A stretch of DNA of 64,000 bases from Chryseobacterium takakiae (GTDB taxonomy: Bacteria > Bacteroidota > Bacteroidia > Flavobacteriales > Weeksellaceae): assembly GCF_900129385.1 (NCBI RefSeq), contig NZ_FQVO01000001.1:186001-250000 (forward strand), written 5' to 3'. The position numbers were made by a program, and so were the translations under genes. The notes below the pieces were generated by a model. The model did no database searches. It saw only the letters and a list, made by a program, of their open reading frames with translations, and was not told the DNA's origin. Positions 1-64,000 of this stretch are shown one piece after another; the stretch's first letter is position 1; each line of letters begins with the position of its first letter.

Positions 1-850
1 TAGGAAATACTCTTTTAACACACTCAACGTTAAGCAATTCATTTTTTAATCTTGAAATTTCGCTTAAAGTATTTTTTATATTTTCTTCTATAATAATTTT
101 ATAATTAATTAATTGCATGATTATATTTAAACTTAATGAGTTAACATTGTATGGTGCTTTTACGGTATTGATCAATTGTATGATGCTGTCTGATGAATAG
201 GCAACGCCTACCCTTGCTCCAGCCATTCCCCAAGCTTTTGAGAAGGTCTGAAGAGTAATCAGGTTGGGGTATTTTTCCAACAGCTCAATGCATGATTTCT
301 GTTCTGAAAATTCAATGTATGCTTCGTCAACCACTACAATTCCATTGAAATTTTCAATAAAAAACTCCAGATCCTGAATAGAGTTGCCGGTTGGATTGTT
401 GGGTGAGCACAGGAAAAAAATCTTTGGTTTTTCTTGTTCTGAAACTGTTAGAAATAAATCTTTATTAATCTGGAAATTTTTATCCAAGTCTAATGTTACA
501 ACTTTGTTTTCATTAATCGAAGCATAAAATTTATACATGGCAAAAGAAGGATTCATCACCATAATTGAATCTTTTTTTGGTTCGCAGAAGATTTTTATGA
601 TAAGATCAATGAGCTCATCACTTCCGTTTCCTACTGCAATTTGTTGTGCTGAAACATTTTTCAATGCTGCCAGTTTGTTTTTTAATTCTTTCTGAGTTGA
701 ATCCGGATAACGGTTATATTCACCGAAAGGGCTTTCATTGGCATCCATGAACACAGGGTTTTCAAATTCATTCTGATCCCTGAAACTTATGTAAGGCTGC
801 AGTTCCAGAATATTTTTCCGTACTAAACTGTTGATATTAAATTCTTTCAT
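1..850 (-). CDS. hisC: Histidinol-phosphate aminotransferase, C-terminus cut by window edge
   Basis: PLP-dependent enzyme that transaminates imidazole-acetol phosphate to histidinol phosphate in histidine synthesis. About 283 residues are visible from the start codon at 850; the family is usually about 340-350, so the C-terminal end lies left of the window. Visible motifs include MDANESPFGEYNRYPD near the N-terminus and the PLP-lysine segment TFSKAWGMAGARVG around residues 205-220. The ATG overlaps the end of hisD by 14 nt, which indicates translational coupling. It is the third gene after the leader peptide in an operon that should continue with hisB, hisH, hisA, hisF and hisI beyond the edge. 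The identification is firm from the motifs and the context. Confidence 0.95.
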   Translation of the reverse strand, partial: MKEFNINSLVRKNILELQPYISFRDQNEFENPVFMDANESPFGEYNRYPDSTQKELKNKLAALKNVSAQQIAVGNGSDELIDLIIKIFCEPKKDSIMVMNPSFAMYKFYASINENKVVTLDLDKNFQINKDLFLTVSEQEKPKIFFLCSPNNPTGNSIQDLEFFIENFNGIVVVDEAYIEFSEQKSCIELLEKYPNLITLQTFSKAWGMAGARVGVAYSSDSIIQLINTVKAPYNVNSLSLNIIMQLINYKIIIEENIKNTLSEISRLKNELLNVECVKRVFP

Positions 851-2129
851 TTTGTTCTTTTAATCTTATGCTTACGGCATTTTTGTGTGCAAATAATCCT
901 TCTGCTTCCGCCATTACTTCTATTGTTTTTCCTAAATTTTGTAACCCCTGCTCGGATAAATTCTGAAAAGTAATTTTCTTCACGAAACTATCGAGGGAAA
1001 CACCGCTGTAATTTTTTGCAAAACCGTTGGTGGGGAGCGTGTGATTGGTTCCGCTTGCATAATCTCCCGCACTTTCACATGAATAATTTCCCAGGAAAAC
1101 AGAACCTGCATTCCGGATTTGCTGAATATATTTTTCAAAATTATTGACTGCTAAAATCAAGTGTTCCGGCGCGTACAAATTGCTGAATTCCAAAGCTTCA
1201 TCAATTGAGTCCAGTAAAATAAAATGGCTGTTTTTTAAAGATTCTGCCGCCATTTCATTTCTCGGAAGTGCTTCAAGCTGTTTTTGGGTTTCAAGAATGG
1301 TTTCATCAAGAATTTTCTCATCTGTGGAAAGGAAAATCACCTGGCTGTCACTCCCATGTTCTGCCTGAGAAAGTAAATCGGCAGCACAAAATTCCGGAAC
1401 TGCATTTTCATCGGCAATCACAAGAACTTCACTTGGTCCGGCAGGCATATCGATGGCAATATTGTAGTTTTGCGCATATTCTTTAGCCGCTACAACATAC
1501 TGATTTCCAGGCCCGAAAATTTTGTAGACATTCGGGATATTTTCTGTTCCAAAAGTCATTGCTGCAATTGCCTGAGCGCCTCCTGTTTTGAATATTTTGG
1601 TTACGCCGCAAAGCTTTGCCGTATACAAAATTGCAGGATTGGTATTCCCGTTTTTATCCGGTGGCGTACAAAGGATCATTTCCTCACACCCTGCTAACTG
1701 AGCCGGAATGGCAAGCATTAAAACCGTAGAAAATAAAGGCGCTGTTCCGCCGGGAATATAAATGCCAACTTTTTCGATTGGGCGGTTTTCTCTCCAACAA
1801 ACGACTCCGTTTGTTGTTTCAATCTTTTCAATCGTTGGAATTTGTGAAGCGTGAAATCTCGTAATATTCGATTTCGCTTCCTGAATGGCTGCTTTCAGCT
1901 CTTCACTGATTAGACTTTCAGCGGCTTCAATTTCCTTTTCAGAAACTTTAATATCTTTTATTTCAGCAGAATCAAATTTTTCAGCAAAATCAATCAGCGC
2001 CTGATCTCCTCTGTTCTTTACTTCATCGAAAATTCCGGCAACTATTTCGGTTAACTGTTCTCTTTTGATAACAGGTCTTTGTATCAGTTCAGACCATGTT
2101 TTTTTTATTGGATATTTGTTTACTTTCAT
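837..2129 (-). CDS. hisD: Histidinol dehydrogenase
   Basis: Zinc enzyme that oxidises L-histidinol to L-histidine in two NAD-dependent steps. At 430 residues it has the usual family length. Signature segments are visible in order: PAGPSEVLVIAD (about 228-240), the QAEHGSDSQ motif with its catalytic and zinc residues, YAPEHL, and SAGDYASGTNHTLPT towards the C-terminus. The start ATG lies one base downstream of the hisG stop codon, and the 3' end overlaps the hisC start, so hisG-hisD-hisC are read as one coupled transcript. Regulation is expected through the attenuator upstream of hisG. Confidence 0.97.
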   Translation of the reverse strand: MKVNKYPIKKTWSELIQRPVIKREQLTEIVAGIFDEVKNRGDQALIDFAEKFDSAEIKDIKVSEKEIEAAESLISEELKAAIQEAKSNITRFHASQIPTIEKIETTNGVVCWRENRPIEKVGIYIPGGTAPLFSTVLMLAIPAQLAGCEEMILCTPPDKNGNTNPAILYTAKLCGVTKIFKTGGAQAIAAMTFGTENIPNVYKIFGPGNQYVVAAKEYAQNYNIAIDMPAGPSEVLVIADENAVPEFCAADLLSQAEHGSDSQVIFLSTDEKILDETILETQKQLEALPRNEMAAESLKNSHFILLDSIDEALEFSNLYAPEHLILAVNNFEKYIQQIRNAGSVFLGNYSCESAGDYASGTNHTLPTNGFAKNYSGVSLDSFVKKITFQNLSEQGLQNLGKTIEVMAEAEGLFAHKNAVSIRLKEQNERI

Positions 2130-2130
2130 G

Positions 2131-2988
2131 TCAAATCACCATTTTATCGATTGGAATTATTAAAATATCCTGTGCTCCTTTGTCTTTGAGCTCATCAATT
2201 ACTTCCCAGAAACGGTCTTCATCGATTACCGAATGGATGCTGCTCCAGCCTTCTTCTGCCAGTGGAATGACAGTCGGACTTTTAAGAACCGGAAGTGTTT
2301 TTGAAACGATTTCGATTTTCTCATTCGGGACATTCATCAGGATATATTTGGAATTCTTTGCTTTTAAAACCGCTTTGATCCGGAATACAAATTTTTCAAG
2401 AATAGCCGTTTTTTCTTTGCTGAGCTCTGATGTTTTGGCAAGAACCGCCTGTGAAGTAAGAAGCGTTACGGTTTCTCTCAGTCCGTTTTTAAATAGAGTG
2501 CTTCCGGAGCTTACAATATCGCAGATTCCGTCGGCAAGACCGATGTTCGGAGCGATTTCCACCGAACCGGAAATAATGTGAATCTCAGCGGAAATATTAT
2601 TTTGATCAAGAAAATTTTTAAGGGTATTCGGATAAGAAGTGGCAATCTTTTTACCCTGAAAATATTGAATGTCATCTGTTTCAATTTCCTTTGGAATGGC
2701 AAGAGAAACCCTGCATTTTGAGAATCCCAGAGGCAGCACAATATCTATTTTTTTCTGTTTTTCTACTAAAAGATTTTCACCTACGATAGCAATATCTACT
2801 ACGCCGTCTTCCAGATATTGCGGAATATCCGAATTTCGAAGGTACATGATTTCCATCGGGAAATTATCTACGGAAACTTTAAGCTGGTCTTTACCGTTAT
2901 TAACGAAAATGCCGCAGTCTTTAAGGAGCTGAAGAGATTCTTCGTAAAGCCTTCCGCTTTTTTGTATCGCAATTTTTAATATACTCAT
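2131..2988 (-). CDS. hisG: ATP phosphoribosyltransferase, long form
   Basis: Catalyses the first committed step of histidine synthesis, joining ATP and PRPP. With 285 residues it matches the long HisG class that carries a C-terminal ACT-like domain for histidine feedback and does not need HisZ. The PRPP-binding loop is visible as DIVSSGSTLFKNGL (about 163-176). I place the start at the ATG at 2988 (protein MSILKIAIQKSGRLYEES), because this aligns with the usual HisG N-terminus; an in-frame upstream start at 3015 would add nine residues without family support. It is the first structural gene after the histidine leader peptide and attenuator. Confidence 0.95.
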   Translation of the reverse strand: MSILKIAIQKSGRLYEESLQLLKDCGIFVNNGKDQLKVSVDNFPMEIMYLRNSDIPQYLEDGVVDIAIVGENLLVEKQKKIDIVLPLGFSKCRVSLAIPKEIETDDIQYFQGKKIATSYPNTLKNFLDQNNISAEIHIISGSVEIAPNIGLADGICDIVSSGSTLFKNGLRETVTLLTSQAVLAKTSELSKEKTAILEKFVFRIKAVLKAKNSKYILMNVPNEKIEIVSKTLPVLKSPTVIPLAEEGWSSIHSVIDEDRFWEVIDELKDKGAQDILIIPIDKMVI

Positions 2989-3055
2989 TTCACTTTTGTT
3001 GTGTCTGAGTACCAAATGGTGAATTGAAATAAATTGCCTGGGAAGAATTTAGAAC

Positions 3056-3087
3056 AAAAAAACCGCCTGTTTACTCAGACGGTTTTT
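3056..3087 (-). terminator. Histidine-operon attenuator (rho-independent hairpin)
   Basis: On the minus strand AAAACCGTCTG and CAGGCGGTTTT form a stem around the loop AGTAAA, with one G-U pair, followed by seven U residues. It lies between the His-rich leader peptide and hisG, not at a gene end. The 5' arm CCGTCT is also perfectly complementary to AGACGG at the end of the leader reading frame, so a competing antiterminator can form. Confidence 0.85.
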
Positions 3088-3132
3088 AATTATTTTGATT
3101 TTTAACATAGTCATATATCAATCAATTCCGTC

Positions 3133-3183
3133 TTAGCAGAGATGATGATGATAATGATGTACTGTTAAAAAATTCGGTTTCAT
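3133..3183 (-). CDS. hisL: Histidine operon leader peptide
   Basis: A 16-codon frame encodes MKPNFLTVHHYHHHLC and ends in TAA. Five of six consecutive codons (positions 9-14) are His CAT codons, the hallmark of a ribosome-sensing his leader. It has an A-rich sequence before the ATG, as is usual in Bacteroidota, and sits about 20 nt below a TAAATTTG promoter box. The antiterminator segment AGACGG begins inside the stop codon: a ribosome at the stop would cover it and permit termination, while one stalled at the His codons would leave it free. Function is inferred from this arrangement. Confidence 0.87.
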   Translation of the reverse strand: MKPNFLTVHHYHHHLC

Positions 3184-3203
3184 TTTGTTTGAATTGTATG
3201 GTG

Positions 3204-3235
3204 CAAATTTAAAGCAATATATTTCACAAATCCAA
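3204..3235 (-). promoter_or_regulatory. Promoter of the his operon
   Basis: The minus strand shows TAAATTTG (3204-3211), matching the flavobacterial -7 consensus TAnnTTTG, with a TTG 21 nt upstream (3233-3235). This puts transcription start near 3197, just ahead of the leader peptide ATG at 3183. Confidence 0.65.
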
Positions 3236-3238
3236 ATA

Positions 3239-4333
3239 TTATGGTAAAATATTTTCATAAAGTTTTATTAATTGTTTTGCAATGGGCTGATCATTAAACT
3301 TTTGCACAAATTCGAAACCCTTTTCTGCACGGCGTTTTCTTTCCGATTCGTTTTGCCATAAAAATTTAATTTTTGCCTGAATATCAAGAAAATTATTGGG
3401 ATCAATATATACAGAATCCGGTCCGCCGGCTTCCGGAAGACAGCTTGTATTGCTTGTGATCACCACTGTTTTAGAAAATAATGCTTCAATCACAGGTATT
3501 CCGAAACCTTCAAATAAACTCGGATAAATGAAGATATCTGCAAGTTTGTATATTACGGCTAATTCATCCATTGAAACGCCTTCTAAAAAATAAGCTTTGA
3601 CTTTATTCTGATGAATAAACCGCTCAATCTTTTTAAAATATTTTGTTTTTTTGCCGACTACCACTAGCGGAATATCCATGTCTTTTAATGCTTTAACAAC
3701 ATTCAGGAGGTTTTTTCGTTCTTCGATGGTCCCGACATTTAATACAAAACGTTCCGGAAGGCTGAATTTTTCTTTTGTTTGTTGAACAAAATCCTCCGGC
3801 TGCTGTTCTTTGAAAGCTTTGTGACAGCCCTGGTAAATTACTTCAATTTTAGATTCTGGAACGTTGAGAAACTGAATGATATCCCGTTTCGTCTGTTCGG
3901 AAATAGCGATGATTTTATCGGCAGATTCTGCGGCTTTTTTAAACTTCCAGAAATGGATTTTACGATCGAAAAAGGAATAATATTGCGGATACCGCATGAA
4001 AATAAGATCATGAATGGTAACGATTTTTTTGATGGGTTTATTGTCCCATTTCAAAGGCAGTTCACCCGATAGTCCATGAAAAATATCGGCGTTTTGCTGC
4101 TGGGCATCTTTTCCCATTTTCAGCTGGCGGGAAAGGCTTCCTTTTGTTGTTTTGACAAAATCAACGTTGGGAAGAGCCAGAAGATCAGCAGCTCTTTCGG
4201 ATTTATTTTTATTTAATAAAATGTATTCATTTTTGGGAAAATACGTTGCCAGAATCCTTACGAGATCCCGCGAATAGTTTCCTAATCCGGAAGTATTGTG
4301 GAAAAAACGTTTTGCGTCAAAAGCTATTTTCAT
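3239..4333 (-). CDS. Glycosyltransferase family 4 (GT-B fold)
   Basis: Predicted cytoplasmic or membrane-associated retaining sugar transferase. The 364-residue protein starts MKIAFDAKRFFHNTSGLGNYSR, with a glycine-rich N-terminal loop that binds the acceptor side in GT4 enzymes. The C-terminal nucleotide-sugar motif is YPSLFEGFGIPVIEAL (about 275-290), followed by SNTSCLPEAGG. The ATG overlaps the stop codon of the upstream deacetylase gene by four bases, so the two are coupled. It is the last gene of a four-gene glycan cluster behind dapD. Donor and acceptor sugars cannot be read from the sequence. Confidence 0.9.
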   Translation of the reverse strand: MKIAFDAKRFFHNTSGLGNYSRDLVRILATYFPKNEYILLNKNKSERAADLLALPNVDFVKTTKGSLSRQLKMGKDAQQQNADIFHGLSGELPLKWDNKPIKKIVTIHDLIFMRYPQYYSFFDRKIHFWKFKKAAESADKIIAISEQTKRDIIQFLNVPESKIEVIYQGCHKAFKEQQPEDFVQQTKEKFSLPERFVLNVGTIEERKNLLNVVKALKDMDIPLVVVGKKTKYFKKIERFIHQNKVKAYFLEGVSMDELAVIYKLADIFIYPSLFEGFGIPVIEALFSKTVVITSNTSCLPEAGGPDSVYIDPNNFLDIQAKIKFLWQNESERKRRAEKGFEFVQKFNDQPIAKQLIKLYENILP

Positions 4334-5106
4334 GAGCCGATCTGTTTTTGAAATTCCTGAAATGTTCCGAATGTGTGGTTTTTACTTTTTAACCAAGCTA
4401 AAAAAGCATCGAAACGTTTTACCATATCTTCACCTGAGTTTTTCACCGTAAAGCCCGGTAATTTAAATGCTTCACCCTTAATTTCCGCAAATTCCCACGG
4501 ATGGAAATATATATTCAGATAGTTGTCTTTTTGTAACACATCTGAAGCCAGTTTTTTATAAAAAGATAATGGAAAATTATGGAAGCTCAGCCAAAATAAA
4601 GGAATTCTGAAGTTGGGAGAAACCGAAGCCGGAATCTGCATCACATTTCCTTCTTTAAAATAGGTTCTGGAGACTTTCAGGTTATTGTATCTTCCCGGAA
4701 GAAAAGTAGGATTGATGGATGAATTGTATGAATATCCTGCATTTTCAACCGCATTTTTGCTTACCGGCATCATTCTCGGCATTCTCAGTCCGGTCACCTT
4801 TGTGTTGAATAATTCTTCAAGCCTTTCTTTAGACTGCTTCAGGTGTTCTTCTTTAAAATCCGAATGGTACCACGTGTGAGAAGCCAATTCGTGACCTTCA
4901 TTGAGCAATTTTTCAATTAAATGCTTACTGTTTTCCGCAAAAACAACGGTAGAGAAAAATGTCGCTTTTGCCTGATGTGTTTTCAGAATATTTAAGATTT
5001 TTTCCAATCCTGCCTGAGAAATGGAGATCTGTTCCTGAAAAGAAATTTCACCTTTGTATTCCAATGGCATATCAAATTCCTCGATGTCAAAACTTAATAA
5101 AACCAT
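4330..5106 (-). CDS. Polysaccharide deacetylase (NodB/CE4) family protein
   Basis: A 258-residue NodB-homology protein. The first catalytic motif appears as LSFDIEEFDMP at residues 4-14, with a metal-binding His pair in SHTWYHSDF (about 77-85). RMPRMMPVS and FHPWEF correspond to the later substrate-groove motifs. The family removes N- or O-acyl groups from glycans; the Asp arrangement (DIEEFD) is the PuuE/WbmS-like variant often found in capsule or O-antigen clusters. No signal peptide is evident, so a cytoplasmic substrate such as a lipid-linked sugar is possible. The gene starts one base after the GT2 stop and overlaps the GT4 gene. Confidence 0.85.
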   Translation of the reverse strand: MVLLSFDIEEFDMPLEYKGEISFQEQISISQAGLEKILNILKTHQAKATFFSTVVFAENSKHLIEKLLNEGHELASHTWYHSDFKEEHLKQSKERLEELFNTKVTGLRMPRMMPVSKNAVENAGYSYNSSINPTFLPGRYNNLKVSRTYFKEGNVMQIPASVSPNFRIPLFWLSFHNFPLSFYKKLASDVLQKDNYLNIYFHPWEFAEIKGEAFKLPGFTVKNSGEDMVKRFDAFLAWLKSKNHTFGTFQEFQKQIGS

Positions 5107-5107
5107 G

Positions 5108-6037
5108 TTAAAAATTTTTACTTTTGATGATATAATTGGGTCTTTGTTTTACCTGTTTAAAGATTTTACCCAAGTACATTCCGATGATTCCCAATATGAT
5201 TAACTGCAGCCCGCCGAAGAAGACAATGGTCATAATCAGCGACGCCCAACCGGAAATTTCGGTTTTGGTAATGAAAGAATGAATCACATAAGCTGCATAT
5301 CCTATTACCGAAAGCCCGGAAAATAAAAATCCCAGATAAGCCGCAATGTAGAGAGGCTTCACGCTGAAAGCCGTAATTCCCGTAAAGGCAAAGGTAACCA
5401 TCTTTTTAAGATTGTAGCTGCTTTTTCCGGAAAGTCTTTCATTCGCAGTAAAACTGATTCCGATTTGTTTAAAGCCCATCCAGCTGGTGAGCCCTCTTAA
5501 GAAGAGATCATCTTCATTAAGATTTTTCATTATTTCTACGGCACCGGCATCCATCAGCCTGAAGTCTGAGCCGCCGCCTTTCGTTAAGTCAACATCAGAT
5601 AATCCTGAGAGCATTTTATAAAAAAAGTCGGAGGTTTTTCTTTTGAACAGCGAAATTTCTTTAGGATACTTTCTTACTGTGAATACAATATCGTAGCCTT
5701 CTTCCCATTTTTTAATCATCTCCGGAATAAGTTCGGGAGGATGCTGAAGATCGCCGTCCATTGAAATGACTGCATTTCCGCTTGCGTTGTCCATCCCTGC
5801 TTTTACCGCAGGCTGATGCCCAAAGTTTCTTGAAAATTCAATAAATTTTACCTCTTCAAACTGTTCTGAAAGTTCTTCCAGCTTTTGCTGGGTATTATCC
5901 CGGCTGCCGTCATTTACAAATATGATTTCAAATCTGTAACGCTCCAGCCCATCAAAAACTTTCTTTATTTTCTGATAGACCAAAGCAACGTTTCCTTCTT
6001 CATTATGTGCAGGAATGACGATTGAAATTTTCTTCAT
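5108..6037 (-). CDS. Glycosyltransferase family 2 with two membrane helices (GtrB/DPM1-like)
   Basis: Predicted polyprenyl-phosphate sugar transferase. The start is put at ATG 6037 (MKKISIVIPAHNEEGNV), giving 309 residues, because the longer frame to 6088 would run into the upstream gene. GT2 motifs are IVIPAHNEEGN, VNDGSRDNT and the MDGDLQHPPELI segment around residue 92-103; FSRNFGHQPAVKAGMDNA lies between them. Two hydrophobic segments near residues 225-285 match the GtrB/ArnC/DPM1 layout. The GT87-like gene immediately upstream ends four bases before this start; such pairs commonly make and then use a lipid-phosphate sugar. Substrate unknown. Confidence 0.88.
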   Translation of the reverse strand: MKKISIVIPAHNEEGNVALVYQKIKKVFDGLERYRFEIIFVNDGSRDNTQQKLEELSEQFEEVKFIEFSRNFGHQPAVKAGMDNASGNAVISMDGDLQHPPELIPEMIKKWEEGYDIVFTVRKYPKEISLFKRKTSDFFYKMLSGLSDVDLTKGGGSDFRLMDAGAVEIMKNLNEDDLFLRGLTSWMGFKQIGISFTANERLSGKSSYNLKKMVTFAFTGITAFSVKPLYIAAYLGFLFSGLSVIGYAAYVIHSFITKTEISGWASLIMTIVFFGGLQLIILGIIGMYLGKIFKQVKQRPNYIIKSKNF

Positions 6038-6041
6038 AGGA

Positions 6042-7211
6042 TTATTCAAGGCTGTAATTTTTCTCGAAATTTTTGGTGAGAAGCTCATAAGTAATTCTCA
6101 GCCAGACTACAATGCAAGGTACGGCTTTTAAAGAATATTTGATGATGTAGTTCTGTTTTACGTATTTCGGGAACAGATCGGAAGTCGAGAAGCAGGTGAA
6201 AATAATTACAAATACCAATAACCCGATAACGAGAGGTGTTCTTTCTTTCTGAAGGAAAAACCAGATCAGTACGCCCACAATGGCAATGATATAGGTAGGA
6301 GATTCCGAACTTGAGCTGAATAATACCAGAAACAACAATGTTGAAGCGAGAATCATCAACTGAAAAGCATACTGTCTGTATTGTTTAATTCTAAAATAAG
6401 GTGCTGCAAAAAGTGGTAATCCGAATGCAAGAAATACCAGATTTGAAATGGAAGCATCTCCCAGAATCCTTCTGAAAAAACCCATTAATGAAATATCCTG
6501 CATATTTCCCAATACCTGGTTTTCATTGTTTTTTTCTACAATAGAATGAAACCAGTCTGCGTAACACTGAATTACAAATTTCGGACTGGAATATGCCATA
6601 GGCAAGGCAAAGAATATTGCAGCAATAACTAATCCTGAAAGAATAAATTTTGTTTTATTTTTAATAAAGAAAAATTGTGACAGTCCTACAATTCCATAGA
6701 TCTTCACGAAAACACCTACCAGGATTGCCGTTACCGATTTAACCTCTTTTTTCTCGTAAATGTAGACTGCAGATAAAAGTAAAAGTCCGGTAAGTGCAAC
6801 ATTAAATTGCAGACTTAAAGCTGCCGTAATATATTCCTGCAGACAGAACAGTCCGAATAATGCTTTTTTGGAATCTGAAAACGGGAGTTTGTAAATCCCG
6901 TAAATAAGGATAAACGTATTGATAGCATTCCAGAGTGATATTCCGAGCCAGTCGGGCATTAAGGCAAAAGGAGCGATCAGTGCACTGAAAAATACGCCGT
7001 AATGATTTAAATCAAAATAAAGATCAGGATAATGAATAAACAGATTTTTCTGATGAATGGTATTAAAAAATACATTTTTGAAGATCAGATAATTGTTAAT
7101 GGCATAATCTCCTCTCAAATATTTGGAAACAGCAGTAACGACCGATATAATAAGATAAACCCCAAATATATATTTAGGGTTTAGTATTATTTTAAGAAAT
7201 TTTTCTTTCAA
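6042..7211 (-). CDS. Polytopic membrane protein of the GT87/DUF2029 mannosyltransferase-like family
   Basis: A 389-residue protein with roughly nine or ten hydrophobic segments spread along its length. The N-terminal part contains a short loop with GDYAINNYLIFKNVF and YPDLYFDLNHYGVFFSALI, resembling the acidic first extracytoplasmic loop of GT-C transferases in the DUF2029 family. These enzymes use polyprenyl-phosphate sugars as donors on the outer face of the inner membrane. The adjacent GT2 gene is a plausible maker of that donor, and dapD lies 29 nt upstream on the same strand. Family assignment rests on overall architecture and on context, so the exact activity is open. Confidence 0.7.
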   Translation of the reverse strand: MKEKFLKIILNPKYIFGVYLIISVVTAVSKYLRGDYAINNYLIFKNVFFNTIHQKNLFIHYPDLYFDLNHYGVFFSALIAPFALMPDWLGISLWNAINTFILIYGIYKLPFSDSKKALFGLFCLQEYITAALSLQFNVALTGLLLLSAVYIYEKKEVKSVTAILVGVFVKIYGIVGLSQFFFIKNKTKFILSGLVIAAIFFALPMAYSSPKFVIQCYADWFHSIVEKNNENQVLGNMQDISLMGFFRRILGDASISNLVFLAFGLPLFAAPYFRIKQYRQYAFQLMILASTLLFLVLFSSSSESPTYIIAIVGVLIWFFLQKERTPLVIGLLVFVIIFTCFSTSDLFPKYVKQNYIIKYSLKAVPCIVVWLRITYELLTKNFEKNYSLE

Positions 7212-7240
7212 AATTTTTGGTATTAGTTTAAAGTATATTC

Positions 7241-8053
7241 TTAAACGGCAACATTATTATCTCTCAAAGCATCATTTAAAGACGTTTTTTTGTCTGTAGA
7301 TTCTTTTCTCTGACCGATGATCAAAGCGCATGGAACCTGGTATTCTCCAGCCGGATACTGTTTGGTGTAACTTCCCGGAATTACAACGGAACGAGCAGGA
7401 ACCCTTCCTTTAATTTCAATCGGTTCAGGACCAGTAACATCAATGATTTTCGTAGAGGCTGTAAGAACGACATTCGCTCCCAAAACAGCTTCTTTTTCTA
7501 TATGAACCCCCTCTACCACGATACATCTTGAACCGATAAAGCAATCGTCTTCAATGATTACCGGAGCAGCCTGAAGCGGTTCCAGAACACCACCGATTCC
7601 TACGCCACCACTCAGGTGAACGTTTTTACCGATTTGTGCACAGCTTCCTACGGTTGCCCATGTATCCACCATCGTTCCCGAATCTACATACGCTCCGATG
7701 TTTACATACGAAGGCATCATGATAACACCCGGAGCAATATAAGCACCTTCTCTTGCCACTGCATGCGGTACAACTCTTACCCCTTTTTCAGCATAGTTTT
7801 TCTTCAAAGGTATTTTATCATGAAATTCAAACGGACCTACTTCAATAGTTTCCATTTTCTGAATCGGAAAATATAATACTACTGCTTTTTTCACCCATTC
7901 ATTTACCTGCCATCCGTTTTCAGTAGGCTCCGCAGTACGAAGCTCTCCCTTGTCCACCAAAGCAATAACCTCTCTGATAGCCTTCTGGCTGTCTTCATTC
8001 TGCAATAATTCTCTGTTGTCCCAGATATTTTCAATTGTTTGTTGTAACGACAT
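7241..8053 (-). CDS. dapD: 2,3,4,5-Tetrahydropyridine-2,6-dicarboxylate N-succinyltransferase
   Basis: Succinyl-CoA-dependent enzyme of the lysine and meso-diaminopimelate pathway, needed for peptidoglycan. The 270-residue length is typical. The middle of the protein carries left-handed beta-helix hexapeptide repeats (for example GVIMMPSYVNIGAYVDSGTM and GSCAQIGKNVHLSGGVGIGG), and the conserved segments EDDCFIGSRCIVVEGV and RSVVIPGSYTKQYP are present. It leads the gene string that continues into four glycan genes with a 29-nt gap, so read-through into them is likely. Confidence 0.96.
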   Translation of the reverse strand: MSLQQTIENIWDNRELLQNEDSQKAIREVIALVDKGELRTAEPTENGWQVNEWVKKAVVLYFPIQKMETIEVGPFEFHDKIPLKKNYAEKGVRVVPHAVAREGAYIAPGVIMMPSYVNIGAYVDSGTMVDTWATVGSCAQIGKNVHLSGGVGIGGVLEPLQAAPVIIEDDCFIGSRCIVVEGVHIEKEAVLGANVVLTASTKIIDVTGPEPIEIKGRVPARSVVIPGSYTKQYPAGEYQVPCALIIGQRKESTDKKTSLNDALRDNNVAV

Positions 8054-8078
8054 GTTTCTAGTTTAAAATTATTTGCGC

Positions 8079-8086
8079 CAAAGATA
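8079..8086 (-). promoter_or_regulatory. Likely -7 box of the dapD promoter
   Basis: Minus-strand TATCTTTG matches TAnnTTTG and lies 26 nt upstream of the dapD ATG. No clear TTG was found at the expected -33 distance, so this call rests on the -7 box alone. Confidence 0.45.
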
Positions 8087-8146
8087 CAAAAAGTTAAGGA
8101 AAATTTTCTGACTGTAATGAGCAGAAATGCGGTCTAAAGAATGGCT

Positions 8147-8719
8147 TTAAAGAATTCTTTTTGCGTGCAGATAGGCTTTGTTCCAGTATTTTTCTTTCAG
8201 CGAAGAGATGATCACGCCTTTTGTAGTCGAAGCATGGATAAATTTTACTTCGCCGTCGTTTCCGATCTCATGAACAATTCCGACATGGGAAACTCTTGTT
8301 CCGCCTGCTGTTGCGAAAAATAAAAGATCTCCGGGCTTCACTTCCCTGATGTCTATGGTATTTCCGGTTTCGGCCTGATCAGAAGATCTGCGGGGAAGCT
8401 TATAGTTGTTTTCCTCAAAAACCTTTACAGCTAACCCGGAACAGTCGAACCCTGAAGACGTATTTCCGCCAAATTTGTAAGGAGCACCCAGGTATTTTTC
8501 TGCATCTTTGAGCAGTTCATTAATGGATTTTGAAACTTTACCACTGAATTTTGAATCCAGGTTTCTGAGGTTTTCAGCGGTGGTGACGGATTTTGTGCCT
8601 GTATTTTTACCGGAAGCTACTTTTTTCGAACCTCCGCACGAGAGAGTAAGTAAAGATGCAATGAGTAATGTATGAATTATTTTATACTTTGAAACTTTAT
8701 CATTCAGATGCTTCTTCAT
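8147..8719 (-). CDS. NlpC/P60 (C40) cell-wall peptidase lipoprotein
   Basis: Predicted envelope lipoprotein that cleaves peptidoglycan stem peptides. The N-terminal hydrophobic stretch ends in the lipobox LTLSC (Cys about residue 28). The C-terminal C40 domain shows the catalytic Cys in FDCSGLAVKVF (about residue 93), the His in RVSHVGIVHEIG (about 143) and a third polar residue in FIHAST. Length (190 residues) is normal for a single-domain member such as Spr/MepS. It stands upstream of dapD on the same strand with a 93-nt gap and a separate promoter for dapD. Confidence 0.92.
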   Translation of the reverse strand: MKKHLNDKVSKYKIIHTLLIASLLTLSCGGSKKVASGKNTGTKSVTTAENLRNLDSKFSGKVSKSINELLKDAEKYLGAPYKFGGNTSSGFDCSGLAVKVFEENNYKLPRRSSDQAETGNTIDIREVKPGDLLFFATAGGTRVSHVGIVHEIGNDGEVKFIHASTTKGVIISSLKEKYWNKAYLHAKRIL

Positions 8720-8806
8720 ATTCCTTTGATTTTACAGGCAAACGTGATACAAATATAAATAAATTATCCTTCCTTTTTTTTCATCTTGTGGTAGGAATAT
8801 ACTATC

Positions 8807-8836
8807 AATAAAAAAAGCTATTCAGAAGAATAGCTT
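8807..8836 (-). terminator. Rho-independent terminator after the small lipoprotein gene
   Basis: On the minus strand AAGCTATTC and GAATAGCTT form a nine-pair stem with a short loop, followed by a run of U residues (plus-strand A tract 8809-8816). Confidence 0.8.
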
Positions 8837-8855
8837 GATATAGTGAGTTATTATA

Positions 8856-9227
8856 TTAGTTGGATGTTTTTTCACCTTTCCATGTACCGGATCTGGTAGG
8901 TGTAGGAACTGCATTTACCCATGTACCGCTTGCTTTTTTATCCCTGGTAAGTGTTCCCTTAAACTCTCCGTCTGCCGGAGAACCGATGGTCGCATTAAGT
9001 TCGCCGGATTCGGTAAGGGTTCCTGAAATGTAATAATTTTCTGTAGTCTGCTCAGAATTCATTGTCCCGGTTACTTTACCGTCGCTTGCCACTACAATGT
9101 TCCAGTTTCCTTTTTCTGTTCCCGAATAAGTTCCGGCCCATGTGCCGATGAAGTCGTAGATCGTATCTTCATCTTTACAGCCGATGAATAAAAAAGCGGT
9201 GAATACAAGTAAAAATAATTTCTTCAT
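8856..9227 (-). CDS. Small secreted lipoprotein, beta-rich
   Basis: The 123-residue product starts with a signal peptide ending in the lipobox FLFIGC (Cys 17), followed by KDEDT, an acidic stretch seen on exported Bacteroidota lipoproteins. The rest consists of short beta-prone repeats such as GTWAGTYSG, GKVTGTMNS and SGTWVNA, resembling lipocalin-like or DUF-type beta sheet proteins. No catalytic motif is visible and I do not recognise a specific family. It has its own terminator and probably forms a single-gene unit. Confidence 0.8.
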   Translation of the reverse strand: MKKLFLLVFTAFLFIGCKDEDTIYDFIGTWAGTYSGTEKGNWNIVVASDGKVTGTMNSEQTTENYYISGTLTESGELNATIGSPADGEFKGTLTRDKKASGTWVNAVPTPTRSGTWKGEKTSN

Positions 9228-9533
9228 AGTTTTTGTTTTATAAACAAATATGGAGAATATGGGTTTTTTAATGAAATTCCTTATCTCCTGATTAATAATT
9301 GGTTGTATTTTGATTTTCTTATAAAAATAGTCAGTTTTTGACTGTTTTTATTCTATTTTTAATTATTTCCAAAGATAATAAAATATCTGGAACGAACTAT
9401 TGTTGCTGAATTTTTTTAAAAAAAAGTTTTTATAATTATTTAAACGGATTAAGAAATTACAATTCGAGAATTAACAACAAATGTAATTATAAAAAAAAGA
9501 GTTACATTTAAAAAATGTAACTCTTTACAAATG
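9228..9533. other. Intergenic stretch between lipoprotein gene and tRNA-Ala
   Basis: AT-rich spacer. It holds the tRNA terminator (9491-9524), a possible -7 box TATCTTTG on the minus strand (9370-9377) that could serve the lipoprotein gene at some distance, and a small hairpin around 9324-9350. I see no supported gene here. Confidence 0.6.
9491..9524 (-). terminator. Terminator downstream of tRNA-Ala
   Basis: On the minus strand AGAGTTACATTT and AAATGTAACTCT form a perfect 12-pair stem, followed by eight U residues, ending about 10 nt beyond the tRNA 3' end. Confidence 0.88.
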
Positions 9534-9607
9534 TGGAGAATACGGGGATCGAACCCGTCACCTTTAGACTGCCAGTCTAACGCTCTAGCCAGATGAGCTA
9601 ATTCCCC
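9534..9607 (-). tRNA. tRNA-Ala (anticodon GGC)
   Basis: A 74-nt cloverleaf can be folded: acceptor GGGGAAT with ATTCTCC (one G-U pair), D arm GCTC/GAGC, anticodon stem TTAGA/TCTAA around the loop CTGGCAG, and T arm ACGGG-TTCGATC-CCCGT. The anticodon is GGC, which reads GCC and GCU alanine codons. The 3' CCA is not fully encoded (the gene continues ACAT), so it would be added after transcription. Confidence 0.95.
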
Positions 9608-9721
9608 ATTTTTTAAAGCGGTACAAAAGTAAGTATTTAAACCAAATATGCAAACATTTTTTTTTGTTTTCTTTAGTTAATAATTGAGATTTTATCTAAG
9701 TATTAAGTTCTCAAATTAAAA

Positions 9722-9752
9722 TAAAAAAGACTGCCTTTTAAAGACAGCCTCG
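9722..9752 (-). terminator. Terminator of the RND efflux operon
   Basis: Minus-strand AGGCTGTC pairs with GGCAGTCT (two G-U pairs) around TTTAAAA and is followed by six U residues, about 28 nt after the outer-membrane factor stop codon. Confidence 0.75.
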
Positions 9753-9779
9753 TTTTTTACGATTTTTATTTAATCCATA

Positions 9780-11195
9780 TTATTTCCATCCTCCGCCAAG
9801 AGCCTGATAAAGCTCAACGGCAGCTTTCATTTTGCTGTATTCTGCGTTGGCAATATTCAGTTCTGCATTCAGTGAGTTTACACTGGCGTTGAGTACTTCA
9901 AGGTAGTCTGCCATCCCGTAGTTGACCAGTTCCTGGGAATATTCAACGGAGTTTTTATAAGCATTAAGCTCTTTTTGTTTCAGTTCAATGAAAGAATCCT
10001 GAACAGAGAACACTCTTATGGCATCAGAGACTTCTTTCCCGGCTGTAAGAACCGCTTTCCTGAAATTCAGATAGGCTGTTTCCTGGTTGGCAAGACTTAC
10101 ATCATAATTGGTTCTGATGGCTCTTCTGTTTAAAATAGGCTGTGCTAAGCCTGCTACAACATTAGCAAATAATGAGTTTACGCTGAATAAATGGTCAATA
10201 TCCACAGACTGCACTCCCCCGCTACCTGTAAGTCTTAAAGTAGGATAAAACTGTGCTTTAGCGGAATTGGTCAATTCAAAAGCGTTGATCAGATTATATT
10301 CTGCCTGCATTACATCAGGGCGGTTAGCCAACAATTGTGCAGGATATCCAAGCTTTACGTCGATTGGTAAACTCTGACTTTCCAGTGTTGATCTTTCGAT
10401 AGTATGGGAAGGCTCTCCCATCAGAAGGCTCATGGTGTTTTCCAAAAGCTGGATCTGGGTATCGATATCGATCAATAAAGATTTTGCATTAAAAACCAAT
10501 GCTTCACTTTGCTGTACGGCAACCTCTGTCAAAGTACCAGCTGTTTTTAAAGCTCTCGTGGTTTCAAGATTTTTTTCACGTACTGCAATGGTTTCGTTGA
10601 TGATTCTTTTCTGCGCATCAAAAGTAAGAAGCTGATAATACGCTGAAGCTACGGATGCTACCAAATCACTTTTTACGGCTTTATGTGCTGCTACAGTGCC
10701 CAGATAGGCTGCAAGCTGAGCCTTTTCCTGTGATTTCAGCCTTCCCCAGATATCCGCTTCCCAGCCGATACTTGCCGTAATATCAAATTGGTTGATATAT
10801 CTTCTTTCCCCGATAATCTGCCCAAACTGTGTGTTGATAGACTGTGTCTGAAAAGTATAGTTGGGACCGATGGATAATGTTGGTTGATACGCTGCTTTAC
10901 TTTGTTTCAGATAAGCCTCTGCAGAAGCGATACTCTGCAGCGCAATTCTGATGTCAAGATTGTTTTCCAAAGCCTTTGAAATATGTCTTTGAAGGATAGG
11001 ATCGGTAAAGATCTCTTTCCATGATACATTGGCAATATTGGTGCTGTCCGAAGGAAGCATGTCTGTGCGGTACAGCTTTTCATCAACCACATTATTGGGT
11101 CTGTTGTATTCCTTTCTTACCATACAAGATGATACGACTGCCAGAAGTACAACGGAAAAAGAGAGTCCTTTTATAATATTTGAAATATTCTTCAT
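9780..11195 (-). CDS. Outer-membrane efflux lipoprotein (NodT/OprM family)
   Basis: Outer-membrane channel subunit of a tripartite drug exporter. The 471-residue protein has a signal peptide ending in VVSSC, which predicts lipid attachment. Two OEP (TolC-like) repeats follow: one with DPILQRHISKALENNLDIRIALQ and one beginning near RPDVMQAEYNLINAFE. A coiled hairpin segment rich in Ala and Gln is present in each half. The final GGGWK end is typical of OprM-like proteins. It is the last gene of the regulator-MFP-RND-OMF operon and has a terminator behind it. Confidence 0.94.
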   Translation of the reverse strand: MKNISNIIKGLSFSVVLLAVVSSCMVRKEYNRPNNVVDEKLYRTDMLPSDSTNIANVSWKEIFTDPILQRHISKALENNLDIRIALQSIASAEAYLKQSKAAYQPTLSIGPNYTFQTQSINTQFGQIIGERRYINQFDITASIGWEADIWGRLKSQEKAQLAAYLGTVAAHKAVKSDLVASVASAYYQLLTFDAQKRIINETIAVREKNLETTRALKTAGTLTEVAVQQSEALVFNAKSLLIDIDTQIQLLENTMSLLMGEPSHTIERSTLESQSLPIDVKLGYPAQLLANRPDVMQAEYNLINAFELTNSAKAQFYPTLRLTGSGGVQSVDIDHLFSVNSLFANVVAGLAQPILNRRAIRTNYDVSLANQETAYLNFRKAVLTAGKEVSDAIRVFSVQDSFIELKQKELNAYKNSVEYSQELVNYGMADYLEVLNASVNSLNAELNIANAEYSKMKAAVELYQALGGGWK

Positions 11196-11274
11196 TATTT
11201 GAAGTTTAAGGTTTAAAGTTCAGGGCCACGGATCAGTACAAAACTTTTAATCTGAAAACCCTGAAAATGCTTAA

Positions 11275-14200
11275 TTATTCTGCTAAATTGATGTCCTTTT
11301 GTTTTATAGGTTTCACTTTTTCCTGAAGGTATTCGAAAATAACATACAGTACAGGAATAACGAAAAGTCCTAAAATAGTACCTATCAATAAACCGATGGC
11401 AGCTCCTGTAGCGATGGATCTGTTTCCAACCGCACCAATTCCGCTTGCTAAAACTAATGGTAAAAGTCCGAAGATAAAAGCAAATGAAGTCATCAGGATA
11501 GGCCTTAACCTGGCTTTTGCAGCGTTGATGGCAGACATGACAATTGTTTCTCCGTGATGTCTTCGCTGAACGGCAAATTCCACAATCAGGATGGCATTTT
11601 TCGCTAAAAGTCCCACCAACATAATTAAGGCAATCTGGAAGTAAATGTTATTTTCCAGTCCCATTATTTTCTGTCCGAAATAGGCTCCCATTACCCCGAG
11701 AGGAAGAGAAATCACCACAATCAGCGGAAGGATATAGCTTTCATATTGTGCCGAAAGAATGAAGTACACGAAAATTAAACTCAAGGCAAAAATCAGCACG
11801 GTCTGAGATCCTGAATTTAATTCCTCTCTGGTTAATCCCGTAAATTCAACATCGTAATTTTGGTTTAATGTTTCTTTTGCTACCTCCTGAACGGCTGTAA
11901 TCGCATCCCCAGAACTGAATCCTGCGGAATTGGCTCCCGTTATTTTTACGGAGGTAAACAAGTTGTAACGGCTTACTGACTGCGGTCCGTAAGCTTTATT
12001 TAAAGTAACGAACTGAGAAATCGGTGACATTGCTCCTGATCCTGTTTTTACATACAACTCATTCAGGTTTTCTATCTTTTGTCTGTTCTCTGGAAGAGCC
12101 TGAACCATTACCCTGAACTGTTTCCCGTACTTTGTAAAGTCTGCAGTATAAATTCCTCCAATGTAGCCCTGCATAGTTGAAAGGATGTCGCTTACAGAGA
12201 CCCCAAGCTGCTTTGCTAAAGGTACGTTGATCTGCATCTCATACTGCGGATATTTTGTATTAAAAGAAGTCTGGGCAAATTCAATTTCAGGTCTTTGCAT
12301 CAGCTTTCCGATAAATTCATTCGTTTTATTATCCAGGTCAACATATTCTCCTCCGGATTTATCCAGAAGAACCATCTCGAAACCTGCGCTGCTCCCAAAT
12401 CCGGGTACACTCGGCGGCTGGAAGAACACCACTTTGGCGTCCGGAACTGCTCCCGTAATACCGAACAGTCTTTTAGTAATATCTTCAGAGGTCTGTCCGT
12501 CTTTTTTCCTTTCATCAAAAGGCTTCAGCTTCACGAAGGCAAGACCGTTATTACTCCCGTTTCCGGAAAGAAAACCTCTACCTGTGGAAATGGTAACGTT
12601 TTGTACCCCCGGAACTTTTAAAGCTTTTGCCTGAAGCGTTTTCAAAGCGTTGTACGTTCTTTCCATAGAAGCACCCGGAGGAAGCTGAACGTCGGTAAAG
12701 ATAATCCCCCGGTCTTCCGTCGGTACGAAACCTTTTTTCATGGTAGTACTTGCCCAGTATAAAATCCCTCCTGTAATAGCAAAGATAATCAGGGTAACCC
12801 ATTTATGTCTTAAAAGAAAAATAAATCCTCTTCCGTAACGCTCCGTTGTTGTTCTGAAAGCAATATTAAATTTATAGAAAAACTTCTGGATGAAATTTAA
12901 ATTTTTATATTCTGCATGATGTGCATCGTGAGGTTTTAAGAATAATGAACATAAAACCGGACTTAAAGTCAAAGCATTAATGGCAGAAATGATAATCGCT
13001 ACGATGAGCGTAATCCCAAACTGCTGGTAGAAAACTCCCGTGGGACCTGTAATAAAGGTCACGGGAATAAATACGGATGCCATTACCAACGTAATTGAGA
13101 TAATTGCTCCTGTGATTTCATCCATTGCCTCTACAGTAGCCTTTTTCGCATCGGAGATTCCGTTTTCCATCTTGGCATGGACGGCCTCGACGACGACAAT
13201 AGCGTCATCCACCACAATACCAATCGCAAGAACCAATGCGAATAAGGTTAATAAGTTTAAGGAATATCCGAATAAATTCAGGAAGAAAAATGCACCCACA
13301 ATAGAAACCGGAACTGCAATCGCCGGAATGAGCGTTGATCTAAAATCCTGAAGAAAAATATATACTACAATGAATACAAGGATGAAAGCTTCAATCAATG
13401 TATGAACTACTTTATCAATTGATGCTTCAAGGAATTCATTGGTATCGAAGTTAAAGGTATATTTAATCCCTTCCGGAAAACTTCCCTCTGCTGATTTCAG
13501 GTATTCTTTGATGTTTTTGATGATCTCCTGAGCATTGGAACCCGGTGTCTGGAAAATCCCCATACTGATGGCAGGATTATTTCCGTTTTCCCCGATTCCT
13601 GTATAAGACTGTCCTGCCAGTTCTACTTTGGCAACATCTTTCAGCATCAGGTTTTGTCCGTCCCCCAAAGATTTAATGATAATATTATCGTACTGTTCTT
13701 TTTCGTTAAATTTACCTACATATTTAATGATATATTCGAAAGAGCTTCCGCTGTTTTGCCCGATGGAACCTGCTGCTGCTTCTCTACTCTGTTCATTGAT
13801 GGCATTGGTAACATCCGTAGGAGTTATTCCGTAAGCCGCCATTTTCGCAGGATCCAGCCATACTCTCATGGAATAGTTTTTACCTCCGAAAACGTTGGCA
13901 TCACCTACTCCGTTAATTCTTTTTAGGTTTGGAATAACATTGATATTCAAAAAGTTCTGAAGATATACATCATCAAGGTCTTTATTTTCAGAATAGAATG
14001 ACATATACATCAACGCACTGGTCTGCTGTTTCTGGGTAACCACCCCGGAACGCGTCACTTCACTTGGTAATAAAGGGGTTGCTCTTGTTACACGGTTTTG
14101 AACGTTCACCGCTGCAATATCAGGATCAATTCCTTGTTTAAAGAAAACCTGGATGTTGGCCGAACCGTCATTTCCTGCACTGGAAGTGATGTAATCCATT

Positions 14201-14421
14201 CCTTCCACCCCGTTGATCTGCTCTTCCAGAGGAACAACCACACTTTTCATTACTGTTTCCGCGTTGGCTCCGGTATAGTTGGCCGTAACACTTACCGTTG
14301 GAGGAGCAATGTCCGGATATTGTGTCACCGGAAGGGCGATAAGTCCCAGTACCCCGAGAATCACAATCAGAATTGAGATTACGGTGGATAAAACCGGTCT
14401 GTTTATAAAATTTTTAATCAT
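11275..14421 (-). CDS. RND multidrug efflux pump, HAE1 family (AcrB/MexB-like)
   Basis: Inner-membrane proton antiporter that extrudes hydrophobic compounds. Its 1048 residues match AcrB. Visible features are the first helix (MIKNFINRPVLSTVISILI), the TM4 proton-relay pair in GIVVDDAIVVVEAVHAK (about residues 405-410), the TM10 lysine in GLLAKNAILIVEFAVQRR, and two large periplasmic loops. The start ATG lies three bases after the membrane-fusion gene stop, so translation is probably coupled. Substrate range cannot be inferred from sequence. Confidence 0.97.
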   Translation of the reverse strand: MIKNFINRPVLSTVISILIVILGVLGLIALPVTQYPDIAPPTVSVTANYTGANAETVMKSVVVPLEEQINGVEGMDYITSSAGNDGSANIQVFFKQGIDPDIAAVNVQNRVTRATPLLPSEVTRSGVVTQKQQTSALMYMSFYSENKDLDDVYLQNFLNINVIPNLKRINGVGDANVFGGKNYSMRVWLDPAKMAAYGITPTDVTNAINEQSREAAAGSIGQNSGSSFEYIIKYVGKFNEKEQYDNIIIKSLGDGQNLMLKDVAKVELAGQSYTGIGENGNNPAISMGIFQTPGSNAQEIIKNIKEYLKSAEGSFPEGIKYTFNFDTNEFLEASIDKVVHTLIEAFILVFIVVYIFLQDFRSTLIPAIAVPVSIVGAFFFLNLFGYSLNLLTLFALVLAIGIVVDDAIVVVEAVHAKMENGISDAKKATVEAMDEITGAIISITLVMASVFIPVTFITGPTGVFYQQFGITLIVAIIISAINALTLSPVLCSLFLKPHDAHHAEYKNLNFIQKFFYKFNIAFRTTTERYGRGFIFLLRHKWVTLIIFAITGGILYWASTTMKKGFVPTEDRGIIFTDVQLPPGASMERTYNALKTLQAKALKVPGVQNVTISTGRGFLSGNGSNNGLAFVKLKPFDERKKDGQTSEDITKRLFGITGAVPDAKVVFFQPPSVPGFGSSAGFEMVLLDKSGGEYVDLDNKTNEFIGKLMQRPEIEFAQTSFNTKYPQYEMQINVPLAKQLGVSVSDILSTMQGYIGGIYTADFTKYGKQFRVMVQALPENRQKIENLNELYVKTGSGAMSPISQFVTLNKAYGPQSVSRYNLFTSVKITGANSAGFSSGDAITAVQEVAKETLNQNYDVEFTGLTREELNSGSQTVLIFALSLIFVYFILSAQYESYILPLIVVISLPLGVMGAYFGQKIMGLENNIYFQIALIMLVGLLAKNAILIVEFAVQRRHHGETIVMSAINAAKARLRPILMTSFAFIFGLLPLVLASGIGAVGNRSIATGAAIGLLIGTILGLFVIPVLYVIFEYLQEKVKPIKQKDINLAE

Positions 14422-14424
14422 TTT

Positions 14425-15612
14425 TTAGAATTTCGGTTTTATTGATTGAACGAGACTATCCATTTTTACAGGTTGTTTTTTAACGGCAGTTCCCGGCTTC
14501 AGGCCTCCGATTCCTGCTGCGATAACGGTTTCACCTTTATTAACGCCTGATTTGATCAGCGCCATATTGTCGATTCTGTCGATCACGTTTACTACAACAT
14601 TTCTGGCGGTATCACTCTTGTCAACTTTATATACGTAAACAATTCCCTGTTGTTCGTAGGTTGCACTTTCCGGAACTACGAGCACGTTGTCGTAATGCTG
14701 CGGGAATCTTATGGTTCCGCTGTTTCCATTGCTAAGGAGCTTTTGTGCATTGGCGAAAGAAACTCTGAACTGTATGGTTCCTGTTGTAGGATCAATTTGT
14801 CCTGTGATCGCTTCAATTCTTCCCTTTTCAGGATAAAGGCTTCCGTTGGCGAGCTGTAATTCTACCATAGGAAGATTTCTGATTTTTTCAGGCATGGTGG
14901 CGCCCGGAGATTTTTCAAGGAAATCAAAATACTCTTTTTCGTTCATTGAAAAATAAGCATAGATTTCTGAGGTGTCTGAAATGGTGGTTAAAGGTGTCTG
15001 GTCTGACGGTCCTACAAGGCTTCCTACTTTTAAAGGAAGTTTTCCGATCACTCCTGAAATAGGGGCACGGATGATGGAATACTCGATGTTGGCTTCTACT
15101 CCTTTGTAATTGGCCACCGCCTGGCTTTTAGCCGCCTGAGCCTGCTTCAGCTGCGCCTGCGCCTGTGCTAAATTTGCCTGAGCCGTCTGCAACTGTACGT
15201 TACTGATAATATTTTTCTGCACCAGAGGTTTCAGTTTATTCACTTCAACATTGGCTGCGTTTACTGCTGCCTGCGCCGCTGCGATATTGGATTCCGCCGC
15301 ATTAATTCCCGCTTTTGAAGCTGCGGCATTTTCATTCAGAATATTGGTTTCAAGACGGAATAAAGGCTGTCCTTTGGTTACATATTGTCCTTCATCTACC
15401 AAAACCTGTGTGATATATCCCTGGATTTTAGCGCGTACATCGTTGTTCACCTTACCCTGAATGGTTGCCGGGAACGTCTGGTAACCTACTATATTTTTCG
15501 CTTCCACATTAATAACAGGATACGGTTTCGGGCCGTCCTGCTTGGGAGCTTCTTTTTTGCACGCCACTAAGGAAAGGGCCGCAATAGAAAGTATAACTAG
15601 CTTATTATTCAT
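14425..15612 (-). CDS. RND efflux membrane-fusion lipoprotein (AcrA/MexA-like)
   Basis: Periplasmic adaptor that links the RND pump to the outer-membrane channel. A signal peptide ends in LSLVAC (Cys 18), predicting a lipid anchor. The lipoyl half-motifs are visible as VDEGQYVTKGQPLFRLE and EYSIIRAPISGVIGKL, separated by a long Ala/Gln/Asn-rich alpha hairpin (about residues 100-180). The C-terminal beta-barrel and proximal domains follow. Length (395) is typical. It begins one base after the regulator gene stop. Confidence 0.96.
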   Translation of the reverse strand: MNNKLVILSIAALSLVACKKEAPKQDGPKPYPVINVEAKNIVGYQTFPATIQGKVNNDVRAKIQGYITQVLVDEGQYVTKGQPLFRLETNILNENAAASKAGINAAESNIAAAQAAVNAANVEVNKLKPLVQKNIISNVQLQTAQANLAQAQAQLKQAQAAKSQAVANYKGVEANIEYSIIRAPISGVIGKLPLKVGSLVGPSDQTPLTTISDTSEIYAYFSMNEKEYFDFLEKSPGATMPEKIRNLPMVELQLANGSLYPEKGRIEAITGQIDPTTGTIQFRVSFANAQKLLSNGNSGTIRFPQHYDNVLVVPESATYEQQGIVYVYKVDKSDTARNVVVNVIDRIDNMALIKSGVNKGETVIAAGIGGLKPGTAVKKQPVKMDSLVQSIKPKF

Positions 15613-15613
15613 T

Positions 15614-16066
15614 TTAAAGTTTATTTAGAGATTCCTGAATATTTATTATATTTTTATTTAAAAGCGCTTTATAAGCTTCTATTTTTTCATCGTAACCATT
15701 ATGATTTTTCTTAAAATGGTCCAGGTCGTCCAAAAGTTTTAATTCGTCTTTCATTTTCTGTACTATTTTTTCAAATCTGATTTTCTTGTAGCCGTCATTG
15801 ATGAAAAAATACCGTTTCCGCTCATCCATTTTGTTGTGATCAATAATCAGTTCAGCATTCAGCAATAGGGAAATGCTTGTTGACACGGAACTTTTACTGG
15901 CTGAAAATACTTCTACAAATTCGTCAAAAGGAATGCCCACTTTTTCGTAATCGAATAACAGGTAAGCATATATTTTTGATGCCAGAGGAGGTATATTGAA
16001 AACTGTGCCATAGAATTTTACGGCATCCTGGAAAATTTTCTCATCAATTTCTATACTCTTATGCAT
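15614..16066 (-). CDS. GbsR/MarR-type winged-helix regulator of the efflux operon
   Basis: A 150-residue DNA-binding protein. Residues about 25-95 fit a GbsR-like winged helix: ASKIYAYLLFDYEKVGIPFDEFVEVFSASKSSVSTSISLL contains the helix-turn-helix, followed by the wing with DERKRYFFI. The C-terminal part is helical and probably mediates dimerisation. It is the first gene of the operon with the RND pump, one base from the fusion-protein gene, and a 15-nt perfect palindrome (16096-16110) lies in its own promoter. Autoregulation and derepression by a pump substrate are inferred from this. Confidence 0.85.
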   Translation of the reverse strand: MHKSIEIDEKIFQDAVKFYGTVFNIPPLASKIYAYLLFDYEKVGIPFDEFVEVFSASKSSVSTSISLLLNAELIIDHNKMDERKRYFFINDGYKKIRFEKIVQKMKDELKLLDDLDHFKKNHNGYDEKIEAYKALLNKNIINIQESLNKL

Positions 16067-16083
16067 TGTATATAAATTTGGAG

Positions 16084-16118
16084 CAAAAGTAAAAATTAGT
16101 TCTGAACTAAACGAACAA
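16084..16118 (-). promoter_or_regulatory. Promoter and palindromic operator of the RND operon
   Basis: The minus strand has TACTTTTG (16084-16091), a match to the -7 box TAnnTTTG, and a TTG at 16116-16118. The spacer contains the perfect palindrome TTAGTTCTGAACTAA (16096-16110). An operator at this place would block RNA polymerase; the likely binder is the first gene of the operon. Confidence 0.7.
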
Positions 16119-16183
16119 ACATGATAGAGTTTATAAATTTCGCATTTTTTAAAAAATCAATGAAGTTGGATTTAACTTTTCCT

Positions 16184-16696
16184 TTAAATTATAATCTTCT
16201 CAAATGCTTTCCTGATCCCACCGGCCAGATAAACCTCTCCACAATAGGTATAGCCTTTGCTTTCCAGAATTTTCAGCATCGCCACATTGTCGAAATTGGT
16301 ATCTACTTTAATGCTTTGAATTCCATGGGATTTTGTGAAATCTTCAATGTGATCAAACAGTTTTTTAGTCATTCCCTGACCAGCAAATTTCTCGTCAACC
16401 GCTACTCTATGGACGACAACAAATTCTCCGTTGCTCAGCCACGCTCCTTCAATAGTGCTGTAAGCGGGTTCGTCATTTAAGATCAAAGCAGTGTATACTG
16501 CAATTTCTCCACCTACGGTCATTACAAACCCAAATCCTTTTTCTATATCACTTTCAACGGTATTGATATTCGGATATCCCTGTTGCCATTGGGTGCTCCC
16601 ATCTTTCCTCCTTCTTTCAATCGCCTGCTGTAAAATGTCCCAGATCACATCTTTGTCCGTTATTTCCGCTTTTCTTAATTGGGTTTCTAAATTCAT
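16184..16696 (-). CDS. GNAT family N-acetyltransferase
   Basis: A 170-residue acetyl-CoA-dependent transferase. The acetyl-CoA loop is visible as VHRVAVDEKFAGQGMTKKLFDHI (about 93-116), matching the V-x-x-x-x-R/Q-G-x-G/A pattern, followed by DTNFDNVAMLKILESKGYTYCGEV, the usual C-terminal GNAT motif B. Substrate is unknown. It is a separate unit upstream in the gene string of the efflux operon; the two are not closely spaced in coupled fashion and the efflux operon has its own promoter. Confidence 0.88.
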   Translation of the reverse strand: MNLETQLRKAEITDKDVIWDILQQAIERRRKDGSTQWQQGYPNINTVESDIEKGFGFVMTVGGEIAVYTALILNDEPAYSTIEGAWLSNGEFVVVHRVAVDEKFAGQGMTKKLFDHIEDFTKSHGIQSIKVDTNFDNVAMLKILESKGYTYCGEVYLAGGIRKAFEKIII

Positions 16697-16771
16697 TATT
16701 GTGAAAAATTTTAATTAAAAAGGTTGTTTTGGGTGAAATGAGTATTTCAATTTAAAATGCTAAAGTTTATG

Positions 16772-16793
16772 CTTCGACAGGCTCAGCATGACA
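16772..16793. repeat. Intergenic repeat, CTTCGACAGGCTCAGC family
   Basis: The 22-nt segment starting CTTCGACAGGCTCAGC and ending TGACA recurs with one difference at 59600-59621 on the opposite strand. A more diverged copy is at 59548-59570. This looks like a dispersed intergenic repeat. Confidence 0.7.
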
Positions 16794-16862
16794 TCTCTAA
16801 TACTAAATGTCTTACTTTTATGATGTCATAATGATTCAAAATAGGATATAAAAAATTAGCCT

Positions 16863-16900
16863 AAAAAAAACCGAAAACTAATTGTTATTAATTTTCGGTT
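16863..16900 (-). terminator. Terminator after the DUF2007 gene
   Basis: AACCGAAAA (16869-16877) and TTTTCGGTT (16892-16900) form a nine-pair stem; on the minus strand it is followed by a U tract (plus-strand A run 16863-16870). Confidence 0.8.
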
Positions 16901-16933
16901 CGAAGTAGTAAAATTTAAAATTATGAAATTGTT

Positions 16934-17164
16934 TTATTGATTTTCATTTTGCTGGAGATAATCATCAATTACTTCAAATGCTCTTTTTTCATCTTCCAGT
17001 TTTACCATTACTTTGAGCGATGTTGCCGTTGGCGTAGTTGTAAAAGTAAGGTAGTTGTTTTCTACGGCATTTTTAATATTCGCATCATCCAATTTAGATT
17101 TAATAAGCTGAATTTCTGCGGGTTTGTCACTTTCAAAAACTGATACTCTTGTACTTCTTTCCAT
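16934..17164 (-). CDS. DUF2007 domain protein (putative signal-transducing protein)
   Basis: A 76-residue protein with the short alpha/beta DUF2007 layout: a strand (TRVSVFESDKPAEIQLIKSKLDDANI), a central region and a final strand-helix (LKVMVKLEDEKRAFEVIDDYLQQ). The family is related to the GlnB-like ferredoxin fold and is widespread in Bacteroidota without a settled function. The gene has its own terminator. No catalytic residues are visible. Confidence 0.8.
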   Translation of the reverse strand: MERSTRVSVFESDKPAEIQLIKSKLDDANIKNAVENNYLTFTTTPTATSLKVMVKLEDEKRAFEVIDDYLQQNENQ

Positions 17165-17226
17165 AGTTCTGTTACGTTTGAGTATCTAAATTTATGACAT
17201 TTTTTTTTAAATTACAAATCCGTAAT

Positions 17227-18549
17227 TTAAATTTTATTAATGTTATTCTCAATTTTATTCAGTGCAAGCTGTATTTCTTCTCTGGTAACATTGAGGTGGG
17301 GTCTGAAACGCAGCGAGTGATCCCCGCACGGCAGAATAATCATTCCGTCTTTCCAAAGCTCGTCTCTTAAAGCATTTCTCTGCTCATGAGTGGCAAGATC
17401 AATGGCGCACATTAATCCTCTTCCTCTTGCATTGTTTAACTTTTCAGGATATTTTTCAGCAAGGGTTCTCAAGCCTTCAAGGAGGTAATCACCCATAATT
17501 TTTGCATTTTCAACAAGGTTTTCTTTCTCAATAACTTCCATCACCAGCTGGAAACGGAGCATATCAATAAAATTGCCTCCGAAAGTAGAATTAATTCTTG
17601 AGCTTTCCCTGAATACGTTCTGCGGAACTTCGTCAAATTTTTCTTTATTGGCTAAAATACCGCAAACCTGCGTTTTTTTACCGAAAGAGATAATGTCCGG
17701 TTTTGCCGTAAAATGCTGGAATGCCCACATTTTTCCGGTGATCCCGATTCCGGTCTGCACTTCATCAAAAATAAGAAGAACCTCATTTTCGTCGCATATT
17801 TTTCTTATTCCTGATAAAAATTCATCCCTGAAATGGTTATCACCACCTTCTGCCTGAATGGGCTCAATAATAATGCATGCCACTTTATTAGGGTTCATTA
17901 AAATCGCTTCTTCGATATTTAATAAAGCGAGTCTTTCGTTTTTAATGGTTTCTTCCAGATTTTCTTCCGTAATGGGGAAGGTAAGTTTAGGATTCAGGAT
18001 TCTCGGCCAGTCGAACATCGGGAAATACTGATATTTTCTTGGATCTGCGGTATTGGTAAGGCTTAATGTATATCCGCTTCTGCCATGGAAAGCCTGTCTG
18101 AAATGAATACAAATTCCGGCTTCTGTATCAAGGCCTTTTTCAAAATTTTTACGGGTTTTCCAGTCGAAGCACGCCTTCATGGCATTTTCAACAGCTAATG
18201 CGCCGCCTTCTATGAAGAAAGCATATTGAAGCTCTTCAGGAATTACTACCCTTTCGAAAACTTCCAGAAAATGAGCGTATTCTTCAGAATATACATCGGC
18301 AAGTGTCGGTTTGTTGACGGCCATTTTTCCCAGCCAGGCTGATTTTTCCACCAGGTAAGGATGATTGTAACCGATGGATGCCGAGGCAAACATGGAAAAC
18401 ATATCCAGGTATTCTTTGTTGGTGAGTTTATCGTAAAGCCATGATCCGTGCGATTTTTCGATATCCATTACGAAATCGAACCCATCGGCCAGAACGTGCT
18501 TTCCTACTATTTCTTTTACTTTGTTTACTTGTATGTCAATTGTTTCCAT
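17227..18549 (-). CDS. lat: L-lysine 6-transaminase
   Basis: PLP enzyme of aminotransferase class III that moves the epsilon-amino group of lysine to 2-oxoglutarate, giving 2-aminoadipate 6-semialdehyde. The 440-residue protein starts METIDIQVNKVKEIVGKHVLADG as LAT proteins do. The cofactor pocket shows FIEGGALAVENAMKACFDW and LIFDEVQTGIGITGKMWAFQ, and the PLP lysine is in PDIISFGKKTQVCG (about residue 291). The next gene upstream on this strand encodes a matching semialdehyde dehydrogenase, which supports lysine catabolism over ornithine or GABA chemistry. Confidence 0.92.
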   Translation of the reverse strand: METIDIQVNKVKEIVGKHVLADGFDFVMDIEKSHGSWLYDKLTNKEYLDMFSMFASASIGYNHPYLVEKSAWLGKMAVNKPTLADVYSEEYAHFLEVFERVVIPEELQYAFFIEGGALAVENAMKACFDWKTRKNFEKGLDTEAGICIHFRQAFHGRSGYTLSLTNTADPRKYQYFPMFDWPRILNPKLTFPITEENLEETIKNERLALLNIEEAILMNPNKVACIIIEPIQAEGGDNHFRDEFLSGIRKICDENEVLLIFDEVQTGIGITGKMWAFQHFTAKPDIISFGKKTQVCGILANKEKFDEVPQNVFRESSRINSTFGGNFIDMLRFQLVMEVIEKENLVENAKIMGDYLLEGLRTLAEKYPEKLNNARGRGLMCAIDLATHEQRNALRDELWKDGMIILPCGDHSLRFRPHLNVTREEIQLALNKIENNINKI

Positions 18550-18669
18550 TTTAATTAATCTTAGGGTTGATTAATAGTAAATTAATAAGGTTGAAACAAA
18601 GAGATTTATCATGGTTAAAAGTTGACAATTTTTAATTTTTAAAATCTCCGTATTTCAATAATGTTTAAA

Positions 18670-20220
18670 TTAAAGGTCAAACTTGATTCCTTGTGCCAAA
18701 GGAAGGTTTGTTGTATAATTGATGGTATTGGTCTGTCTTCTCATATAATATTTCCAGACGTCTGAACCTGATTCTCTTCCTCCGCCGGTTTCCTTTTCTC
18801 CGCCGAATGCACCACCGATTTCCGCACCGGATGTTCCGATATTGACGTTGGCAATACCACAGTCTGAACCTGCATGAGAAAGGAATAATTCCGCCTCTCT
18901 TAAATTCTGGGTCATGATTGCAGATGATAAACCTTGCGGAACATCATTCTGAATGGCGATGGCTTCTTCTAATGTTTTGTATTTAATAAGATATAAAATC
19001 GGGGCAAAAGTTTCGTGCTGTACAATTTCGTAAGAGTTTTTTACTTCCGCGATACACGGTTTCACATAACATCCCGATTCGTAGCCTTTTCCTTTCAGTA
19101 CTTCACCTTCCACAATGAATTTCGCACCTTCTTTTTTACCTTTTTTAATAGCTTCCTGATACATGTTTACGGCATCTGTATCAATAAGAGGCCCTACATG
19201 ATTAGATTCGTCTAAAGGATTTCCTATTTTAAGCTGTCCGTACGCTTTTACCAAACGATTTTTCACTTCATCATAAACACTTTCGTGAATAATAAGCCTT
19301 CTTGTGGAAGTACATCTTTGTCCGGCTGTACCTACCGCTCCGAAAACCGCTCCGATGATCGACATGTTGATGTCGGCATCCTGAGTAATGATAATCGCAT
19401 TATTCCCTCCTAATTCCAGGATTGATTTTCCGAATCGCTGTGCTACATTTGCTGAAACCATTCTCCCGACTCTTGTAGAGCCTGTGAAAGATATTAAGGC
19501 TACCCTTTTATCATCAACCAGTTTTTGTCCGATCTCATGATCTGCCACCAAAACGCTTGAAATTCCTTCCGGAAGATTGTTTTCCTTTAAAACTTCATTC
19601 ATGATATTCTGGCAGGCAATCGCACAAAGCGGCGTTTTTTCTGATGGTTTCCAAATGGTAACATTTCCACAGATCCATGCCAAAGCAGTATTCCATGACC
19701 ATACGGCTACCGGAAAATTAAAAGCGGTAATAATCCCGACAACTCCCAGCGGATGATATTGTTCGTACATTCTGTGCCCCGGTCTCTCTGAGTGCATCGT
19801 GTACCCGTGAAGCTGTCTTGAAACCCCTACTGCAAAATCGCAGATATCGATCATTTCCTGAACTTCACCTAAACCTTCCTGAAGGGATTTTCCCATTTCA
19901 TAAGAAACAAGCTTCCCAAGATCGTTTTTGTACTGTCTTAATTTCTGACCGAGCTGCCTTACGATTTCCCCTCTTTTGGGGGCCGGAATAAGCCTGAATT
20001 CTTTAAAAGCATTTTGTGCAGCTTCAAGAACCTTGTCATAATCAGATGCTCCGGAAGTTTTTACTTTGGCAATTAGATTTCCGTCTACCGGAGAATAACT
20101 TTCTATGGTTGTTCCTGATGCAAAGTATTTTCCGCCTGTTGAAGTTCCTTTATTTTCATCCTTAATTCCTAGATTTTTGAGCGTTTTTTCAATCCCAAAA
20201 TCTTTTACTTTTTTAGACAT
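18670..20220 (-). CDS. amaB: Aldehyde dehydrogenase, aminoadipate-semialdehyde type (ALDH7-like)
   Basis: NAD-dependent dehydrogenase expected to oxidise 2-aminoadipate 6-semialdehyde to 2-aminoadipate. The 516-residue protein has the general base in ILELGGNNAI (Glu about 268) and the catalytic Cys in GTAGQRCTSTRRL (about 302). ALDH7 hallmarks such as ITAFNFPVAVWSWN and the C-terminal NIGTSGAEIGGAFGGEKETGGGRESGSD segment are present. Pairing with lysine 6-transaminase 120 nt downstream defines a two-step lysine oxidation pathway. The particular substrate is inferred from that neighbour. Confidence 0.9.
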   Translation of the reverse strand: MSKKVKDFGIEKTLKNLGIKDENKGTSTGGKYFASGTTIESYSPVDGNLIAKVKTSGASDYDKVLEAAQNAFKEFRLIPAPKRGEIVRQLGQKLRQYKNDLGKLVSYEMGKSLQEGLGEVQEMIDICDFAVGVSRQLHGYTMHSERPGHRMYEQYHPLGVVGIITAFNFPVAVWSWNTALAWICGNVTIWKPSEKTPLCAIACQNIMNEVLKENNLPEGISSVLVADHEIGQKLVDDKRVALISFTGSTRVGRMVSANVAQRFGKSILELGGNNAIIITQDADINMSIIGAVFGAVGTAGQRCTSTRRLIIHESVYDEVKNRLVKAYGQLKIGNPLDESNHVGPLIDTDAVNMYQEAIKKGKKEGAKFIVEGEVLKGKGYESGCYVKPCIAEVKNSYEIVQHETFAPILYLIKYKTLEEAIAIQNDVPQGLSSAIMTQNLREAELFLSHAGSDCGIANVNIGTSGAEIGGAFGGEKETGGGRESGSDVWKYYMRRQTNTINYTTNLPLAQGIKFDL

Positions 20221-20302
20221 AAAAATTTTACTTTTCGTTTTCCCTAAAGTTAAAAATATTAACCGAACTGCAAAATTTAAATTTTTTTAACGGATTTTTT
20301 AT

Positions 20303-20332
20303 TTGGACTAATTATAAACATGACTATATTTG
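20303..20332 (+). promoter_or_regulatory. Promoter of the 49-residue membrane peptide gene
   Basis: TTG (20303-20305), a 19-nt spacer and TATATTTG (20325-20332) match the flavobacterial promoter pattern TTG-N19-TAnnTTTG. The ATG follows 26 nt later. Confidence 0.75.
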
Positions 20333-20357
20333 TAAGGTAATCTTTTGACAGACAGAA

Positions 20358-20507
20358 ATGGAAAGTTCTCAGGAAAATAATTCGAAGTTTAAGAAATGGT
20401 TTAAACGAGTTGGATGGGCAGGATTTGCCTTTTTTACCATTAAAGGGCTTATTTGGCTGGTTATATTTTACTTCGGGGCAGATACGCTTCAAAGCTGTAT
20501 AAAATAA
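20358..20507 (+). CDS. Small single-helix membrane protein, unknown function
   Basis: A 49-codon frame starts MESSQENNSKFKKWFKR and runs into one hydrophobic helix (GWAGFAFFTIKGLIWLVIFYFGA), ending TLQSCIK. The positive N-terminal side and the helix predict a short inner-membrane peptide. Support for a real gene comes from an almost ideal promoter 26 nt upstream and a strong terminator overlapping the stop codon, with convergent genes around it. I do not recognise the family. Confidence 0.7.
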   Translation: MESSQENNSKFKKWFKRVGWAGFAFFTIKGLIWLVIFYFGADTLQSCIK

Positions 20508-20536
20508 AAAGCTGAGAAATTTTTACTCAGCTTTTT
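20506..20536. terminator. Bidirectional terminator between small membrane gene and RHH gene
   Basis: AAAAAGCTGAG (20506-20516) and CTCAGCTTTTT (20526-20536) form an 11-pair stem with a nine-base loop and T/A tracts on both sides, so it can serve both convergent genes. Confidence 0.85.
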
Positions 20537-20553
20537 CATTGATTGTCTATTAA

Positions 20554-20742
20554 TTATTCTTTTTTCTTTCGTCCGGAATGGAGTAAACTCTGATGAAGCA
20601 GAAACTCAATCTGTCCGTTTACACTCCTGAATTCATCATTGGCCCATTTTTCAAGCAGCTTGTAGGTAGACTCGTCTATCCTCAAAACAAAAGATTTCTT
20701 GCCTTTATTTTCAGAATTGTTATGAGCTTTTTCTGATTTCAT
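20554..20742 (-). CDS. Arc-type ribbon-helix-helix protein
   Basis: A 62-residue basic protein. The segment KKSFVLRIDESTYKLLEKWANDEFRSVNGQIEFLLHQSL fits the Arc/MetJ ribbon-helix-helix fold: a short strand (SFVLRI), two helices, and the NGQIEFLL helix seen in Arc-family proteins. It lies 46 nt downstream of the SPFH gene on the same strand and is probably co-transcribed with it. Two exact tandem 11-bp repeats in front of the SPFH gene are a plausible binding site. Function beyond DNA binding is unknown. Confidence 0.78.
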   Translation of the reverse strand: MKSEKAHNNSENKGKKSFVLRIDESTYKLLEKWANDEFRSVNGQIEFLLHQSLLHSGRKKKE

Positions 20743-20788
20743 TCTTTTATTTTCTAATATTTTGTCTTATACAAAGTTTCTGATTAAT

Positions 20789-21655
20789 TTAATTATACAG
20801 TGTCCCTGCATTTAAAATTGGTGTTGCTGCTTTTTCACCGCATAAAACAACCATTAAATTGCTTACCATGGCTGCTTTTCTTTCGTCATCAAGTTCCACA
20901 ATATTTTCTTCGGAAAGTTTCTTTAATGCTAAATCTACCATTCCCACAGCTCCTTCCACAATTTTGGTTCTGGCTGCAACAATTGCGGTAGCCTGCTGTC
21001 TCTGAAGCATGGCTCCTGCAATCTCCGATGCGTAGGCAAGATGGGAAATTCTCGCTTCCTGAATGATAATTCCGGCTTTTGAAAGCCGCTCTGTAAGTTC
21101 CTGTTCCAAAATGGCATTAATTTTTTCCCCGCCCTCTCTTAATGTAATGGGTGCATGATCGTCTTCCAGATTGTCGTAAGGAAAGCTCATCGCCAAATGA
21201 CGTACCGCTGCTTCGCTCTGCATTTTTACAAAATCCGAATACCGTTCAACGTCAAAGGCTGCCTTATAGGTATCGCCAACTTTCCAGACGATAACCACAG
21301 CAATTTCAATGGGGTTTCCCATTTTGTCATTTACTTTCAGGGTTTGTCCCTGTAGATTTTCGGAACGGAGACTAATTCTTTGGGAAGAATATAATGGATT
21401 AATAAAGAACAGTCCATTGTCTTTTACGGTTCCGACATATTTCCCGAAAAAGTTCAGCACTCTGGAATGATTCGGCTGAATAATCATCAGACCTTTCAGA
21501 AAGAAACAGAACACAATAAAAATAATTATTGAAAGAACAACAAATGTAATGTTCTCATCAACTCCTATTGCGAAAAGGTAAATTGAAGCAATGAAAAGTC
21601 CAAGACAGATCACCAAAGTAAGATAACCGGACATCGGTTTGAGAATTTTTTCCAT
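20789..21655 (-). CDS. SPFH (band 7) domain membrane protein
   Basis: A 288-residue protein with two N-terminal hydrophobic helices (LTLVICLGLFIASIYLFAIG and the following VVLSIIIFIVFCFFLKG), then an SPFH domain starting at MIIQPNHSRVLNFFGKYVGTV. The domain continues with DKMGNPIEIAVVIVWKVGDTYKAAFDVERY and the helical tail LTERLSKAGIIIQEARISHLAYASEIAGAMLQRQQA. Such proteins form membrane scaffolds and often control proteases or transporters. It is transcribed ahead of the ribbon-helix-helix gene. No associated NfeD or protease gene is adjacent. Confidence 0.9.
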   Translation of the reverse strand: MEKILKPMSGYLTLVICLGLFIASIYLFAIGVDENITFVVLSIIIFIVFCFFLKGLMIIQPNHSRVLNFFGKYVGTVKDNGLFFINPLYSSQRISLRSENLQGQTLKVNDKMGNPIEIAVVIVWKVGDTYKAAFDVERYSDFVKMQSEAAVRHLAMSFPYDNLEDDHAPITLREGGEKINAILEQELTERLSKAGIIIQEARISHLAYASEIAGAMLQRQQATAIVAARTKIVEGAVGMVDLALKKLSEENIVELDDERKAAMVSNLMVVLCGEKAATPILNAGTLYN

Positions 21656-21667
21656 GATATTGATTTT

Positions 21668-21689
21668 TAATTTGATATTAATTTGATAT
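21668..21689. promoter_or_regulatory. Tandem 11-bp repeats upstream of the SPFH gene
   Basis: TAATTTGATAT occurs twice back to back (21668-21678 and 21679-21689), starting 13 nt upstream of the SPFH start codon. A spacing of 11 bp puts both copies on the same face of the helix, as with ribbon-helix-helix operators. The binder is inferred to be the RHH protein encoded downstream. Confidence 0.55.
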
Positions 21690-21827
21690 CATAAAGATAT
21701 AACTTTTTTACATCAAAACTATTTAATTTTAAATTTATCTTGACCTGAGTGAAAAGAGATAAAATCAGTACCTGGAATTTTAATTTTCTTACGCTTCAGC
21801 TTCCTATGTCGTTTAAATATTCAACAT

Positions 21828-21858
21828 AAAAAATCCCTGAAAAAATTAATTCCAGGGA
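21828..21858 (-). terminator. Terminator after the ccsBA gene
   Basis: Minus-strand TCCCTGG/CAGGGA stem with an AT-rich loop followed by a U tract, about 25 nt after the stop codon. Confidence 0.7.
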
Positions 21859-21882
21859 CTGTATGGATGGTAAATTTTAAAT

Positions 21883-24800
21883 TTATTTTTTATTTAAGAT
21901 TCTAAACTTGTAATAAGAAACGGCTGATAAAAGTGCCATTGTTCCAAGTCCGATATATACCCAGGCCGGAACCGGAACAGGATCTCCTGCTGCATAAGAG
22001 TGAAGTCCGCTCAGGTAATAATTTACCCCAAAATACGTCATTACCATCGAACAAAATGCAAACATGGTCGCCACGTGGAACGCCCATCTGCTTCGTAGAC
22101 CAGGGACTAATCTCATGTGAAGAACAAATGCATAGACCATAATGGAAATGAAGGCCCACGTTTCTTTCGGGTCCCAGCTCCAGTATCTCCCCCACGATTC
22201 ATTAGCCCAGATTCCTCCTAAGAAGTTCCCTACGGTAAGCGCAAAAAGTCCGATTGTTAAAGACATTTCAGAAACAATGGTCAATTCTTTCAAAGTTGTA
22301 TCGTGATGAATTGTATGCGTTTCTTTATTGGATATAATATAAAATACAAGGCTGATTACCGCAATGATCATCGACAGGGCAAAGAAACCGTAGCTTGATG
22401 TAATAATCGCAACGTGAACGATCAGCCAGTACGATTTCAGTACAGGAACCAGTGGTGTGATCTGCGGATCAAGTGCAGAACCTCCGTGCGCAAATCCCAT
22501 CATGATAACGGCTACCATAAATCCTGCAGCAGGAATTAATGCGTTTGAATTTCTGTATAATAACAGTCCGGCGGTAATTCCAACCCACGAAATGAAAATA
22601 ATTGCTTCATATCCGTTACTCCACGGTGCATGACCGGAAATATACCATCTTGCCACCAATCCGAGGAAGTGAAGGAAATATCCAACAGCTCCGATTGCAA
22701 TGATCACTTTAATGGATTTATTTAAAACTTTATTAGGCTTAAATAATTCTACAAATCCCAATAATAAAAGAAGTCCGCCAATGATCGTATAGAAAATCAA
22801 TAATTTGAAATTGATATTCACTTTATTCATGAAAACTTCAAGGTCAACTTTGGATTTGGCAGGAACTACTGCTTTGCCCCATTTCTGCTGATAGTCTGAA
22901 AGCTTTGTCAATTCCGAATCTGCTTTACTCCAGTCTCCGGTTTGCTGTGCTTTTAAAACTTCGGCGAAATACGGCCCCATCACCTGCTGGGATTCCATAT
23001 CAGGTTCCATTTTCTGGTCAAGCCATGAATGCCATGTATGATTCGCATCATTCTTTACCGGAACAATTCTCATAAACTGTCCGCTGAAAAATTCATTGAA
23101 AATCTGAACCCTTTCGTTTACGGCAATTACTTCTTTATCATAATTGGTCTGTTCTGCAGGTTTTTTACGGAACGCTGTGTTATAATCGCTTTCGAGAATG
23201 TATTTTAAATTTCCGTTGGCATCTGCGGGGAAAAGGTTCATCAATGAAGTGTATCCCTCCTCATTGGCTTTAGTTTTATTTTTTAATTCGTCACCGCCTT
23301 TTGTTCCTACCTTGATCATCGGAACCATCGTCCAGCTTGGCGTATCAATATTTACAGATAAGAACCATTGGTTTGCAGTAAGTGAATTTCCGTCTGTTCC
23401 TTTGAACTCATCTTTTTTATAGAGTTTTCTTAAAACGTCCAGTGCCTGCGTATTGATCGGAACAATTCTTCCTTCGAAATTTTGCACAAGAAGATACCCG
23501 AATTTATCAGCATGCTCTTTGTTTATTTTGTTCCTGGCAATAATTTCGTCTGCCGAAACGACTTTCATTTTGGTAAAAGGCTGTGCACCTTGCGGGTTAA
23601 CTGTTTCAGTGGCCGGAGTATGATTGTGATTTTCACCTTCTACATGAATATGCTCCCGGCTTCCGTCTGTTGTTCCGTGTGTTTCTATTTTCTGAGCGTT
23701 CAACCCGAAACTTAACAGTAGTAAAAGTACGGTTACCGCTCTCTTTTTATTAACATCTTTCAGCATTTTATTTAATTTCCAGAAATGAGTTCCTTTCCAG
23801 AAGAACATAAAGAACATTCCACCAAATAAAAACGTATAGCCAATGTAAGAGATCAATGTTCCCCAGAAATCGTGGTTCACGGAAAGTACGGTACCCATTC
23901 TGTCCGGATCAAAGCTTGATTGGAAGAAACGGTAGCCCTTGTGATTCAGAACGTGATTCATATAAATTTTAAATGGTGTTTGCTTGCCTTCATCAATGAT
24001 TTTAATATGACTTTCATACGCACTAGGAGATGAGCTTCCCGGGTATGTTTCCATAATAAAGTCGTCAAGTTTAAGTGAGAACGGCGTATTGTAAATTTTC
24101 GGACCGAAACCGATCATAATATTCAATCCGTCCATGGTTACCTGTTTGTAAGCATTCGGGTTTCCTTTTTCAACCGAAAGATCTACCAGCTGTTTTGTTT
24201 TAGGGCCCTGAATTTCAACCGTAAGCATATCCGGAACGGCCTGGTCTTTTTTTCGGTCTCCTTCAATGGCCATCAATTTTCCTTTCTTAAGACCTTCAGG
24301 AACAACCAGTTTTAATTCGTTAATGGAATATAAACTTCTTAAAGCCAACGGCTGGAATTCATCCTTTTTGGTATTTCCGGTAGCCTGTGTTGCCATCGTC
24401 ATATAGCTCGCATCCACAGGTGTTTTGATGAATAACTTTCCGCCTTCATTTTTAAATTCAACCGCACCTTCTATGGCTCTGTTAAAGGTAACCAGAGTGC
24501 CGTTGATTGACTTTGTTTCACCGGGTTTGATGAAGATATTCTGTCTTCCGGTTTGTCCGGTTGATACCAAATGAAGATATTCCGCACCGTTAGGATCAGC
24601 AATAAGACTGTCTTTTTTTCTCTGAACATACTCTTTTGCCACTATTTTTACTTCTTTTCCATGAAAATCATAGGTAGCCTGCAGATCTTTGTGTAAAGGA
24701 GACATCAGATATGGGATGTCCTGATAATTTAAGACATCACCTTTTTCTTCAATCTGAATTTTAAGGAAATTTTTGTCCGTTACAATTTCATTGGAGGTTT

Positions 24801-25128
24801 CTCCTTCCCGGATGTGCATAGTGCCTTCAAAACTGATGTATCTTGTAATGGCGCCCCCAATAAAGATGAGTACGAATGCAAGGTGGAAAACCAGTACCGG
24901 CCATTTTTCTCTCTTCCAGAGTCTGTATCTTCCGATATTTCCTATGAAATTGAGAATGAGCAGAAGCATGATTAATTCAAACCACCACGCCTCATAAATT
25001 AAAGCTTTTGCTGTTGGAGTTCCGTAGTCATTTTCTAAGAACGTTGCATATGCCATCGCAAATGCGTACACCAGTAACAACACAGCCATTGTTCTGGTCG
25101 AGATAAGAATATCCTGGAGCTTCTTCAT
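21883..25128 (-). CDS. ccsBA: Fused cytochrome c synthase CcsB-CcsA (system II)
   Basis: Membrane haem lyase that exports haem and attaches it to apocytochromes c. The 1081-residue protein begins with the ResB/CcsB part: N-terminal membrane helices, a cytochrome-fold periplasmic region and a further helix near residue 415. A long periplasmic segment with a His-rich patch (HGTTDGSREHIHVEGENHNH, about 495-515) follows. The last 350 residues are CcsA, with the WWD haem-binding motif in SWGRYWSWDPKETWAF (about 985-1000) and conserved His in HAPWSNGYE and GFAHGG. The natural fusion is known from epsilonproteobacteria and Bacteroidota. A -7-like TATTTTTG lies 20 nt upstream. Confidence 0.95.
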   Translation of the reverse strand: MKKLQDILISTRTMAVLLLVYAFAMAYATFLENDYGTPTAKALIYEAWWFELIMLLLILNFIGNIGRYRLWKREKWPVLVFHLAFVLIFIGGAITRYISFEGTMHIREGETSNEIVTDKNFLKIQIEEKGDVLNYQDIPYLMSPLHKDLQATYDFHGKEVKIVAKEYVQRKKDSLIADPNGAEYLHLVSTGQTGRQNIFIKPGETKSINGTLVTFNRAIEGAVEFKNEGGKLFIKTPVDASYMTMATQATGNTKKDEFQPLALRSLYSINELKLVVPEGLKKGKLMAIEGDRKKDQAVPDMLTVEIQGPKTKQLVDLSVEKGNPNAYKQVTMDGLNIMIGFGPKIYNTPFSLKLDDFIMETYPGSSSPSAYESHIKIIDEGKQTPFKIYMNHVLNHKGYRFFQSSFDPDRMGTVLSVNHDFWGTLISYIGYTFLFGGMFFMFFWKGTHFWKLNKMLKDVNKKRAVTVLLLLLSFGLNAQKIETHGTTDGSREHIHVEGENHNHTPATETVNPQGAQPFTKMKVVSADEIIARNKINKEHADKFGYLLVQNFEGRIVPINTQALDVLRKLYKKDEFKGTDGNSLTANQWFLSVNIDTPSWTMVPMIKVGTKGGDELKNKTKANEEGYTSLMNLFPADANGNLKYILESDYNTAFRKKPAEQTNYDKEVIAVNERVQIFNEFFSGQFMRIVPVKNDANHTWHSWLDQKMEPDMESQQVMGPYFAEVLKAQQTGDWSKADSELTKLSDYQQKWGKAVVPAKSKVDLEVFMNKVNINFKLLIFYTIIGGLLLLLGFVELFKPNKVLNKSIKVIIAIGAVGYFLHFLGLVARWYISGHAPWSNGYEAIIFISWVGITAGLLLYRNSNALIPAAGFMVAVIMMGFAHGGSALDPQITPLVPVLKSYWLIVHVAIITSSYGFFALSMIIAVISLVFYIISNKETHTIHHDTTLKELTIVSEMSLTIGLFALTVGNFLGGIWANESWGRYWSWDPKETWAFISIMVYAFVLHMRLVPGLRSRWAFHVATMFAFCSMVMTYFGVNYYLSGLHSYAAGDPVPVPAWVYIGLGTMALLSAVSYYKFRILNKK

Positions 25129-25547
25129 GTTATATATACTTGATACGCAAAAATAAGGATGATAAACTACAATGTCGTGAAAAAAAGCTGTTTTTTATCA
25201 CTTTACCATTGATAAGTCTTATTTTTAAAGGTTCTTAATAAGATTAAAAGGGATGATAAAAACGCAATAATTAAAAGTTATTAAATGATAATTTAGTTTA
25301 TTATTTAGAGATTATAATAAATTTATGTAAATCAATGTATGGTATATTCTAAAAACATCGTCTTAATAATAGCGCTGCCTGGAAAAACATTAATGAAAAA
25401 ATTAAATCAAATTTGAATTATTTTAAATATTTTAGTTTCTGTAAACCGGAATTATGCTGATAATTTTCCGACAAATAAATAATAATATTCTTACCGGTAA
25501 TACACCTGTTTTAATGTTGAAAAACATTAAATTTGCCACAGTACATT
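25129..25547. other. Divergent intergenic region between ccsBA and ftsK
   Basis: This AT-rich stretch contains the likely -7 boxes of both neighbours (minus TATTTTTG at 25148-25155; plus TAAATTTG at 25528-25535). A 25-codon open frame at 25339-25416 has no coding support. I see nothing else recognisable. Confidence 0.6.
25528..25535 (+). promoter_or_regulatory. Likely -7 box of the ftsK promoter
   Basis: TAAATTTG matches TAnnTTTG and lies 12 nt before the ATG at 25548. It covers the TTG codon at 25533, which argues against that codon as translation start. Confidence 0.6.
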
Positions 25548-28058
25548 ATGGATAAAAACACACAAAAAAAACAACAGGAATTGCCTGAAAAAGGCAGATT
25601 TTTATCGAAGCCAAGAGTGTTCTTCGGCCTTACCTTCATTCTCTTTTCCGTGGTTCTCACCTTTTCATTCGTGTCTTACCTGATGAATTGGAAGGCAGAC
25701 CAAAGCCAGGCCGGAACCATGCTGGATAAAAGCATTAAATCTTCCAACCTTTTCGGTAAGCTGGGCGACTGGCTTGGAAATATTTTTATTTTCGAAAGTA
25801 TCGGCGTGGCTTCTTTCATTATTGCGTTTCTGTTTTTAGTTTTCGGAACGATTATTCTTAAAAAGAAAATGTTTAAGCCGTGGAAAACTGTTGGACATTC
25901 CTTGTTTTTTATTTGCTGGCTTCCTATTTTATTCGGAGCTATTACAAAAGGCCAGGGTGTTCTGAGCGGTGTGTACGGCTACCAGATCATGGATTCCCTG
26001 AATACAATTATTGGTTCTTACGGTCTTTGGCTCGTTTTAATTTCAAGCATTGCGTTATACTTTATCTTAGAATTCAATCTTCGTCCTAGTTCCATTAAAT
26101 CTAAGCTGAATGACCTTAACGAAAACACGATTGGAAGGGTAAAATCCATGATGCCGAGTTCTGACGAAAATTTTGAGGCAGATGACGAACTTATTGAAGA
26201 AGCTGAAAGTGCAGAAAATATTCCTTCCAGAATTACCGTTACGGAAACCGTAAAGCCGGAAAAAATTAATGATAAACCTGTTATTGCTGAAGTTGAAACG
26301 ATCGTAACTCCAAACAAAACATCTTTTGAGGAGGATAAAAATGATTTTTCACAACCATTACACGTAGATCTGAATCCGAAACCTTCTATTCCAATGCCAA
26401 GCCCTGAACAGGCTTTTGATATCAAACCGGCGGCTTCAACCGCAATTGTGGCTGAAGATGATATTAAATTTAAAGTAGAAGTTGCTCCTGTTGTAGATAT
26501 TTTGGATGATTCCGACAGAAAATCCCAGGAACTGGTAGAAAAGCACGGTCTGTATGATCATAAATTAGATTTAGCCAATTTCCAGATGCCGACGGTTGAT
26601 CTTTTAAAGGATTACGGAAATGAGGAAATTTCTATCAACAAAGAAGAATTAGAAGAAAATAAGAATAAAATTGTCGGACTGCTGAAAAATTTCAATGTAG
26701 GAATTGCTGAAATTAAAGCGACGATAGGACCAACTGTGACTTTATATGAAATTGTTCCGGAAGCGGGAATCAGAGTTGCTGCCATTAAAAAGCTACAGGA
26801 TGATATCGCCCTTAATCTTTCTGCTTTGGGAATCCGGATTATTGCCCCAATGCCGGGTAAAGGAACCATCGGGATTGAAGTGCCGAGAAAAAATCCTACC
26901 ATGGTTTCCATGCGTTCGGTAATTGCGTCTCAGAAATTTCAGAATACTGATATGGATCTTCCTGTGGTTTTCGGGAAAACGATTTCCAACGAAATTTTCA
27001 TGGCAGACCTTTCCAAAATGCCTCACCTTTTGATGGCTGGTGCTACGGGACAGGGAAAATCGGTGGGAATTAATGCCATTCTTACTTCGCTTTTATACAA
27101 AAAACATCCGAGTGAACTGAAGTTCGTAATGGTAGATCCTAAAAAGGTAGAGCTTTCATTATATTCAAAAATAGAAAGACATTATTTAGCAAAACTTCCG
27201 GATGCAGAAGAAGCCATCATCACCGATACGAATAAGGTAATCAATACCCTGAATTCTCTTTGTATCGAAATGGATACGAGGTATGATCTTCTGAAAAATG
27301 CATTCTGTAAAAATTTAAAGGAATACAATAAAAAATTCTCGGAAAGAAAACTGAATCCGGAAAACGGACACCGTTACCTCCCTTATATCGTTTTGGTAGT
27401 AGATGAGTTTGCAGATCTTATCATGACTGCAGGAAAAGAAGTGGAATTACCTATTGCAAGGCTCGCGCAGCTGGCCAGAGCAGTGGGAATTCACTTAATT
27501 GTTGCCACCCAAAGACCTTCTGTAAACGTTATTACAGGGATGATTAAAGCCAACTTCCCGGCAAGGGCAGCTTTCAGGGTAATATCCAGTGTAGATTCCA
27601 GGACGATTCTGGACTCTCCGGGTGCGGATCAGCTGATCGGTAAAGGAGATATGCTGTATTTCAACGGAAATGAAATTTTAAGGCTTCAATGTGCGTTCGT
27701 AGATACACCGGAAGTTGAAAGACTGGCCGAATATATCGGTGAGCAGAAAGGATATGCTTCGGCATTTATTCTTCCTGAATATGTTTCCGAAGATTCTGCA
27801 AGTACGGTAGGCGCTTTCGACCCTAATGAAAAGGATGCTTTGTTTGAAGAAGCAGCAAGAATTATTGTTTCCACCCAACAAGGTTCCACTTCCATGCTTC
27901 AAAGACAATTGAAGTTGGGCTACAACAGAGCAGGAAGAATTATGGATCAATTGGAAGCAAGCGGAATTGTAGGCGGATTTAACGGGGCTAAAGCAAGAGA
28001 GGTGCTCATCAGTGATCTTCACTCTCTTGAGCAGTTTCTGGATGATTTAAAAGGGTAA
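25548..28058 (+). CDS. ftsK: DNA translocase FtsK/SpoIIIE
   Basis: Septal ATPase that pumps DNA during chromosome segregation. From the ATG at 25548 (MDKNTQKKQQELPEKG) it has 836 residues; an upstream TTG frame overlaps the promoter box. Four N-terminal membrane helices (about residues 20-180) are followed by an acidic, low-complexity linker. The motor carries Walker A GATGQGKSVGIN (about 498) and Walker B YIVLVVDEFADLIM. The C-terminal gamma domain is GSTSMLQRQLKLGYNRAGRIMDQL. The protein ends SLEQFLDDLKG, and a diverged second copy of this tail lies just after the stop codon. Confidence 0.96.
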   Translation: MDKNTQKKQQELPEKGRFLSKPRVFFGLTFILFSVVLTFSFVSYLMNWKADQSQAGTMLDKSIKSSNLFGKLGDWLGNIFIFESIGVASFIIAFLFLVFGTIILKKKMFKPWKTVGHSLFFICWLPILFGAITKGQGVLSGVYGYQIMDSLNTIIGSYGLWLVLISSIALYFILEFNLRPSSIKSKLNDLNENTIGRVKSMMPSSDENFEADDELIEEAESAENIPSRITVTETVKPEKINDKPVIAEVETIVTPNKTSFEEDKNDFSQPLHVDLNPKPSIPMPSPEQAFDIKPAASTAIVAEDDIKFKVEVAPVVDILDDSDRKSQELVEKHGLYDHKLDLANFQMPTVDLLKDYGNEEISINKEELEENKNKIVGLLKNFNVGIAEIKATIGPTVTLYEIVPEAGIRVAAIKKLQDDIALNLSALGIRIIAPMPGKGTIGIEVPRKNPTMVSMRSVIASQKFQNTDMDLPVVFGKTISNEIFMADLSKMPHLLMAGATGQGKSVGINAILTSLLYKKHPSELKFVMVDPKKVELSLYSKIERHYLAKLPDAEEAIITDTNKVINTLNSLCIEMDTRYDLLKNAFCKNLKEYNKKFSERKLNPENGHRYLPYIVLVVDEFADLIMTAGKEVELPIARLAQLARAVGIHLIVATQRPSVNVITGMIKANFPARAAFRVISSVDSRTILDSPGADQLIGKGDMLYFNGNEILRLQCAFVDTPEVERLAEYIGEQKGYASAFILPEYVSEDSASTVGAFDPNEKDALFEEAARIIVSTQQGSTSMLQRQLKLGYNRAGRIMDQLEASGIVGGFNGAKAREVLISDLHSLEQFLDDLKG

Positions 28059-28080
28059 GATTCTTTAATAGTTTTTTAAA

Positions 28081-28140
28081 GATTCAAACAGGAATAAAGA
28101 AGATTCTTTGGAACAGTTTTTGAGTGACCTGCGCAGTTAA
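28081..28140 (+). pseudogene. Relic of an ftsK 3' end
   Basis: After the ftsK stop, and in a different frame, the DNA reads DSNRNKEDSLEQFLSDLRS followed by TAA. The part SLEQFLSDLRS matches the ftsK C-terminus SLEQFLDDLKG, while the bases differ mainly at synonymous positions (for example CTT/TTG, GAG/GAA, CTG/TTG). No start codon or upstream gene part accompanies it, so it is a leftover fragment. Allelic replacement of ftsK by a diverged copy is a likely origin. Confidence 0.65.
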
Positions 28141-28202
28141 AGGCCAATGAAGTTTAACTTTTAACAATAAAGCAAGTCTAAAGATTAAAGATTTAAATAA
28201 AA

Positions 28203-28850
28203 ATGAAAAATAGTATTTCAAAAATTATAGTGAGCAGTATGGTTGTGGGCGTAGTTGGATTTGCCAATGCCCAGAAAATTGACGCGAAGGCAAAAAAAAT
28301 TCTGGATGATATTACGGCAAACTATAATTCCAAGAAGAATTCTTATTTTAAATTTTCTTTCGGAACAGGAACCAACGGACAGGTTTCAAAAACGGAACCG
28401 GGAATTTACTATGCCGCCGGAGATAAGTATAAGTTAAAGATCATGGAAACGGAACAGATTTTTGACGGCAACAAAATCTACAATATCAATACGGAAGATA
28501 TGGAAGTAACCGTTGCAAAACCCAACGGAAGCGGATCTATGTTCTCCCCTATCAACTATCTTTCCACCTACAGAAATGATTATAATGTAACATACAACGG
28601 GAAGAAAAATGTAAACGGTGTAAATACAGATTTTATTAAATTGACACCAGTAAAAGCGAATGGAATACAATATGTGTATTTGTTTGTAGACCCGGTAAAA
28701 AAACAGATGGTAAAGCTTGAACAGCATGGAAACAACAAAGATGTTGCAGTGATTGCCATTAAAGAGTACAAAGAAAATCAGAATCTGGATCCGGGAATGT
28801 TTGTTTTTGATAAAAATAAATACAAAAATTACCTGATTACCGAGCTTTAA
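28203..28850 (+). CDS. lolA: LolA-like outer-membrane lipoprotein carrier protein
   Basis: A 215-residue periplasmic protein with a signal peptide ending near FANAQ. The mature part has the LolA/LppX beta half-barrel pattern: an N-terminal helix (DAKAKKILDDITANYNSKKNSYFKF), then strands including YYAAGDKYKLKIMETEQIFDGNKIYNINTEDMEV. LolA ferries lipoproteins from LolCDE to the outer membrane. Placement between ftsK and an LptF/G permease is common in flavobacteria. Overall assignment is strong for the fold and moderate for the exact role. Confidence 0.88.
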   Translation: MKNSISKIIVSSMVVGVVGFANAQKIDAKAKKILDDITANYNSKKNSYFKFSFGTGTNGQVSKTEPGIYYAAGDKYKLKIMETEQIFDGNKIYNINTEDMEVTVAKPNGSGSMFSPINYLSTYRNDYNVTYNGKKNVNGVNTDFIKLTPVKANGIQYVYLFVDPVKKQMVKLEQHGNNKDVAVIAIKEYKENQNLDPGMFVFDKNKYKNYLITEL

Positions 28851-28937
28851 AAGCGAGCTGTTTTACAGATTATAAAAATTTCATAAAATATAAAAGCTGC
28901 AAAGGAAACTTTGTGGCTTTTTCATTAATTTTGGCAC

Positions 28938-30398
28938 ATGTTAAAAATACTAGACCGATATATTATAAAAACTTTCTTCGGACCGTTTTTCTTTATATTC
29001 AGCGTGCTGTTTTTCATATTTATTGTGAATATCATCTGGGTTCAGCTGGGACAATTTATGGGAAAAGGACTCAGCACCTTTCAAATTCTTAAACTTCTTT
29101 TTTATCTGGGAGTAAGCGTGATCAGTATGGTATTGCCATTGACGATTCTTCTGGCAAGTATCATGTCCTTCGGGGAATTCGGGGAACGGTATGAGCTTGC
29201 AGCCATGAAAGCCGCGGGAATTTCGCTCACCAGGGTAATGCTTCCATTGCTTGGTGTAACGGTTGTTCTTTCAGTCATGCTGTATTTTTTCTCCAATAAT
29301 ATTATTCCGGATTTTCAGCGAAAGGCGAAAAATATGCTCTTCAATATTGCACAGACCAAACCAGCGCTCAACTTCACGCCGGGTCAGTTTATCGATCAGA
29401 TTCCCGGATACATGGTGAAGTTTGATAAAATAAGCGGGGAAAATGGGGAAAATATCGACGGTGTTTTTATCCATAAAAAAGCAACCTCTTATGATAACCA
29501 ACAATCAATCGTAGCAGAAAAAGGAAAATTTGTGCCGGCTGCCAACAAGAATTATCTTAAACTCATTCTTTACAACGGATATGTGTACGAAGACAATTTT
29601 GCAGGAAAAGCGGAAAATGTACGCCTGAAACAGCCTGATCAAGCTATAAAATTTGATTCGCTGACTTCGCATTTTGACGTAAGTGAAATTATTAATAAAG
29701 CAATCGAAGAAGAAAAAATTACGGATGATTACCGTTTCCAGACATTCAACCAGCTTGATAAAACTATTGATCAGACCAAGAAGGATAACAATAAATTCTT
29801 TACCAATATAAATAATGATGTTCTGGGTCAAACCAACTCTGTGATAACGTATATGGATACCAAACAGAACAGATCCAAAGCAAAACCCAAGCAGCTTTTA
29901 AAGCTTGATACTTTAAAAAATGACAAAAAGCTGGAGATTATTAATAATGCGTATACCCGCCTTGAAAACCTTAAAGGTACCGTCGACGGTAAAAATAATG
30001 AAATCGATCCTGTCGTTAAATATTACGGGAAAGTGGTCATTTATCAGCAGAGAATTGTTACCTATTCATTCACCTGTATTATCTTCTTCCTGATCGGTGC
30101 AAGTCTCGGATCTATCATCAGAAAAGGAGGAATGGGACTGCCCGTGATTATTGCCATTGTTATTTTCATTATATTTTATGTCATTAACGTTGGAGTGGAA
30201 AATATGGCCTGGTCCGGAAAAGTAAATCCTTATCTTGCGGCCTGGATTCCTAATCTTGTTTTATTTCCTTTCGGGATATGGATGACCTATAAGGCACTTA
30301 CCGATTCGCAGTTATTTGATGCGGAAAAATACAAGGCATTCTTTAAACCGGTCACGAAGCTGTTCGTCAAAAATCAGGAACATAAAAGATATCAGTAA
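28938..30398 (+). CDS. LptF/LptG family permease
   Basis: Inner-membrane component of the lipopolysaccharide exporter LptB2FG. The 486-residue protein has the YjgP/YjgQ layout: opening MLKILDRYIIKTFFGPFFFIF, three N-terminal helices, a large periplasmic beta-jellyroll (about residues 130-370), and three C-terminal helices. The conserved EFGERYELAAMKAAGIS coupling segment near residue 75 contacts the LptB ATPase. Compared with the usual 360 residues it has an inserted hydrophilic stretch with many Lys and Asn (about 255-360). Which of LptF or LptG it is cannot be decided here. Confidence 0.92.
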   Translation: MLKILDRYIIKTFFGPFFFIFSVLFFIFIVNIIWVQLGQFMGKGLSTFQILKLLFYLGVSVISMVLPLTILLASIMSFGEFGERYELAAMKAAGISLTRVMLPLLGVTVVLSVMLYFFSNNIIPDFQRKAKNMLFNIAQTKPALNFTPGQFIDQIPGYMVKFDKISGENGENIDGVFIHKKATSYDNQQSIVAEKGKFVPAANKNYLKLILYNGYVYEDNFAGKAENVRLKQPDQAIKFDSLTSHFDVSEIINKAIEEEKITDDYRFQTFNQLDKTIDQTKKDNNKFFTNINNDVLGQTNSVITYMDTKQNRSKAKPKQLLKLDTLKNDKKLEIINNAYTRLENLKGTVDGKNNEIDPVVKYYGKVVIYQQRIVTYSFTCIIFFLIGASLGSIIRKGGMGLPVIIAIVIFIIFYVINVGVENMAWSGKVNPYLAAWIPNLVLFPFGIWMTYKALTDSQLFDAEKYKAFFKPVTKLFVKNQEHKRYQ

Positions 30399-30404
30399 TA
30401 TTAG

Positions 30405-30430
30405 AAGATCCGGAAATTCCGGATCTTTTT
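30405..30430 (+). terminator. Terminator after the LptF/G permease gene
   Basis: AAGATCCGG and CCGGATCTT form a nine-pair stem around AAATT, followed by a T tract, seven bases after the stop codon. Confidence 0.85.
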
Positions 30431-30497
30431 ATTTTCAGTACAGGTGATTGTCATAGCATGTTTTTTGTACTAATGAGGCAGCCAAAACCATTTACAT

Positions 30498-31139
30498 ATG
30501 AAAAATATACTGACTGTTCTAAGTCTTATTATGATCATCTCCTGCAAAAAAGAAGATGCAAAAGCAATCAAAAAAAAACAATCTGAAGATCCAGCAATAA
30601 ACAATAACACTTCTTTGATAACCAGAGATGATTCAATAAAAACAATTGATGATATAAAGAAAGAGTACGCCAGTATAAACAGTATGCTAATCTCAAAGAA
30701 ATTAGATTCAACGCAATTCAGCTATAATTGTGATGAAAGAGAAGGTGAAGTTACCCTTTACTATAAAGATAAGAAGCTTGCAGCCGTGAAGGATTTTTAT
30801 GCGGAACACAGCCATTTTTCTTCTTCAACCCTTTATTTCATAAAAAACGAGCAGGTGTTTTTTATTTTCAATGATGAAACAGTCTGGAATTTTGATGACA
30901 GCGGAACTCCTGAAAAACCGGAGACAAAGGATGATATTAAAGAAAAAAGGATTTATATTTTAGATCATAAACCCGTTCAGTGTTTTGAGAAAAACTATTC
31001 CGTATCTTCCAAAGGAAATAATAAGAATCCTCAAACCATTTCCAATAAAGAAACAAAATGTGATATTGCTGAATTGATGAAAAAATATCAGCTTATCGTT
31101 AAAAATAAAGACAGGAAAGGCGGTATCAACTGCCTGTAA
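30498..31139 (+). CDS. Lipoprotein of unknown function
   Basis: The 213-residue product has a signal peptide ending in the lipobox MIISC (Cys 17), followed by KKEDAK. The remainder is hydrophilic and rich in Lys and Asp, with beta-prone segments (REGEVTLYYKDKKLAAVKDFY, TLYFIKNEQVFFIFNDE) and two Cys near the C-terminal end (VQCFEKNY, TKCDIAELM). I do not recognise a family. It is bracketed by terminators on both sides and is therefore a single-gene unit. Confidence 0.75.
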   Translation: MKNILTVLSLIMIISCKKEDAKAIKKKQSEDPAINNNTSLITRDDSIKTIDDIKKEYASINSMLISKKLDSTQFSYNCDEREGEVTLYYKDKKLAAVKDFYAEHSHFSSSTLYFIKNEQVFFIFNDETVWNFDDSGTPEKPETKDDIKEKRIYILDHKPVQCFEKNYSVSSKGNNKNPQTISNKETKCDIAELMKKYQLIVKNKDRKGGINCL

Positions 31140-31142
31140 CAA

Positions 31143-31173
31143 AAAAGCGGCTTCAAATTCTGAGGCCGCTTTT
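31143..31173. terminator. Bidirectional terminator between lipoprotein gene and frr
   Basis: AAAAGCGGCTTCA pairs with TGAGGCCGCTTTT (one mispaired or G-U position). A and T tracts on the flanks suit both convergent genes. Confidence 0.85.
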
Positions 31174-31192
31174 ATATTGTATTTTCTGAAAA

Positions 31193-31747
31193 TTAGACTT
31201 TCATGATTTCAGCTTCTTTTACTTTCAGATGCTCGTCACAAATTTTCACATACTTATCCGTAAGAACCTGGATGTCAGCTTCAATACCTTTAATAATATC
31301 TTCAGATACACCGTCAAGCTTTTTAAGCTCTTTCAGACCATTTTGTCTTGCATTTCTTACAACAACTTTCGTATCTTCAGTTTCAGATTTTGCCTGTTTT
31401 GCCAGCTCTCTTCTTCTTTCTTCTGTTAACGGTGGAACATTAAGAATAATATTGATCCCGTTGTTAGATGGGGCAAAACCAAGATTAGAATTAATGATCG
31501 CTTTTTCAATATCATTAATTGCTTTAGCATCCCAAGGTTGAATAGAAATCGTCATGGCATCCGGGATAGAAACATTGGCAACCTGATTGATGGGAGTGAG
31601 TGCTCCGTAATATTCTACCATTACATCCTGAACCATATTTGTAGACGCACGTCCCGCTCTGATTCTTTGAAATGCATGATCCAGGTGCTTAACAGCCGCT
31701 TCCATATCGTGTTGCACAGACTCTACTATAAGATCTAATTCTTCCAT
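31193..31747 (-). CDS. frr: Ribosome recycling factor
   Basis: Splits post-termination ribosomes together with EF-G. The start at ATG 31747 gives 184 residues, the normal length; a longer frame adds ten residues without homology. Conserved segments include HAFQRIRAGRAST (about 23-35), INQVANVSIPDAMTISIQPWDAKA and IILNVPPLTEERRRELAKQAK, the hinge-facing motif. It follows pyrH on the same strand after about 145 nt, the usual gene order in many bacteria. Confidence 0.97.
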   Translation of the reverse strand: MEELDLIVESVQHDMEAAVKHLDHAFQRIRAGRASTNMVQDVMVEYYGALTPINQVANVSIPDAMTISIQPWDAKAINDIEKAIINSNLGFAPSNNGINIILNVPPLTEERRRELAKQAKSETEDTKVVVRNARQNGLKELKKLDGVSEDIIKGIEADIQVLTDKYVKICDEHLKVKEAEIMKV

Positions 31748-31847
31748 TATATAATAAAAATTTGATAAGTTACACATTTTGAAGATTCAAGTTAAAAGTA
31801 AAGCCTACCTACTTACAAACTTCATCACCGGTTCTACTTGGCTCTTT

Positions 31848-31886
31848 CACTTTTCACTTTTTACTTTTCACTTTTTACTTTTCTCT
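31848..31886. repeat. Tandem CTTTTCACTTTTTA repeats between pyrH and frr
   Basis: The spacer holds about two and a half copies of a 14-nt pyrimidine-rich unit (CTTTTCACTTTTTA). It has no stem and no reading frame. Simple slippage-type repeat. Confidence 0.65.
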
Positions 31887-31891
31887 TAAAA

Positions 31892-32599
31892 TTACAAATC
31901 AACTAAAGTACCAACATTTTCTCCGTCAACAATTTTTTCAAGATTTCCGTCTTTGTTCATATCAAAAACGATAATCGGCAATTTGTTTTCGTGGCTTAAC
32001 GTAAAAGCAGTCATATCCATTACTTTAAGGTTTTTGGCGTAAACTTCGTCGAAAGATAATGAATTATATTTTACGGCATTTACATTTTTTTCAGGATCGC
32101 TGTCATAAATTCCGTCTACCCTGGTTCCTTTTAAAATGACATCCGCTCCGATTTCAATTGCTCTTAATGTTGCCGCAGTATCGGTTGTGAAATAAGGATT
32201 TCCTGTTCCGGCTCCGAAGATCACTACTCTTCCTTTTTCAAGATGTCTCACTGCTCTTCTTTTGATGAAAGGTTCCGCTACTTTGTCCATTTCGATGGCA
32301 GACTGCAATCTCGTTTTGATACCGGCATCTTCCAGTGCTCCCTGAAGTGCCATTCCGTTGATTACCGTTGCAAGCATGCCCATATAATCGCCCTGCACTC
32401 TGTCCATTCCTTTGGCAGCTCCGGCCACACCGCGGAAAATATTTCCTCCTCCAATTACAATGGCAACTTCACAGCCTTTGTCCACTACTTTTTTGATCTC
32501 AGCTGCGTATTCCTGAAGCCTTTCGTTGTCAATACCATATTGTCTGTTTCCCATTAAGGCTTCACCACTAAGTTTCAGAAGGATTCTTTTATATTTCAT
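31892..32599 (-). CDS. pyrH: UMP kinase
   Basis: Phosphorylates UMP to UDP, allosterically controlled by GTP and UTP in the bacterial family. The start at ATG 32599 ([18 protein letters not shown]) gives 235 residues as usual; the frame continues 18 codons upstream without similarity. The amino-acid-kinase motifs [17 protein letters not shown] and the [20 protein letters not shown] segment are visible. It is followed by frr. Confidence 0.97.
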
Positions 32600-32771
32600 C
32601 TTTATTTTTAAATACATTTTATCGGTTGGTTCGTCAGAAATTTGACTTTGCAAATATAATCATTAATCAGGTTGATTTTTAATTCCGGATTAAATTTTTA
32701 AAGGTTGTTTCTGAAGCTGTTTTCAGGTGAGCAGTTTGATCACGTTAAAAAGCTGTATTTACTATTTATTT

Positions 32772-32866
32772 GAAGCTTTTTCCCGCTTTCCACTGTATCT
32801 TTTCGGGTACGGGCTCCGCTTTGCTCCGCCCGCACCCGAAAAGGATGTCGTTTCAATCGGGGCTAA
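32772..32866. repeat. Palindromic GC-rich intergenic element
   Basis: CTTTTCGGGTACGGGC (32799-32814) and GCCCGCACCCGAAAAG (32828-32843) form a 16-bp stem with one A-C mismatch, which becomes a G-U pair in minus-strand RNA. Flanks AGC...CCCG (32774-32785) and CGGGGCT (32858-32864) can close an outer helix. The core is far richer in GC than its surroundings. From memory, similar elements recur in flavobacterial genomes; only one copy is seen here. Confidence 0.7.
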
Positions 32867-32922
32867 TAAGACGTAAATTTCAAAAAAGTTAAAATTTCCC
32901 GGTAAATAATGTGAGAAATATT

Positions 32923-32951
32923 TTGAAAAGTACGAAAAAGGATTATTTTTG
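32923..32951 (+). promoter_or_regulatory. Promoter of porQ
   Basis: TTG (32923-32925), an 18-nt spacer and TATTTTTG (32944-32951) match the flavobacterial promoter pattern. The start codon follows 18 nt later. Confidence 0.75.
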
Positions 32952-32969
32952 CATTACTAATAAACTGAA

Positions 32970-33962
32970 TTGAAGAAAATTGTCATTTTTTCATTATTTC
33001 TGTCAGGGATTGTTTCTTATGCACAAACAGGAACAAACGTTTACCCGTTTTTAAATATTCCGGTTTCTGCGAGACAGGCTGCACTTGGCGGCGATGCAAT
33101 TTCAGTAAGAGATCATGATGTTTCCTTTGCCATTGCAAACCCGTCATTGCTTAATAAAGATTCCGATAACCAGCTGTCTGTAAATGCGGCGGCATACCTT
33201 GCCGATTCCAAATACGGAACAATAGCCTATGCCAAAGATTTTGATAATGGTCACATGGCTACTATCAATGCACGCTACATGAGTTACGGAGATATTCCCA
33301 GAACTGATGAAAGTGGTTTCGAAAACGGAACATTCAAAGCTTCCGATGTAGCCATCGGTGCAGGATATGCGTATCAGTTTGAAGAAGACTGGACAATAGG
33401 CGGCGGATTAAATTTTATCACTTCTAAGATTGATAACTATACCTCTTCGGCCATATCAGGAAACGCAGGAATTACTTATCACAATAGAAAGAACAAAGAA
33501 ACGGCTTCTCTGGTATTCAGAAACTTCGGATATCAGTTCAAATCATTCAACGGAACCCGGGAAAATCTTCCTTTCCGTGTGGATTTAGGATATACCCGGA
33601 TTTTAAAAGCAATTCCGCTGGCGATTACCATTACCGCGCACGATCTTCAGGAATTTGATATTTCTTCACAATACAATGTAAACGGTCAGGAAGTAAATCT
33701 GGGTAGAAAAATTGCCGATCACTTCTCCCTGGGTGCAGAATTGTTTCCTGAAAAAGGATTCAACATCAGGCTTGGATATAATGTAAAACGAGGAAACGAA
33801 CTGGCAGTGGCAGATCAGAGAAACTTCTCCGGGCTTTCCGCAGGGTTTGGGATTAAATTATCAAGATTCAGAATCGATTATGCCCATGTAAGGTATCATA
33901 ATTCAACCAATGTTAATCAGATTGGTGTTTCCGTAGATCTTGTAAGCCATGCCGGAGAATAA
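32970..33962 (+). CDS. porQ: Type IX secretion system protein PorQ
   Basis: Outer-membrane beta-barrel accessory of the type IX secretion system, of the PorV/FadL-like fold. The 330-residue protein begins with a signal peptide (MKKIVIFSLFLSGIVSYAQ). The mature start TGTNVYPFLNIPVSARQAALGG is characteristic of PorQ, and amphipathic strands continue to the C-terminus. The start codon is TTG: no in-frame ATG or GTG precedes the signal peptide, and a strong promoter sits just upstream. Linkage with cmk directly downstream is common in flavobacteria. Confidence 0.9.
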   Translation: MKKIVIFSLFLSGIVSYAQTGTNVYPFLNIPVSARQAALGGDAISVRDHDVSFAIANPSLLNKDSDNQLSVNAAAYLADSKYGTIAYAKDFDNGHMATINARYMSYGDIPRTDESGFENGTFKASDVAIGAGYAYQFEEDWTIGGGLNFITSKIDNYTSSAISGNAGITYHNRKNKETASLVFRNFGYQFKSFNGTRENLPFRVDLGYTRILKAIPLAITITAHDLQEFDISSQYNVNGQEVNLGRKIADHFSLGAELFPEKGFNIRLGYNVKRGNELAVADQRNFSGLSAGFGIKLSRFRIDYAHVRYHNSTNVNQIGVSVDLVSHAGE

Positions 33963-33988
33963 TTAAATAAAAATCATTTAATAAATAT

Positions 33989-34015
33989 ATCCCTGAATTT
34001 ATTCGGGGATTTTTT
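33989..34015 (+). terminator. Terminator after porQ
   Basis: ATCCCTGAAT (33989-33998) pairs with ATTCGGGGAT (34001-34010) with one T-G pair and is followed by a T tract. Confidence 0.75.
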
Positions 34016-34134
34016 AATTTAAATATTTGATGTAAAGCCGGTTCTGTATACTTTGAACAACTTGCTGCATATAATCATCAATAAAATACGATTACTTTAC
34101 TTGGTTTTTAATAAAAAATCTGGAAATTTGTGTC

Positions 34135-34809
34135 ATGAAAAAACCTGTTATAGCAATCGATGGGTACTCGTCTACCGGAAAAAGTTCAATCTCTAAAATT
34201 ATTGCCCAAAAATTGGGGATTATTCACCTGGATACGGGTGCACTCTACAGAGGAGTTACCTGGTTTGCTCTTCAGAATTGTTTGAATGACGACGGATCAA
34301 TTAATCTTCAAAGTCTGTTTTCTTCTTTTGATGAGATAGAGCTTGAATTTAAAAATGATAATGGAGAACTGGTTCTTTTCTTAAATCATATTGACATTTC
34401 AAAAGCCATCCGTACCAATGAAGTGTCAGAAAACGTAAGTTTTGTCGCAAAACAGAAGGAAGTACGTGATTTTCTTCTGCAGTCACAGCGCTCTTTGGCA
34501 GAAAAAGGAGGTATTATCATGGATGGACGTGACATCGGGACAGTAGTTCTGCCAAATGCGGACTATAAGTTTTTCCTGACGGCAAGCATTGATGAAAGAA
34601 CAAAAAGACGCTATCAGGAACTGATAAGTCTGGGAATCGAATCCAATGAACGACAGGTAAAAGAAAACCTTATTATACGCGATAAGATTGACAGTGAGCG
34701 GGAAATAGCACCACTCAAACAAGCAGATGACGCCATAGTTATCGATAATACCAGTATTTCAAAAGAAGAAACCATAGAAAGTATTCTTTCTTACATCAAA
34801 AATATTTAA
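34135..34809 (+). CDS. cmk: Cytidylate kinase
   Basis: Phosphorylates CMP and dCMP. The 224 residues carry the P-loop DGYSSTGKSSISK (about 7-19), the HLDTGALYRGVTW substrate segment (about 31-43), MDGRDIGTVVLPNADYKFFLTAS (about 129-151) and the lid with SIDERTKRRYQEL. The family length is normal. It stands behind porQ, separated by a terminator, so it probably has its own promoter. Confidence 0.97.
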   Translation: MKKPVIAIDGYSSTGKSSISKIIAQKLGIIHLDTGALYRGVTWFALQNCLNDDGSINLQSLFSSFDEIELEFKNDNGELVLFLNHIDISKAIRTNEVSENVSFVAKQKEVRDFLLQSQRSLAEKGGIIMDGRDIGTVVLPNADYKFFLTASIDERTKRRYQELISLGIESNERQVKENLIIRDKIDSEREIAPLKQADDAIVIDNTSISKEETIESILSYIKNI

Positions 34810-34902
34810 CACTTTTTAATAGATATTTGCTTCCTTTGGTATATTAATTGTACAAATATTAAGCAAGTAAAACTAGTATATTAACTATTAAAAAAAACGA
34901 AA

Positions 34903-35250
34903 ATGTCTAAGAAAAACAATACAGCGGGTATTTTGGCAGGGCTTCTTGCAGGTGCTGCGGCGGGTGTAATTTTAGGAATGCTTTATGCTCCGGAAGAAGG
35001 TAAGGAAACCAGAAAAAAAATTAAAGAAAAAGCCAATGATATTAAAGATCAGGCTAAAAATAAATACGGAGAGGTTTCTGAAAAGGTAAAAGACCAGTAC
35101 AGCAATATTTCTTCTACTTTCAAAGAAACAGCAAGTAACGTTGCTCACACGGTTAAAGACGGATACGATAAATACAAAGATCAGATTGTTTCAAAAACTG
35201 CAGATGTAGTAAAGAATGTAGAATCTGAACTAAATGATCTAAAACAATAA
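34903..35250 (+). CDS. YtxH domain protein
   Basis: A 115-residue protein with one N-terminal membrane helix (AGILAGLLAGAAAGVILGMLYAPEEGKETRKKI), the defining YtxH motif with APxxGxxxR. An amphipathic, Lys- and Asp-rich helical tail with LEA-like repeats follows. YtxH proteins are general-stress or envelope-associated; molecular function is unsettled. It heads a three-gene group with a holin-X-like protein and a third helical protein, resembling the stress cluster elaB-yqjE-yqjK of enterobacteria in architecture. Confidence 0.85.
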   Translation: MSKKNNTAGILAGLLAGAAAGVILGMLYAPEEGKETRKKIKEKANDIKDQAKNKYGEVSEKVKDQYSNISSTFKETASNVAHTVKDGYDKYKDQIVSKTADVVKNVESELNDLKQ

Positions 35251-35280
35251 AATAATTTATTTTTTTAGGTAAATTATGAG

Positions 35281-35312
35281 AAGGAACTTTATAAACAAAA
35301 GTTCCTTTTTTT
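35281..35312 (+). terminator. Terminator between the YtxH and holin-X genes
   Basis: AAGGAACTTT (35281-35290) and AAAGTTCCTT (35298-35307) form a perfect 10-pair stem followed by a T tract. Confidence 0.85.
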
Positions 35313-35331
35313 GTAACTTTAAATAAAAACA

Positions 35332-35640
35332 ATGATTGAAACTATTAAAGAATACGCATCAAAAAGAATTGACCTCCTGAAAATTGAAGCCACTGAAAAA
35401 TCTTCACTTTCAGCCGGAGTTGTTACCTATCTTGTTTTAATGTTGGTAGCCTTTGGTTTTTTCATTATCCTGTTCAACTTTGGGATTGCATTTCTTATCG
35501 GAAAAGCAGTAGGTGGTACTTCGTATGGATTTCTGATTGTAGCAGCATTTTATTTTCTTATCATGATGATTTTAATGGTATTTAAAAAGAAAATTGTAAA
35601 TTATGTCGCAGATCAGGTTATTAAATTTTTAAATCATTAA
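35332..35640 (+). CDS. Holin-X/YqjE-like membrane protein
   Basis: A 102-residue protein with two hydrophobic helices (VVTYLVLMLVAFGFFIILFNFGIAF and YGFLIVAAFYFLIMMILMVF) separated by a short GKAVGGTSYG turn. An N-terminal amphipathic segment (KEYASKRIDLLKIEATEKSS) precedes them, as in the Actino-holin-X/YqjE family. Despite the family name these are usually chromosomal envelope proteins and not phage holins. The stop is three bases before the next gene. Confidence 0.82.
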   Translation: MIETIKEYASKRIDLLKIEATEKSSLSAGVVTYLVLMLVAFGFFIILFNFGIAFLIGKAVGGTSYGFLIVAAFYFLIMMILMVFKKKIVNYVADQVIKFLNH

Positions 35641-35643
35641 ACT

Positions 35644-36141
35644 ATGGGCAGAAAGTATGAAAGCTTAGAAGAATTAAGAAGAAAGAAAAAACTGTTGAAA
35701 CAGGAAATCGAAGGATTGGAAGATCTTCTTACATTCAAGAACACAAAAGAAAGTTTAAGTGCATTCACCAATGGTTTGACAGATCCGTATCTCGAAGAAA
35801 AAGTAGATGAAGATGGCGACGAAAAAGTTGTTCTGAAAAAAGACGTAATTGCCAAACAGATCACTTCCGAAATAAAAGGAGCATTAATCAATAAAAACAC
35901 GGCAATGGGCATTGCAGGCTCTGCATTAAAAGGAGATGCTGTAGATATGCTGATTAAACTGGGAGTTACTGCCATTGTGGGAAACTATGCCAGAAAAAGC
36001 CTTAAAAGTTCAAATTGGAAAAGAAAAGTTGCCGGAGTAGCACTCATTTATCTTGCACCAATTGCATTAAGATTTATCAGAAAGAAACTGGAAAACTACC
36101 AGAAAAATCAAAGTGTTTCAAGCATGGAGCAGCTTATTTGA
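35644..36141 (+). CDS. Unknown protein of the YtxH/holin-X cluster
   Basis: A 165-residue protein. The N-terminal third is a predicted coiled coil (ESLEELRRKKKLLKQEIEGLEDLL), a charged middle follows, and the C-terminal half has a glycine-containing hydrophobic segment (AVDMLIKLGVTAIVGNYARKS) and a second (VAGVALIYLAPIALRFIRKKL). It begins three bases after the holin-X gene, so it is almost surely co-translated with it. I do not recognise a named family; a membrane-anchoring role next to the other two is inferred. Confidence 0.75.
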   Translation: MGRKYESLEELRRKKKLLKQEIEGLEDLLTFKNTKESLSAFTNGLTDPYLEEKVDEDGDEKVVLKKDVIAKQITSEIKGALINKNTAMGIAGSALKGDAVDMLIKLGVTAIVGNYARKSLKSSNWKRKVAGVALIYLAPIALRFIRKKLENYQKNQSVSSMEQLI

Positions 36142-36212
36142 GTTGTAGTGTGGGAGCGTTTGAGTGTTTTAAGTTATTTATGATTCATCAACTCTCCCAC
36201 TCTCAAACTCTA

Positions 36213-36944
36213 TTACTCTCTTTCACTGAAAAGTTGCCCTAAAATAATACCCGCAGCCATAGAGACATTAAGGCTCTCCGTAGATTGTGATTTTCCGAAT
36301 CTGGGGATCATAACGCTTTTTTCCAAAAGTTTTTCGGTTTCAGGACGCATTCCGTTTCCTTCATTTCCAAGGATCAGATTCATTTTTTCAGGTCTGCTAA
36401 ATGAATAGATATTTTCACCGTCCATATCCGTACCGATATTGATATTTTTAGTTCCGGAAAGATATTCCACTAAATCGCTGTAAATAACATTCACTCTTGT
36501 AAAAGATCCCATGCTGGCCATGATCACTTTAGGATTATAAAAATCAACCGTATCTTTACTACAGATAATCTGCTCAATACCAAACCAGTCGGCAAGACGT
36601 ATAATTGTACCCATATTTCCCGGATCCTGAATGCCATCCAGCACAAGCTGAAGATTTCCATCATTCAGCTTTTTCTCTTCATTAAGGTAACAAACGGCAA
36701 CAGAATCTTTCGGATTTTGCAGAAAGCTTATTTTTTTAAGCTCATTATCAGAAATATGGGTTACAGGAACATTCGCACGGTCCAATTTTTGCGGATCGGT
36801 AGAAAATATTTCTTTAATTTTAAAGTTAGAATTGAAAAGTTCAGTGATCGTTTTATTACCTTCAACCAAAAACAAATTGTATTTTTGTCTGAACTTTTTT
36901 TTATCTAAAGATTGTAAAACTTTTATTGTATGAGCTGTAAGCAT
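36213..36944 (-). CDS. TrmH/SpoU family RNA 2'-O-methyltransferase
   Basis: SAM-dependent methyltransferase with the trefoil-knot SPOUT fold. The start at ATG 36944 gives 243 residues (MLTAHTIKVLQSLDKKKFRQ). An N-terminal substrate-binding domain (KKKFRQKYNLFLVEGNKTI) precedes the SPOUT domain, whose motifs are QDPGNMGTIIRLADWFG (about 107-123), NLILGNEGNGM (about 192-202) and the knot ending in SLNVSMAAGIILGQL (about 221-235). The RNA target is not evident. It starts inside the beginning of the divergent tamL gene. Confidence 0.92.
   Translation of the reverse strand: MLTAHTIKVLQSLDKKKFRQKYNLFLVEGNKTITELFNSNFKIKEIFSTDPQKLDRANVPVTHISDNELKKISFLQNPKDSVAVCYLNEEKKLNDGNLQLVLDGIQDPGNMGTIIRLADWFGIEQIICSKDTVDFYNPKVIMASMGSFTRVNVIYSDLVEYLSGTKNINIGTDMDGENIYSFSRPEKMNLILGNEGNGMRPETEKLLEKSVMIPRFGKSQSTESLNVSMAAGIILGQLFSERE
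36880..36887 (+). promoter_or_regulatory. Possible -7 box for tamL inside trmH
   Basis: TATTTTTG matches TAnnTTTG and lies 42 nt upstream of the tamL start, within the trmH-type coding sequence. No good -33 TTG is present. Confidence 0.4.
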
Positions 36945-39527
36945 TATAAGAATTCTCCTCAAAAGTATTATAAAATTATATCATTTGCAACATTTGTAGG
37001 TCTCCTTTATGCTTGTAGCACCACCAAAAAGGTTCCGGACGGAGAATATCTGCTGGTACAGAATAATTTTGAATTTGAAGATAAAAAAACTCCGTTTGAT
37101 GGTGAACTGAAAGGCTATGTACAGCAAAAGCCAAATAAAAGGCAGTTTCTTTTTATGCCGCTCAGTTTATGGCTTTATAATGCTGCCAATCCAAAATATG
37201 ATACGCTTCTAAACGAATATATGACGTATCCTAATGAATTGAGAAATCAAAAACTAAGAGATTCTCTTTTTATTAAATACAATATGAAAAGCAGTGTTGG
37301 CAAAAGCTTATTTTTTGACAGGTTATATCATAACTGGGGTTCGGCACCTGTAATCCTGGATCAGACTAAAACGGAAAAAAGTGCGGAATCAATAGAGAAA
37401 AGACTTACCTACCGCGGATATTGGGATGCCGAAGTAAAGTTTAAACATGATCTTGATTCAGCAGCAAAAAAAGCAGCGGTAACCTATTTTATTACCCATA
37501 AAGATCCTACCTACATCAAAGATTACTACTATAACATCACAGACCCGGCTGTAAAAAATATCTATCAGCAGAAGATCAGGGAAAGTCTGATCAGGCAGGG
37601 ACAGATATTGGATCAGACAGTTCTTGAAAAAGAAGTCACGAGAATCAATGATCTGATGAAGGATTACGGATATTACCGGTTCAATAATCTGGGGGACGAA
37701 GTTTATTTTATCGCCGACTCCCTAAAAAGCAGAAAGCAGGTTCCTTTAACCCTTGAAATCCATAAAGATTCTCTGGACAGCCCGTACAAAGTTTCTACAA
37801 TAGGGAATATTGATGTTGCCATTGTAGATGAAGTTGGAGATTATCCTAAAAATACAAAAAAAGACAGCTTAAGAGGAATACGTTTTCACAAGGTAAATAA
37901 TCAATACGATTCAAGAGCAATATGGAGGGCGATTACTGTTGGAAATAAACAGGTATATGATCAGAAAAAATTTGATCTTACCAGAAGAAATCTTTTGGCA
38001 ATGAACAATTTCAGCATACTCAAATCAAGAGACTCTTTAAGACACGGAGGCGGTGCTGCCCCCAATGACAGTATCATTGATGTAATGTATGTTCTTAAAC
38101 CACTTCCGAAATATGAGCTCAAGCTCGGTACGGATGTCAATTATTCCCAGCTGCTGAATCTCGGGGTATCTCCTTCGGTAGATCTTACGACAAGAAATGT
38201 TTTTGGCGGAGCAGAAAACCTTTCCACCAGCCTTTCGGGAACTTTCGGATCCATAAGAAGTACCAAAGATATCAACAGCAGGGTTCTTGCTTATGAAATT
38301 TCCGCCCAGGCATCTTTAAATTTTCCAAGATTGCTATTGCCTTTCGATTATTATAAATTGCTTCCGAAACGGTACAGTCCTACATCATCCATCGTGTTGG
38401 GAGCTTCCGTGCAAAATAATATCGGTCTTGGAAGGGTAAACTTTAATACGGGTTTAAATTATCTTGCCACCGTAAACGACAAAGTGTCTCACAGGCTTAC
38501 CATATTCAATACGCAGCTGAGTTTAACCAAAAATAAAGATGCTTATTATGATTATTTCGTGAATGATGATGAAATAAGAAGAGAAGTATTTAATGATTAT
38601 TTTGCATTCAACCCTTCCCTAGCGCAACAATTCGCTTCAGGACAAAAGACGATAGACGAAGTCTCAAAAGAAATTGTATTAGATACGGATTATGTTTCAA
38701 CACTCAATCAGCAGGGAGCTGACAAACTTTTAGCATTTTTGGGAACGCTTGTCAATAAAGACCGCCAGACACAGGATGTTTTAATTTCTTCTTTTATTTA
38801 CAATTTTGTATATAATGAAATCGGGAAAAAAGATTATCCCAACTCATTTTATTTTAACGGTAAAGTAGAACTTGCAGGAAATATCTTCAGCATTTTTAAT
38901 CAGAAAAGAAATGAAGGCGGAGTTATTACCAGTCCCGAAAGAACTATTTTCGGTGTTCCATATGCACAATTCGTAAAATTTGATTTTGATATCAGAAAAT
39001 ATTTTAAATTTAGTAAAAATACCCTTGTGCTGCGGCAGTTTGTAGGGCTTGGAATTCCTTACGGAAACTCTTCCAGCATGCCGGTAATCAGATCCTATTT
39101 TAACGGCGGAGCCAATGATATCAGGGCGTGGGTGCCTTTTGGCGGACTAGGTCCTGCAGATTCACAAATCGATGAGCGCGTACGTACTTACATTACGGAA
39201 AACCTGAAACTTACCACCAATATTGAATTCAGGGTTCCGTTTAATGAAACCTATGAAGGAGCGCTTTTCACGGACATCGGTAATATCTGGTCTTTGAAAA
39301 ACTCTAATGAAGCTGCTTCGGATGAGTTTAAGCTTAATAAATTCCTCAAACAGGTCGGTGTCGGGAGTGGTTTCGGGTTAAGGGCAAACATTGCTTATAT
39401 CACCTTAAGACTTGATCTTGCGTATAAAATGTATGATCCTAATAAACCTGAAGGCGACCGATGGAGACTGAAATATTTCCAGCCGTTTAAACCAACATTG
39501 AATATCGCATTCGGATATCCGTTCTAA
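36930..39527 (+). CDS. tamL: BamA/TamA-family outer-membrane lipoprotein (TamL)
   Basis: Outer-membrane assembly factor. The 865-residue protein has a signal peptide ending in LLYAC, predicting a lipidated N-terminus, which is the Bacteroidota TamL variant of TamA. POTRA-like repeats occupy about residues 30-420 (for example AESIEKRLTYRGYWDAEVKF and VLEKEVTRINDLMKDYGYYRF). The Omp85 barrel follows, with GGANDIRAWVPFGGLGP as the conserved loop motif VRGF/Y-like segment and a terminal FGYPF. The start codon overlaps the trmH start region, and the stop overlaps the convergent SanA-like gene by four bases. Confidence 0.9.
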   Translation: MSCKHYKNSPQKYYKIISFATFVGLLYACSTTKKVPDGEYLLVQNNFEFEDKKTPFDGELKGYVQQKPNKRQFLFMPLSLWLYNAANPKYDTLLNEYMTYPNELRNQKLRDSLFIKYNMKSSVGKSLFFDRLYHNWGSAPVILDQTKTEKSAESIEKRLTYRGYWDAEVKFKHDLDSAAKKAAVTYFITHKDPTYIKDYYYNITDPAVKNIYQQKIRESLIRQGQILDQTVLEKEVTRINDLMKDYGYYRFNNLGDEVYFIADSLKSRKQVPLTLEIHKDSLDSPYKVSTIGNIDVAIVDEVGDYPKNTKKDSLRGIRFHKVNNQYDSRAIWRAITVGNKQVYDQKKFDLTRRNLLAMNNFSILKSRDSLRHGGGAAPNDSIIDVMYVLKPLPKYELKLGTDVNYSQLLNLGVSPSVDLTTRNVFGGAENLSTSLSGTFGSIRSTKDINSRVLAYEISAQASLNFPRLLLPFDYYKLLPKRYSPTSSIVLGASVQNNIGLGRVNFNTGLNYLATVNDKVSHRLTIFNTQLSLTKNKDAYYDYFVNDDEIRREVFNDYFAFNPSLAQQFASGQKTIDEVSKEIVLDTDYVSTLNQQGADKLLAFLGTLVNKDRQTQDVLISSFIYNFVYNEIGKKDYPNSFYFNGKVELAGNIFSIFNQKRNEGGVITSPERTIFGVPYAQFVKFDFDIRKYFKFSKNTLVLRQFVGLGIPYGNSSSMPVIRSYFNGGANDIRAWVPFGGLGPADSQIDERVRTYITENLKLTTNIEFRVPFNETYEGALFTDIGNIWSLKNSNEAASDEFKLNKFLKQVGVGSGFGLRANIAYITLRLDLAYKMYDPNKPEGDRWRLKYFQPFKPTLNIAFGYPF
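36960..36990 (-). promoter_or_regulatory. Promoter of the trmH-type gene inside tamL
   Basis: Minus-strand TACTTTTG (36960-36967) matches TAnnTTTG and has a TTG 20 nt upstream (36988-36990). It lies within the first codons of tamL. Confidence 0.6.
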
Positions 39528-40141
39528 TCCGGTGAAATTCCTAAAGCAAAATACACGACAGCAACCGTTCTGGCTAAAATCTCCCGGAATTGGTTTCTGT
39601 AGTAGCTTTCAGGCTTGGTAACGTCCTGGGCGTCAAATCCCAGTGCGTTCATATTGTTGTTCCTTGCAAAAAGCAATGCCCGGAGATTGTGGAAACCCTG
39701 CGACACAATAATTACATTATCTTTTCTATACACATCTTTACAGCGAAGAATACTTCGGTAGGTGTTAAATCCTTTCGGGTCTTCGATAATGATTTCTTCC
39801 GGAACTCCTTCCTGGTAGATCAGGTAATTTTTCATCGCTGCAGGTTCATCGTATCCTTTGCTTTTTTCACCACTCACCAATATTTTTTTTATTTTTCCAT
39901 GGTGATAAAGTAATGCTGCCGCGTCCATTCTTTTGGTGAAATACGGATTGGATTGTCCGGATCGCATTTTTGGTGAAGTTCCCAAAACCAACGCAACTTC
40001 TCTCGGCGGAATTTTAGAGATCTTGTTGTATGTCCGCCCGTCCGTGAGCGCGAAAACCCAGGCATTAGCAAGACATATCAGCAGGATCATGATCTCCACT
40101 GATATCAATATGAGGTTAAATATGTTTTTTATTATTCTCAA
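39524..40141 (-). CDS. SanA/YdcF-type DUF218 membrane protein
   Basis: A 205-residue protein with one N-terminal membrane helix (IFNLILISVEIMILLICLANAWVFAL) and a DUF218 domain. Motifs are VALVLGTSPKMRSGQSNPYFTKRMDAAALLYHHGKI, ILVSGEKSKGYDEPAAMKNYLI and VIIVSQGFHNLRALLFARNNN. Members such as SanA and ElyC act in envelope integrity and peptidoglycan precursor handling. The start overlaps the end of the reductase gene by four bases, and the stop codon overlaps tamL's on the opposite strand. Confidence 0.88.
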   Translation of the reverse strand: MRIIKNIFNLILISVEIMILLICLANAWVFALTDGRTYNKISKIPPREVALVLGTSPKMRSGQSNPYFTKRMDAAALLYHHGKIKKILVSGEKSKGYDEPAAMKNYLIYQEGVPEEIIIEDPKGFNTYRSILRCKDVYRKDNVIIVSQGFHNLRALLFARNNNMNALGFDAQDVTKPESYYRNQFREILARTVAVVYFALGISPD

Positions 40142-41262
40142 CTCAGATCAAAGTTAAGCTTTATTTTCTTGCTTTTGGCAACAGACATACAAGCCAGGAT
40201 ATGTCTTTTTTCTTCTTCTTTTTCCGTAAGATATTCATTTTCCAGCAGCTCTACCTTGCCTTCTTCAAGAATGCATTCGCAGCTTCCGCAAATGCCGGAT
40301 TTGCACGAATACGGAACCGCAAACTTCTGAATCAGCAATTGCTGCAATATTCTTTCCTTATTATCCGGAAGATTAGTAACATAAGTTTTTCCAAGCATCG
40401 TAAATTCTACATCAATATTTTCGATAATCGGAAATTCTTTTTCCACAGGATAAATATCGTCATTATATTCCTCAAAAAGTTCAAAATGTATATTTTTCTT
40501 AGGGATTCCGTGGTGATAACAGGCATTGGCCAATGTTTTAATCATATCTCCTTTCCCGCAGATCAGGACTTCGTCTACAGCATCCCAGATCGTAGATTCT
40601 TCATCGGTATCGTCCAAATGAAGAATCTGATTGATGATAAGGCTCAACTTTTTATCATCCAATCTTCCGTGAAAAAAACTGTTCGATTGGTTTTCCCTGG
40701 AAAAGAAATAAAAAATCTGAAGCCTCTCGCCGCAGGTCCGGGCAAGATTGTCGAGCTGGTCGCGGTAAATCATGTCCTCAGAAGATTTGTTGCCAAAAAA
40801 AAGGAAAAGTCTTGTTCTTGGTTCTGTATGAAGAATGTTTTTAAAATGACTGAGAATAGGCGTAATTCCAATACCTGCAGCAAATCCAACAATGGTTCTG
40901 AACTCGCTGGGTTTGGAAATGAGTGTAAATCTTCCGGCCGGTTCACTTACCAGCAGAAGATCTCCTGTATGATAATTTCTGAATAATTCTGCTGCGTCTC
41001 CTTCTGGGGAATTCATCTTTATTCCCAAAGCAATTTTTTTTTCGTACGGTGCGGAAGTCATTGAATAATCTTTGATAACATTCTGCCCGTGAGACCTGAA
41101 TTGTATACTGACAAACTGTCCTGCTTCAAACCTGAAATTCTCCTTCAAATCCTCCGGAATTTCAAACTCCAGAGAAAAAGTATTTTTGGTCAGTTCTTCC
41201 TTTTTCGTTATTTTTAGCCAATGAAACTTTGTAAGTTTCCCCTTATAGATTTGTTGTTCCAT
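40138..41262 (-). CDS. PaaE-like NAD(P)H oxidoreductase with 2Fe-2S domain
   Basis: Soluble electron-transfer flavoprotein of 374 residues. Domains in order: FAD-binding (VKDYSMTSAP, the RxYS-type motif, with EPAGRFTL), NAD(P)-binding (VGFAAGIGITPILSHFKNIL), and a C-terminal plant-type ferredoxin domain with CKSGICGSC and a fourth Cys in ILACMS. PaaE serves phenylacetyl-CoA epoxidase, but no paa genes are nearby, so the partner oxygenase or desaturase is unknown. The ATG overlaps no upstream gene; the divergent TlpA gene starts only 28 nt away. Confidence 0.88.
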   Translation of the reverse strand: MEQQIYKGKLTKFHWLKITKKEELTKNTFSLEFEIPEDLKENFRFEAGQFVSIQFRSHGQNVIKDYSMTSAPYEKKIALGIKMNSPEGDAAELFRNYHTGDLLLVSEPAGRFTLISKPSEFRTIVGFAAGIGITPILSHFKNILHTEPRTRLFLFFGNKSSEDMIYRDQLDNLARTCGERLQIFYFFSRENQSNSFFHGRLDDKKLSLIINQILHLDDTDEESTIWDAVDEVLICGKGDMIKTLANACYHHGIPKKNIHFELFEEYNDDIYPVEKEFPIIENIDVEFTMLGKTYVTNLPDNKERILQQLLIQKFAVPYSCKSGICGSCECILEEGKVELLENEYLTEKEEEKRHILACMSVAKSKKIKLNFDLS

Positions 41263-41271
41263 ACTTCAATT

Positions 41272-41279
41272 CAAAAATA
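41272..41279 (-). promoter_or_regulatory. Likely -7 box of the PaaE-like reductase gene
   Basis: Minus-strand TATTTTTG (TAnnTTTG) is in the 28-nt gap between the two divergent starts; its -33 region would fall within the TlpA reading frame. Confidence 0.45.
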
Positions 41280-41290
41280 GATAAAAAATA

Positions 41291-41845
41291 ATGAAAAAGA
41301 TAATCTTATCCACCCTTTTCCTAATTTCGGTTTTCAGCTGTAAAAAAGAATCTGCTAAAACAGAAGACGGAATGGCTGTGCAGGATTCTGCTTCTGTTTC
41401 AGAAACTACACAAGCTCCTGCTGCTTTAAAGATGTTTACTGCTGAACAGACTTCCGAGTTTTTAGGTAAAAAAAATGACACTTTATATGTTACCAATTTT
41501 TTTGCCACATGGTGTGGGCCCTGCGTGAAGGAAATTCCTCATTTTAAAAATAAAATCCAGGAACTTAACGGAAAACCTGTTAAAATTACTTTTGTAAGTG
41601 TTGACAGTAAAAATGACTGGAATACAAAAGTTCAACAGTTTGTGGATGAGCAGGGAATCCGCAACAATACAATATTGTTAGACGGGCAGCAGCTTGGCGG
41701 TGATTTTTTTGCTGCTAATTTTAAAAGCTGGGATGGCGGTGCAATTCCCTTTACTTTTATGAGAAAAGGTGATAAAACAGATGAGACTTTGGGAATGATA
41801 AGTGAAGAACAGCTCACCGAAAAAATCAATTCTCTTTTAAAATAA
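41291..41845 (+). CDS. TlpA/ResA-type thioredoxin-fold lipoprotein
   Basis: A 184-residue lipoprotein with lipobox ISVFSC (Cys 17) and a thioredoxin fold. The redox motif is NFFATWCGPCVKEIPHF (WCGPC about residue 74-78), and the cis-Pro segment is GAIPFTFMRKG near residue 155. Such proteins reduce or oxidise cysteines of exported proteins or take part in cytochrome maturation. It is followed after 15 nt by the FecCD permease gene. Confidence 0.92.
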   Translation: MKKIILSTLFLISVFSCKKESAKTEDGMAVQDSASVSETTQAPAALKMFTAEQTSEFLGKKNDTLYVTNFFATWCGPCVKEIPHFKNKIQELNGKPVKITFVSVDSKNDWNTKVQQFVDEQGIRNNTILLDGQQLGGDFFAANFKSWDGGAIPFTFMRKGDKTDETLGMISEEQLTEKINSLLK

Positions 41846-41860
41846 AACGTCGGGCTTTTT

Positions 41861-42832
41861 ATGTCAGATCAATTTAAAATCCTGTGTTTGGTATTAATTC
41901 TTGCTATTTTGCTTGCAGCAGTAGTAAACCTGAACACAGGATTTTTAAGTTTGAATGTAAAGGATTTTTTTACAGAATCATCGAACGGCCAGATAGCTGA
42001 AATTCGCGTAAACCGTTTGCTGGTAATGCTTTTAGCAGGAATTTCCATTCCGACTTCAGGATTTCTGATGCAGGAATATTTCCAGAATCCTCTTGCCGGT
42101 CCGGATATTCTGGGTATAACTTCCGTGGCGAGTTTATCAGTGGCATTTTACATTTTTTTTTCACATGATTTGCTGATTCCGGAAATTCTTCAAAATAGCT
42201 TTCTAAGTCTATCAGCCATCGCAGGAAGCTTACTGATGATGCTCATTTTCCTTTCCGTCACAAGAAAATTTCAGGATAAGTCTTATTTAATTATTTTCGG
42301 TTTCCTCATATCGGCCTTTTCCGGAGCGGTTGTTTCTTTATTGCAATTGTATGCGGAGAATCAAAGTTTAAAAAATTATATTTTGTGGTCTTTCGGAGCG
42401 AATAATATGGTTTCCAGAAATCAGATTTATGTACTGTCCGTTTTAATTTCAGCTGGCTTATGGGTTTGTTTTAAAACGATAAAGCCGCTGATTGGGAATT
42501 CATTAGGTACTTCATATGCGCAAAGTCTGGGCGTTAATCTCAATCAGCTCAAAATTTTTGTTATTATTGCCTCATCCCTGCTTTCAGCTTCGGTAACAGC
42601 TTTTTTAGGTCCGGTTTTATTCATCGGAATTATAGTTCCCCACTTCTGCAGATTAATTTATAACCCGGCAAAACTCTGGCAGCAATGGATTTTGAACATG
42701 TTTTTAGGGATGCTCATCATGCTGATCTTCTCCATAATCGCAGAAAAAACACAGATTCCGTTGAATGTGATAAGTTCAGTCTTTGGGATTCCTGTAATTT
42801 TGGGAATGCTTTTGAAGCAGAATAGAGTTTAA
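41861..42832 (+). CDS. FecCD-type ABC importer permease (iron, haem or cobalamin)
   Basis: A 323-residue inner-membrane protein with about ten helices in the BtuC/FecCD pattern. Signature stretches are IRVNRLLVMLLAGISIPTSGFLMQEYFQNPLAGPDILGITS (start of the family core), LWSFGANN, and GPVLFIGIIVPHFCRLI with the coupling region near residue 255. BtuCDF systems import metal chelates or cobamides. The ATPase gene follows after a repeat-containing gap. No substrate-binding protein is adjacent, so the substrate remains open. Confidence 0.93.
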   Translation: MSDQFKILCLVLILAILLAAVVNLNTGFLSLNVKDFFTESSNGQIAEIRVNRLLVMLLAGISIPTSGFLMQEYFQNPLAGPDILGITSVASLSVAFYIFFSHDLLIPEILQNSFLSLSAIAGSLLMMLIFLSVTRKFQDKSYLIIFGFLISAFSGAVVSLLQLYAENQSLKNYILWSFGANNMVSRNQIYVLSVLISAGLWVCFKTIKPLIGNSLGTSYAQSLGVNLNQLKIFVIIASSLLSASVTAFLGPVLFIGIIVPHFCRLIYNPAKLWQQWILNMFLGMLIMLIFSIIAEKTQIPLNVISSVFGIPVILGMLLKQNRV

Positions 42833-42871
42833 AAGTGAATTGTAAATGGGTAAATTGTTAATTTTAAAATT

Positions 42872-43045
42872 CTCTCGCGGATTTTGCAGATGGCGCAGAT
42901 GTTTGAGTATATTTTTTAATTTTATTCCAAGTTTGTCATTCCGTAGAAATCCAAATTAACTTTGTAGAGATGCTTTAAGCATGACAAAATAAATATAAAA
43001 AAATAGATTAAAAATCCGTGAAAATCCGTGAAATCCGCAGGAAAT
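42872..43045. repeat. Nested intergenic repeats between permease and ATPase genes
   Basis: Outer segments TCTCGCGGATTTTGCAGAT (42872-42890) and the reverse of AAATCCGTGAAATCCGC (43024-43037) are imperfect inverted repeats. Within lies a 57-nt unit bounded by TTTGTCAT (42932-42939) and ATGACAAA (42981-42988), an eight-base inverted repeat. This suggests one small element inside another. Confidence 0.55.
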
Positions 43046-43055
43046 AAAAAAACAA

Positions 43056-43979
43056 ATGCACCTACAAATCAGACAAGCAAACCTCGGTTACAATAAACCA
43101 TTAATTTCAAATGCAGATACCAGTCTGAATTTAGGAGAAGTATGCCTGCTGATCGGGAATAATGGGGTAGGAAAAACAACTTTAATCAAATCTATTTTAC
43201 ACCAGATTCCGCTTCTTAAAGGTGAAATCAGCATTAATAACAAAAATATAAAAGAACTTTCGGCAAAAGAAATTGCAGAGCAAATTGCTGTTGTTTTCTC
43301 AAGTTCGGTCATCCCGCAGAATTATACTGTTGAAGATCTGATTTCACTGGGGAAATATATTTATTATCCTTTTTATTTTGAACTTAAAAAAGAAGACCGA
43401 GACGAAGTCACACATATTATTGAAACACTGGATTTGGTTCAGTATAGACATACACCGCTCAGAAACCTTTCGGATGGAAACCTTCAGAAAGCATTTATCG
43501 GAAGAGCCATTACACAAAATTCGCCTGTCATCATTCTTGATGAGCCTACAACGCATCTTGATGAAAAAAATAAAATCATTATTCTTAAAACACTTCGTGC
43601 TTTAGCCAAAGAACATCATAAACTCATTCTTTTTTCTTCCCATGACTGGAGGCTTGCTAAGGAATTTGCCGATAAAATATGGTATGTAAAAGATGAATAT
43701 TTGTATTCCGGTATGGTGGAAGACATTCTTTTGCAGCATGAAGAATTGACGCGAGCTACGCTTTTTGAAATCAATCCGGATTATATTCCTCCACACATTA
43801 TTGCCCCGGATGTTTACAAAGAAATGCTGTTTTCGTTATTACAGAAAAATTTCAGGCAAGACTTATCGCATCTTACTTTTGAATTGAAAAATAAAAAGTG
43901 GACAATATCAGGATTTGCAGATATTCATCAATGTGAATCTTTTGAAGATATTGTCATTTTATTAAAAACCATTCATTAA
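43056..43979 (+). CDS. ABC importer ATPase, FecE-like, with C-terminal extension
   Basis: ATPase partner of the FecCD permease. The 307-residue protein has Walker A GNNGVGKTTLIKS (about 35-47), Q-loop region VFSSSVIPQNYTVEDLI, and Walker B VIILDEPTTHLDEKNK (about 165-180). The ABC signature is LSDGNLQK, a variant of LSGGQ. About 50 residues beyond the usual end (about 250-307) are unlike a standard FecE. It is read in the same direction as the permease after a 223-nt gap filled with repeats, which may split the operon. Confidence 0.9.
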   Translation: MHLQIRQANLGYNKPLISNADTSLNLGEVCLLIGNNGVGKTTLIKSILHQIPLLKGEISINNKNIKELSAKEIAEQIAVVFSSSVIPQNYTVEDLISLGKYIYYPFYFELKKEDRDEVTHIIETLDLVQYRHTPLRNLSDGNLQKAFIGRAITQNSPVIILDEPTTHLDEKNKIIILKTLRALAKEHHKLILFSSHDWRLAKEFADKIWYVKDEYLYSGMVEDILLQHEELTRATLFEINPDYIPPHIIAPDVYKEMLFSLLQKNFRQDLSHLTFELKNKKWTISGFADIHQCESFEDIVILLKTIH

Positions 43980-44005
43980 CACTTTCATTTCTTTATTGAA
44001 TTGAT

Positions 44006-44120
44006 ATACTATGCATGCATAATATTATGCGCGTCATATCAATTAAGGTTTTTATTATCAAGATGTTAACAAATTTTAACGCAAATAAATACTATGCATG
44101 CATAATATTTAGTATATTTG
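44006..44120 (+). promoter_or_regulatory. Duplicated operator-like sites and promoter of the marR-fad operon
   Basis: An identical 21-nt sequence with the palindromic core TATGCATGCATA occurs at 44006-44026 and 44089-44109, 83 nt apart. TATATTTG (44113-44120), a TAnnTTTG -7 box, follows four bases after the second copy. The second site thus lies between -33 and -7. Binding by the MarR protein encoded immediately downstream is inferred. Confidence 0.75.
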
Positions 44121-44139
44121 GTTAAACCTTGATATAAAA

Positions 44140-44592
44140 ATGATGGATAATAAGAAAGACAAAATAGAAAATGTTGATCTAATTCTTAAACAAACATGGC
44201 TTGCCGTTTCCAAAATGTATACTGAAATGGCTCAGGAACATGATTCTACCGCCGTTCAGGCACTTACTCTTCTTAAAATAGATCCGAAGGAAGGTACAAG
44301 AAGCACCAATCTTGGTCCTAAAATGGCCATTGAGCCCACTTCTTTAACAAGAATTATTAAGCTTCTTGAGGATAATGGATATATCTACAAAGAAAAAACG
44401 ACTACGGATAAAAGAGAAGTAATCATCAAACTTACTGATAAAGGTCTGCACTCAAGAAATATGTCTAAAGAAGTAGTAGTTAATTTCAATAAAAGAATAA
44501 TGGAGAAAATTGCCCCTGAAAAGCTTGAAACTTTTAAGGAAGTCATGAATGAAATTATGAAAATTGCTACCGATTTAAACAATAGAAAATAA
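44140..44592 (+). CDS. MarR-family regulator of the fad operon
   Basis: A 150-residue winged-helix protein. The DNA-binding part is GTRSTNLGPKMAIEPTSLTRIIKLLEDNGYIYKEKTTTDKREVIIKLTDKG (about 50-100), with the DKR wing typical of MarR. Flanking helices would form the dimer. It stands first in the beta-oxidation operon, 89 nt ahead of fadN, and just behind two identical palindromic sites. Autorepression relieved by an acyl-CoA is inferred from context and from other MarR regulators of aromatic or fatty acid degradation; the ligand is not visible. Confidence 0.88.
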   Translation: MMDNKKDKIENVDLILKQTWLAVSKMYTEMAQEHDSTAVQALTLLKIDPKEGTRSTNLGPKMAIEPTSLTRIIKLLEDNGYIYKEKTTTDKREVIIKLTDKGLHSRNMSKEVVVNFNKRIMEKIAPEKLETFKEVMNEIMKIATDLNNRK

Positions 44593-44681
44593 ATGTCTGG
44601 GCTGTTTTCTCACAAAAGGAAATCTCCTTAGATGTCATTCAGAATAGCAATAAAATTAAAACAATTACAAATAATAAATCA

Positions 44682-47075
44682 ATGAAAAGAAGAATCAAAC
44701 ACGTCACAGTTCTTGGTTCAGGAATTATGGGAAGCGGTATTGCAGCGCATTTCGCCAATATTGGCGTTCAGGTATCGTTGCTCGATATTGTTCCTTTTGA
44801 ACTCACTGAAGCGGAACAGAAAAAAGGTTTGACCAAAGATGATAAAGCGGTAAGAAACAGAATCGCTGCAGAAAACTTTGAAAAACTTAAGAAAGCAAGC
44901 CCGGCCCTGCTCTACTCTCCAAAATTTGCAGACAGAATAAAGGTTGGAAATTTTGATGATGATTTACCGAAAATAAAAGATACCGACTGGATCATAGAAG
45001 TTGTTGTTGAAAAACTGGATATCAAAAAGTCAGTTTATGAAAAGATAGAACAGTTCAGAAAACCGGGTACATTGATTTCTTCCAATACTTCCGGGATTCC
45101 TATTCATTTATTAACAGAAGGAAGAAGTGAGGATTTCAAACACTATTTTGCAGGAACACACTTTTTCAATCCTGTAAGATACCTTCCTCTTTTAGAAATT
45201 ATTCCAACTCAGGATACACTTCCGGAAGTGATCAATTTCTATATGAATTACGGAGCGAAATTTTTAGGAAAAACAACGGTCTTAGCAAAAGACACACCGG
45301 CATTTATTGCCAACAGAATAGGAGTTTTTTCCATGATGGATTTACTTCATAATGTTCAGAAATTAGGCTTAACGGTTTCCGAAGTTGATAAATTGACGGG
45401 GCCTGTAATTGGTCGTCCAAAGTCTGCAACTTTCAGAACTGCTGACGTTGTAGGTCTGGATACTTTGGTTATGGTAGCAAACGGTGTTCGCCAAAGCGGT
45501 GCTGAAGCTAATGATTTTAATGATGTTTTCGCACTTCCGGATTACATCCAGAAAATGGTTGATAATAAGTGGTTGGGATCTAAAACAGAACAGGGATTCT
45601 ATAAAAAAGTAAAAAATGCAGGAGGCAAATCGGAAATTCACGGGCTGAATCTGGATACTTTGGAATATGAACTTCAGGGCAAATCTTCTTTTGCAACTTT
45701 AGAATTAACTAAAAACATAGACAAACCTATCGATCGTTTTAAAGTGTTAATCGGCGGAAAAGATAAGGCCGGAGAATTATACAGAAAATCTTTAGGGGCA
45801 TTATTTGCGTATGTTTCGCATAAAGTTCCTGAAATCTCTGACGAAGTATATAAAATTGATGATGCCATGAGAGCCGGTTTCGGATGGGAAAACGGTCCGT
45901 TTGAAATCTGGGATGCCGTGGGCGTTCAAAAAGGTATTGAACTGGCTAAAGATGCCGGGTATGAAGTTTCAGACTGGGTTAAGAATGTGGAAACATTCTA
46001 TAAAGTCAATGATGAAGGCCAAAGCATTTATGTTGATAAAAACTCCGGCGAATACAACAACATTCCGGGACAGGATGCTTTCATTATTTTAGATAATATC
46101 AGGAAAAATAAAACTCTTTGGAGCAATTCCGGTTCTGCTATTGAAGATTTGGGCGACGGAATCATCAACTTTGAAATCCGTTCTAAAATGAACTCCTTAG
46201 GCGGCGAAGTGTTGGATGGATTAAACAGAGCTATTGATTTAGCTGAAAAAGAATATGATGGTTTAGTAATCGGAAACCAGGGAACCAATTTCTCTGTAGG
46301 TGCCAATTTAGCCATGATTCTCATGATGGCAATCGAACAGGATTGGGATGACCTGAATATGGCCATTGCTTATTTCCAAAAATCAATGATGAGGGTTCGC
46401 TACTCTTCTATTCCTGTAGTAGTTGCTCCTCACGGAATGACTTTAGGTGGTGGCTGCGAAATGACGATGCATGCTGACCGGGTTGTTGCCGCAGCAGAAA
46501 CATATATCGGGCTGGTTGAAACCGGAGTGGGTGTAATTCCCGGCGGTGGCGGAACAAAAGAACTAACGCTGAGAACTTCCAGAGAATTTCATAACGACGA
46601 CGTAAAAAACAACAGATTGCGCGACGCTTTTATGAATATAGCGATGGGTAAAGTAGCTACTTCCGCTTATGAAGCATACGATATGGGAATTCTTGAGCAT
46701 GGAAAAGATATCGTAGCTGTTGACAAAAGAACGCAGATCAAGACTGCTAAAATGCTTGCTAAAAGCTTAGCGGAACACGGTTACACCCAGCCTATTGAAC
46801 AAAAGGTAAAAGTGTTGGGTAAAGATGCTCTCGGAATGTTCTATGTAGGAACCGATCAGATGTTAACAGGAAACTACATCTCTGAACATGACAAGAAAAT
46901 CGCCGACAGACTTGCTTATGTAATGGTTGGAGGAAATCTATCCGAACCAACAGTTGTGACAGAACAGTATTTATTGAACCTCGAAAGAGAAACTTTCCTT
47001 TCGCTTTGCGGAGAGAGAAAAACATTGGAAAGAATTCAATACATGTTGCAGAATGGAAAACCGTTGAGAAATTAA
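44682..47075 (+). CDS. fadN: 3-Hydroxyacyl-CoA dehydrogenase/enoyl-CoA hydratase (FadN type)
   Basis: Bifunctional beta-oxidation enzyme of 797 residues. The dehydrogenase comes first: NAD-binding VLGSGIMGSGIAAHFANIG at residues 10-28, then the 3HCDH C-terminal domains with AGTHFFNPVRYLPLLEIIP. The crotonase/hydratase domain is last: GNQGTNFSVGANLAMI, GGGCEMTMHADRVVAA and IGLVETGVGVIPGGGGTKE carry the oxyanion hole and acidic residues. This order (dehydrogenase, then hydratase) matches Bacillus FadN and differs from E. coli FadB. The thiolase and acyl-CoA dehydrogenase genes that follow reproduce the fadNAE arrangement. Confidence 0.93.
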   Translation: MKRRIKHVTVLGSGIMGSGIAAHFANIGVQVSLLDIVPFELTEAEQKKGLTKDDKAVRNRIAAENFEKLKKASPALLYSPKFADRIKVGNFDDDLPKIKDTDWIIEVVVEKLDIKKSVYEKIEQFRKPGTLISSNTSGIPIHLLTEGRSEDFKHYFAGTHFFNPVRYLPLLEIIPTQDTLPEVINFYMNYGAKFLGKTTVLAKDTPAFIANRIGVFSMMDLLHNVQKLGLTVSEVDKLTGPVIGRPKSATFRTADVVGLDTLVMVANGVRQSGAEANDFNDVFALPDYIQKMVDNKWLGSKTEQGFYKKVKNAGGKSEIHGLNLDTLEYELQGKSSFATLELTKNIDKPIDRFKVLIGGKDKAGELYRKSLGALFAYVSHKVPEISDEVYKIDDAMRAGFGWENGPFEIWDAVGVQKGIELAKDAGYEVSDWVKNVETFYKVNDEGQSIYVDKNSGEYNNIPGQDAFIILDNIRKNKTLWSNSGSAIEDLGDGIINFEIRSKMNSLGGEVLDGLNRAIDLAEKEYDGLVIGNQGTNFSVGANLAMILMMAIEQDWDDLNMAIAYFQKSMMRVRYSSIPVVVAPHGMTLGGGCEMTMHADRVVAAAETYIGLVETGVGVIPGGGGTKELTLRTSREFHNDDVKNNRLRDAFMNIAMGKVATSAYEAYDMGILEHGKDIVAVDKRTQIKTAKMLAKSLAEHGYTQPIEQKVKVLGKDALGMFYVGTDQMLTGNYISEHDKKIADRLAYVMVGGNLSEPTVVTEQYLLNLERETFLSLCGERKTLERIQYMLQNGKPLRN

Positions 47076-47113
47076 AATAAAATCAGGATTAAATCAAAAA
47101 GCCAAGATTTTTG

Positions 47114-47158
47114 AGCCCTGAAAGGGCGAAATAAAAAAGCATCGGGGGAAACCCGGTG
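47114..47158 (+). repeat. Paired hairpins in the fadN-fadA gap
   Basis: GCCCTGAAAGGGC (47114-47126) and CATCGGGGGAAACCCGGTG (47140-47158) each fold into a short stem with an AAA-containing loop. They sit inside the operon between stop and start codons, with no U tract behind, so they are not typical terminators. Probably a small repeat or an mRNA processing structure. Confidence 0.55.
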
Positions 47159-47181
47159 TAAAATCCGAAATAATTAAACAA

Positions 47182-48360
47182 ATGAAAACAGCATATATCG
47201 TAAAAGGGTTCAGAACGGCCGTTGGAAAAGCACCCAAAGGTAGTTTACGATTTACAAGACCCGATGTAATGGCGGCAACCGTAATTGAAAAATTAATGGC
47301 CGAACTTCCGCAATTAGATAAAAACAGAATTGACGACCTGATCGTAGGAAATGCAATGCCCGAAGCCGAGCAAGGTTTAAATGTGGCCCGTCTGATTTCC
47401 TTGATGGGATTAAATACCGATAAAGTTCCGGGAGTTACGGTGAACAGATACTGTGCATCAGGAAGTGAGGCAATTGCGATTGCTTCTGCAAAAATTCAGG
47501 CAGGAATGGCAGACTGCATTATTGCCGGAGGTACAGAATCCATGTCTTATATTCCGATGGGTGGCTATAAACCGGTTCCGGAAACAGATATTGCCAAAAC
47601 AAACCCGGATTATTACTGGGGAATGGGGTATACTGCAGAAGAAGTGGCTAAACAGTATAATATTACGAGAGAAGAACAGGATCAGTTTGCTTTTGAATCT
47701 CACATGAAAGCGTTGAAAGCCAATCAGGAAGGTAGATTTGCCAGTCAGATCGTTCCGGTTCCCGTGGAATACAATTTCCTGGATGAAAATCAGAAATTGC
47801 AGACTAAAAAGTTTGATTTCTCTGTGGATGAAGGCCCGAGAGCAGATACTTCCCTGGAAGGTCTGGCTAAATTAAGACCGGTTTTTGCCAACGGGGGAAG
47901 CGTAACAGCAGGAAACTCTTCCCAGATGAGTGATGGAGCCGCTTTCGTAATGGTAATGAGTGAGGAAATGGTGAAAGAATTAGGATTGGAGCCGGAAGCA
48001 AGACTGGTTGCTTATGCCGCAGCAGGTCTTGAACCGAGAATCATGGGAATGGGCCCGATTTACGCAATTCCAAAAGCGTTAAAACAAGCAGGCCTGGAAT
48101 TAAAGGATATAGAATTAATTGAATTGAACGAAGCCTTCGCTTCACAGTCAGTTGCCATTAAAAAAGAATTAGGCTTAAATACTGAAATTCTCAATGTAAA
48201 CGGAGGGGCAATTGCGTTAGGTCACCCGCTTGGATGTACCGGAACGAAATTAACGGTTCAGCTTCTTGATGAAATGAGAAAACGCGGAAACAAATACGGA
48301 ATGGTTTCCATGTGTGTGGGAACAGGACAGGGAGCAGCGAGTATTTTTGAGCTTCTTTAA
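47182..48360 (+). CDS. fadA: Acetyl-CoA C-acyltransferase (3-ketoacyl-CoA thiolase)
   Basis: Thiolytic cleavage of 3-ketoacyl-CoA. The 392 residues are typical of biosynthetic/degradative thiolases. Motifs: catalytic Cys in VNRYCASGSEAIAIA (about residue 91), INGGAIALGHPLGCTG-like NVNGGAIALGHPLGCTGTK with the catalytic His (about 350), and CVGTGQGAA with the second Cys (about 380). The start follows the hairpin pair by about 20 nt in the same operon as fadN. Confidence 0.95.
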   Translation: MKTAYIVKGFRTAVGKAPKGSLRFTRPDVMAATVIEKLMAELPQLDKNRIDDLIVGNAMPEAEQGLNVARLISLMGLNTDKVPGVTVNRYCASGSEAIAIASAKIQAGMADCIIAGGTESMSYIPMGGYKPVPETDIAKTNPDYYWGMGYTAEEVAKQYNITREEQDQFAFESHMKALKANQEGRFASQIVPVPVEYNFLDENQKLQTKKFDFSVDEGPRADTSLEGLAKLRPVFANGGSVTAGNSSQMSDGAAFVMVMSEEMVKELGLEPEARLVAYAAAGLEPRIMGMGPIYAIPKALKQAGLELKDIELIELNEAFASQSVAIKKELGLNTEILNVNGGAIALGHPLGCTGTKLTVQLLDEMRKRGNKYGMVSMCVGTGQGAASIFELL

Positions 48361-48369
48361 AAGATAAAA

Positions 48370-48412
48370 AATAGATCAATAGATAATAGACCGATTGATA
48401 ATAGATTTTGAG
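48370..48412. repeat. Left flanking repeat of the four-helix-bundle gene
   Basis: A short GATA/ATAGA-rich region with two near copies of AATAGATAATAGA. Its part AGATAATAGACC resembles the reverse complement of GGTCTATCCTCT at 48843-48854, giving imperfect inverted repeats around the gene. Confidence 0.4.
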
Positions 48413-48421
48413 CACAAAGAA

Positions 48422-48793
48422 ATGATGAATGATTTTAAAAGACACAATTTTAAGAAACTTAAAATTTGGCAGATGAGTATGGAAATATCAAAGTTAGCAT
48501 TTGATCTTACTGATACTTTTCCCGATTACGAAAAATATGGTTTAAAAAGCCAGATTGATCGATGTTCGATTTCTATTCCTTCCAATATAGCTGAAGGATC
48601 AAGCAGAACAAATAAATCTTTTAGTCATTTTTTAGATGTTTCTTTAGGCTCGTCATTTGAATTGCAAACACAAATATTGTTAGCAAATTATAGAAAATAT
48701 TTGTCTGATGATAAATGCCAAATCTTTGAAGACATGATTGAAGAATTTCAAAGAGCAACAATGGTCTTTCAGAATACATTAAATAAAGATTAA
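48422..48793 (+). CDS. Four-helix-bundle protein (23S rRNA IVP/S23 family)
   Basis: A 123-residue helical protein starting MMNDFKRHNFKKLKIWQMSMEI; the frame extends further upstream only through a TTG. The family motif is FPDYEKYGLKSQIDRCSISIPSNIAEGSSRTNKSFSHFLDVSLGSSFELQTQ (about 35-85), with the IPxNIAEGxxR core. These proteins are best known from 23S rRNA intervening sequences and from accessory loci such as Avd; their basic face binds nucleic acid. Here the gene interrupts fadA and fadE and is flanked by imperfect inverted repeats. Its role in fatty acid oxidation is doubtful. Confidence 0.88.
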   Translation: MMNDFKRHNFKKLKIWQMSMEISKLAFDLTDTFPDYEKYGLKSQIDRCSISIPSNIAEGSSRTNKSFSHFLDVSLGSSFELQTQILLANYRKYLSDDKCQIFEDMIEEFQRATMVFQNTLNKD

Positions 48794-48842
48794 AGATAGG
48801 AATAGATAGTCAAATACATAGTTGTAGACAAGGACCCAAAAA

Positions 48843-48870
48843 GGTCTATCCTCTATCCGTCTATAATCTA
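48843..48870. repeat. Right flanking repeat of the four-helix-bundle gene
   Basis: GGTCTATCCTCTATCC followed by GTCTATAATCTA; its reverse complement resembles the TAGATAATAGACC region left of the gene. Imperfect. Confidence 0.4.
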
Positions 48871-48905
48871 AAAGTCTTAAAATAAAATAAAAAAACAAGT
48901 ATTAA

Positions 48906-50684
48906 ATGGGAAATATTGTAAAAGGCGGTGAATTCTTAATTAAAGAAATTCCTGCAAACGAAATCTTCAGTCTTGAAGAACTGAATGAAGAGCAAAAAAT
49001 GCTTCGCGATTCTGCGAAAGAATTTATAGACAGAGAAGTAGTTCCGCAAAAAGAGCGTTTCGAGAAAAAAGATTATGCCTTTACGGAAGAAGTGATGCGT
49101 AAACTTGGTGAAATGGGAATGCTGGGAATTGCTGTTCCTGAAGAATACGGCGGCCTTGGGATGGGTTTTGTAACCACAATGCTGGCCTGCGATTATCTTT
49201 CAGGAGTAACGGGTTCATTAGCAACAGCCTACGGAGCACACACCGGAATCGGAACCCTTCCGATCGTGTTGTACGGAACAGAAGCGCAGAAACAAAAATA
49301 CCTTCCGGATTTAGCCACCGGTACAAAATTCGGAGCGTATTGCCTTACAGAGCCAGATGCTGGTTCTGATGCGAACTCAGGAAAAACAAGAGCAAAACTT
49401 TCTGAGGACGGAAAGCATTACATTATCAACGGACAAAAAATGTGGATTTCCAATGCTGGATTCGCCGATACTTTTACTTTGTTCGCAAAAATTGATGACG
49501 ATAAAAATATTACCGGATTTGTAATCAACCGTTCGGAACTTGAAAATCCTGAAAGTCTGACTTTTGGTGAGGAAGAGCATAAATTAGGAATCCGTGCCTC
49601 TTCTACCCGCCAGGTTTTCTTTAATGATATGAAAATCCCTGTTGACAACCTTTTAGGAGAAAGAAACAATGGTTTTAAAATCGCTTTAAATGCACTGAAT
49701 GTCGGTCGTATTAAATTAGCTGCCGCTTGTTTAGATGCTCAGAGAAGAATTTTAAACCACTCTATTCAATACTCTAACGAAAGAAAACAGTTTGGTGTGT
49801 CGATTTCAACATTCGGAGCCATCAGAAAGAAAATTGCTGAAATGGCAACCGGAGTTTTCGTAAGTGAAGCAGGATCCTACCGTGCGGCAAAAAATATTCA
49901 GGATAAAATTGATGAGCTGGTTGCCGGCGGAATGAATCATCAGGAAGCGGAATTAAAAGGGGTTGAAGAGTTTGCTGTTGAATGCTCCATTTTGAAAGTA
50001 TTTGTTTCCGATCTTGCGCAGCATACGGCAGATGAAGGAATTCAGGTGTACGGTGGAATGGGATTCTCTGAAGATACCCCGATGGAAGCTGCGTGGAGAG
50101 ATTCCAGAATTTCCAGAATTTATGAGGGAACCAACGAAATCAACAGGCTTTTATCAGTCGGAATGCTGATCAAAAGAGCAATGAAAGGAGAACTAGACTT
50201 ATTATCTCCCGCAATGGCAATCAGCAAAGAACTGATGGGTATTCCGTCATTCGAAGTTCCGGATTATTCTTCGTTCATGAGTGAAGAAAAAGCAATCATT
50301 GCCAACCTGAAAAAAGTATTCTTAATGGTTTCCGGAGCTGCCCTTCAGAAATACATGATGGATATTGAAAAACAACAGCATTTACTATTAAATGCCTCTG
50401 AAATCCTAAACCAGATTTACATGGCAGAATCTGCAGTACTGAGAGCGGAAAAACACTTCTCTCCGGAGTCTGTAGAAGCGGCTATGGCTCAATTGAATCT
50501 TTATAAAGCTGTTGAGAAAATCATTACCGCTGCCAAAGAAGGAATCGTTTCTTTCGCTGAAGGCGACGAGCAGAGAATGATGCTTTCAGGATTAAGAAGG
50601 TTTACGAAATATACCAACCATCCGAATGTAGTGGCATTAACTGAAAAAATTGCTGCGCATTATATTGAAAAAGGAACTTATTAG
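48906..50684 (+). CDS. fadE: Acyl-CoA dehydrogenase, long form
   Basis: FAD enzyme for the first oxidation step of acyl-CoA. The 592 residues exceed the classic 380 through a C-terminal domain of about 170 residues, as in VLCAD and Bacillus FadE. FAD/substrate motifs are YCLTEPDAGSDANSGKTRA (about 142-160) and MWISNAGFADTFTLFAKI; the catalytic Glu is in RIYEGTNEINRLLS (about 414). It is the last gene of the operon with fadN and fadA, and a terminator follows. Confidence 0.95.
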   Translation: MGNIVKGGEFLIKEIPANEIFSLEELNEEQKMLRDSAKEFIDREVVPQKERFEKKDYAFTEEVMRKLGEMGMLGIAVPEEYGGLGMGFVTTMLACDYLSGVTGSLATAYGAHTGIGTLPIVLYGTEAQKQKYLPDLATGTKFGAYCLTEPDAGSDANSGKTRAKLSEDGKHYIINGQKMWISNAGFADTFTLFAKIDDDKNITGFVINRSELENPESLTFGEEEHKLGIRASSTRQVFFNDMKIPVDNLLGERNNGFKIALNALNVGRIKLAAACLDAQRRILNHSIQYSNERKQFGVSISTFGAIRKKIAEMATGVFVSEAGSYRAAKNIQDKIDELVAGGMNHQEAELKGVEEFAVECSILKVFVSDLAQHTADEGIQVYGGMGFSEDTPMEAAWRDSRISRIYEGTNEINRLLSVGMLIKRAMKGELDLLSPAMAISKELMGIPSFEVPDYSSFMSEEKAIIANLKKVFLMVSGAALQKYMMDIEKQQHLLLNASEILNQIYMAESAVLRAEKHFSPESVEAAMAQLNLYKAVEKIITAAKEGIVSFAEGDEQRMMLSGLRRFTKYTNHPNVVALTEKIAAHYIEKGTY

Positions 50685-50710
50685 TCTTTTATATATAAAT
50701 TTGATTTCAA

Positions 50711-50738
50711 GCGTCCCGATTCTGTCGGGACGTTTTTT
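50711..50738 (+). terminator. Terminator of the fad operon
   Basis: CGTCCCGA (50712-50719) and TCGGGACG (50725-50732) form a perfect eight-pair stem with a five-base loop and six T residues. Confidence 0.9.
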
Positions 50739-50826
50739 GCTTCAATTCAGAAAATACATTTAGATGTAATAAAAACTGGATTTAAATTGTTTTTAATAAA
50801 ATACGGTTAATCTAAAAAAAATACTG

Positions 50827-51123
50827 ATGAAGCTATTAATTCCAATCATATTTATTTCTGTTACCATTTCAGCGCAGCAAAAAGAAAAACTGCCTGTCCC
50901 TCAAAGATTAGAAAAAGATAAAAAACCTGAGTCGTTTGATAAAGAAATGAAATTAAACGAAACTCAAAATAGAATGTATAAAATGCCCTGCGCAAAAGCA
51001 GGTGAATATGCTTATTCCAGTCTCAGAGACAAAAGAAAAGATACTACGGACTATAAAATACTAAATGCCTTGATTCCTCAAAACACTTTGAAGGTAAATA
51101 ATCATATGTCTTTTAAAACTTAA
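50827..51123 (+). CDS. Small secreted protein, unknown
   Basis: A 98-residue product with an N-terminal signal peptide (MKLLIPIIFISVTISAQQ) and a charged mature part rich in Lys and Glu. There is one Cys (MPCAKAG). I do not recognise a family, and no partner gene is evident. The A-rich sequence before the ATG is compatible with translation. Confidence 0.6.
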   Translation: MKLLIPIIFISVTISAQQKEKLPVPQRLEKDKKPESFDKEMKLNETQNRMYKMPCAKAGEYAYSSLRDKRKDTTDYKILNALIPQNTLKVNNHMSFKT

Positions 51124-51213
51124 TTATGATTGAAAAGAATTAAAGTATTCAGGCAGTTACCAGTATTACTCAAAATTATTACTAAAAAATGTTTCAGATA
51201 TTGGGGCATTTTT

Positions 51214-51221
51214 TATTTTTG
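51214..51221 (+). promoter_or_regulatory. Likely -7 box of the HD hydrolase gene
   Basis: TATTTTTG (TAnnTTTG) lies 18 nt before ATG 51240. It is downstream of an in-frame ATG at 51189, so that earlier ATG would not be in the transcript. Confidence 0.5.
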
Positions 51222-51239
51222 CATTCTACTTATTTAACG

Positions 51240-51686
51240 ATGACAAAAGAAGAACTGCTCAACAGAGCAATAAAAATAGCCGACAAGGCACATAAAGGAC
51301 AGACTGATAAATACCATGCACCGTATATCGCCCATGTCATGCGTGTAATGGAATACGGAAAAACAATGGATGAAAAAATCGTAGGTGTTCTGCATGATGT
51401 TGTTGAAGATCATCCTCAGGAATTCAGCCTGGATTACCTGCGAAGCGAAGGCTTTCCGGAATATATTATTTTTGCAATCAGCTGCCTTACAAAGTTTGAT
51501 CCTGAAGAAGATTATGACGATTTTGTAAGAAGAACGGAGCGTTCCCCGCTTGCTATAGCTGTAAAACTGAATGATTTAAGAGATAATATGGATCTTCGCA
51601 GAGTAAACAGAGAGCTCACTCCTAAAGACATCAAAAGATTTAATAAATATCTTAAAGCCTATCATTATCTTATTGAAAAATACTAA
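51240..51686 (+). CDS. HD-domain hydrolase (SpoT/MESH1-like)
   Basis: A 148-residue protein, start chosen at MTKEELLNRAIKIADKAHKG because a -7 box precedes it. The HD motif is visible as KYHAPYIAHVMRVMEYG (His pair) with GVLHDVVEDHPQEF (HD) at about residues 22-65. The rest, including VRRTERSPLAIAVKLNDLRDNMD (about 97-120), matches small (p)ppGpp hydrolases and SpoT-type HD domains; the C-terminal part lacks a synthetase. It may remove an alarmone or another nucleotide. The next gene starts six bases after its stop. Confidence 0.8.
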   Translation: MTKEELLNRAIKIADKAHKGQTDKYHAPYIAHVMRVMEYGKTMDEKIVGVLHDVVEDHPQEFSLDYLRSEGFPEYIIFAISCLTKFDPEEDYDDFVRRTERSPLAIAVKLNDLRDNMDLRRVNRELTPKDIKRFNKYLKAYHYLIEKY

Positions 51687-51692
51687 GACGAA

Positions 51693-53747
51693 ATGACTAA
51701 TAACCTCCCTCCTATTTCTACAGCTTACCGATCTAAGCTTATTTCTGCAATTGCATCCATCTCTATATTCTTTTTTGTGTATTTCCTGTTAATTCTGATA
51801 TCTCTAGGATTAATATTTCTATTAGGATATGGTGCCGTAAAAATTATTGCATTACATGCCAATTACCTTACCGTGGTTCTTGCATTAGGATTATTCAGTA
51901 TCGGACTTATCGTATTTTATTTCCTGATCAAATTTATTTTCATAAAAAATAATGACAGTACCCGCCATCTTATCGAAATCGACAGGAAAACACAGCCCCA
52001 ACTTTTTGCAATTATTGACGAAATTGTCAAAGAAACAGCCGTAAAAATGCCGGGAAAAGTATTTCTTTCTCCGGATGTTAATGCAAGTGTAAGCTATAAT
52101 TCTATTTTCTGGAGTATGTTTTTACCCGTTAAAAAGAATCTTACTATTGGGATAGGATTGATAAATTCTACTACGGTAGGTGAACTTAAAGCCGTTCTGG
52201 CCCATGAATTTGGTCACTTTTCGCAAAAAAGCATGAAGGTCGGAGGATATGTCAATCAGGCTGAAAAGATTATTTTCGATACGGTTTACAACAACCGAGA
52301 ATATGAGCAGACCATTAAAAACGGTTCCGGATATTGGGCATTTCAGCTTGCAGGATGGATTTCCGTGAGTTTTATAAGTCTATTTCAGTATATTCTCAAA
52401 TTCTTTTCAGATTTTATCTTTAAAAACAATGCCTCTCTCAGGAGAGAAATGGAATTCCACGCCGATGCCGTTGCAACGTATGTTACTAATCCTAAAGAGC
52501 AGATTTCTTCTTTATTGAGACTTGAGCTTAGTAATGCTGCATTCAACAGTTCTTTTCATTTATATACCGAAAGCAACGGAAAATATCTTCCGGAAAATCT
52601 CTTTGCGAACCAGACTGCTTTAATGAAGCTTTTCAGTGAAAGAAACAACCATCCTTACAAAAACAATTTGCCTGTAATCGAAGAGGATGATCTGACACGT
52701 TACAACAGATCGAAGATAGAAATTGAAGACCAGTGGGCCTCTCATCCCGAAACGCACAGAAGAATCGAGATGATTCGCAGGAACAAAACGAAAAATAACC
52801 CTGAAAATAATGAACTGGCAGAGACTGTGATCCGCGGTTATGATGATATTGGTAAAATATTAACGAAAAAATACCTTACGCTGAATAATATCAAAAATGT
52901 AGGGGAAGTAATCGCTGACAATGAACGTTTTATTCAGCTTTACACTGAAAAATATCCGCTGCAAAAAGTAAATGTGTATTTTAACGCATATTACGAAAAT
53001 CACAATCCTGTCCTTGAAAATATTGACGATCTGATCCAAACTTCAGGAATTTCAACATATGATGAGCTCTTCAGTGATGAAAAGGTTTCATTGATATATG
53101 AAAAAAACGGCGCGGAATCGGATCTTTTTACGCTGAATCAGATTGCTGAAAATCCAAAACTGGTAAAGACATTCAAGTATAATGGAATATTATATCAATC
53201 AAAAAATGCAAGAAACCTAATTCCGGTCCTTACGAAGGAAGTAGAAAACCTGAAAAGCAGACTGGCGGAAAATGACGGAAAAATCTTCAGCCATTATTAT
53301 ACTATTGCAGATGATGCTGCTAAAGAAATCCTTACAGACAAGTATCTGAAATTTGCTTCTCTGGACCGCGAATATGATACATTTGAAAATGCCGTCAATC
53401 AGTTTATTCCAAGCCTGCAGTTCATGATGATTACCTTACCTGTAGAAGAAATCCGTAAGCACAGATCTGTATTGCTGAGAAACGAAAAGCCATTTAAAGA
53501 TATCGTAAAACAATTGGTTGAGGAATCGGCTTATAAAGACCTTCTGACGATTGAAAGCAAAGAGATTTTGAATAACTTTATACAGTCGGAATATATATAC
53601 TTCAACAATGACCGCTATATTCAGAAAGAAGTGGATGCCATATTTACCTTTATTAATGAATACCGCACAATACTCAATAAAACCTATACCGATTACAAAA
53701 ATCAGCTTATTGATTTTCAGGCAAACATTAAGAAAGCAGATAATTAA
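51693..53747 (+). CDS. M48-family membrane metalloprotease
   Basis: A 684-residue protein with two N-terminal membrane helices (about residues 15-90) and a zincin domain. The zinc motif is LAHEFGHFSQKS with His-Glu-x-x-His about residues 171-175, and the third ligand is in REMEFHADAVATYV (Glu about 253). Long C-terminal cytoplasmic or periplasmic domains are unassigned; family relatives include HtpX and Ste24. It is the second gene of a pair with the HD hydrolase. Its stop overlaps the convergent DUF2490 gene by four bases. Confidence 0.9.
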   Translation: MTNNLPPISTAYRSKLISAIASISIFFFVYFLLILISLGLIFLLGYGAVKIIALHANYLTVVLALGLFSIGLIVFYFLIKFIFIKNNDSTRHLIEIDRKTQPQLFAIIDEIVKETAVKMPGKVFLSPDVNASVSYNSIFWSMFLPVKKNLTIGIGLINSTTVGELKAVLAHEFGHFSQKSMKVGGYVNQAEKIIFDTVYNNREYEQTIKNGSGYWAFQLAGWISVSFISLFQYILKFFSDFIFKNNASLRREMEFHADAVATYVTNPKEQISSLLRLELSNAAFNSSFHLYTESNGKYLPENLFANQTALMKLFSERNNHPYKNNLPVIEEDDLTRYNRSKIEIEDQWASHPETHRRIEMIRRNKTKNNPENNELAETVIRGYDDIGKILTKKYLTLNNIKNVGEVIADNERFIQLYTEKYPLQKVNVYFNAYYENHNPVLENIDDLIQTSGISTYDELFSDEKVSLIYEKNGAESDLFTLNQIAENPKLVKTFKYNGILYQSKNARNLIPVLTKEVENLKSRLAENDGKIFSHYYTIADDAAKEILTDKYLKFASLDREYDTFENAVNQFIPSLQFMMITLPVEEIRKHRSVLLRNEKPFKDIVKQLVEESAYKDLLTIESKEILNNFIQSEYIYFNNDRYIQKEVDAIFTFINEYRTILNKTYTDYKNQLIDFQANIKKADN

Positions 53748-54475
53748 TCTGCTCCGGGGAAGTCGTACGTCTTCTTCGGATGTTTTGTGGCGTCGATATT
53801 AATGTTCAAAGCCAGGTAAACAAAGTGGAAATTTTTATTTCCGGAAGCTTCAAATTCCCTCTGCCACAAATAGCCGCCGAGAACTCCGAAGTAGTCGTCA
53901 ATCTGGTAACCGAAACCACCATATACTCTGTTTCTTGCAAAAGTAGGTTTCATAGGACTTACAAGAAAAATTTCGTCATACACATTGGCGAAAACAGTCC
54001 CTTTTTTTACTTCTTTTGCATTCAGCGGAACACTTATGTTCAGACGATATCTGTAGCGCATTCTTTCAGAACTTTTGCCGGTCTGAGGTTCATAGAACCA
54101 GCTTTTTTCCGCACGCAACCTGTTCTCAAATTTTACAATGCCTTTCTTGAAATCAATAACATCCTGAAGCCAGACCCTGAATTCTTCTCTATTAATTTTC
54201 CGGTCCTTGTAAGTGGCATATCTTCCCAATCCGATAAAAGGTTTGTGATTTTTGGTAAGATTGTAACCCAGTCCGCCCTTTATTTCATAATAATCGGGAT
54301 AGGTGTATTCCTGTATTCCTCTAGACTGTCCTTCGGCGTAAAGAAAAAACTTCGGATGAAATTTGTAGGTAATCGTCAGTGCATTGAAGCTGGAAATATG
54401 TTCCTGATGTTCCTGTGCTTTAAAAAATGTTACACTTAAAAAGAGCCCCAAACCTAAACCTACTGACAATTTCAT
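53744..54475 (-). CDS. DUF2490 outer-membrane beta-barrel protein
   Basis: A 243-residue exported protein. The signal peptide is MKLSVGLGLGLFLSVTFFKAQE. The mature protein consists of amphipathic strands with aromatic termini, such as KFFLYAEGQSRGI and YGGFGYQIDDYFGVLGGYLWQREF, in the DUF2490 pattern. These are Bacteroidota outer-membrane proteins without settled function. It lies directly downstream of the TonB receptor gene on the same strand, 75 nt away. Confidence 0.85.
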   Translation of the reverse strand: MKLSVGLGLGLFLSVTFFKAQEHQEHISSFNALTITYKFHPKFFLYAEGQSRGIQEYTYPDYYEIKGGLGYNLTKNHKPFIGLGRYATYKDRKINREEFRVWLQDVIDFKKGIVKFENRLRAEKSWFYEPQTGKSSERMRYRYRLNISVPLNAKEVKKGTVFANVYDEIFLVSPMKPTFARNRVYGGFGYQIDDYFGVLGGYLWQREFEASGNKNFHFVYLALNINIDATKHPKKTYDFPGAD

Positions 54476-54550
54476 TTGAAAAAAATTTTTGCAAATGTAA
54501 ATTAATTAACAATTTGTTAATATTAACTTTAATTCATCAATAATTAACAA

Positions 54551-56362
54551 TTACTTAATATTAAAATTATAAGATAATCCTATATGAAACCATCTTTGTG
54601 GCATTTCTACACCAAAAGTCTCTGTGTATGAAGTGTTTGTTAAGTTATTGACCAGAACATAAACGGAAAAATCTCTTTTAACAAAACTTAATTTATCATC
54701 CACAAGATTGTAGCTGCCATTGTTAAGTCTTTCATTGTAACGATAAACAATTTCGTTGGTGAAGTTCTTCAGGAAGCGTGTTTCTAATTTTGCAATAAAC
54801 TGGTGCTTTAAGTTATCCAATAAATATCTTGCCGAAAAATCGGCAGGCTTGTTCAACTTATTATCCAGATAAGTGTATCCTACAGTATATTTCAGCCAGT
54901 CTTTCAGGCGGTGATTGAATTCCGCTTCAATTCCTTTTACCGTTGTTTCTCCTATGTTTTGGGCATACCAAACAGGATCTTCCGGTTTTACTTTGGTCCA
55001 GTCAATTGCGTCGTTTGTATCTCTCAGAAATCCGCTTACTTTAGCCAAAATATTCTTCGTCTGAAACTGATAGCCGATTTCTGCATATACCGCATTTTCA
55101 GGCAAGAGATCAGGATTTCCCTGTTCGGTTTTGCTTGTATAATAAAGATCCGTAAAAGTCGGGATTCGGTGGACTTTCGCAATATTTCCGTAGACTTTGT
55201 TATTCTGGTTAAAGCTGTATCCGATGTCCAGTCCAGGGTAGAAAAAGTTGCCCTCGGAAGAATAATTGGCCCAGGAAATTCCCGGACTGATATTCAGTTT
55301 TTTGTCTAAAAGTGAAAAATGATGCTCAAAAAATACCTGGGAAACAAAACGGTTTCTCTCGCCAAGATTATTGCTTGCCAGAAACTCTTTTCTCAGTTCA
55401 ACACCGATTCCTGTGGTGCCCAATCCCCATTCATAGCTTGAATTCACTTCTCCACCCACATTATTACCGATATGCATGTTTCTGTAAATTTCAGGTTTCT
55501 GACGGTTGAACAAATACATATCCTGCCCTCTTCGCCAATATACATTTGAATTTAATTTTAATTTTCCGAAGGCCTGCTGATGTGCAATACTGATCACGGA
55601 AGCCTGTACTTCTTCATATTGCTCTGTTGCGGCTTTTGAAGCATAAAATCCGTTAGCTCCGAATTTTTTTTCTGAAAAGCCTGCCTGCAATCTAATATTT
55701 CCGTCTTTTATATTGAGTTTGCTTTGATAAAAAACATTCCTGATTTCATAATCGGTATTGTACATATACCCCTGAGATCCGGAAGAATTTGCCTGTAAAG
55801 AATTTGAAAATTTATCATTTCCCACCTGTGCGTTGAATCCAAGCTGATATGTTTCATAATCTCCTCCTTCAACATTTACTTTTACCCTTTTTCCGGGATT
55901 TATTTTGGTAATGATATTGATGACACCAGCATATGCATTTTGCCCGAAACGTCTTGCTGCAGGACCTTTTATCACTTCTATTCTTTCTACATCACTGAGA
56001 TCTACAGGAAGGTTCATGGAATTATGACCGGTCTGGGAATCATTCATCCTGATTCCGTTCAAAAGCAGAAGAACCTGTTCAAAAGAACTTCCCCGAAAAC
56101 CGATGTCACTCTGCACTCCGTTTGCTCCTCTCCTTCTGATATCCATTCCTGTTACCTGCTGCAGAATTTCATCGATGCTTTTTGCAGGAGAATTAATAAT
56201 TTCCTCTCTGGTGATCACCGAGATATTCTGGTTGGCACTTTTATAAGGGGTAGAAAAAAGTTTTCCCTGAATTTCAATGGCTTCAATATCGGTGAGTTTT
56301 TCCTGTGCCTGCGCAAAAAATAAGGTTCCGAGAAAAAGAATACTTCCTGCTTTACGTATCAT
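54551..56362 (-). CDS. TonB-dependent outer-membrane receptor
   Basis: A 603-residue outer-membrane transporter. A signal peptide (MIRKAGSILFLGTLFFAQAQE) precedes the plug domain (about 30-145), seen as NISVITREEIINSPAKSIDEILQQVTGMDIRRRG and VERIEVIKGPAARRFGQNAYAGVINIIT. The barrel ends in WFHIGLSYNFNIK with a terminal aromatic pattern. No SusD partner is present, so it is not a SusC type; length and motifs are BtuB- or siderophore-like. Its own promoter lies at 56395-56425. The ligand is unknown. Confidence 0.92.
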   Translation of the reverse strand: MIRKAGSILFLGTLFFAQAQEKLTDIEAIEIQGKLFSTPYKSANQNISVITREEIINSPAKSIDEILQQVTGMDIRRRGANGVQSDIGFRGSSFEQVLLLLNGIRMNDSQTGHNSMNLPVDLSDVERIEVIKGPAARRFGQNAYAGVINIITKINPGKRVKVNVEGGDYETYQLGFNAQVGNDKFSNSLQANSSGSQGYMYNTDYEIRNVFYQSKLNIKDGNIRLQAGFSEKKFGANGFYASKAATEQYEEVQASVISIAHQQAFGKLKLNSNVYWRRGQDMYLFNRQKPEIYRNMHIGNNVGGEVNSSYEWGLGTTGIGVELRKEFLASNNLGERNRFVSQVFFEHHFSLLDKKLNISPGISWANYSSEGNFFYPGLDIGYSFNQNNKVYGNIAKVHRIPTFTDLYYTSKTEQGNPDLLPENAVYAEIGYQFQTKNILAKVSGFLRDTNDAIDWTKVKPEDPVWYAQNIGETTVKGIEAEFNHRLKDWLKYTVGYTYLDNKLNKPADFSARYLLDNLKHQFIAKLETRFLKNFTNEIVYRYNERLNNGSYNLVDDKLSFVKRDFSVYVLVNNLTNTSYTETFGVEMPQRWFHIGLSYNFNIK

Positions 56363-56394
56363 ATGTCAGATTTATAGCTAATTATTTGTGATGC

Positions 56395-56425
56395 CAAAAG
56401 TAATGGAGTTCAAGAATACTTACAA
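56395..56425 (-). promoter_or_regulatory. Promoter of the TonB receptor gene
   Basis: Minus-strand TACTTTTG (56395-56402) matches TAnnTTTG and has TTG 20 nt upstream (56423-56425). Transcription would start about 25 nt before the ATG. Confidence 0.65.
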
Positions 56426-56439
56426 ATGATAGTTGTCAT

Positions 56440-56470
56440 AAAAAAATGCAGTCTCTAAGAACTGCATTTT
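56440..56470 (-). terminator. Terminator upstream of the TonB receptor promoter
   Basis: AAAATGCAGT (56443-56452) and ACTGCATTTT (56461-56470) form a perfect ten-pair stem with a U tract on the minus strand. It closes a transcript that would start near 56590 and contain the small reading frame. Confidence 0.8.
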
Positions 56471-56485
56471 GGGGAATTATCTTTG

Positions 56486-56536
56486 TTATCTTTTTCTCAT
56501 CAAATATGCAATCAGATCCCTCAAGAATTTTTTCAT
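56486..56536 (-). CDS. Candidate 16-residue peptide, unknown
   Basis: The frame encodes MKKFLRDLIAYLMRKR and ends TAA. It is basic and amphipathic, with the hydrophobic part LIAYLM flanked by Lys and Arg. A terminator follows 16 nt after the stop, so the transcript would be a short independent unit. The promoter is uncertain (TAAACTTTG with an additional base between TA and TTTG). A noncoding RNA is an alternative. Confidence 0.4.
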   Translation of the reverse strand: MKKFLRDLIAYLMRKR

Positions 56537-56689
56537 ATCTAATTACAATTTATTCTGCAATGTTAGATAATTTTACAACAGGATGCAAAGTTTAGTCAAT
56601 AAAATTATGTTAAATACATATGGGAAACAGTTCAAAAACCGGAAAGGAATTAGCAACTAATTAAACACCAAAAATCCGTCAGAATTTCG

Positions 56690-56697
56690 TAATTTTG
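56690..56697 (+). promoter_or_regulatory. Likely -7 box of uvrA
   Basis: TAATTTTG (TAnnTTTG) lies 17 nt before the uvrA ATG. No clear -33 TTG. Confidence 0.5.
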
Positions 56698-56714
56698 TTA
56701 GTCTTAATTTTACT

Positions 56715-59507
56715 ATGGCCAAAACAACAGATATAGATATTAAAAAACAGATATTCGTTAAGAATGCACACCTTAACAATCTGAAACACATTGATGTTCT
56801 TATCCCTAAAAATAAATTAATTGTCATTACAGGAGTTTCCGGAAGCGGAAAATCTTCACTGGCTTTTGATACCATTTATGCGGAAGGACAAAGAAGATAT
56901 GTAGAGAGTCTCAGCTCTTACGCACGACAGTTTTTGGGCAAGCTGGAAAAGCCGAAAGTTGATGATATCAAAGGGCTTGCTCCTTCTATCGCCATCCAAC
57001 AGAAGGTAATTTCCTCCAATCCCCGATCAACGGTGGGAACTTCAACGGAAATTTATGATTACCTGAAGCTGCTTTTTGCAAGAATCGGAAAAACATTTTC
57101 CCCTGTCTCTGGTGAAGAAGTTAAAAAGGATTCGGTTTCTGATGTGGTGGACTTCATTAAAACTTCCAAAAAAGATTCATCCTTTTTATTAACGGCTCCG
57201 CTGGATTATGATGCAGATAATTTTGCGGAAAATCTGAATGTCCTGAAATTAGCAGGATTTACAAGGCTTGAGATCAGCGGTAATGTAGCCGGAATAGAAG
57301 ACCTCGAAAGCTTTGGCTTTACTCCGGAAAAAAATATGGAAATCAATCTTGTGATCGATCGGTTTTCATATGAAGAAGATGAAAGTTTCCTGCAACGTCT
57401 CGCTGATTCTATCCAAATGGCTTTTTATGAAGGCCGTGGCTACTGCTACCTGAAGAATACCGATACCGGAAAAGTAAAAGAATTTTCCAACAAATTTGAG
57501 CTGGACGGAATAGAATTTCTAGAACCGAACGTCCATTTTTTCAGCTTTAACAATCCTTACGGAGCCTGTCCTACCTGCGAAGGTTATGGAAAAGTGATCG
57601 GAATTGATGAAGATCTTGTAGTTCCCAATAAAGCGCTTTCCATCTTTGAAGATGCGGTAGCTTCCTGGAGAGGAGAAAGCATGAGCGAATGGAAAAAAGA
57701 CTTTATTAAAAAAGCCAAAGATTTCCCGATTCACAAACCGTATCATCAGCTCACCAAAGAACAGAAAAAATACCTCTGGAAAGGTGACGGAAAAAGTACC
57801 TTCCCATCCATCGACAATTTCTTCAGGATGCTTGAAGAAAATTTATACAAAATACAATACCGGGTAATGCTTTCCCGTTACCGCGGAAAAACACTTTGCC
57901 CAACCTGCGAAGGTTTAAGGCTACGTGAAGAAACCAGCTGGGTAAAAGTCGGCGGACATAACATCCAGTCGATGATCGAACTTCCTCTGGATGAGCTGTT
58001 TTCTTTAATAAAAGATGTAAAGCTTTCCGAACACGATCAGGAAGTTGCCAAAAGATTATTGTATGAAATAACCACCCGTCTTGAATTTTTATTAAAAGTA
58101 GGATTAGGATATTTAACGCTGAACCGTACCTCCAATACGCTTTCCGGAGGAGAAAGCCAGAGAATTAATCTGGCGACAAGTCTCGGAAGTTCATTGGTAG
58201 GATCAATTTATATTCTTGATGAGCCATCCATCGGTCTTCATTCCAGAGATACTGAAAATTTAATCGGAGTTTTGAAAAACCTTCGCGATCTCGGAAATAC
58301 CGTAATTGTGGTTGAGCATGATGAAGATGTGATGAGAGCGGCAGATTATATCATTGATATCGGTCCGGAAGCGGGATATTTAGGAGGTGAACTTGTATTT
58401 GCAGGAGATTATAAAGAACTTAAAGATGCAGATACGTTAACATCCAAATATCTTACGGGAAGACTGGAAATAGAAATTCCTAAAGAGCGCAGAAAAGCCA
58501 AAGAATGGATTCATATTAAAGGTGCCCGCCAGAATAATCTTAAAAATGTTGATGTAGATGTTCCTTTGGAAAATCTTGTCGTAATTTCCGGAGTTTCAGG
58601 AAGTGGAAAGTCTACTTTGATGAAGGAAATCCTTACCAATGACATCCAGATTCAGCTGGGAATGGGCGGTAAAAAGGGAGATTATGACTCCGTTGATTTT
58701 CCTAAGAAGCTGATTAAACATATTGAACTCATCGATCAGAACCCGATCGGGAAATCTTCACGTTCCAATCCGGTAACGTACTTAAAAGCGTATGACGACA
58801 TCAGGGATTTATTTGCCAAACAGAAAGTGGCAAAAATGATGGGTTACAAACCGAAGCATTTCTCTTTCAACGTTGACGGCGGAAGATGTGATGAATGTAA
58901 AGGAGAAGGGGTAATCAATGTATCCATGCAGTTTATGGCAGATATCGAACTGGAATGTGAGGTTTGTAAAGGAACCCGCTTCAAAAGCGAAATTCTGGAA
59001 GTTAAATATGATGAAAAGAATATTTCTGATATTCTCCATATGACCGTAGATGACGCGCTGGAGTTTTTTAAGGATAATCATGAAGATAAAATCGTGACCA
59101 AACTGAAACCGTTACAGGAAGTAGGATTGGGATATCTACAGCTTGGACAAAGCTCTTCAACCCTTTCAGGAGGTGAAGCACAGCGTGTAAAACTGGCGTC
59201 TTTCCTTGTAAAAGGAGTGACTACAGATAAAACACTTTTCATTTTTGATGAGCCTTCCACAGGTCTTCATTTCCATGATATTCAGAAATTGCTGAAATCT
59301 TTGCAGGCGTTGATTGATCTCGGCCATTCGGTGATTGTCATCGAACATCAGCCGGATATCATCAAATGTGCAGATTATATCATTGATATTGGTCCGGAAG
59401 CCGGAAAGCACGGTGGTGAAGTAGTATTTACGGGAACTCCTGAAGATCTCGCCAAAAATAAAAAATCGCACACCGCAAAATACATCAAAGAAAAGCTGGA
59501 GCAATAA
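56715..59507 (+). CDS. uvrA: Excinuclease ABC subunit A
   Basis: DNA damage sensor of nucleotide excision repair. The 930 residues show the double ABC architecture: first Walker A ITGVSGSGKSSLAFDTIYAEGQRR (about 35-58), signature LSGGESQRINLATSLG, second Walker A ISGVSGSGKSTLMKEIL, and second signature LSGGEAQRVKLASFL. Zinc-binding CxxC pairs are in ACPTCEGYG, LCPTCEGLR, CDECKGEG and CEVCKGTR. It is read from its own promoter and ends in a good terminator. Confidence 0.98.
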   Translation: MAKTTDIDIKKQIFVKNAHLNNLKHIDVLIPKNKLIVITGVSGSGKSSLAFDTIYAEGQRRYVESLSSYARQFLGKLEKPKVDDIKGLAPSIAIQQKVISSNPRSTVGTSTEIYDYLKLLFARIGKTFSPVSGEEVKKDSVSDVVDFIKTSKKDSSFLLTAPLDYDADNFAENLNVLKLAGFTRLEISGNVAGIEDLESFGFTPEKNMEINLVIDRFSYEEDESFLQRLADSIQMAFYEGRGYCYLKNTDTGKVKEFSNKFELDGIEFLEPNVHFFSFNNPYGACPTCEGYGKVIGIDEDLVVPNKALSIFEDAVASWRGESMSEWKKDFIKKAKDFPIHKPYHQLTKEQKKYLWKGDGKSTFPSIDNFFRMLEENLYKIQYRVMLSRYRGKTLCPTCEGLRLREETSWVKVGGHNIQSMIELPLDELFSLIKDVKLSEHDQEVAKRLLYEITTRLEFLLKVGLGYLTLNRTSNTLSGGESQRINLATSLGSSLVGSIYILDEPSIGLHSRDTENLIGVLKNLRDLGNTVIVVEHDEDVMRAADYIIDIGPEAGYLGGELVFAGDYKELKDADTLTSKYLTGRLEIEIPKERRKAKEWIHIKGARQNNLKNVDVDVPLENLVVISGVSGSGKSTLMKEILTNDIQIQLGMGGKKGDYDSVDFPKKLIKHIELIDQNPIGKSSRSNPVTYLKAYDDIRDLFAKQKVAKMMGYKPKHFSFNVDGGRCDECKGEGVINVSMQFMADIELECEVCKGTRFKSEILEVKYDEKNISDILHMTVDDALEFFKDNHEDKIVTKLKPLQEVGLGYLQLGQSSSTLSGGEAQRVKLASFLVKGVTTDKTLFIFDEPSTGLHFHDIQKLLKSLQALIDLGHSVIVIEHQPDIIKCADYIIDIGPEAGKHGGEVVFTGTPEDLAKNKKSHTAKYIKEKLEQ

Positions 59508-59510
59508 TAC

Positions 59511-59538
59511 AAAGAGAGTCTGAAAGGCTCTCTTTTTT
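59511..59538 (+). terminator. Terminator of uvrA
   Basis: AAAGAGAG (59511-59518) and CTCTCTTT (59528-59535) form an eight-pair stem with a nine-base loop and a T tract. Confidence 0.88.
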
Positions 59539-59547
59539 ATGGTAACC

Positions 59548-59621
59548 CTTCGAAAAGCTCAGAGTGACATTGCGACAACTTACGATCTTATTTAAGGATT
59601 GTCAGGCTGAGCCTGTCGAAG
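59548..59621. repeat. Inverted pair of CTTCGACAGGCTCAGC-type repeats
   Basis: CTTCGAAAAGCTCAGAGTGAC (59548-59568) is followed in opposite orientation by the reverse complement of CTTCGACAGGCTCAGCCTGA (59600-59621). A single copy is at 16772-16793. The two copies together form a large imperfect palindrome between convergent genes. Confidence 0.7.
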
Positions 59622-59631
59622 CCCATTCTAT

Positions 59632-60816
59632 TTAAAAAAAAGCTCTTTTTAGAACATTAGAGACAATATCAATTTCTTCAACCGTATTAAAATAGTGTGG
59701 CGACAAACGCACAATCCCACTAATATTTTTCTTGGTAAAATCTATTAAAGCTGAATTTTTATACGTAACGGAGAAGAATACGTTATTTTCTTTCAGCACC
59801 TGCTGAATCTTTTCCAAATCACTATCCGGACCGGAAAAAGTAACAATGCTGCTCAGGTTTTTACCCCAATCCCAGACATTAAAGCCGCTGTTTCTTAGGT
59901 TTTCCCTTAATCTTTCAGATAAGCCTTTATTGTAATGTTCAATAGCATGTAATCCAATATGATTCGCATATTGTAAAGCATTTGTAAAGCCCATTAATGA
60001 AGCGTAAGAAATTTCCCAGCTTTCGAATCTTTTTGCGGTTTTAAACAATTCATAATCGTCAAATTCCGTCCAGTCTGCTCCTCTCATATCTAAAAGAAGC
60101 GGCGCATAGTTCTGTTCTAAAATTTTGTCTGATACATATAAAAAACCGGTTCCTCTCGGTCCTCTCATGAATTTTCTTCCGGTTGCCGATAAGAAATCAC
60201 AGCCTATTTTTTCAACATCTACTGCTAGTTGACCAACAGACTGGCACGCGTCAACGAGATATAAAATATCATATTGCTTACAAAGTTTTCCTACTCCTTC
60301 CACATTTTGTATTACTCCTGAATTGGTAGGAATATGGGTAACAGCAATTAGTTTCGGATTGTATTTTTTGATTAAATGTTCCAAATCTTCAAGATCCAGC
60401 TCGTTATCAGGAAGGTTTTTAGTTCGTATAACGTTTAACTTTAATTTTTTCTGAAGCGAAATAAAAGTAATCTGGTTGGAAATATAATCATCCGCAGTGG
60501 TAATAATTACATCTCCTTCTTTGAACATAATGCTGGATAAAGCTTTAGCATAGGCTTCGGTGGCACTTGTTGCGAAAGCAATATTGGAAGGTTTTGCATT
60601 AATCAGTCTGGCGGTTTCATCATAGAATTCTTCGAGAACTTCTGCATTTCTGTTTGCGACTTCGTACCCGCCAAGTTGTTCTTCCAGCTCAAGGTAATCG
60701 ATCATTGAATCTACTACAACTGATGGCATTAGAGAAGATCCTGCATTATTCAGAAAAATCTTTCCGTCCGAAAGTCCTCGGGTGTCCTGTTTTATTATAT
60801 CTATATTCATTTTCAA
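59632..60816 (-). CDS. Class V aminotransferase-like PLP enzyme
   Basis: A 394-residue fold-type I PLP protein related to cysteine desulfurases and kynureninase-like enzymes. PLP contacts appear in AFATSATEAYAKALSS (about 82-97), THIPTNSGVIQNV, LVDACQSVGQLAVDV (Asp about 190) and SATGRKFMRGPRGTGFLYVS, with the PLP lysine at about residue 214. The reactive Cys of desulfurases is not evident. The start may be the first ATG or the third codon. Neither iscU nor another Fe-S gene is near. The substrate cannot be derived. Confidence 0.85.
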   Translation of the reverse strand: MKMNIDIIKQDTRGLSDGKIFLNNAGSSLMPSVVVDSMIDYLELEEQLGGYEVANRNAEVLEEFYDETARLINAKPSNIAFATSATEAYAKALSSIMFKEGDVIITTADDYISNQITFISLQKKLKLNVIRTKNLPDNELDLEDLEHLIKKYNPKLIAVTHIPTNSGVIQNVEGVGKLCKQYDILYLVDACQSVGQLAVDVEKIGCDFLSATGRKFMRGPRGTGFLYVSDKILEQNYAPLLLDMRGADWTEFDDYELFKTAKRFESWEISYASLMGFTNALQYANHIGLHAIEHYNKGLSERLRENLRNSGFNVWDWGKNLSSIVTFSGPDSDLEKIQQVLKENNVFFSVTYKNSALIDFTKKNISGIVRLSPHYFNTVEEIDIVSNVLKRAFF

Positions 60817-60855
60817 AAATGATTTTAATCTTATAGCGCGTTTAAATTATAAATA

Positions 60856-60970
60856 TATTTTTAACATTAAGGAATTAAGGTTTAATTTCTTAATTAGCTT
60901 AATTTAAATCAATTAATTGATTTCTTATTTTTTTTTACTTAATAAACTGAATTCCTTAATGTTAAAAATA
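60856..60970. repeat. 115-bp element with perfect 21-bp inverted repeats (MITE-like)
   Basis: The arm at 60856-60876 (containing TTTTTAACATTAAGGAATT) is the exact reverse complement of the arm at 60950-60970. The interior is AT-rich, with a small internal palindrome AATCAATTAATTGATT near 60907-60922. There is no reading frame. It has the appearance of a miniature inverted-repeat element. Confidence 0.7.
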
Positions 60971-61243
60971 AACTCTGTTTATTTAGATGAAGTAGATTAA
61001 AGAATGTCCATAAAAAATTATTAGATAAAGTTTAAACAGGCTCTTACTTTATCGTAATTTTATTTACTAGTTCACACTGATTTTTACATTTAAATCCACA
61101 AAATACTATTTAAAGATATTATTATCTCGAAAGAAAATCAAAGATTTTTAAGAACTCTTGTGTTCTTTATTCTCTATGTTTTTAACTTTAATTAAAGTAT
61201 CTAAATCTTTTGCATCTTTTGCATTTTAAATAGAAAGTTTTAC

Positions 61244-61272
61244 AAAAAATCCCGAATAGCAAATTTCGGGAT
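61244..61272 (-). terminator. Terminator of the type VI secretion operon
   Basis: ATCCCGAA (61249-61256) and TTCGGGAT (61265-61272) form an eight-pair stem; on the minus strand a U tract follows. It lies 26 nt after the tssK stop codon. Confidence 0.85.
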
Positions 61273-61298
61273 CATTATTTTAAAGAATTATTTTAGTT

Positions 61299-62444
61299 TT
61301 AATCTAAAACGCTCCAGCCTCTTTTCGGATTGTTATTGTTGGAAACTTCCTGTTCGTTAACAATGATATTTTCTTTTCTTTGTCCGATATAATCAAGTTC
61401 GCTTAATTTAGAGAAGATCGTTTCAAGGCTTCTCAGCATCTGTTGGATGTATATCAGTGGTTCGCCACAGTTATGATGGTCATAATTGGTTTCTGCTACA
61501 ATGGATAGCTGATTCAATAACGTATGAGGTGCAATTTCACTCCATTCCAGACTGTAGTTCAGCATTTCTTCCAGTTCAGCCGGAACCAGAACCTGCGTGG
61601 CATTATATAAGCGAAGCGCCAGCTTGGCAAAAGACTCGATCAGAAAAACCGGCGGCTGATACGGTGTAATATTCCGGAACTGGAAATACATATCTCCGAA
61701 TGTATTGATCATCGTATTACATAAAAACTTAAAGTTCTGGGCCAGAGCCGTATTTTGGTTTTTATGAGAAGATTTCTGAATGATTTTAAACGCATATTGC
61801 TGAAGATTCCCGATAGACTTTGCGAAATTATTGTAATAATCAAGCAACGCAGGATGGCTTTGAACCGACGTACATGGCGGGATAAAATTAGAATCTACCT
61901 GGGCAATATTTCCTTTAAGGTCTACCTTACCGATGATCAGGTAGTTTCCTCCGGAATAGCTGCTGTTCAGCGATGTCACGGGGAGCAGTTCAATATGATG
62001 GTTCGGCTGCGTATTCGGGTGGCGCGGTGGGATTTCTTCAGGATCAATATCTCCGAAAGGTACTTTATCAAAAGGATTTACGGAAATTAAAATATAATAT
62101 TCTCCGTCTGCCTGCTCTTCATTCATTAGTTTTGCGAGAGATTTTACACTTACCCTCCTGTCAGTCAGTTCAATTCGGTAGCCGGCAAGGGTTACCGCGC
62201 TGCAACGCTTGATCACCAATTGTACGTCATTGGTGGCCGTATTGTGAACATCAAAAATACTACGGTCTGTAAATTCGTTTGAAATAGGCAAAAGCCCGTA
62301 ATTATATGCGGTGATTCCCAATGAACTGGAATCTCTGATGGTATCGATTAAAAAATTATCCTGATCGTTAAGATGTCTCTGGGAAACCTTCATCCCGTCA
62401 ACCCAATTGATGGCAAAATGCTTAATAGGCTGTATCATATTCAA
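61299..62444 (-). CDS. tssK: Type VI secretion baseplate protein TssK
   Basis: Baseplate subunit that links the sheath platform to the membrane complex. The 381-residue protein shows the TssK opening, with AINWVDGMKVSQRHLNDQDNF (about 11-31) equivalent to the V-x-W-x-E-G-M-x-L-x-P-Q-H-F-Q motif. A middle shoulder domain (for example EYYILISVNPFDKVPFG) and a helical C-terminal part with FAKLALRLYNATQVLVP follow. Sequence is far from proteobacterial TssK, as expected for the Bacteroidota T6SS(iii). It is the last gene of the operon, five bases after tssN. Confidence 0.8.
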   Translation of the reverse strand: MNMIQPIKHFAINWVDGMKVSQRHLNDQDNFLIDTIRDSSSLGITAYNYGLLPISNEFTDRSIFDVHNTATNDVQLVIKRCSAVTLAGYRIELTDRRVSVKSLAKLMNEEQADGEYYILISVNPFDKVPFGDIDPEEIPPRHPNTQPNHHIELLPVTSLNSSYSGGNYLIIGKVDLKGNIAQVDSNFIPPCTSVQSHPALLDYYNNFAKSIGNLQQYAFKIIQKSSHKNQNTALAQNFKFLCNTMINTFGDMYFQFRNITPYQPPVFLIESFAKLALRLYNATQVLVPAELEEMLNYSLEWSEIAPHTLLNQLSIVAETNYDHHNCGEPLIYIQQMLRSLETIFSKLSELDYIGQRKENIIVNEQEVSNNNNPKRGWSVLD

Positions 62445-62449
62445 TATTT

Positions 62450-63364
62450 TTAGATGGTGTGAGATTGTGTTCTTCTTATTCCTTCTTCCTCATGCTGGAT
62501 AACCCTTTTACAGATCACCACATCATTTTCAGAAATCCTGTTGTCTGTGATATCCTGGTCAAAATCAATATATTTCCTAAAGCTAAAGAATGACTTTTTC
62601 GTATAAAAGATCCAATAGTACGGTTCACTTTCCTGATCAGATAAATGAATCACAGAATTCGGGTTTTTGTGATTGTAATCGTCCACTACTCTGTAAAACC
62701 AGTCTCCGAAAGTAATTCCCGTCGGCAATGTTTTAGCTTTAATTCTAAATCTGTTGGCATCTTCAAGATTTTTGCTGAGCTCAACATTCAAAACCATTAG
62801 CCTGTCAAAATCCGCCCCTTCAAAATCAGGCAGCTTCTGATCCGGAGAATAGCGCCAGGTCTTATATATATCAACCGGAATACTAATTAACTGAACATAG
62901 CAGTAATGAAAAACCAGCGGAACAAGGAATATTAAAATACTTGTCGCGGCCATTATTGGATATCCTGTACCTTTACTCATCCAGTTGAATATCAAATAAA
63001 ACAGATATCCTCCAAAACCGACACAGGTGACGGATAAGATGGATTCAAATAAAATGCTCTTCGCTAAAGAACTAAAATGTTTTTTGAAATATTTATCAGA
63101 AAGATTCACATGTATTATTCCCAGGATCAGATAAATAATCTGCGCGATAAGATACCAGTACGGATTAAAAAGATTTCCTGCGAAACCGAAAAATCCCGGA
63201 ATGGCAAGACATAAACTGCAAAGCAGAACATAGATGATAATTGTTTTTATTTTTATCGCAGGCTTATTTCTTCTGATAATTCCGAGAATTACCATCATAA
63301 TAACTGCAAATAAAGGCATAAGAATATACCTTAAAAAGATTCCTTTTACTGAAGAAATTTCCAT
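62450..63364 (-). CDS. tssN: Type VI secretion membrane protein TssN
   Basis: A 304-residue protein with about six hydrophobic segments in the first 170 residues (ILMPLFAVIMMVILGII, TIIIYVLLCSLCLAIPGFFG, WYLIAQIIYLILGII, LSVTCVGFGGYLFYLIFNW, ILIFLVPLVFHYCYV). A soluble C-terminal domain carries KTLPTGITFGDWFYRVVDDYNHKNP. This is the pattern of TssN, a subunit special to Bacteroidota T6SS(iii) that lacks TssJLM. Identification rests on this layout plus the tssK and tssG neighbours. Confidence 0.78.
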   Translation of the reverse strand: MEISSVKGIFLRYILMPLFAVIMMVILGIIRRNKPAIKIKTIIIYVLLCSLCLAIPGFFGFAGNLFNPYWYLIAQIIYLILGIIHVNLSDKYFKKHFSSLAKSILFESILSVTCVGFGGYLFYLIFNWMSKGTGYPIMAATSILIFLVPLVFHYCYVQLISIPVDIYKTWRYSPDQKLPDFEGADFDRLMVLNVELSKNLEDANRFRIKAKTLPTGITFGDWFYRVVDDYNHKNPNSVIHLSDQESEPYYWIFYTKKSFFSFRKYIDFDQDITDNRISENDVVICKRVIQHEEEGIRRTQSHTI

Positions 63365-63419
63365 GCGTCTTTTTCGTATTAATATTTTTAATTGGTTTAG
63401 TAAATATAGTTAAAAATTT

Positions 63420-64000
63420 TCAGAGGAATGTAGAGTATCCGAGCCGGTTTGAATTTCTTTCATCGTCTTCCAGGGCGAATGAAAAGTCTTCTTTTTCGGT
63501 GATAAAATTTTCTTCAATATCCACGCTTACCGGCAGGAAATAATCGTACATCGCATTAAGTACTTTCCGGAACGGGCTGCCGTCTATAAATTTCTTCATT
63601 TCAGTATAAGGAATAGGGCCGATATTGACCACCCAGTTTCTCTCTCCGTCCATATGTTTGCCACTCGGAATATAGGTTACGCCGAGACGTGAATTCCCCA
63701 GCAGCATAGAATCGTCATCTTCTTCAACACCGTCTATAATATTAGGCGCAAATGTAACTTTTACGGGGATTTGCAGAAAAGCCGTCATGCACCTTTCAAA
63801 CCATGCTTTATCCCCACGGATCTGGTGAAAAAAAGGCAAAATATGAATGAATATATAAGCGTTTTGCTTATCCATCATTTTCACCAGCGGCCAGAGCTCA
63901 CTTACTGTTTTAAGCAGGGCATCGGTATCGCTGGCAATTTCAAAGTCGAATTCTTTAAGCAGAGCGCTTACTTCCGTAAAGAAAATCTCCAGTTCAAAGG
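63420..64000 (-). CDS. tssG: Type VI secretion baseplate protein TssG-like, N-terminus beyond window
   Basis: The frame runs open to the right edge; about 193 residues are visible (codon phase begins FELEIFFTEVSALLKEFDFEI). No start is needed at 63884, where the frame passes through a GTG codon. The C-terminal part VTFAPNIIDGVEEDDDSMLLGNSRLGVTYI... WVVNIGPIPYTEMKKFIDGSPFRKVLNAMYDYFLP resembles the TssG end, with LG-x-x-x-LG and the G-P-x-x-x-x-x-x-F segment. Its place 55 nt upstream of tssN supports this. The remainder of the cluster must lie to the right. Confidence 0.65.
   Translation of the reverse strand, partial: FELEIFFTEVSALLKEFDFEIASDTDALLKTVSELWPLVKMMDKQNAYIFIHILPFFHQIRGDKAWFERCMTAFLQIPVKVTFAPNIIDGVEEDDDSMLLGNSRLGVTYIPSGKHMDGERNWVVNIGPIPYTEMKKFIDGSPFRKVLNAMYDYFLPVSVDIEENFITEKEDFSFALEDDERNSNRLGYSTFL

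Follow-up and report, generated by a model that had tools for sequence, protein, structure and literature searches.

Textbook accounts usually present the attenuators of amino-acid operons as switches that act on transcription alone. The leader of the his operon in Chryseobacterium takakiae raises the question of whether a single ribosome-sensed decision can also govern translation of the operon's first gene. A preliminary description of this locus had listed a promoter box, a His-codon leader, the segment AGACGG and its complement CCGTCT, an inner TTGATT/AATCAA pairing, and a terminator ending in seven T residues, and had called the whole a complete, classical his attenuator. Here, we describe the locus in the window, i.e., the entire 64,000-nucleotide stretch of DNA that was analysed, and in relatives across the phylum. 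From sequence comparison and modelling, we lean slightly toward the view that the hisG leader is a ribosome-sensed attenuator that controls both transcription and access to the hisG start codon, in the direction proposed below.

Organization of the hisG leader

Every element on the earlier list is found on the minus strand between 3211 and 3056 (Table 1). The list is not complete, however: two further elements lie downstream, at 3012–3003 and 2988–2981. Nor does “classical” fit well, because the downstream segment at 3012–3003 pairs with the terminator loop and 5′ arm and with the hisG start, which suggests a second, translational output. We number the segments as regions 2 to 6 and refer to their pairings as 2:3 (antiterminator), 3:4 (terminator), 3:5, and 5:6. 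The names hisG, hisD-like, and hisC-like are those we presume for the operon genes, and the assignment of the TAnnTTTG-type box rests on what we take to be the −7/−33 promoter consensus.

Table 1. Features of the his operon leader and adjoining genes in the window
Feature	Position	Strand	Basis
Promoter-like −7 box TAAATTTG	3204..3211	−	Read from sequence
TTTG, fits a −33 element	3236–3233, 21 nt upstream of TAAATTTG	−	Sequence
Leader peptide gene, ATG to TAA, product MKPNFLTVHHYHHHLC, 5 His codons	3133..3183	−	Sequence, ORF counts, relatives
Region 2, antiterminator 5′ segment AGACGGAATTGATT, core AGACGG at 3133–3128	3120..3133	−	CCGTCT complement, swap test, geometry
TTGATT, inner part of region 2	3125–3120	−	Sequence
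AATCAA, inner antiterminator partner of TTGATT	3095..3100	−	Sequence
Region 3, terminator 5′ arm AAAAACCGTCTG (3087–3076) and loop AGTAAA (3075–3070)	3070..3087	−	
CCGTCT(G) within the terminator 5′ arm	3082–3076	−	Sequence
Region 4, terminator 3′ arm CAGGCGG (3069–3063) and T7 (3062–3056)	3056..3069	−	Sequence, folding, covariation
Region 5, GTACTCAGAC; its TACTCAGAC pairs with region 3, its GTACTCA with the hisG start	3003..3012	−	
Region 6, hisG start codon and codons 2–3 (ATGAGTAT); TGAGTAT pairs with region 5	2981..2988	−	
hisG (ATP phosphoribosyltransferase), first gene past the leader	2131..2988	−	ATG at 2988; hisG-anchored matches
hisD-like gene, second in the operon	837..2129	−	Read from sequence
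hisC-like gene, after the hisD-like gene, runs to the window edge		−	Read from sequence

The leader carries the motif HHYHHH, in which five of six codons are His, as first reported; among 763 short ATG-initiated ORFs (7–40 codons) in the window, it is the only one with more than three His codons per seven (it has five). The first base of AGACGG is the last base of the leader stop codon. From the terminator T tract, 43 nt lead to region 5 and a further 14 nt to the hisG ATG. The sequence TGAGTA, spanning the top of the terminator arm and the loop, is a copy of hisG positions +2 to +7. At 9 bp for 3:5 and 7 bp for 5:6, the window's pairings are among the shorter ones. The RNA from 3199 to 3054 folds with z = −4.6, a value equalled by 0 of 200 shuffles. 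The terminator is present as described, with one correction of its extent: the A-tract and T-tract pair as well, so that the computed hairpin spans 3087–3058. In an Rfam scan of the 64 kb window at the gathering threshold, the only matches were Flavo-1 and a tRNA, with none to His_leader; similarly, no T-box or known riboswitch was matched among the curated families in the window. The Flavo-1 RNA (RF01705; 68.1 bits) lies at 32775–32868 on the minus strand.

Loci compared and scoring

Regions upstream of hisG were collected at several taxonomic depths. From named records we took the best 80 of 540 relatives, among which the closest hisG records were from Chryseobacterium and one Weeksellaceae bin. 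In the family, 97 of 148 genomes searched had a match, and the 30 best loci plus 40 further matches were taken, with 27 of the 97 left out. In the order, 61 of 119 genomes had a match and 30 loci were taken, 21 of them new; genomes of 600 kb with hisG were left out. In the phylum, 171 of 198 genomes had a match, and 30 loci (17 new) plus 20 more were taken. The resulting 179 Flavobacteriales loci comprise a Chryseobacterium set of 99 (the window, L001–L080, and L083–L100, with some species probably included twice), 51 loci from the same family, and 29 from other families of the order; 29 other Bacteroidota loci served as the comparison outside Flavobacteriales. One locus, L152, was misplaced and was scored as a miss. 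Two hisG matches were split, one into pieces ~1.7 kb apart (G080:C1:786927-789518) and one into adjacent pieces with a stop in one (G066:C1:366633-367477).

Loci on the minus strand were left out of the sets of 143, 148, and 140 loci and of the 60-sequence stem analysis described below. Score thresholds were chosen after the data were seen. Covariation of the pairings was measured on a MAFFT alignment of 89 sequences (87 distinct) built without regard to these pairings. Folding with 3:5 forced used 80 loci with a 3:5 score of at least 18, for which Chryseobacterium was thinned to the window and every sixth numbered locus; forced energies were compared for all 161 loci with a 3:5 score of at least 18. 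Shared ancestry inflates both the covariation and the swap tests.

Conservation of the attenuator core

A scripted search found a His leader before hisG at 176 of the 179 Flavobacteriales loci and at 24 of 29 other Bacteroidota loci. A leader together with a T-run terminator, scored by script at the sequence level, was found at 173/179 and 19/29 loci, respectively; the terminators of L145 and L151 are bulged and escaped the script. The Flavobacteriales loci without a leader are L114, the misplaced L152, and L063, the sole miss in the Chryseobacterium set (98/99), whose contig ends early. Of 153 distinct Flavobacteriales upstream regions, 140 contain a TAnnTTTG box no more than 60 nt from the leader ATG, as compared to 2.8% of mononucleotide shuffles. 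The stem of the terminator covaries among 60 distinct sequences. The proposed complementarity of AGACGG to the terminator 5′ arm was also borne out, since regions 2 and 3 change together: in a swap test over 172 loci with 44 distinct arms, region 2 scored 16.3 against its own region 3 and 13.9 ± 0.4 against swapped ones (0/5,000).

The suggestion that a ribosome stalled at the His codons frees AGACGG, while one at the stop codon covers it, fits the spacing across loci. In no fewer than 133 of 143 loci, the distance from the first His codon to the start of region 2, taken as the best complement found, is 20–28 nt. Among the loci listed, the end of the leader stop falls anywhere from ~23 nt past to 2 nt ahead of the region 2 start, a position from which a terminating ribosome can reach region 2. 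This is the geometry expected for ribosome-sensed attenuation, with region 2 either left free by a stalled ribosome or occluded. A protector (1:2) hairpin is predicted with moderate strength, folding giving region 2 a paired probability above 0.5 in 111 of 172 untranslated leaders. Together, the conserved leader, 2:3 pairing, and terminator make ribosome-sensed his attenuation before hisG a well-supported reading of the sequences.

A transcriptome study of Flavobacterium psychrophilum reports strong indications that leader peptides attenuate amino-acid operons, together with a conserved structured element before hisG that occurs in other Flavobacteriaceae genera and lacks an Rfam match (PMC9723704). 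That element very likely belongs to the same attenuator family. We regard the attenuator core described here as real and, given this report, as belonging to a type already known.

The leader peptide is conserved past its His codons. In the window (3183–3133) and in L001–L080, it mostly begins MKPNFLT or MKPxFLA and continues HHY..HLC. Tyr codons alternate with His codons in the leader. Both features possibly reflect constraint from the 1:2 pairing or on the peptide. Another short ORF that contains His codons (e.g., MHVNHHILKPV) begins 4 nt past the leader stop at L168, L176, L177, and L179.

A downstream segment complementary to the terminator and to the hisG start

Region 5 has two complementary partners: the 5′ arm and loop of the terminator (3:5), and the start codon of hisG together with codons 2–3 (5:6). 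It follows that the terminator loop region repeats the first hisG codons. In many Chryseobacterium loci, TTTACTCAGAC in region 5 complements GTCTGAGTAAA in region 3; when G-U pairs are counted, 11/11 pairs are present in 69 of 81 loci, as compared to 3 of 1,620 shuffled tails; region 5 also reads TTTACTCA, complementing the hisG start aUGAGUAAA. Where Chryseobacterium loci depart from a perfect 3:5 complement, they mostly do so by G-U pairs, an argument for pairing at the RNA level.

Covariation was assessed over the 87 distinct sequences. For 3:5, 92.4% of cells are paired, while slid controls range from 20.4% to 42.3%; both-side changes occur at 9 of 11 pairs, with 84 such cells, and 0 of 500 shuffles scored as high. 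For 5:6, 87.9% of cells are paired (slid controls, 27.8–38.8%), and both-side changes occur at five of nine pairs, with 58 such cells. The number of cells and the covariation score for 5:6 exceeded the shuffles (0/500); the numbers of 5:6 pairs with both-side changes (5 vs 4.5) and of further pair types (15 vs 13.8) were not above the shuffles. The GAC end of region 5 opposes the terminator arm only, and its three columns hold 48 both-side changes. Since these columns covary with the terminator arm alone, 3:5 is not a by-product of 5:6. Exchanging tails between genomes (64 distinct types) lowered the 3:5 score from 22.0 to 16.3 ± 0.4 and the 5:6 score from 15.7 to 13.3 ± 0.3.

The hisG start, terminator loop, and region 5 also change as a trio: a start of ATGAACAAA goes with the loop TGAACAAA and region 5 TTTGTTCA, ATGAGTATT with TGAGTATATC and GATATACTCA, ATGAGTACT with TGAGTACA and TGTACTCA, and ATGAGTTCA with TGAGTTTT and AGAACTCG. 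That several different three-way solutions appear in the sequences argues against shared ancestry as the sole explanation of the covariation. The second hisG codon is AGT or AAC in 156 of 161 Flavobacteriales loci with 3:5, as compared to 4 of 13 without; the start-mimic pairing thus appears to constrain hisG codon choice. The end of region 5 lies 13 to about 33 nt before the hisG start across loci. We are highly confident that both pairings exist, and we think a translational role probable.

Distribution of the design

A single segment fits both 3:5 and 5:6 at 153 of the 179 Flavobacteriales loci: 98/99 in the Chryseobacterium set, where the miss is the incomplete contig L063, 38/51 in the rest of the family, and 17/29 in other Flavobacteriales. 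An earlier set gave 127 of 148 loci, as compared to 21 of 2,960 mononucleotide shuffles. Outside Flavobacteriales, both pairings were scored at 2 of 29 loci. One of these, L193, is a palindromic repeat that we judged to be a chance match. The other, L175 (from G388, classified at the phylum level only), has a full Flavobacteriales-type element including region 5 and looks real; it perhaps reflects transfer of the his operon.

The 25 misses outside the Chryseobacterium set are of several kinds. No leader was found at two (L114 and L152). The 3:5 pairing is kept with a weak, shifted, or replaced 5:6 at L110/L150, L138, L139, L147, and L158, and L146 and L170 have both pairings on different or adjacent segments. 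L109 falls just under the threshold for 3:5, and L136, L137, and L140 are weak; a region 5-like segment is visible by eye at L145 and L151. Region 5 is absent in nine leader-bearing Flavobacteriales loci (L157, L160, L161, L163, L166, L169, L172, L173, and L185). At L165, in a genome that is 83% complete, the leader, hairpin, region 5, and start mimic are present, the T-run is absent, and the hisG start lies inside a predicted hairpin. Judging from this single sequence, L165 may represent the translational half standing alone, with the terminator dropped.

Leaders of other amino-acid genes were compared in 12 genomes; at hisG, 10 of these 12 exceed the threshold for 3:5. A Trp leader and terminator precede trpE at 11 of 12 loci (L230 and L232–L241; L231 gave no start), and a Phe-rich leader and terminator precede pheA at 5 of 12 (L222 and L226–L229). 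The 3:5 design was found at none of the trpE loci in the 12 genomes (top 3:5 score, 14.5), and the design was likewise absent from the pheA leaders (top 3:5 score, 12.5); at a single trpE locus, L238, the start has a complement that looks like chance (score, 15), and 3:5 is lacking. Only 6 of the 12 genomes yielded ilvD, with an Ile/Val-rich leader and terminator at one (L245), where 3:5 was not found. Since the trpE and pheA leaders of these genomes lack it, the design is not a usual side effect of placing a terminator before a start codon.

Folding and energetics

The 3:5 duplex is stronger than 5:6 in all of 140 loci, which were also selected by their 3:5 score. When 3:5 is forced in the 80-locus set, the hisG start is unpaired with a probability of 0.61, as compared to 0.32; the start is more open by >0.2 in 58 of 80 loci, and the reverse occurs in none. 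In example folds of the closed terminator state, region 5 is paired, mostly with the start. We had initially supposed that 3:5 conceals the region of the hisG start, and abandoned this idea once the folds showed region 5 and the start codon paired to each other.

The forced energies depend on how much RNA has been made. When the RNA extends to just short of the start codon, 3:5 is favoured over 2:3 in 156 of 161 loci. Region 5 could therefore displace region 2 from region 3 before the start is made. On the same RNA, 3:4 is favoured over 3:5 in 90 of 161. On RNA that includes the start codon, 3:4 is more stable than 3:5 in 149 of 161 loci. There, 3:5 is favoured over 2:3 (with 5:6) in just 53 of 161, or 19 of 98 in the Chryseobacterium set; in the other 108 of the 161, 2:3 is equal or better. 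In the window, 2:3 wins with the start present, at −31.9 vs −29.0 for 3:5. Without forcing, folding at equilibrium mostly yields 3:4 and a paired region 5 for either ribosome position. Indeed, over 143 loci, equilibrium folding did not separate a stalled from a terminating ribosome, with a mean 3:4 probability of 0.86 vs 0.92 and mean unpaired probability of region 5 of 0.25 vs 0.26. Given these equilibrium results and the forced energies with the start present, the mechanism proposed below needs co-transcriptional kinetics.

A proposed relay from terminator to start codon, and its alternatives

We propose the following relay. With ample His, the leader ribosome would reach the stop codon and cover region 2, 3:4 would form, and most transcripts would terminate. 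On read-through RNA, the closed hairpin would hide the start-mimic loop, 5:6 would form, and hisG would stay untranslated. Under His shortage, the ribosome would stall on the His codons, 2:3 would hold region 3, and polymerase would pass; region 5, made before the start codon, would then take region 3 from region 2, and the start would be freed. The elements, their complementarity and covariation, and the conserved geometry are observed at the sequence level; the advantage of 3:5 over 2:3 before the start is made, and the opening of the start by forced 3:5, are computed from folding models. We infer from these that 3:5 forms on antiterminated RNA, and likewise all that would happen in the cell, including the sign of the effect on translation; the stated direction has, in our estimate, a little better than an even chance of being correct. 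We give about even odds to the fuller picture, in which the terminator loop acts as a start decoy, one segment arbitrates between decoy and real start, and a single decision, made by the leader ribosome, travels on from RNA polymerase to the initiating ribosome by direct masking of the start codon. In that picture, decoy, arbiter, and hisG codons 2–4 would have co-evolved, the relay would have spread through Flavobacteriales at hisG and not be seen at trpE or pheA, and L165 would perhaps keep only the translational half.

The relay's sign could be otherwise. 3:5, or a pseudoknot between region 5 and the loop, could be an OFF state on leaky transcripts, or could serve mRNA protection or processing, with 5:6 a fixed brake. 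Some loci keep 3:5 with a weak or moved 5:6, 5:6 is compatible with 2:3 once the start is made, and region 5 ends near the initiating ribosome, 13 to about 33 nt before the start. We nevertheless consider this unlikely, as forcing 3:5 closed the start by >0.2 in no locus and opened it by that much in 58/80, and as 3:5 is expected where the terminator is unformed, because 3:4 and 3:5 compete for one arm. It is quite unlikely, in our view, that only 2:3 and 3:4 alternate, as in single-output, classical his attenuation, and that neither region 5 nor the start mimic takes part in regulation. The covariation of 3:5 and 5:6 is far above that of slid controls, partly at columns serving one pairing, and 3:5 scores 22.0 with its own tail and 16.3 ± 0.4 with swapped tails. 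This stands against the fact that the core does occur without region 5 in other Bacteroidota (leader and T-run terminator at 19/29, both pairings at 2/29) and in the nine leader-bearing Flavobacteriales loci named above, and that the trpE and pheA leaders of the 12 genomes do not have it.

Two further explanations place the complementarity elsewhere. One possibility is action in trans, in which the loop of the terminated leader RNA would bind region 5 on full-length his transcripts, or other mRNAs altogether; the terminator loop does complement a site near a start. The Sinorhizobium trp leader RNA is said to act in trans too. A precedent also comes from a report that the Sinorhizobium trp leader peptide is trans-acting (PMC7298713). 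In the window's own genome, however, exact matches to TACTCAGAC-N14-ATG are found at hisG only, matches with up to two mismatches are near control (243 vs 220) in the pattern search, and a cis partner lies ~60 nt away; action in trans is thus very unlikely. That GTCTGAGTAAA and TTTACTCAGAC form an inverted repeat would also suit a DNA operator bound by a regulator, with no RNA pairing at all. We regard this as extremely improbable, because departures from the perfect complement are mostly G-U as RNA, and the repeat, unlike a fixed operator, varies by lineage along with hisG codons 2–4.

Relation to known attenuators

For a start-codon mimic or a region 5 in an attenuator, a search of the open-access literature returned nothing. 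From the sequences, the start-mimic relay appears to be a new addition to a known attenuator type, well supported as structure and unproven as mechanism. A loop that covaries with the start codon of the first gene points to one decision governing both transcription and translation. The element is compact and experimentally testable, and it offers a route to study the gating of translation by start-codon masking, independent of Shine-Dalgarno sequences.

The enteric his operon attenuator (hisL; Rfam His_leader) has a His leader peptide and mutually exclusive antiterminator and terminator structures upstream of hisG. The leader described here shares the His-codon peptide, the exclusive structures, and the site before hisG; unlike the enteric leader, it has region 5, lacks an Rfam match at the gathering threshold, and occurs in a host group generally without Shine-Dalgarno sequences. 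To our knowledge, the enteric model includes no region that pairs with both the terminator loop and the hisG start. The trp operon of Bacillus subtilis, controlled by TRAP, combines a terminator with a hairpin that hides the first gene's start on read-through RNA. The hisG leader has a predicted terminator and, in the proposed relay, would likewise mask the start on read-through RNA; its likely sensor is the leader ribosome and not a protein.

In its section on the hisG element, the F. psychrophilum account describes neither a region 5 nor a start mimic or translational control (PMC9723704). Passages of a study of translation in this group describe Bacteroidia as generally lacking Shine-Dalgarno sequences, with reduced structure and an A-rich context contributing to initiation in F. 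johnsoniae (PMC8710568). Direct masking of the start codon is sensible in such a setting. The nearest mechanism to the proposed hisG relay is that of B. subtilis vmlR, for which passages of the report describe ribosome stalling on a uORF that releases a terminator, and propose an induced fold that frees a hidden Shine-Dalgarno sequence (PMC9226507). The proposed relay would share with vmlR, as described there, both a stall-released terminator and a hairpin over the translation start region. vmlR senses an antibiotic and hides a Shine-Dalgarno sequence, whereas in the hisG leader it is the start codon itself that would be hidden, and that is repeated in the terminator loop region.
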